A DNA stretch of 20,289 bases, taken from a virus. Position 1 is the first letter of the stretch, and each line of letters begins with the position of its first letter. Shown in pieces: positions 1 through 20,289 of this stretch. The stretch is taken from the IMG/VR virus record IMGVR_UViG_3300042923_000266, positions 1-20,289 of that record. One strand, written 5' to 3'. A program made the position numbers and the translations under genes. The notes under the pieces were generated by a model that was not told the origin of the DNA, did no database searches, and saw nothing but the letters and a program-made list of their open reading frames with translations.

Positions 1-1
1 G

Positions 2-436
2 GAAGCCGATATCCGTCGCCGTCTGCCTAACAAAATCATCGAAGACGTGATCCAGTATCAGCGGGAGTATTTCTGTCTCGCCTGGTCCGTCGAATCTGTT
101 CAGTTTCAGGAGTTTTTACGAACCGTGTTAATCGAACGATCCGCCGCGCTCGGCGTCCCGGTCCCGGCGATGCCGGTCATCCCGCTGGAGGATAAGGCCC
201 TGCGCATAGAATCCATACAGCCCCATATGGCCAACGGATTGATCCGACTCAGTCCGACCCACCAGACCCTGATAGACCAGCTCCGTCACTACCCAAAAGC
301 GGACCATGACGACGGGCCGGACTGTCTCCAGATGCTCTGGACGCTGGCGGTCTCGCGCAGCGCAAAATTTCAGGTTCACACCCCTAAAAGTCAGGGGCGT
401 GACGGACACAGCCGCTTCGGCTCAGGGGGCTGGTAA
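2..436 (+). CDS. Large terminase subunit, C-terminal part (Mu gp28-like), 5' end outside window
   Basis: The reading frame is open from the first bases, so this is the 3' end of a gene that begins upstream. About 144 codons are visible. The segment HDDGPDCLQMLW near the C-terminus matches the acidic motif that closes the RNase H-like nuclease domain of large terminases, and RLSPTHQTLIDQLRHYP before it is typical of Mu-like terminases. The enzyme would cut and pump phage DNA into the prohead (headful packaging in the family). A GTG at 47 could be read as a start, but the open frame and family homology before it argue that it is internal. The last 20 residues are Gly/Ser-rich and less conserved. 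The stop overlaps the portal start by one base (TAATG). The ATPase domain is not in the window. Confidence 0.85.
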   Translation, partial: EADIRRRLPNKIIEDVIQYQREYFCLAWSVESVQFQEFLRTVLIERSAALGVPVPAMPVIPLEDKALRIESIQPHMANGLIRLSPTHQTLIDQLRHYPKADHDDGPDCLQMLWTLAVSRSAKFQVHTPKSQGRDGHSRFGSGGW

Positions 437-2028
437 TGGCGCAGATTGTTGACATTAACGGGCGACCGCTTCAGCGCGAGACCCTCAAAACGGAGCAGAC
501 GGTCAAGGTCGCGGAGCGTATGCGCATTTATCCCGATCACCCGTCGCGTGGTCTGAATATTCGCCGTCTGCCGCGTATTCTGGAGGCCGCCGAACAGGGA
601 AGTCTTCAGGCTCAGGCCATGCTGTTCGCCGATATGGAAGAACGCGACGGCCATTTATTCGCGGAAATGGAGAAGCGTAAAAACGTTCTCCTTACGCTGG
701 ACTGGTCAATCGAACCGCCCCGCAACGCGACCAAAGAGGAGCTGAACCTGACCGCCGCCGTCGATGACTGGCTGCGTGGGATCCCCAACATGGAGGACGT
801 GGTCCTTAACGGGATGACCGCCGTCGGCTATGGCTTCAGCTGTCAGGAAATCGCCTGGGAGCTGACAGACAAAATCTGGCTCCCGGAGTCCATCAATCTG
901 CGCCCGCATCACTGGTTCCTGACGCTGCCGCAACACGGTGACGAAATTCGTCTGGACGATGGCAGCTATCAGGACGGACTGAACGGGGCCGAACTTTGGC
1001 CGTTCGGCTGGCTGGTCCATCGCCATAACGCCCGCTCGGGCTTCAGCGCGTCCTCGGGGCTATTCCGCGTTCTGGTCTGGCCGTATCTGTTTAAGAACTT
1101 CGCGCTGCGCGACCTCGCGGAGTTTCTGGAGATTTACGGTCTCCCGGCCCGTATCGCCTATTACGCGCAGGGAACCAGCGACGAGGACCGCGACCGGATT
1201 CTGGAGGCGCTTGTCCACCTCGGCCATGAGGCCGTGGCCGCCATCCCGCAGGGAAATGAAATCAAGTTCGAAGAAGCGGCCAGCGGCGGCGCTGATACGT
1301 TTATGGCCATGATTGACTGGGCGGAGCGGACCGTATCGAAAGCCATTTTAGGCAGTACGCTGACCAGTCAGGCGGACGGTAAATCCTCCACCAACGCGCT
1401 GGGGAACGTCCATAACGAGGTCCGCCACGACATCATGACCGCCGACGCGCGTCAGATGGAGGGCATGTTCTCGAATCTTATCAGCCAGCTGGCCGCGCTG
1501 AACGGCTACGGCGATATCCATCCGCGTCGCTTGCCTCGCCTGTCGTTTGATACCCAGGAAGAAATCGAGATCAAGGACTGGGCGGACGCGGTGGCCACGC
1601 TGGTGAACGACGTCGGCATGACGGATATCCCGACGTCGTGGGTCCGTAAAAAAACGGGCATCCCGACGCCGAAGGATGGCGAGCCGGTTCTGGTCCCGAC
1701 CGCAAACCGCATCACCACCCCGGCCAGCCTGAGCGCTATCCGGGAGGGGCTGAAGCTGGCCGCGCTCAGTACCCAGACCACCGTCGAGGACGACCCGGCG
1801 CAGAACGCTATCGACCGGGCAGACCTGCCCGCTGATGCCATCAATCAGGGTTTTAGCGAGCTGATAGCCCCACTGGTCGCCGCGCTCCAGAACGGGCAAA
1901 CCGCTGACGAGGCGATGAACATTCTGGCCGAAGCGTGGCCGACTCTGCCGGATGCCACGCTCCGGCAGCTGCTGGAGCAGGCCATATTTACCGCAGACGT
2001 CTGGGGGCGCTTAAATGCCGACAGCTGA
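436..2028 (+). CDS. Portal protein, Mu gp29-like (DUF935 family)
   Basis: The 530-residue protein is close in length to Mu gp29. The portal is the dodecameric ring at one head vertex through which DNA enters and to which the tail attaches. The N-terminal part (residues about 40-95) includes EKRKNVLLTLDWSIEPP, the region where DUF935 portals describe a rim of repeated helices followed by a conserved tryptophan. Its place between terminase and the F-type minor head protein is the Mu order. The start ATG shares a base with the terminase stop (TAATG), which suggests translational coupling. The C-terminal 80 residues are Ala-rich and overlap the start of F by 14 bases. No break or frameshift is seen. 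Confidence 0.9.
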   Translation: MAQIVDINGRPLQRETLKTEQTVKVAERMRIYPDHPSRGLNIRRLPRILEAAEQGSLQAQAMLFADMEERDGHLFAEMEKRKNVLLTLDWSIEPPRNATKEELNLTAAVDDWLRGIPNMEDVVLNGMTAVGYGFSCQEIAWELTDKIWLPESINLRPHHWFLTLPQHGDEIRLDDGSYQDGLNGAELWPFGWLVHRHNARSGFSASSGLFRVLVWPYLFKNFALRDLAEFLEIYGLPARIAYYAQGTSDEDRDRILEALVHLGHEAVAAIPQGNEIKFEEAASGGADTFMAMIDWAERTVSKAILGSTLTSQADGKSSTNALGNVHNEVRHDIMTADARQMEGMFSNLISQLAALNGYGDIHPRRLPRLSFDTQEEIEIKDWADAVATLVNDVGMTDIPTSWVRKKTGIPTPKDGEPVLVPTANRITTPASLSAIREGLKLAALSTQTTVEDDPAQNAIDRADLPADAINQGFSELIAPLVAALQNGQTADEAMNILAEAWPTLPDATLRQLLEQAIFTADVWGRLNADS

Positions 2029-3178
2029 TGATGTGGATCTGGGGTATGCGTACACGCTCGCCCCGGAGGAAGCGATCAAGTATTTCGAAAGCAAGGGCTA
2101 CGCGATTGGCTTTAACTGGCACGACGTCCAGACGGTCGCACACGCCCGGGCGTTCACGGTCGCGGGCGTCATGAAGCTGGACGTGTTACAGGATATCCGG
2201 GGCGGACTGCAGTCCGCACTGGATAACGGGGACACCTATCAGGAGTTCGTCAAAAACCTGCAGCCGTTACTGGAGTCAAAGGGCTGGATTGGCAAGGGGC
2301 TGGTCGCTGACCCGGAGACGGGAGAACTACAGGGCAAGCAGCTGACGCCCCGCCGGTTCCAGACCATCTTCGACACCAATATTCAGTCCAGCTACAACGC
2401 GGGCCGCTATCAGCAGCAGATGGCCAACGTGGCGGATCGTCCCTACTTTGAGCGCGTGGCGGTGATGGACTCCCACACGCGGCCAAAACATGCCGCCCTG
2501 AACGGATTCACCGCCCGGGCAGATGACCCGGTCTGGGAATATCTTTATACGCCCGACGGCTACGGCTGCCGCTGTCGTATTCGCGCCCGTTCTCAGTCTG
2601 ACGTGGAGAAGTACGGCCTCACCGTTCAGAGCAGCGAGGGCCGGATGGTCGAAGTGGAACAGGAATACGGCCAGCCCGGGAAGACCATTAAAACGATGGG
2701 CCTCAAAATGCCGGACGGCTCAGTCTACACCGCCGACCCGGGCTTCGGTTTCAATCCGGGCAAGGTGGCCTTCCAGCCGGAGCTGGAAAAATATTATTAC
2801 GAGTCCGCGCGGCAGTATGTCACCGGCTCCCTGACCGGTCCCGATTTTGCGCTGGGCGTGAAGAACGTCGCGCAGCTGGACAATCAGCAGCGATACCCGC
2901 TGGCCGTTCTCTCGCCGTCGCAGGTCAGCAAGACCGCCGCAGAACTCCAGACCGTCAGCGTTTCCGCGCCGGTGATGCAGCAGCTGGCCAGCGCGGCCAC
3001 ACCGCCAGCGCTGTCGGATTATGTGCTTATCCAGCAGACCATCGAACAGGCTGAGCAGCTGGCGCAGGACGGAAAAGCCTGGCGCTATTCGCTGCAATAT
3101 GGCGAGCGCTGGTCCGTGGCCACGGTCGAGGGCGACGAGCTGACTGGCTGGCAGATGCAGGATAACCCGGGGGAATAA
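2015..3178 (+). CDS. F: Minor head protein, Mu gpF-like
   Basis: This 387-residue protein carries the hallmark of the Mu F / SPP1 gp7 minor head family: SHTRPKHAALNG at residues 153-164, followed by YTPDGYGCRCRIR at about 178-190, with two close cysteines. Members sit inside the procapsid near the portal and help head assembly and DNA ejection. The start ATG at 2015 lies 14 bases inside the portal gene, and the stop overlaps the G start (TAATG). The C-terminal 100 residues (after about residue 285) look like the extra C-terminal domain common in Mu-like F proteins, ending in a Trp-rich tail with GERWSVATVEGDELTGWQ. Function is inferred from the family. Confidence 0.9.
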   Translation: MPTADDVDLGYAYTLAPEEAIKYFESKGYAIGFNWHDVQTVAHARAFTVAGVMKLDVLQDIRGGLQSALDNGDTYQEFVKNLQPLLESKGWIGKGLVADPETGELQGKQLTPRRFQTIFDTNIQSSYNAGRYQQQMANVADRPYFERVAVMDSHTRPKHAALNGFTARADDPVWEYLYTPDGYGCRCRIRARSQSDVEKYGLTVQSSEGRMVEVEQEYGQPGKTIKTMGLKMPDGSVYTADPGFGFNPGKVAFQPELEKYYYESARQYVTGSLTGPDFALGVKNVAQLDNQQRYPLAVLSPSQVSKTAAELQTVSVSAPVMQQLASAATPPALSDYVLIQQTIEQAEQLAQDGKAWRYSLQYGERWSVATVEGDELTGWQMQDNPGE

Positions 3179-3729
3179 TGGCCAAAGACTCACTGGATTT
3201 AAAAGTCGATTTAAGCGCCTACGATGCGGGGCTGCTGAAGTTGATCCGCTCCACCAGGCAACGCCACGACCTGATGACCGCACTGGGCGGGACCATGCTG
3301 GACGCGGTGGAGGAAAACTTCCAGCAACAGGGGCGGCCCAAGTGGCTGGGATGGAGTCCGGCGTATGCGAAGAAGCGCGGCTCCGGCCAGATACTCCAGA
3401 AGACCGGACGACTGGCCGCGAGTATTCGCGCCGCGATTACGAACGACGACGCAACGGTCGGGACGAATGTCAGGTACGCGCGGATCCACAACGAGGGCGG
3501 CGTGATTAAGCACGAAGCCCGGACAACGGATTTATATTTCAAGCAGTACAAGAACGGCAGCGTCAGCCGCCAGTTCGTCAAAAAGCGCAACAGTAATTTC
3601 GTACAGAGCGCGACTATCGGGGCGCATACCGTGAACATGCCCGCGCGTCCGTTCCTCCAGCTGATTGCTGAAGATATCAAAGAGCTGGAAAGCACCGCGA
3701 TCAGGTATTTTATAAACGTTATTGACTAG
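3178..3729 (+). CDS. G: Virion morphogenesis protein, Mu gpG-like (Phage_tail_S family)
   Basis: The 183-residue protein shows three conserved blocks of the Mu G / P2 S tail completion family: LQKTGRLAASI (residues 73-83), YARIHNEGG (100-108) and MPARPFL (154-160). G-type proteins act late in head-tail joining or tail completion. The start overlaps the F stop by one base. A strong intrinsic terminator follows directly, so G closes the first transcription block in this window, as Mu G does before the PI promoter. Residues about 111-142 are a Lys/Arg-rich insertion between the second and third blocks. Confidence 0.88.
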   Translation: MAKDSLDLKVDLSAYDAGLLKLIRSTRQRHDLMTALGGTMLDAVEENFQQQGRPKWLGWSPAYAKKRGSGQILQKTGRLAASIRAAITNDDATVGTNVRYARIHNEGGVIKHEARTTDLYFKQYKNGSVSRQFVKKRNSNFVQSATIGAHTVNMPARPFLQLIAEDIKELESTAIRYFINVID

Positions 3730-3737
3730 CCGCCGTC

Positions 3738-3768
3738 AAACGCGCTGTAATTCGCTCAGCGCGTTTTT
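3738..3768 (+). terminator. Intrinsic terminator after G
   Basis: A perfect 10-base-pair stem is formed by AAACGCGCTG (3738-3747) and CAGCGCGTTT (3757-3766) with a 9-base loop, running into five T residues (3764-3768). It lies nine bases after the G stop. It would end the transcript carrying terminase to G. Confidence 0.85.
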
Positions 3769-3819
3769 ATCCTCTCGGGTGTAAAACGAGACGCCCGGCC
3801 TCAGAAAACCCCGCAGAAT

Positions 3820-3877
3820 CGTTTTTAAAAAGGTTTTAAAAACGGTCTCCCGCATTGTTTCCGCTTAAATTGTTCCA
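3820..3877 (+). promoter_or_regulatory. Probable activator-dependent late promoter before I (Mu PI position)
   Basis: The 208 bases between G and I hold a perfect inverted repeat, CGTTTTTAAAA (3820-3830) and TTTTAAAAACG (3834-3844), separated by AGG. About 20 bases later comes TTAAAT (3865-3870), a fair -10 box with no good -35 at the right spacing. If that is the -10, transcription starts near 3877 and the dyad is centred near -45, where Mor/C-type activators bind at Mu middle and late promoters. Mu itself has late promoter PI at this gene junction. The dyad and -10 are seen; the role is inferred from position. Confidence 0.5.
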
Positions 3878-3884
3878 CGGCTAC

Positions 3885-3908
3885 CGCTGAACCCCCTCAG
3901 CCGCTCCC
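3885..3908 (+). repeat. 24-base intergenic motif, copy 1 (before I)
   Basis: This stretch begins CGCTGAA and ends CAGCCGCTCCC. It recurs at 15956-15979 with a single mismatch at its eighth base (C here, G there). It contains a small dyad, GCTGA - six bases - TCAGC. It lies 29 bases before the chosen start of I, a gene without a Shine-Dalgarno sequence. Confidence 0.75.
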
Positions 3909-3937
3909 GTTTACGTTCTCCCGTCATCATGCTGCGT

Positions 3938-5035
3938 ATGAAAACACGTATCGCGGCACTAGCCCTAGAAATCGCAAAAGCGACCCATAACGAGATCCAA
4001 CTGTTCCCGGCTGGCGAGTTCAGCGCGGTGGATGGCCGTCCGACCGACGTCGATGGCGGTAAATGGTTCCTGACGGCTGAACTGGCCGCCGCAATTGTTT
4101 CACAGGTGGCCTCCGTGACCACGCCGCTGGTGATTGATTACGAACACCAGACGCTGCGCACCGTGAACAACGGCCAGCCCGCTCCGGCGGCTGGCTGGTT
4201 CAGCAAGGTGGAATGGCGCGACGGCGATGGCCTTTATGCCGTCGGCGTGGAATGGACAGACAAAGCCGCCGCAATGATTGCTGCCGGTGAATACAAATAT
4301 ATTTCCCCGGTTTTCTTCTACGACAAAAGCGGCGCTGTCACCCAGCTGTTACACGCCGCACTCACAAATACCCCCGCGCTGGACGGGATGGACGCGGTCA
4401 TGCTGGCCGCAGCCAGCCGTCTGGCGAGCCTTTCAACTACAACGGAGACCACCACAGTGGATGAAGAACAATTAGCCATGCTACTGGCGCAGCTGCGCTG
4501 GCTGCTGAACCTGCCGGAGACCTCCACCCCGGAGGAAGTCTGCGCAGAGCTGCAAAAAATTATCGACGGCGTGTCCGGCGGTCAGGGAACTGCGGCGGCA
4601 TCCATCGGGCTGGGTAACTTGCTGGCTCAGCAGTCTGAGCAAATCGCCAGCCTGTCCGCTAACGCTTACAACCCGGAAAAACACTCCCCGATTGAAGTCG
4701 TTAACGACCTACGCGCTCAGCTGGCCCAGCTGTCCCAGACCACGACCGAAAGCGAAATCAGCACGCTGGTGACGGCTGCGCTCACGGATGGCCGTCTGCT
4801 GCCTTCACAGGAGCAATGGGCGAAGGATTACGGCAAGCAGAATCTGGCGGGCCTGTCGGCCTATCTGGAAAAGCAGCCACGTATCGCGGCCCTTAACCAG
4901 ACCCAGACCAAAACTTTCACCGCGCCTAAACCGGAAGACAAAGTCAACGTGTCTCAGATGACGCCGGAGCAGCTGGCTATCTGTAGCGCGTTCGGCAATG
5001 ACCCGGCAGAAATCGCCAAACAACTAGGGGACTGA
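3938..5035 (+). CDS. I: Prohead protease with C-terminal scaffold, Mu gpI-like
   Basis: The 365-residue product matches the Mu I protease: an N-terminal NEIQLFPAGEFSAVDGRP block, then VIDYEHQTL with the family histidine, and EYKYISPVFFYDKSG. The protease matures the head by cutting the scaffold and itself. The C-terminal half (from about residue 174) is helical and Gln/Ala-rich, as in the scaffold part. ATG codons occur at 3929 and 3938. I prefer 3938, because the family usually starts MKTRIAAL or similar, but neither has a Shine-Dalgarno sequence. The gene follows the possible late promoter and the 24-base motif. The stop is two bases before the next start. Confidence 0.85.
   Translation: MKTRIAALALEIAKATHNEIQLFPAGEFSAVDGRPTDVDGGKWFLTAELAAAIVSQVASVTTPLVIDYEHQTLRTVNNGQPAPAAGWFSKVEWRDGDGLYAVGVEWTDKAAAMIAAGEYKYISPVFFYDKSGAVTQLLHAALTNTPALDGMDAVMLAAASRLASLSTTTETTTVDEEQLAMLLAQLRWLLNLPETSTPEEVCAELQKIIDGVSGGQGTAAASIGLGNLLAQQSEQIASLSANAYNPEKHSPIEVVNDLRAQLAQLSQTTTESEISTLVTAALTDGRLLPSQEQWAKDYGKQNLAGLSAYLEKQPRIAALNQTQTKTFTAPKPEDKVNVSQMTPEQLAICSAFGNDPAEIAKQLGD
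4457..5035 (+). CDS. Z: Nested scaffold protein from an internal start in I (Mu gpZ-like), predicted
   Basis: Mu makes its scaffold Z from an internal in-frame start in I. Here a GTG at 4457 is in frame with I, with CGGAG at 4443-4447 nine bases before it. It begins the sequence VDEEQLAMLLAQLRWLL, just after a Ser/Thr-rich linker (SLSTTTETTT) that ends the protease domain. The product would have 192 residues, mostly helical, with no cysteine-rich or catalytic region. An ATG at 4478 (AMLLAQ) is an alternative start. The internal start is inferred from the linker position, the Shine-Dalgarno sequence and Mu precedent, not proved by sequence. Confidence 0.45.
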   Translation: MDEEQLAMLLAQLRWLLNLPETSTPEEVCAELQKIIDGVSGGQGTAAASIGLGNLLAQQSEQIASLSANAYNPEKHSPIEVVNDLRAQLAQLSQTTTESEISTLVTAALTDGRLLPSQEQWAKDYGKQNLAGLSAYLEKQPRIAALNQTQTKTFTAPKPEDKVNVSQMTPEQLAICSAFGNDPAEIAKQLGD

Positions 5036-5037
5036 AT

Positions 5038-5436
5038 ATGGATCGCAATACCTGGCGAAAAGATGGCTTGCTCATTCCTTTTCTGGTATCGGGCGGCGTC
5101 AAGATTTACGGCGGCCACATGGTGGCCATCAACGCGGACGGCTTCGCCGTTCCCGCAGATGCTGGCAGCGATACCGATTCGCTGGCCGTGATCGGCGTGT
5201 CCGACGAGTTCGTGGACAACACCGACGGCGCAGACGGGGGCGCGACGATTCTGGTTCAGCGTGGCGCGGGCTTCTGTCTGGCCAACAGCACAGCCAGCCC
5301 CGTCACACAGGCACTGGTGGGGCGTCGCTGCCAGGTAGAAAACAGCGTGACCGTCAGCGCTGACGCTACCGCGAAGCGCACCGCCGGAACAGTAATGGAA
5401 GTTTCACCAGACGGCGTCTGGGTCTTTATCTCTTAA
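5038..5436 (+). CDS. Small head-associated protein, Mu gp33-like
   Basis: The 132-residue protein lies between the scaffold and the major head protein, the place of Mu gp33. It is rich in short beta-prone segments, such as LAVIGVSDEFVDN and AGTVMEVSPDGVWVFIS, with repeated Gly-Gly turns. This resembles capsid decoration or head-stabilising proteins in the same genomic slot of other phages. AGGGGA at 5026-5031, six bases before the ATG, supports this start. It is two bases after the I stop. No catalytic motif is seen. The decoration role is inference from position and fold-like pattern; gp33 of Mu is itself poorly characterised. Confidence 0.7.
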   Translation: MDRNTWRKDGLLIPFLVSGGVKIYGGHMVAINADGFAVPADAGSDTDSLAVIGVSDEFVDNTDGADGGATILVQRGAGFCLANSTASPVTQALVGRRCQVENSVTVSADATAKRTAGTVMEVSPDGVWVFIS

Positions 5437-5447
5437 GGAGTCATTAA

Positions 5448-6356
5448 ATGATTGTTAACAAGGCGAATATCTCGGCGTTTTTCGTCAACATTAAAACCAC
5501 GTTTAACGGAGCGTTAAAAGCCGCGCCGACTCAGTGGCAAAAAATCGCGATGAAAATCCCGTCGACCGGGAAATCGAACGATTACGGCTGGCTGTCAAAC
5601 TTCCCACAGATGCGGAAATGGGTCGGCGACAAGGTCATCAAATCGCTGGCGGCGTTTAATTACTCCGTTGTTAACGATGACTGGGAAGCCACCATCGAGG
5701 TCGACCGCAACGATCTGGAAGACGATCAGACCGGGATTTATGCCATTCAGGCTAAATCCGCCGGTGAGTCTGCTGCGCAGTTACCGGACGAGATTGTCTC
5801 GGGGCTGGTGAATGATTCGTTTACTTCCCTCTGCTATGACGGTCAGTATTTTTTTGATACCGACCATCCGATGGGGGCTGGCGTTTTCTCCAATAAGGGG
5901 ACTAAAGCGCTTTCATGCTCCACGCTGGACGCAGCTAAGGCTTCATATGGCGCAGCTCGTACCCAGATGCGAAAAGTTAAGGATGATGATGGCCGCGCCC
6001 TGAACGTGATGCCGAATATTCTCCTGGTCCCTGTTGCGCTGGAGGACGTTGCCCGCACGTTGATGACAGCTGAACGTCTGGAGGATGGTAAACCCAACAT
6101 CTACAGAGGGACGGCGGAAGTTGTGGTTGATCCTCGCCTGACCAGCGACACAGCCTGGTTCCTTCTGGACACGTCTAAAGCGATCACTCCGTTCTTCTAT
6201 CAGGAGCGTAAAGCCCCGCACCTGGTCGAACAGACCGACATGAACGCGGACGACGTCTTCAGCCGTAAGAAATTTAAATATGGCGCAGAAGCCCGCGCCG
6301 CTGGCGGCTACGGTCTCTGGCAGCTGGCCTATGGCTCCACCGGGACGGAGGCGTAA
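5448..6356 (+). CDS. T: Major head (capsid) protein, Mu gpT-like
   Basis: The 302-residue protein is the length of Mu gpT (about 305) and begins MIVNKANISAFFVNIKTTFN, typical of the Mu-like gpT family, the main HK97-fold shell subunit. The C-terminal part, KFKYGAEARAAGGYGLW, is also family-typical. It has a near-ideal ribosome binding site, AAGGAG (5435-5440), seven bases before the ATG, fitting the high expression a capsid protein needs. It follows the gp33-like gene by 11 bases. Base composition in the 5600-6100 region is slightly more AT-rich than in the flanking tail genes. No truncation is seen. Confidence 0.93.
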   Translation: MIVNKANISAFFVNIKTTFNGALKAAPTQWQKIAMKIPSTGKSNDYGWLSNFPQMRKWVGDKVIKSLAAFNYSVVNDDWEATIEVDRNDLEDDQTGIYAIQAKSAGESAAQLPDEIVSGLVNDSFTSLCYDGQYFFDTDHPMGAGVFSNKGTKALSCSTLDAAKASYGAARTQMRKVKDDDGRALNVMPNILLVPVALEDVARTLMTAERLEDGKPNIYRGTAEVVVDPRLTSDTAWFLLDTSKAITPFFYQERKAPHLVEQTDMNADDVFSRKKFKYGAEARAAGGYGLWQLAYGSTGTEA

Positions 6357-6358
6357 AC

Positions 6359-6814
6359 ATGGAAAAGGTTATTGATATCACCGCCAAGCGCGACGGATTC
6401 CGCCGCGCTGGCATGGTCCACAGCGAGCAGACTCAAACCTATCCATTAAGCCGCTTCACAAAGGCACAAATTGAGCAACTCCAGAAGGAGCCGATGCTGG
6501 TCGTAGCTATCCGTAATGCTAACGAGCAGCAGTCCGTCCCGGCTGATGAATTAAATCAGCAGCTGATAACGCTCACCGCAGAGCTGGACGGCGCAAAGAT
6601 GCAGATCCAAACGCTGACTGGTCAGCTGACGGAAGCGCAGGAGAAGTATCAGAGCATTCTGGCCTTGCATGAGGATGTAAAAACCGAGGCGGCCAGACAG
6701 CTGGAGAACGAACGCCAGAACGTCAGCAACCTGACCTCCGAGCTGGAAGGCGAACGCCAGAAGGTCGCAGACCTGACGACGCAGCTGGAAGCCGCAACCA
6801 AAAAAGGGAAGTAA
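6359..6814 (+). CDS. Mu gp35-like protein: FluMu-type N-terminal domain plus coiled coil
   Basis: The 151-residue protein has two parts. Residues 1-52 (KRDGFRRAGMVHSEQTQTY, then PLSRFTKAQIEQLQKEPMLVV) resemble the small Mu-like prophage FluMu N-terminal domain found beside the major head gene. Residues about 60-148 are a long predicted coiled coil with clear heptads. Within it a 42-base tandem duplication (6704-6745 and 6746-6787) gives two 14-residue units, both built on ERQ-V-LT-L. The duplication lengthens the coil by two heptads. The N-terminal domain binds protein or DNA in no way known to me; a head-completion role is inferred from its place between T and the gp36-like connector. The start follows the T stop by two bases. 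Confidence 0.75.
   Translation: MEKVIDITAKRDGFRRAGMVHSEQTQTYPLSRFTKAQIEQLQKEPMLVVAIRNANEQQSVPADELNQQLITLTAELDGAKMQIQTLTGQLTEAQEKYQSILALHEDVKTEAARQLENERQNVSNLTSELEGERQKVADLTTQLEAATKKGK
6704..6787 (+). repeat. Two tandem 42-base units in the gp35-like coiled coil
   Basis: Units 6704-6745 and 6746-6787 both encode a 14-residue double heptad with the pattern E-x-ERQ-x-V-x-x-LT-x-x-L. They share the core GAACGCCAGAA and keep the reading frame. This is an in-frame duplication of a coiled-coil segment. Confidence 0.8.
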
Positions 6815-6817
6815 ACC

Positions 6818-7249
6818 ATGCCCTACGCCACACCAGACCAGTTTATTAAGACGTTCAGCGAGCGCGAGACCATCTCGCTGACCGATGAAAAGCGCACGGG
6901 CGCAGTCGACAGCGACAAGCTGGAATTTGCCCTGACCCGCGCCAGTAACGTCATCGATGGCTATCTGGTGGGGCGTTACAAAACGCCGTGGCCGGACAGC
7001 CCGGGGATCCTTATCGGCTATTGCTGCGATATCGCCCGTTATCAGCTGGCAAGTGATTACCGGGTCCTGTCGCAAGAAATCCGGCTGCGCTATGACGACG
7101 CGATCAAGTTTCTGGAGAAAGTGGCCAGCGGCAAAATCAACCTCGGGCGTGACACGTCCGGCAGCGTGATCCAGTCGTCGTCCCAGATGCGCATCCACTC
7201 CGGCATTCGCCAGTTCGGTCGTGAGTCAACACGCGGGGGCGCATTTTGA
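6818..7249 (+). CDS. Head-tail connector, Mu gp36-like (DUF1320)
   Basis: The 143-residue protein begins MPYATPDQFIKTFSERE and continues with FALTRASNVIDGYLVGRYKTPW and YCCDIARYQL, the usual course of DUF1320 proteins next to the capsid gene of Mu-like phages. Such proteins resemble the helical head-completion adaptors that sit under the portal. AAGGGAAG before the ATG at 6818 is a good ribosome binding site. The stop TGA overlaps the TTG start of the next gene. The C-terminus (QFGRESTRGGAF) is Gly-rich and probably flexible. The connector role is inferred from family position. Confidence 0.85.
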   Translation: MPYATPDQFIKTFSERETISLTDEKRTGAVDSDKLEFALTRASNVIDGYLVGRYKTPWPDSPGILIGYCCDIARYQLASDYRVLSQEIRLRYDDAIKFLEKVASGKINLGRDTSGSVIQSSSQMRIHSGIRQFGRESTRGGAF

Positions 7250-7914
7250 TAACCGATATCGAAAATGCGCTGACCGACCGGCTACGTCGTGGGCTGGGCG
7301 AAATGGTCTGGGACGTCACCAGCTACGCCGGGGAGCTGGACGACGATATAGGGAAAATTATTCACCGTCTGCCCGGGGCGTGGGTAACTTTCGGCGGCAT
7401 TGTGAAAACCGAACCCTACAGTCTTTCCCGGCAGAGGTGGAAAACCACCGGGCGGTTCGTGGTTGTGGTCGGCGACTACAACACCCGCAACGAGGAAAGC
7501 ACCCGACACGGCGGCACGAACCTGAACGAAGTCGGGACCAACCTGCTGGTCGAGTCGGTCCGTCGTCTGATTACCGGTCAGGATTTAGGGCTGAAAATTA
7601 AGGAGTTCACGCCGGGCCGCGTGCGGACGCTGTTTAACACCAGCGTGGAAGAAAAGGCCGTGTCTGTATTTGCCTGTGAGTTCGACACGGTCTGGATGGA
7701 AAACGCGCTGGAGAATGGCCGATGGCCAGAACGCTCGAACAGCCCGGACTCTCCAGACGTGGCGTTTAACGTGTACCGGGGCGAACTGTCCGACCCGTAC
7801 CCGGACCTCCTGCGCGTGGGGATGCGATATCACCAGCCGGGAACCCCTCCGGCAGACGACCCGACAGACCTGGTGGAAGTGAGGAAAAAAGAAGATGGCA
7901 CAAATCAAGGTTAA
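7246..7914 (+). CDS. Mu gp37-like protein (DUF1834), TTG start
   Basis: The 222-residue protein starts MITDIENALTDRLRRGLGE, the usual opening of DUF1834 proteins. In this slot they are thought to act as tail terminator or neck components. The start codon is TTG at 7246, overlapping the stop of the previous gene (TTGA). The next in-frame ATG is at 7303 and would remove the conserved N-terminus, so TTG is preferred; GGGGG a few bases before can serve as a weak Shine-Dalgarno. The C-terminal 55 residues (PERSNSPDSP and after) are Pro/Asp-rich and probably disordered, and may be a lineage extension. The last 20 bases overlap the gp38-like gene. Confidence 0.8.
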   Translation: MITDIENALTDRLRRGLGEMVWDVTSYAGELDDDIGKIIHRLPGAWVTFGGIVKTEPYSLSRQRWKTTGRFVVVVGDYNTRNEESTRHGGTNLNEVGTNLLVESVRRLITGQDLGLKIKEFTPGRVRTLFNTSVEEKAVSVFACEFDTVWMENALENGRWPERSNSPDSPDVAFNVYRGELSDPYPDLLRVGMRYHQPGTPPADDPTDLVEVRKKEDGTNQG

Positions 7915-8161
7915 GGCCGCTCCCGGGCTGAAGTTTCCGATGGAGCGAAACGCGAAAAAACATATCACCGGCGAGGCGGTAACGGTCGAGAGTTCGGCCT
8001 ACTACCGCCGCGCTATTGCAGACGGCGATCTGGTTCTGGTGACTGAGGACAAAGGCGAAGTCGTCAGCCAGGACGCAGGAGAAGCACCGGCAGCGGCGGA
8101 AAGCAAAGACACCGCACCGGTCCAGACCAAGCAGCAAAAAAAGGCGGCTCCGAATGAGTGA
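7895..8161 (+). CDS. Mu gp38-like small protein (DUF2635)
   Basis: The 88-residue protein contains KVKAAPGLKFPMERN and VTVESSAYYRRAIADGDLVLV, the pattern of DUF2635 proteins that precede the tail sheath in Mu-like phages. Typical members are somewhat shorter; the extra length is the Ala/Lys-rich tail (EAPAAAESKDTAP and after), which looks disordered. It starts 20 bases inside the gp37-like gene and ends 8 bases inside the sheath gene. Its molecular role is not known to me. Position suggests that it takes part in tail assembly or in joining head and tail. Confidence 0.8.
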   Translation: MAQIKVKAAPGLKFPMERNAKKHITGEAVTVESSAYYRRAIADGDLVLVTEDKGEVVSQDAGEAPAAAESKDTAPVQTKQQKKAAPNE

Positions 8162-9575
8162 AATCCAGTTCGACACCATCCCGAACAGCATCCGTAAACC
8201 GGGCGTTTATATCGAGTTTAACACCCGTCTGGCGGTTAACACGTTACCGGGGAACCCTCAGCGCGTTCTGGTCATCGGGCCGATGTTAAGCACCGGCACG
8301 GCGGACCCGCTCACCGCTGTTTCTGTTTTCTCTGATGACGAAGCGGCCAGCTATTTCGGAGCCGGTTCACTCGCTGCCAGCATGGCCGCCGCTGCGATTA
8401 AGGCAAACAGCTATCTACAGCTGGACGTCATCGGCATTGAAGACGGCGACGCGGGCGTCAAGGCTGGCGGCGGCGTCACTATTCAGGGTACGGCCACCAA
8501 GACCGGGACCCTGTCCGTCTGGATTGCCGGGACGCAGGTCGCGGTCAATGTGGAAAGCGGCGACAAGCCCGAGACCATTATCCCGGCACTGGTGGCCGCA
8601 ATGCAGCAAATCCCGGAGCTGCTGGTCACTGGCGCGTATGACACCGAAAACAGCCAGTTAACCGTAGCCTGTCGCTCCAATGGCGAATGGGGGAACGGCA
8701 TCACGCTGAAGGCCAGCACCACCACCACCGGGCTGACGCTGACGGTCGTCCCGATGGCTGGCGGCGAAATGGATCCTGATATTCAGCCCGCACTGGATGC
8801 CGTTTTTGCTGCGGGTCATAACATCCTGATTTGTCCCTTCAGCACCGACGACGCGCTGGCGGCGCTCAGCGAGCACCTGACCAGCACCGGAAGCGCAATG
8901 GAACAGCGCGGCGCGGTCGGCTGCGCTGGCTGGACCGGTAGTCTCGGCACCGGGACGACGCTTGCAAGTAACGTGAACGACGGACGAGTCTCGATCCCGT
9001 GGTATCGCGGTTCGGTCATGCTGCCCGCGATTCTGGCCGCGACCTATGGCGCAGTGATGGCCAGCGAGGAAGACCCGGCCCGTCCGCTGAACACGCTCCC
9101 GCTGAACGGGATGGACGTCGTCAGCATGACCCAGCGCGAGGGACGGACGGAACAGGAGAACGCGCTCCACAACGGCCTCACGCCGATTGAAGTCGGCCCG
9201 GGGAACACGGTCCAGATTGTCCGCGCGATTAGCACGTATACGGTCAACGCTCAGGGCGTGGAAGACCCGGCGCTGCTGGATATTACGTCTATCCGCACCC
9301 TGGACTATACGCGCAAAGCCTGCCGCGACCGTATCAGCCAGCGGTTCCCGCGTGAAAAGCTCAGCACCCGCACCCCGCCGAAGGTACAAAGCGAGCTTTA
9401 CGACGTGCTGACGAAGCTGGAAGACGCGGAGATTCTGGAGAACGTGGCCGCCAACAAGGACAAGCTGATTGTCCAGAAAAGTGGCACTGACCCGAACCGC
9501 TGCGACGCTGTGATTCCTGCTGACGTGGTCAACGGTCTGCACGTCTTCGCGGGCCGCATCGATATGATTTTGTAA
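8154..9575 (+). CDS. L: Contractile tail sheath protein, Mu gpL-like
   Basis: The 473-residue protein has the sheath-family opening IPNSIRKPGVYIEFNTRLA (residues 9-27) and a C-terminal region with LDITSIRTLDYTRKACRDR and RFPREKLSTRTPP, where sheath subunits knit to each other through exchanged strands. It polymerises round the tube and contracts on infection. The middle (residues about 100-220) is a variable, Thr/Gly-rich insertion domain of the kind that decorates the outer surface. It starts 8 bases inside the gp38-like gene and is followed after 13 bases by the tube gene, the standard sheath-tube pair of contractile tails. Confidence 0.95.
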   Translation: MSEIQFDTIPNSIRKPGVYIEFNTRLAVNTLPGNPQRVLVIGPMLSTGTADPLTAVSVFSDDEAASYFGAGSLAASMAAAAIKANSYLQLDVIGIEDGDAGVKAGGGVTIQGTATKTGTLSVWIAGTQVAVNVESGDKPETIIPALVAAMQQIPELLVTGAYDTENSQLTVACRSNGEWGNGITLKASTTTTGLTLTVVPMAGGEMDPDIQPALDAVFAAGHNILICPFSTDDALAALSEHLTSTGSAMEQRGAVGCAGWTGSLGTGTTLASNVNDGRVSIPWYRGSVMLPAILAATYGAVMASEEDPARPLNTLPLNGMDVVSMTQREGRTEQENALHNGLTPIEVGPGNTVQIVRAISTYTVNAQGVEDPALLDITSIRTLDYTRKACRDRISQRFPREKLSTRTPPKVQSELYDVLTKLEDAEILENVAANKDKLIVQKSGTDPNRCDAVIPADVVNGLHVFAGRIDMIL

Positions 9576-9588
9576 GGAGGGACACAGC

Positions 9589-9963
9589 ATGGCTTTAGAA
9601 GAATACGTCGGCTCTATCGTCCTGGAAATCGACAGCCAGGAAATTGAGATCACCGACCTGGATGTTCAGGAAGTAACGGGCCGAAAACTGGTTAAGACGA
9701 TGAACAAAACCGGCAAGGCGAAAGGCTTTTCCCGTGGCATCGCCACCTATGAGCTGTCCGTCTCTGCGGTTATCCCGGATACAGACATCCCCGACTGGGC
9801 GAATCTGGAGGGCGTTAAGGTCTCCATTTATCCGCTCAATAACAGCGGCCAGCGGACCTCGTATCTGGATTGTTTCACGACCGAAGTCGGCGAGAAGTAT
9901 ACGGTCGATAACGAGGCCAAAATCGACATCAAGATGAACGCACTCAGCAAGGTTAACGCATGA
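9589..9963 (+). CDS. M: Tail tube protein, Mu gpM-like
   Basis: The 124-residue protein lies right after the sheath and has the length of Mu gpM. The segments EYVGSIVLEIDSQEIEITDL and MNKTGKAKGFSRGIATYELS match the beta-rich course of Mu-type tube proteins that stack as hexamer rings. Its ribosome binding site, AAGGAGGG, is the strongest in the window, fitting the copy number of a tube subunit. The stop overlaps the next start (ATGA), which couples tube and chaperone translation. Confidence 0.9.
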   Translation: MALEEYVGSIVLEIDSQEIEITDLDVQEVTGRKLVKTMNKTGKAKGFSRGIATYELSVSAVIPDTDIPDWANLEGVKVSIYPLNNSGQRTSYLDCFTTEVGEKYTVDNEAKIDIKMNALSKVNA

Positions 9964-10358
9964 CTCAGGTTAAGACAGAAACCGGAAAATTACTGGACGG
10001 GATCCCCTTTGGGGGGACCCTTCATATGGACTTTGAGATCCGTCTGCCTGTTATGCGCGATACCGGTCAGGCGCTGGAAGATGCCGAAGAACGCTATGGC
10101 GAGGTGACGGGCTTTATGGCGGATTCGTTTTACCGGTCCGCAGTCATGGCCAGCACGTTGATCCGTCTGGGGGATATCCCGAAGGAGGAGCTGACGGCGG
10201 AGCTGCTGCACGAGAACCTGACCAGTGACGATTACGACGTACTGGTGGCGGCCCGGGATAAGCTGAAGGCAAAGCGGAACGGCGGGAATCCCGGCTCGCC
10301 GGACTCCGCCTTGCCATCCTCGCCCTCGGGCGATGCGGCATCACCGAAGACCGAATAA
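9960..10358 (+). CDS. Tail assembly chaperone, Mu gp41-like, unshifted product
   Basis: The 132-residue frame-0 product carries the family core: FEIRLPVMRDTGQALEDAEERYG and IRLGDIPKEELTAELLHENLTSDDYDVLVAARDKLKAK. This matches the short tail assembly chaperones (E/gp41 type) that lie between tube and tape measure and bind the tape measure during tail assembly. After about residue 105 the frame-0 text becomes low complexity (NGGNPGSPDSALPSSPSGDA), in contrast to the good protein-like text in the -1 frame of the same DNA. That supports a programmed frameshift (see the fusion entry). It starts on the last bases of M and ends overlapping the ATG at 10358. Confidence 0.85.
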   Translation: MTQVKTETGKLLDGIPFGGTLHMDFEIRLPVMRDTGQALEDAEERYGEVTGFMADSFYRSAVMASTLIRLGDIPKEELTAELLHENLTSDDYDVLVAARDKLKAKRNGGNPGSPDSALPSSPSGDAASPKTE

Positions 10359-10516
10359 TGGCCATGAGCCGTCCAGAACTGGACGGCTATCTTGCCGCCC
10401 TCAGTAAGCTGAACGGCAACAGGCCAGGCAAAAAGGACCCCGCAGCACCTACCCACCAGTCGTTCAAATCCCGCCGTAACAAACGCAAAAAAGGGAAGCA
10501 AAAACATGGCCGGTAA
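9960..10516 (+). CDS. Tail assembly chaperone long form by probable -1 frameshift near 10271-10274 (gp41-41' type)
   Basis: The -1 frame is open from 10262 to the stop at 10514-10516. It reads LRLAILALGRCGITEDRIMAM followed by SRPELDGYLAALSKLNG, which resembles the C-terminal part of long tail chaperones. A slippery A-AAG sits at 10271-10274 (codons GCA AAG). It is followed after about five bases by a GC-rich hairpin with arms CGGCG (10280-10284) and CGCCG (10297-10301). A -1 slip there gives a product of about 185 residues: 105 from frame 0 and 80 from the -1 frame, with a strongly basic end (RRNKRKKGKQKHGR). Long and short forms are known in most long-tailed phages. The slip site is my best guess, not certain. 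Confidence 0.6.
10358..10516 (+). CDS. 52-codon ORF covering the end of the chaperone -1 frame
   Basis: An ATG at 10358 overlaps the gp41-like stop (TAATG) and opens 52 codons in the -1 frame, ending 11 bases inside the tape measure gene. It encodes SRPELDGYLAALSKLNG and a Lys/Arg-rich C-terminus. It could be translated alone by coupling. I think instead that it is the end of the frameshifted chaperone, because protein-like text in the same frame continues upstream of the ATG to 10262. It has no Shine-Dalgarno of its own. Confidence 0.35.
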   Translation: MAMSRPELDGYLAALSKLNGNRPGKKDPAAPTHQSFKSRRNKRKKGKQKHGR

Positions 10517-12734
10517 TTTCAAAGTTGGCATGACCCTGACCGCGAAGGATGACGCCTCGGCGGTACTGGTTAAGGGATTAAAACTCACCACCAAAGCCGC
10601 CACAGACGCGGAAAAGGCCGTCGAACGCGCGGGCAACGAACAGCAAAAAAGCAACGAAAAGAACGCGAGAAGCGCCAGAACGGCGGCGGAAGAATCCCGT
10701 CGCGCAGCTGTCGCCCGGGAGACTCTCGGCGTTCGTTCAGAACGCGCTATCCGTCGTGAAATCGACCAGACCATCGCCAGTTACAACCGCCTCACCCGGG
10801 CGGGCGTCGCTTCAGCCCGGGAACAGGATCGCGCCTTCAGGGCGATGAAAGACCGCGTCAAAGAACTGAAAACCGAGATGCGCGGTTACAGCCGGATGAA
10901 TGAAGCCAAACGAATCGGCGGAAATGCGCTCGCCATCACCGGAGGCATCGCTGCCGGTGGCGCGGTACTGGCGCAACCGGTAGCCCGTCAGATGGCCTAT
11001 GAGCGCAATCTCAGCATGATGGCCAATACAGCCTTTTCGGATGGCGGACAGGCTGGCCGACTCGCTGGCCGCACGAAACTGGCGGGAAGTATTCGCCAGT
11101 CCGTCAGTTATGGCGGGGGTACAAAAGAGGATGCCGCCGACGCGATGAATCAGATGCTGGCCAGCGGCGCGGTCACTTACGAAACAGCCAGCAAGTGGCT
11201 CCCGCAGCTGATGAAGTTCTCCACCGCCTCCGGCGCGTCAGCGGTCGACCTCGCCACGCTGGCCGTAAAAGGCAAGCAGGCGTTCGGCCTGACGGACGAA
11301 CAAATCCCCACCATGCTGAATATGTCCATCGCTGCCGGGAAAGCCGGGAACGTGGAGCTGAAGGACATGGCCAAATGGCTGGCCCCGCAGATGGCCGCCG
11401 CCGGTTCTGCCGGTATGAAGGGGATTGACGATTTTGGCAAGCTGCTGACGCTGAACGAGGCCGCAGGCATCACCGCAGGGAGTAGCGACGAGGCCGGGAA
11501 CAACGTCGTGAACCTGCTGGCAAAGCTCACCAGCCGCGAAGCCGCCGATTCTGCCGCCCGTATCAAAATTAATGGCCACGGAATTGACCTCCCCGGGACG
11601 CTGGCCAACGCCCGCGAAAAAGGGATAGACCCCATCGAGGCGTTCTCCCGGGTCGTGGACAAGGTTGTCGGCAGCGACAAGCGCTATCAGCAGCTACAGG
11701 CGAAGATGGCCGGGGCTAAAGACAACAGCGAAAAAAGCGCGATCATGGAGTCGATGGCCACCATGCTGGAAGGGAGCGCTGTCGGTCAGGTTATTGCCGA
11801 CCGTCAGGCCCTGATGGGGCTGCTGGCCTATCGCAATAACCCGGAATACCGGAAGCAGGTCGAAGCGCAAATCAATGAACAGCGGACTCTGCCCCAGGGT
11901 AAACGCGCCGGGGATGAAGACTTCGCTTTTATTGCAGGGACTAACGATTTCAAGATTGAACAGGCAAAGAACACGGCAGACTTCGCACAGATGGACAGCG
12001 TCAAAAAGCTGGCCGATATGGCTGGTTCAGCAGCTGAAGAAGTCAGCAAGCTGGGGCAGGAGTTCCCGGGCCTGACCACCGCCGTGGCCGGAGCGACGAC
12101 GGCCATTATGTCAATGACAGCCGCTGCCGTCGCGTTCTCGGGGCTGAAGTTTCTCACCGGGGGCGCAGCTGGCGCTGCCGGTGCAACGGGCGCAGGTGGC
12201 GCAGCAACCGCAGCGGCGACCGCTGCCGCTAAAGGCGGCTCCCTGCTGGGGACTGTAGGGAAGTTATTAGGCATCGGTGGCACGGCCACCGCGCTGGCCA
12301 CCATGACCACCCCGGAGGAAGACGCCGCCAGTAACGGCAGCGAGGAACGCTGGAAAGCGCTCCGCGCAAAATATCCGCAGAGCGTTATCGATGCCGCGCG
12401 TAAAAAATATCAGCCGTGGTATCAGTTCGGCGAAGGTTATTCCACCGAAAACGAACAATGGATCCAGCAGTATCTGGCCGACCAGCAGAACAGCGCCAGC
12501 AATGCCACCGTTTCCCCGGGTCAGGTTCTACCCTCCGCAGTACCGCCTGCAGGTGGATCAACCACACCAGCGGGTCAGAACGGCACAACCTCACCGCAGA
12601 CAGCGGCGGCAGCGCAACCGGCGCAACCGATGAACGTGACAACCCAGCTGGTCGTTGATAGTCATGTAATAGCCGAAGTTGTTAACAGCTACAACGTCCA
12701 GGACGGCAACCGTGGAACAGGAGGACCCCATTAA
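10506..12734 (+). CDS. Tail tape measure protein, Mu gp42-like
   Basis: At 742 residues this is the longest gene here and lies right after the chaperone pair, the universal place of the tape measure, which sets tail length. Residues about 20-130 are a charged, Ala-rich coiled coil. A hydrophobic Gly/Ala stretch follows at about 137-160 (ALAITGGIAAGGAVLA). A second, longer hydrophobic Ala/Gly region spans about 520-600 (TTAVAGATTAIMSMTAAAVA, then repeated GA/AT units), probably membrane-active during DNA injection. The C-terminal 80 residues are Pro/Gln/Ser-rich and then turn to a short beta-like end (VTTQLVVDSHVIAEVV). AAGGGAAG precedes the ATG. The stop overlaps the N start (TAATG). Confidence 0.92.
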   Translation: MAGNFKVGMTLTAKDDASAVLVKGLKLTTKAATDAEKAVERAGNEQQKSNEKNARSARTAAEESRRAAVARETLGVRSERAIRREIDQTIASYNRLTRAGVASAREQDRAFRAMKDRVKELKTEMRGYSRMNEAKRIGGNALAITGGIAAGGAVLAQPVARQMAYERNLSMMANTAFSDGGQAGRLAGRTKLAGSIRQSVSYGGGTKEDAADAMNQMLASGAVTYETASKWLPQLMKFSTASGASAVDLATLAVKGKQAFGLTDEQIPTMLNMSIAAGKAGNVELKDMAKWLAPQMAAAGSAGMKGIDDFGKLLTLNEAAGITAGSSDEAGNNVVNLLAKLTSREAADSAARIKINGHGIDLPGTLANAREKGIDPIEAFSRVVDKVVGSDKRYQQLQAKMAGAKDNSEKSAIMESMATMLEGSAVGQVIADRQALMGLLAYRNNPEYRKQVEAQINEQRTLPQGKRAGDEDFAFIAGTNDFKIEQAKNTADFAQMDSVKKLADMAGSAAEEVSKLGQEFPGLTTAVAGATTAIMSMTAAAVAFSGLKFLTGGAAGAAGATGAGGAATAAATAAAKGGSLLGTVGKLLGIGGTATALATMTTPEEDAASNGSEERWKALRAKYPQSVIDAARKKYQPWYQFGEGYSTENEQWIQQYLADQQNSASNATVSPGQVLPSAVPPAGGSTTPAGQNGTTSPQTAAAAQPAQPMNVTTQLVVDSHVIAEVVNSYNVQDGNRGTGGPH

Positions 12735-14086
12735 TGGGATGGGCCGAGAACTTACAGCAGGCATCGTTCAGGGGCGTCCCGTTTGACGTGACCGCCACCG
12801 ATGAACAAGTCAGCCGCGACCATGCGGCGTATGAGTACCCGAACGTCGACGGCGCAGACCTGAAAGACCTCGGGCGCAAGGCGCGTCCCTTTCGCCTGAC
12901 CGCCTTTATCTGGGGGGATACTTACGAATATAAGCTCCAGTCCCTGATAGCGGCGCTGGACACTCCGGGCGACGGCGAGCTGATTCACCCGGTCTACGGT
13001 TCTGTCCCATCGGTCATCGTTACGGGGTACGGCGTCCGCCATGAGGCTGAGAACGTCGACAGCTGCACCGTCGAGCTGAATTTTCTGGAGAACCGCACCG
13101 GCACGAAGCTGTTCGCCAGTCCGCTCCCTGAAATGTTCGGCGCGTCGCTGTTTGACGAGCTGGACGCCCTGACCGCTGCGCTGGGGGAGTTTTTCGACGC
13201 TGTCACCGCACCTTTAAAGACAATTAACAGCCTGGTTAAACGCGCCAAAACGGTGGAATCAACGCTGATTAATACGCTGTTAACGTTTGAAAGTGACGTG
13301 AAATTTACGACCGAACAGGTCGTGGCGCTGGCGGAGAGTCCGGCGCAGTTTATCGCCGCACTGAGCAGCGTTCTGGAGGTTCACACCTCAAACGTGGCCA
13401 GCTCCGTCCCTGCGCTGGCATCCTCCGCGCCGGTGACGACTATCGGGCTGTCCAGCCCGACCCCGGACGTGGCCACGTCATCGACCGTTATCACCAGCTG
13501 GAACGAAATCACGGACGACATGGACGAGCTGGTCGCGCTGCCGGTCTCGTTCGTCAATGGCGACACCACGCCGACAGTGGCGCTCCCTGTCGGGTCAGTC
13601 GTTTCAGATGTGGCGGACGTCACGGTGGCGTATTCTGTCGCCGCTGTGACCGAGCTGGCCAGCTCCGCCGCCGCTATTTTGTCCGACGACGCGCAGTCCG
13701 GGCTACTGACGCCGGACGATATTGAGAAACTGGTCGACGACGTCCGCACGCGGATCCAGTCCTCCATTGACCAGCTCCGCACTCGTTACGAACCCGCCCG
13801 GGAGCTGATTACCGAGACGACCTCCCCGGTCGGGATCCAGTGGCTTGAACTGGTCGAGGGGCTGAAGAACATCGCGCTGGCCCTTCAGGACTTAGGGCTG
13901 CTTGTTCTGTCCCGCCGTCCACCTCTGACGCGTAAGACCGTCAGGGCTGACAGCTGCCTGCACCTGCTTGCCCATTTATGGTATGGCGACCACAGCCGCG
14001 CCACTGAGCTGCAACGCCTGAACCCACAGGTTCGGGATCCGAATCAAATCACAACAGGGATGGTCTTAAATGCCTACGCAAAATAA
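12734..14086 (+). CDS. N: Tail/baseplate protein of the DNA circularization N family, Mu gpN-like
   Basis: The 450-residue protein has the N-terminal DNA_circ_N region (residues about 5-105: FRGVPFDVTATDEQVSRDHA through GYGVRHEAENVDSCTVELNF). The family name is historical; in Mu, N is a tail protein at the tube-baseplate junction. The last 48 residues (CLHLLAHLWYGDHSRATELQ and on to NPNQ-like DPNQITTGMVL) resemble a LysM-like or tail X-type module. Between them, residues about 220-310 are unusually rich in Ser, Thr, Val and Ala and look like a low-complexity linker. It overlaps the tape measure by one base and P by 17 bases. Confidence 0.87.
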   Translation: MGWAENLQQASFRGVPFDVTATDEQVSRDHAAYEYPNVDGADLKDLGRKARPFRLTAFIWGDTYEYKLQSLIAALDTPGDGELIHPVYGSVPSVIVTGYGVRHEAENVDSCTVELNFLENRTGTKLFASPLPEMFGASLFDELDALTAALGEFFDAVTAPLKTINSLVKRAKTVESTLINTLLTFESDVKFTTEQVVALAESPAQFIAALSSVLEVHTSNVASSVPALASSAPVTTIGLSSPTPDVATSSTVITSWNEITDDMDELVALPVSFVNGDTTPTVALPVGSVVSDVADVTVAYSVAAVTELASSAAAILSDDAQSGLLTPDDIEKLVDDVRTRIQSSIDQLRTRYEPARELITETTSPVGIQWLELVEGLKNIALALQDLGLLVLSRRPPLTRKTVRADSCLHLLAHLWYGDHSRATELQRLNPQVRDPNQITTGMVLNAYAK

Positions 14087-15281
14087 CGCGACGGACGACG
14101 ACAAAATCAGCCTGGTCATCGGCGGCAAAGCCCACACGGACTGGTCCAGCTACCGCATCGACAGCGATTTTCTGAAGCCCGCAGACGGCTGGCAGCTGAT
14201 GCTGGGACTGCCCGATAAGATTTTCCCGGCGGAGGTCGTCCGGGGCGCGGTGATTAAATTACAGGTCGGCGGCGAGACTATTCTCAGCGGCAGAATTGAC
14301 ACCGTCCGCCGTATTGTCTCCCGCCAGACCTATTCGCTGGCCCTGACGGGGCGGGATGATGCCGCCATTCTGGTCGATTGCTCCGCGCCGATATTCAGCG
14401 CGAACCAGCTCACTCTGGACGAAGTCATCGAAAAAATTGTCAGACCGCTGGGGATCCGAAATATCCGTATACAGGCCGAAAACGCCCCGCGTAACGATAA
14501 AGTCACCATCGAGCCGGGAACCCGGGCATGGGATGCACTGGAAAAGGCCGCCGCCGGTCGCGGTCTCTGGCCGTGGTTCGAGCCGGACGGGACACTTGTC
14601 GTCGGCGGGCCGGACTACTCCACCGAACCGGTGGCGACCCTTGTCCTGAAGAACGACGGGACCGGGAACAACGTCCTGACGCTTGAAGAAAACCGCTCAA
14701 TTAACGGCTGTTTTTCAGAACTGACCGCGCTGGCACAGGGCCACGCCCGCCACGCCGACAGCAAAAGCAGCACAGCGCCGCTCCCTATGGATATCTGGAA
14801 CGATGACGGAAGCGTCAGACTGATGGCCAGCAGCGACGAGGGGAGCAGCGATGGCCTGACCGGGTCAAATGCCATGAAGGCCGTGGCCACGGATCCGACC
14901 GTGTCGTACTACCGGCCCCAGATAATCACCATCGGGGACACTAACAACAAAGAACAGGTCGACTACAGGGCTAAAAAAGCCATGAGCGATGCCCGTCTGT
15001 CCGGCTGGGATATCAGCGCGGAGGTGGCAGGCCACCGCACCGCCGGAGGCGTTCTCTGGCAACCCGGGCAGCGGGTCCATATTGTCAGCGAACCGCACGG
15101 TCTGGACGCCGTTTTTTTTCTGATGGGTCGCCAGTTCAGCGGGGGCCGCAGCGGCAAGACGACAAGCCTTCGCTTTAAGGAGGACGGAGTCTGGATCCCC
15201 GACGCGTTCCCGCGTGAGAAAAAACGCCGCCACCGCCGTGGCAGGAAAGGCAAGAACGACGTCGCCGTGGTGGATGTCTGA
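14070..15281 (+). CDS. P: Baseplate hub protein, Mu gpP (gp44)-like
   Basis: The 403-residue protein follows N and precedes the spike, as Mu P does. It has the hub-type course seen in Mu gp44 and P2 D: an N-terminal SLVIGGKAHTDWSSYRIDSD, a barrel-like region VVRGAVIKLQVGGETILSG, and YSLALTGRDDAAILVDCSAP. A late YRAKKAMSDARLSGWDISAE block is also typical. The hub forms a trimeric ring that holds the tube and spike. The C-terminus has a strongly basic tail (residues about 380-395, EKKRRHRRGRKGK). The start lies 17 bases inside N. Confidence 0.87.
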   Translation: MPTQNNATDDDKISLVIGGKAHTDWSSYRIDSDFLKPADGWQLMLGLPDKIFPAEVVRGAVIKLQVGGETILSGRIDTVRRIVSRQTYSLALTGRDDAAILVDCSAPIFSANQLTLDEVIEKIVRPLGIRNIRIQAENAPRNDKVTIEPGTRAWDALEKAAAGRGLWPWFEPDGTLVVGGPDYSTEPVATLVLKNDGTGNNVLTLEENRSINGCFSELTALAQGHARHADSKSSTAPLPMDIWNDDGSVRLMASSDEGSSDGLTGSNAMKAVATDPTVSYYRPQIITIGDTNNKEQVDYRAKKAMSDARLSGWDISAEVAGHRTAGGVLWQPGQRVHIVSEPHGLDAVFFLMGRQFSGGRSGKTTSLRFKEDGVWIPDAFPREKKRRHRRGRKGKNDVAVVDV

Positions 15282-15291
15282 GGACTTAATT

Positions 15292-15954
15292 ATGTGGAAT
15301 AAAGTAAACCAGCGTATTCAGCAGGCGCTCCAGAATATTCGCCAGGCTTTTCGTGTCGTCACCGGTTCGACAGACAGCACGACAAAGGTCCAGATGTTAC
15401 AGCTCAACGCTCTGGCCGGGGAGAAGCTGGACGGCGCGGAGTATTTTCAGCATTACGGATTCACGTCCAACCCGCTGGCCGGGTCTATGGGGATTGCTAT
15501 CCCTCTGAACGGGACGACGTCGCACACGGTCATTGTGGCCACGGAGCACGGCGCGTATCGTCTCACCTCCCTGAAGCCTGGCGAGGTGGCACTGTATACC
15601 GACGAAGGGACCAGCGTCGTCCTGAAGCGCGGGAAGATTGTCGAGACTACCTGCGACGTGTACCGCGTGAAGTGTAAAACCTATGAAGTCGACGCGGAGG
15701 AAAGCGCCGACTTTACCACCCCGCAACTGACCGCCAGCGAACAGGTCATCGCAACGGGCAAAATCAGCGGGAACGGCGGGATGGCCATCAAAGGCGGTGA
15801 AGGTGGCGCGACGGCCACGTTTGAGGGTACACTCCGCCAGACCGGCGGCAGTTATGAAACAGACGGCGACGTCAAAGCCGGGACCGTTTCACTCACTGGC
15901 CATGAACACCCGAACGGCAACGACGGCAACCCGACCGGCGCTCCTATTGCCTAA
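15292..15954 (+). CDS. Membrane-piercing spike / baseplate assembly protein, Mu gp45-like
   Basis: The 220-residue protein matches Mu gp45, the trimeric central spike (family P2 V). The N-terminal KVQMLQLNALAGEKLDGAEY and HYGFTSNPLAG blocks form the OB-like base. The last third is Gly/Thr-rich beta repeats (GNGGMAIKGGEGGATATFEG) ending in GHEHPNGNDGNPTGAPIA. In that end, His-x-His matches the apex motif that binds iron in spike proteins of this type. GAGG at 15280-15283, eight bases before ATG 15292, decides this start over an upstream in-frame ATG at 15214, which lies inside P. The stop is followed at once by the second copy of the 24-base motif. Confidence 0.92.
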   Translation: MWNKVNQRIQQALQNIRQAFRVVTGSTDSTTKVQMLQLNALAGEKLDGAEYFQHYGFTSNPLAGSMGIAIPLNGTTSHTVIVATEHGAYRLTSLKPGEVALYTDEGTSVVLKRGKIVETTCDVYRVKCKTYEVDAEESADFTTPQLTASEQVIATGKISGNGGMAIKGGEGGATATFEGTLRQTGGSYETDGDVKAGTVSLTGHEHPNGNDGNPTGAPIA

Positions 15955-15955
15955 T

Positions 15956-15979
15956 CGCTGAAGCCCCTCAGCCGCTCCC
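15956..15979 (+). repeat. 24-base intergenic motif, copy 2 (before gp46)
   Basis: It begins CGCTGAA and ends CAGCCGCTCCC and matches 3885-3908 at 23 of 24 bases. It starts one base after the gp45 stop and lies 28 bases before the gp46 start. It contains the same small dyad, GCTGA - six bases - TCAGC. Confidence 0.75.
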
Positions 15980-15987
15980 CTCCATGC

Positions 15988-16010
15988 CATGCTGCCAGAC
16001 TGGCAGCATG
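15988..16010 (+). promoter_or_regulatory. Perfect hairpin enclosing the gp46 start codon
   Basis: CATGCTGCCA (15988-15997) and TGGCAGCATG (16001-16010) form a perfect 10-pair stem with a three-base loop. The last three bases of the 3' arm are the ATG of the gp46-like gene. No T run follows, so it is not an intrinsic terminator. It could limit translation of gp46. Confidence 0.6.
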
Positions 16011-16358
16011 GACCAGAATATTTCTACCGCTACCGGCGATTACACACAAACCCGCGTTTACTCACTACAGAACGCGGTTTATCTGCGCCTTGAAACCCCG
16101 CTCGGGAGCTACTGGGCGGATCCTCTCTTAGGGTCCCGGCTCCATGAGCTGAAGCGCGAGAAGGACGTCCCACGCGTTCAGCTGCTGGCGGGGCAATACT
16201 CCCGCCAGGCACTTCAGCCGCTGCTGGATGACGGACGGGCGCAGACCATCACCGTCGACACGGAAAAAGGTCCAACAGGCTGGCTTTTTCTCTGGATTCG
16301 CGTCACCGACGCCTCCGGGACGCCGCACAAGTTTAAACACCCTGTAAGGATTGCATAA
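16008..16358 (+). CDS. Baseplate wedge protein, Mu gp46-like (GP46 family)
   Basis: The 116-residue protein reads NISTATGDYTQTRVYSLQNA, then LETPLGSYWADPLLGSRLHE, the signature of the Mu gp46 family, which takes the place of the gp25-like wedge component in contractile baseplates. I chose ATG 16008 because family members start just before NIST; the earlier in-frame ATG at 15984 would add eight residues read from the hairpin. Neither start has a Shine-Dalgarno sequence, which is unusual here. The stop overlaps the gp47 start (TAATG). Position after the spike and before the J-like protein is the Mu order. Confidence 0.87.
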   Translation: MDQNISTATGDYTQTRVYSLQNAVYLRLETPLGSYWADPLLGSRLHELKREKDVPRVQLLAGQYSRQALQPLLDDGRAQTITVDTEKGPTGWLFLWIRVTDASGTPHKFKHPVRIA

Positions 16359-17428
16359 TGCCGTTCCCGGTCCCTACCGTGGCGGAGAGTACCGCCCGCC
16401 AGCTGCGTGATATTGAAAACGCGCTACCTAATGAAGACGTGGACACCGGCACGGACAGCGATTATGGCGTCCGCGCTGCTGCCGTTTCTGGCGTGGCTGA
16501 TGGCCTTTACGCTTATCAGGGATGGATCGTCCGCCAGATTTTCCCCGATACCGCCGACCCGGAATATCTGGAGCTGCACTGTCGGACCCGTAACGTCTAC
16601 CGCAAAAAAGCCACCAGTTCGTCAGGCACGGCCAGCATCACCGGCACAGCCGGAAAGGTTCTCCCGAGCGGCTCCGAAATCCGGGGCGAAGGCGTGAGCG
16701 TCAACACCACCGAGTCCTGCACCGTCGACGACGACGGGACCGGACTGGTCGCCGTTAAAAGTACAGCCACCGGCGCACTGACGAACACCACAACCGTGAA
16801 GACGGCGACACTGGTCAGCCCGCCCGAAGGCATCAACAGCGCGGTATCAGTTAATCCCCTGACCGGTGGCACAGATAAAGAGTCTGACGACAGCCTGCTG
16901 GCCCGGTATCTGGATATCCTGCGCAAGCCTCCGGCAGGCGGGAACAAGTACGACTACAAACGCTGGGCGCTGGAGGTTGACGGGGTCACGTCGGCTTATG
17001 TCCAGCCATTACGGCGCGGACTGGGGACCGTCGACGTGGCGATCACGTCTGAGAACGACCTCCCTCCGCAGGACCTGGTCGACACCGTTCAGGCGCATAT
17101 TGAGGACCTCCGCCCGGTCACGGCGAAGGACACGCTGGTACTGGCTCCCACTAAAAAGCCGGTGGATTTTGTCATCCAGATTAAGACCAGCGGTCTCACG
17201 GTCGAGCAGGTGACGCCGCTGGTCCAGTCCGTTGTCACCGACTTTATGAACCGTCTGGAGCCGGGTCAGGAACTGATTATTTCCCAGCTCGAAACCCAGA
17301 TTTCCCTTATCTCCGGCGTGTCGGACCGCAAAATCGTGACCCCAGCCGCTAACGTCCCGGCTGTCATCGACGAAACGACGTGGGAATGGCTCAGGCCCGG
17401 GACCATCGACGTGGAGCCAATGGCGTGA
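16358..17428 (+). CDS. Baseplate J-like wedge protein, Mu gp47-like
   Basis: The 356-residue protein has the baseplate J family course. The N-terminus ends in YLELHCRTRNVYRKKATSSS; the middle holds LTGGTDKESDDSLLARYLDI and PPAGGNKYDYKRWALEV (residues about 167-207), a strongly conserved block of J-like proteins; a C-terminal region follows with PVTAKDTLVLAPTKKPVDFV. J-like proteins form the wedge arms that link the hub to the fibres and start sheath contraction. AAGGA before the ATG is the ribosome binding site. The start overlaps the gp46 stop, and the stop overlaps the GTG start of gp48. Confidence 0.92.
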   Translation: MPFPVPTVAESTARQLRDIENALPNEDVDTGTDSDYGVRAAAVSGVADGLYAYQGWIVRQIFPDTADPEYLELHCRTRNVYRKKATSSSGTASITGTAGKVLPSGSEIRGEGVSVNTTESCTVDDDGTGLVAVKSTATGALTNTTTVKTATLVSPPEGINSAVSVNPLTGGTDKESDDSLLARYLDILRKPPAGGNKYDYKRWALEVDGVTSAYVQPLRRGLGTVDVAITSENDLPPQDLVDTVQAHIEDLRPVTAKDTLVLAPTKKPVDFVIQIKTSGLTVEQVTPLVQSVVTDFMNRLEPGQELIISQLETQISLISGVSDRKIVTPAANVPAVIDETTWEWLRPGTIDVEPMA

Positions 17429-17997
17429 AAACGGTCGACTTATTTCGGGCGCTGATGCCACCGGTCAGCTACGACCCCAACGGAAAATATCTGTCCGCAG
17501 AGCTTCAGGCCGAGGCCAATCTGATGGACGCCGTCAAAGCGTCAGCGGGCCGCGTTCTGGCGTCGATTACGCCGTTCTATGCCTCCATGACCTTGTCCGA
17601 CTGGGAACGTGTCTATGACGTCGTCCCGCGTGAAGGGGCCACCCAGCAGGAGCGCCGCGAGAACGTGCTGGTCAAGATGGCCGCTACCGGCGGGCTGTCG
17701 ATTCCTTATTTCACCAGTCTGGCCGCCAGTCTCGGCTACACCATCACGATCACCGAGCCGAGAGCGTTTCAGGCGGGAGTAAACCGCTGCGGGGATCGCC
17801 TGTTCGTGGAGGGGATGCGCTGGGTATGGCAGGTCAACGTTCTGGGAGAAAGCACGCCTAAATACCGTTTCAGAGCCGGAGCATCGGCAGCAGGTGAGCC
17901 GCTGCTGGCGTTCGGTGTGTCCATTTTAGAAAGCACGTTTAAAGACCTTAAACCGGCCTTTACAGATTGTTATTTCACGTATGAGGGAGAGGAATAA
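17425..17997 (+). CDS. Baseplate/tail fibre attachment protein, Mu gp48-like (DUF2313), GTG start
   Basis: The 190-residue protein begins (GTG) KTVDLFRALMPPVSYDPNGK, continues with LMDAVKASAGRVLASITPFY and LSDWERVYDV, and then EGATQQERRENVLVKMAATG, matching the DUF2313 family that lies between the J-like protein and the fibre in Mu-like phages. It probably attaches fibres to the wedge, as gpI does in P2. The GTG at 17425 overlaps the gp47 stop (GTGA), and GGAG lies eight bases before. An upstream ATG at 17380 in the same frame lies inside gp47 and is unlikely. The stop overlaps the fibre start (TAATG). Confidence 0.88.
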   Translation: MKTVDLFRALMPPVSYDPNGKYLSAELQAEANLMDAVKASAGRVLASITPFYASMTLSDWERVYDVVPREGATQQERRENVLVKMAATGGLSIPYFTSLAASLGYTITITEPRAFQAGVNRCGDRLFVEGMRWVWQVNVLGESTPKYRFRAGASAAGEPLLAFGVSILESTFKDLKPAFTDCYFTYEGEE

Positions 17998-19385
17998 TGC
18001 AGGACTTAATGCCACCGGTAAACACACCGGATAAGTTGTTCCACGACGGCGACCCCACACAGGGTATCGAGGGGACTATCGTTACAGCGGAGTGGCTTAA
18101 TAATGACCAGTCAGCAGTCCGTGATGTACAGGGTGAATTAATTGCCGTTCTGGCAGAAGCAGCCATGACGCCCGACCCTGAAAAACAAGGACAGCTTATT
18201 GAAGCAATCAAGAAAATTGTGGGGGATGGTGTCAGTGACGGCGCTCTATTAAAGACAAATAATCTTTCCGATCTAGTTGATAACGCCCTGGCGCGGGAAC
18301 ACCTGCAACTTAAGGCCGCAGCAACAAAAGATGTCACTACGCAACATGATGATACTAACGGCGGGCGGTTAATGACGCTGGGGTGTCGTGGGATTGGTGG
18401 AGGTTCGGGAGATATGCTTCCGGGGGCTGATATAGACACAGCCGCTAAATATCTTAAGTTCTTAAAACCATATGGAGGCGGCATTTATCGGCCAATCTGG
18501 AATTCAGCAGTAACGAATCCTGATGGATTAACGAAATATTCAGTAAATTTCTTCGGTAACACTGGCGATACTTTCAGGCTAATTTCCATAGATTATAATA
18601 CCGGGAAAGTTATCGCAGTTGGTGCAAACCAGGCGGGGATTGATGCAGGCAAGGTCTATGTAAACGAATTGTATGGCAAGTTGAATAAACCTAATGCTGC
18701 GGATGTTGGGGCGCTACCCGCTGGAGGTGGGCGACTTACAGGAGTCTTAGAGATTTACAGCGTTGCGCCAATAATCCAACTGACTGAATCCGATACTGGT
18801 AAAAAATATTTCCTCGTTGCTGATGGCAGTGGTTTTCGCATCAATGAAGACTCCACTGGAGGGAACGCGGTGCTTTCATATGCTGGGGCGAGCAAGCAAC
18901 TAAAAACGGTTGGTCAGTTTGTGCCTGGGGACTTCGCTAACTTTGACGCCCGCTATCAGGCAAAAGGCAACTACACCCCCGCAGGACAAGCGTATACCAA
19001 AGCCGAGAGTGATGGTCGTTACCAGGTCAAAGGTAATTACACCCCCATCGGCACTGCATACACGAAAGCTGAATCTGACGCCCGCTACAGCCTTAAAAAC
19101 ACCGCCACCAAAGCCGCCAATGCAATGACCTCAAAAGATGCGTCAACAGGCGTTATGGAAGTGGTTATGAGCAATATCACCGTTGCGGCCAACACCAATG
19201 TAAGCGTCACTTTCAGCACCGCGTTTCCTTCGGTTTGCGTGGGGGTTGTCATCGCTTATGACGGGGCTGGACATGGTAACGACAGTGACTCTTCAATAGC
19301 TGTGGCGTCGTATACACGTACAGGCTGTGTGCTTCGTGCGAATAACGCTAACGGCAAATTCATGCTTATTGCAAAGGGGTATTAA
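17997..19385 (+). CDS. S: Tail fibre protein, Mu gpS-like
   Basis: The 462-residue fibre has a conserved N-terminal attachment part (residues 1-80: PVNTPDKLFHDGDPTQGIEG, VTAEWLNNDQ). A variable shaft follows, then two tandem 22-residue repeats of the YQ-KGNYTP-x5-YTKAESD type (residues about 320-363), then a C-terminal domain (about 380-462) resembling the gp53-like fibre tip with FSTAFPSVCVGVVIAYDGAG. The tip binds the host surface. From about 18200 the gene is clearly more AT-rich than its neighbours, suggesting that the shaft and tip were exchanged separately from the attachment part. It overlaps gp48 by one base and is followed after one base by U. Confidence 0.9.
   Translation: MQDLMPPVNTPDKLFHDGDPTQGIEGTIVTAEWLNNDQSAVRDVQGELIAVLAEAAMTPDPEKQGQLIEAIKKIVGDGVSDGALLKTNNLSDLVDNALAREHLQLKAAATKDVTTQHDDTNGGRLMTLGCRGIGGGSGDMLPGADIDTAAKYLKFLKPYGGGIYRPIWNSAVTNPDGLTKYSVNFFGNTGDTFRLISIDYNTGKVIAVGANQAGIDAGKVYVNELYGKLNKPNAADVGALPAGGGRLTGVLEIYSVAPIIQLTESDTGKKYFLVADGSGFRINEDSTGGNAVLSYAGASKQLKTVGQFVPGDFANFDARYQAKGNYTPAGQAYTKAESDGRYQVKGNYTPIGTAYTKAESDARYSLKNTATKAANAMTSKDASTGVMEVVMSNITVAANTNVSVTFSTAFPSVCVGVVIAYDGAGHGNDSDSSIAVASYTRTGCVLRANNANGKFMLIAKGY
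18954..19085 (+). repeat. Two tandem 66-base units in the fibre gene
   Basis: Units 18954-19019 and 19020-19085 each encode 22 residues with YQ-KGNYTP and YTKAESD, followed by a partial third start (YSLKN). The codons differ between units, so the duplication is old or under purifying selection. Such repeats form regular collar-like elements in fibre shafts. Confidence 0.8.
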
Positions 19386-19386
19386 G

Positions 19387-19809
19387 ATGACGGTCTACTT
19401 TAGCGCCTCTGAAAATGGCTTTTATGATGACGCTTTCAGGGCTGACTACACGGCCGCTGGGACGTGGCCTGATGATGCCGCTGCATTATCAGACCGATGG
19501 TACCAGTATCTCCTCAATGGACAATCTCTCGGTAGGATTGTGACGGTTAATGAATACGGCCAGCCAGTTCTTGCTGACCCGCCAGCCCGTACTAAAGAGC
19601 AATTTATTGACGAAGCTGATGCACGTAAAGCAGCACTCATAACTGCTGCAAGCGAAACAATCGCGATCCTGAAAGATGCTGTTGATTTAGGTAAGGCAAC
19701 AAAGGAAGAGGAAACCCGCCTGCTGGCATGGCGAGAGTATCGCGTGCTGTTAATGCGTGTCGATACGTCGTCTGCACCGGACATCGAATGGCCTGTCGTG
19801 TCTAATTGA
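19387..19809 (+). CDS. U: Tail fibre assembly chaperone, Mu gpU-like
   Basis: The 140-residue protein matches the tail fibre assembly (Caudo_TAP) family: YFSASENGFYDDAFR at the N-terminus, PDDAAALSDRWYQYLLNGQS, then a central helix (KEQFIDEADARKAALITAAS) and a conserved C-terminal W-REYRVLLMRVD and DIEWPV end. It helps the fibre fold and trimerise. The ATG at 19387 has AAAGGGG about eight bases before it; an upstream in-frame ATG at 19327 lies inside S and is rejected. It is co-translated with S. The stop lies inside a perfect dyad. Confidence 0.92.
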   Translation: MTVYFSASENGFYDDAFRADYTAAGTWPDDAAALSDRWYQYLLNGQSLGRIVTVNEYGQPVLADPPARTKEQFIDEADARKAALITAASETIAILKDAVDLGKATKEEETRLLAWREYRVLLMRVDTSSAPDIEWPVVSN

Positions 19810-19842
19810 TCGTTTGTAACGATCAATAAACGATAATTGATC
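19805..19842 (+). promoter_or_regulatory. Perfect dyad plus a third related half-site after U
   Basis: ATTGATCGTT (19805-19814) and AACGATCAAT (19818-19827) form a perfect inverted repeat with spacer TGT. A further AACGAT (19829-19834) and ATTGATC (19836-19842) follow. There is no T run, so an intrinsic terminator is unlikely. The layout suits binding of a dimeric regulator, upstream of the small ORF. The possible -10 boxes behind it (TAGCAT at 19845) are weak. Confidence 0.45.
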
Positions 19843-19886
19843 TGTAGCATCTATTTGAATGGTGTGGGTATTAGCAGAACACTATG

Positions 19887-19904
19887 CCCCTGACTTTACA
19901 GGGG
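19887..19904 (+). promoter_or_regulatory. Hairpin covering the small ORF's Shine-Dalgarno
   Basis: CCCCTG (19887-19892) pairs with CAGGGG (19899-19904) over a six-base loop. The 3' arm holds most of AGGGGG, the ribosome binding site of the GTG at 19913. The stem could reduce translation of this ORF. Confidence 0.4.
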
Positions 19905-19912
19905 GTGAAATA

Positions 19913-20062
19913 GTGGATTTAACAGAGCGTGAACGTGAGGTTTTAGCCTGGTTTATTGGCGAGAACTGGCAGGAGTTCGCCGCAAGGGCGGAAGAATTTT
20001 TAGGGGTGAATGGATTACACCGACTAGCAGAGAAGTTAAAACTCGACAAAGAGGCAAAATAA
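19913..20062 (+). CDS. Small acidic protein of unknown function
   Basis: I do not recognise this 49-residue product. It reads (GTG) DLTEREREVLAWFIGENWQE, then a helix-rich remainder (FAARAEEFLGVNGLHRLAEK) with a Lys-rich end. It is mostly helical and soluble-looking, with no signal or membrane segment. The GTG at 19913 has AGGGGG seven bases before it. An in-frame ATG at 19859 would give 67 residues but has no Shine-Dalgarno. The Shine-Dalgarno falls in the 3' arm of a hairpin. The gene sits alone between U and a terminator, behind a dyad, a place where Mu carries accessory genes. The function is unknown. Confidence 0.55.
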   Translation: MDLTEREREVLAWFIGENWQEFAARAEEFLGVNGLHRLAEKLKLDKEAK

Positions 20063-20069
20063 CAAAGAT

Positions 20070-20098
20070 ACCCCGGCTTTAAACCGGGGTTATTTTTA
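20070..20098 (+). terminator. Intrinsic terminator after the small ORF
   Basis: ACCCCGG (20070-20076) and CCGGGGT (20084-20090) form a seven-pair stem with loop CTTTAAA, followed by TATTTTT. It lies eight bases after the stop of the small ORF and would end the late transcript. Confidence 0.85.
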
Positions 20099-20112
20099 TC
20101 TGCCACTCACCA

Positions 20113-20289
20113 TTTGAAATCAATTTTGGACTGTCCAAAAGCGTTAAATTTTACGCCAATACTCAGTCCAGAATTGACTGCAAAACAGTCCAGAAAATTT
20201 CGCCGCGCTACAAAAGCACTGCGGTTTTTTACGTTTAATGATGCTCCGACGCTTTTTTTCAGGCCACTTTAGCTGTGGACTGGAAAACC
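20113..20289. repeat. Gene-free stretch with four CAGTCCA 7-mers and long inverted repeats; possible right end of the element
   Basis: No ORF is supported here. TGGACTG occurs at 20127-20133 and 20276-20282, and CAGTCCA at 20164-20170 and 20186-20192. The first copy lies in a near-perfect palindrome, TTTTGGAC-T-GTCCAAAA (20124-20140). Bases 20113-20133 and 20164-20184 form a 21-base inverted repeat with three mismatches. The two CAGTCCAGAA copies are direct repeats exactly 22 bases apart. This may be a set of protein-binding sites at the element's right end, an operator region, or a structured RNA. A weak hairpin with arms CCGC (20203-20206) and GCGG (20221-20224) runs into six T residues and might terminate transcription. 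Confidence 0.5.

Follow-up and report, generated by a model that had tools for sequence, protein, structure and literature searches.

The window analyzed in this study is a 20,289-nucleotide virus record, a fragment that does not include the gene for the transcription activator discussed below. It carries gene I, which encodes a head maturation protease (Mu-like_Pro; 3938..5035; PF10123, 6.7e-104), and gp46, which encodes a baseplate wedge protein (16008..16358; PF07409, 6.1e-18; phrog_180, 5.7e-33). Both genes have a predicted leaderless start and lie on the + strand, as do the terminator, activator sites, -10 elements and hairpins described below. A 24-nucleotide motif precedes each of them (CGCTGAACCCCCTCAGCCGCTCCC at 3885-3908 and CGCTGAAGCCCCTCAGCCGCTCCC at 15956-15979). 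From a comparison of the two sequences, we find that they are identical at 23 of 24 bases, as an earlier note on this DNA had claimed, that each carries the core GCTGA-N6-TCAGC and has CATGCTGC on its 3′ side, and that 29 bases separate the motif from the ATG of I (3938) and 28 from that of gp46 (16008). No third copy occurs on either strand of the window with up to three mismatches allowed, and the number expected by chance is zero (100 dinucleotide shuffles). The earlier note had also reported that both genes lack a Shine-Dalgarno sequence, and this holds, as evident by duplex energies of +1.2 (I) and -0.9 kcal/mol (gp46); those of most neighbouring genes range from -5 to -12.6 kcal/mol. Alternative in-frame starts upstream, at 3929 for I and 15984 for gp46, were rejected because they are missing from several relatives. 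The ATG corresponding to 3938 is the sole I start in relatives such as L095 and L101.

Relatives of the window were gathered by protein searches, and blastn searches of both junctions against phage records returned almost no matches. Of the relatives found, the closest is a Buttiauxella MAG prophage, with 93-96% identity over the aligned parts. This 4.5-Mb genome carries three exact copies of GCTGAASCCCCTCAGC, which reside exclusively in the prophage; one precedes gp46, one precedes I and one precedes holin/peptidase lysis genes. Besides I and gp46, the motif thus marks a third place, ahead of lys. The lys copy in Buttiauxella comes shortly after a gene that matches a PHROG late transcriptional activator (2.8e-32), whose product scores 19 bits against the Pfam Mor model and so falls below the cut-off of 24.9. 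A Mor/C-family gene (PF08765) is located ahead of lys in relatives, and most complete relatives carry copies of the motif at lys, I and gp46, all on one strand. A fourth copy of the mom type was not found among these phages, where predicted promoters are seen at lys, I and, instead of P, gp46. A subgroup (L161, L162 and L167) carries two extra ACTGAAC..CTTC sites of Mor type before a C-like gene, where Mu has Pm. These sites are 42 bp apart, the first with a proper -10 (AATACT) and the second without one.

In phage Mu, the binding site of Mor is a 16-bp element at -51 to -36 in which a G/C-rich hexamer separates two 5-bp inverted repeats, and related dyads in Plys, PI, PP and Pmom are recognized by C (PMC4390567, PMC4287176). 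Both copies in the window contain a dyad of precisely this format, with a total length of 16 bp. The candidate site for a C activator (Mor/C family) at the predicted promoter of I, which we term P_I, is GCTGA-ACCCCC-TCAGC (3886..3901) and is kept upstream of I in relatives. Its counterpart at P_46, the predicted promoter of gp46, is GCTGA-AGCCCC-TCAGC (15957..15972), which spans -51..-36 relative to the ATG. Exactly 23 bp after each dyad lies a putative -10 element, CATCAT (3925..3930) for P_I and CAGACT (15996..16001) for P_46, and the same spacing is observed at the lys and middle-type promoters. These hexamers are poor, with 3-4 of 6 positions matched, and a consensus promoter scan of the window called no sigma-70 promoter at either site. 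An intrinsic terminator after gene G (3738..3766; 10-bp stem, T run, -15.1 kcal/mol, z -3.35) closes the upstream operon ahead of P_I, and we count it in favour of a promoter at I.

Transcription start sites were placed by assuming that the dyad spans -51 to -36, the position it has in Mu Pm. For gp46, the implied +1 coincides with the A of the ATG (16008) in the window and its close relatives. For I, it falls on the A of the ATG in one group of phages and one base 5′ of the ATG (3938) in the group to which the window belongs, and the I leader in the window may be 0 or 1 nucleotide long. From this architecture, P_I and P_46 are very probably late promoters of the C type, which is itself an already known kind of promoter. 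The motif is thus predicted to be a DNA activator site that lies outside the mRNA under its control. The earlier note had proposed a common control element acting at the translational or RNA level and linked to the absence of a Shine-Dalgarno sequence. Both the shared control and the link are retained here, but not the RNA level, because the motif is situated about 36-51 bp 5′ of the predicted start.

The gap between G and I contains further features. A perfect AT-rich dyad, CGTTTTTAAAA-AGG-TTTTAAAAACG, is present at 3820-3844 between the G terminator and P_I and is conserved in close relatives. The strong gyrase site of Mu sits in the equivalent gap, and by analogy the AT-rich dyad may be its counterpart. 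In MP29 (L327) and D3112 (L328), anti-CRISPR genes occupy this gap, where they follow the end of G and precede the promoter region of I.

To describe I and gp46 starts across relatives, 200 upstream regions were reduced at 80% identity to 110, among which some relatedness remains and 100 have a usable ATG. Hexamers of the form xAxxxT peak at -12 (50/100) and -13 (30/100) in this non-redundant set, compared with about four per offset elsewhere, and CTGA is most often found at -50 (29 starts), -51 (17) and -52 (9). A -10-like hexamer directly precedes the ATG in 87 of the 100 starts, where four registers were allowed and about 20% would pass by chance. Shine-Dalgarno sequences are present at only 2 of these 87 starts versus 8 of the 13 that lack the -10 (Fisher p 3e-7). 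Moreover, a matrix built from lys and middle sites only yields a peak centred at -43.5 to -45.5 at the I and gp46 starts. Hosts represented in the set include Enterobacteriaceae, Burkholderia, Neisseria and Chromobacterium, and also desulfovibrios once the start is corrected. The gp46 orthologues of L200, L192 and L140 have a Shine-Dalgarno sequence and no promoter, indicating that the gp46 promoter has been gained or lost between phages. A similar layout is evident in MP29 of P. aeruginosa, where it suggests an I start at record position 18702 (L327:986), 126 nucleotides upstream of the annotated one. The upstream layout of D3112 is similar, but because an early stop interrupts that frame in the D3112 record, MP29 was used instead.

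With a -10 about 6-7 nucleotides 5′ of the AUG and no Shine-Dalgarno sequence, I and gp46 have the layout of leaderless genes. Transcripts from P_I and P_46 would begin at the start codon or no more than one base away from it, and a probable mRNA 5′ end at the AUG would account for the lack of a Shine-Dalgarno sequence. We consider leaderless I and gp46 mRNAs likely on these grounds. Among open-licence papers, we found none that describes leaderless late transcripts of Mu-like phages. Leaderless mRNAs are usually weakly translated in E. coli-like hosts, and such weak translation would be surprising for a structural operon if it extended beyond the first gene.

A second element overlaps both start codons, with CATGCTGC forming the 5′ arm of a hairpin in each case. 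At gp46, an 11-bp hairpin (15987..16011; -20.4 kcal/mol, z -4.6) places the -10 around its loop and the AUG in its 3′ arm, and it co-varies between relatives. The structure predicted by RNA folding at I, UCAUGC-UGC-GUAUGA (3927..3941), includes the start codon but is small and weak, with 6 bp. Arm sequences differ among relatives while the pairing is kept, and when the 5′ arms were permuted 1000 times, no permutation reached the observed arm pairing in either I or gp46, each analyzed separately. Starts without a -10 exhibit no excess pairing in the same test. The stem is also absent from all 15 lys and middle-type promoters counted (0/15), from which a sixteenth listed sequence was set aside because it is an I promoter. 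A strong hairpin is found in part of the set, with a net stem of at least 6 centred on the -10 in 25 of 87 starts, and the stem register follows the -10. Therefore, an RNA-level layer may exist after all, in the hairpin rather than in the 24-mer. Should transcripts begin at the AUG, only read-through RNA from upstream could form the hairpin, which would mask the AUG in that RNA, and efficient gp46 translation would thus depend on the promoter of gp46 itself. We regard the odds that the hairpin serves as a block on translation of read-through RNA as evenly balanced.

Several other explanations for these features need to be weighed. The dyad around the -10 might be a DNA feature that aids strand opening or binds a repressor, an alternative that concerns the hairpin alone. 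In many relatives this dyad has the -10 at its centre and its register tracks the -10 to within one base, as might be expected for such a role. However, it is missing (0/15) from lys and middle-type promoters that have the same activator site and spacing, its arms still pair despite wide sequence divergence, which speaks against recognition by a sequence-specific protein, and it often extends into the ATG. We find this alternative doubtful, although it is the most serious of those considered. It is less likely still that the promoters are C-dependent late promoters whose transcripts start further upstream, such that a short leader is made and the hairpin acts in the normal mRNA. The start is placed here from sequence only and the Mu P_I leader is about 26 nucleotides long (PMC4461284), both of which leave room for a leader. 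Yet the -10 hexamer is at -12 or -13 of the ATG in most relatives, the dyad is as far from the ATG as the Mu Pm arrangement would place it, and the resulting mRNA would still be devoid of a Shine-Dalgarno sequence and have its AUG locked in an 11-bp stem.

The proposal of the earlier note, that the motif is an RNA-level element in the I and gp46 leaders, such as a protein or sRNA site or a processing signal, now seems very unlikely. Although the dyad can form a 5-bp RNA hairpin, this site is also found ahead of lys-type genes with leaders, its spacing is fixed to the -10 rather than to the start codon, and the complementarity of the half-sites is lost in many relatives (GCTGAACACCCTCCAC). Half-sites that are not complementary are expected for a protein-DNA site and not for a stem, and an RNA stem formed by the 24-mer was ruled out as a candidate for this reason. 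Least credible is that the motif is a repeat dispersed in the genome or an element copied recently, although the 23/24 match between copies 12 kb apart might suggest it. The few copies in Buttiauxella are all at fixed prophage junctions, unlike the many host copies that the earlier note took as the sign of an unrelated repeat, and a REP-like dispersed repeat was rejected on this basis. The position is conserved across divergent phages, and recent copying is contradicted by the presence of the same site at both junctions in relatives whose I and gp46 proteins share only about 50-80% identity, and by the third copy at lys.

We therefore favour the reading in which a Mor/C-family late activator site serves P_I and P_46, the I and gp46 mRNAs are leaderless, and a hairpin masks the AUG in read-through RNA only, and we assign it a probability of roughly 0.8. 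An activator of the Mor/C family encoded by the phage itself would occupy the 16-bp dyad (about -51 to -36), replace the -35 element and turn on host sigma-70 RNA polymerase at the weak -10 located 23 bp downstream. RNA from P_I would supply the head operon, and RNA from P_46 the baseplate and tail-fibre operon. The sequences themselves show the site and its spacing, its conservation, the activator gene nearby, the Shine-Dalgarno contrast and the co-variation of the hairpin, and from these we infer that C binds, where transcription starts, that translation is leaderless and what the hairpin does. Whether many proteobacterial Mu-like phages carry leaderless, Mor/C-driven I and gp46 operons with a fast-evolving hairpin that ties translation of the first gene to promoter firing is, in our estimate, an even bet. 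If so, the choice of transcription start would act as a translational switch. A design that is both leaderless and hairpin-masked was not found in the open-licence literature.

The analysis extends the Mu late promoter system to many phages from sequence alone, and provides a searchable signature for late promoters and for correcting gene starts, as with I of MP29. It also predicts that phages of Gram-negative hosts make structural proteins from leaderless mRNA, which is usually deemed a minor mode in such hosts. Promoter and start codon would share a single module of 50 bp, which may also contain its own block on read-through RNA.

Like Mu Pm, Plys, PI, PP and Pmom, the promoters described here combine the dyad format with a weak -10 and no -35, and in relatives a Mor/C activator gene is likewise found just before lys, with promoters at lys and I. 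They differ from those of Mu in dyad sequence and in the location of the second structural promoter, which is at gp46 rather than in N ahead of P. The mRNA of lambda cI is a leaderless transcript with a -10 that adjoins the open reading frame. In Mu, PI initiates about 26 nucleotides before the I ATG with AGCAGG between them, and PP is inside N (PMC4461284). Leaders at lys and I of Mu are about 24-26 nucleotides long, as approximated from oligonucleotides whose stated end is 20 nucleotides past the start (PMC4461284), versus the 0-1 nucleotide predicted here for I and gp46. Leaderless mRNAs of Deinococcus-Thermus likewise have a -10 about 6-7 nucleotides before the AUG and no Shine-Dalgarno sequence (PMC12340547), whereas those proposed here are tied to a phage late activator and serve virion structural operons. 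The closest parallel for the hairpin is provided by T4 genes e, soc and 49, whose starts are masked by a hairpin that, for e, is overcome by late promoters that open the start (PMC3014915). By analogy with e, the initiation region would be hidden in read-through RNA, and the late promoter would lie within the 5′ arm such that late RNA is made without that arm. This is the layout seen at gp46 (15987-16011), where the hairpin contains the AUG and its 5′ arm is upstream of the predicted late start. In T4, however, the late RNA of gene e retains its ribosome-binding site, whereas here the RNA would begin at the AUG.
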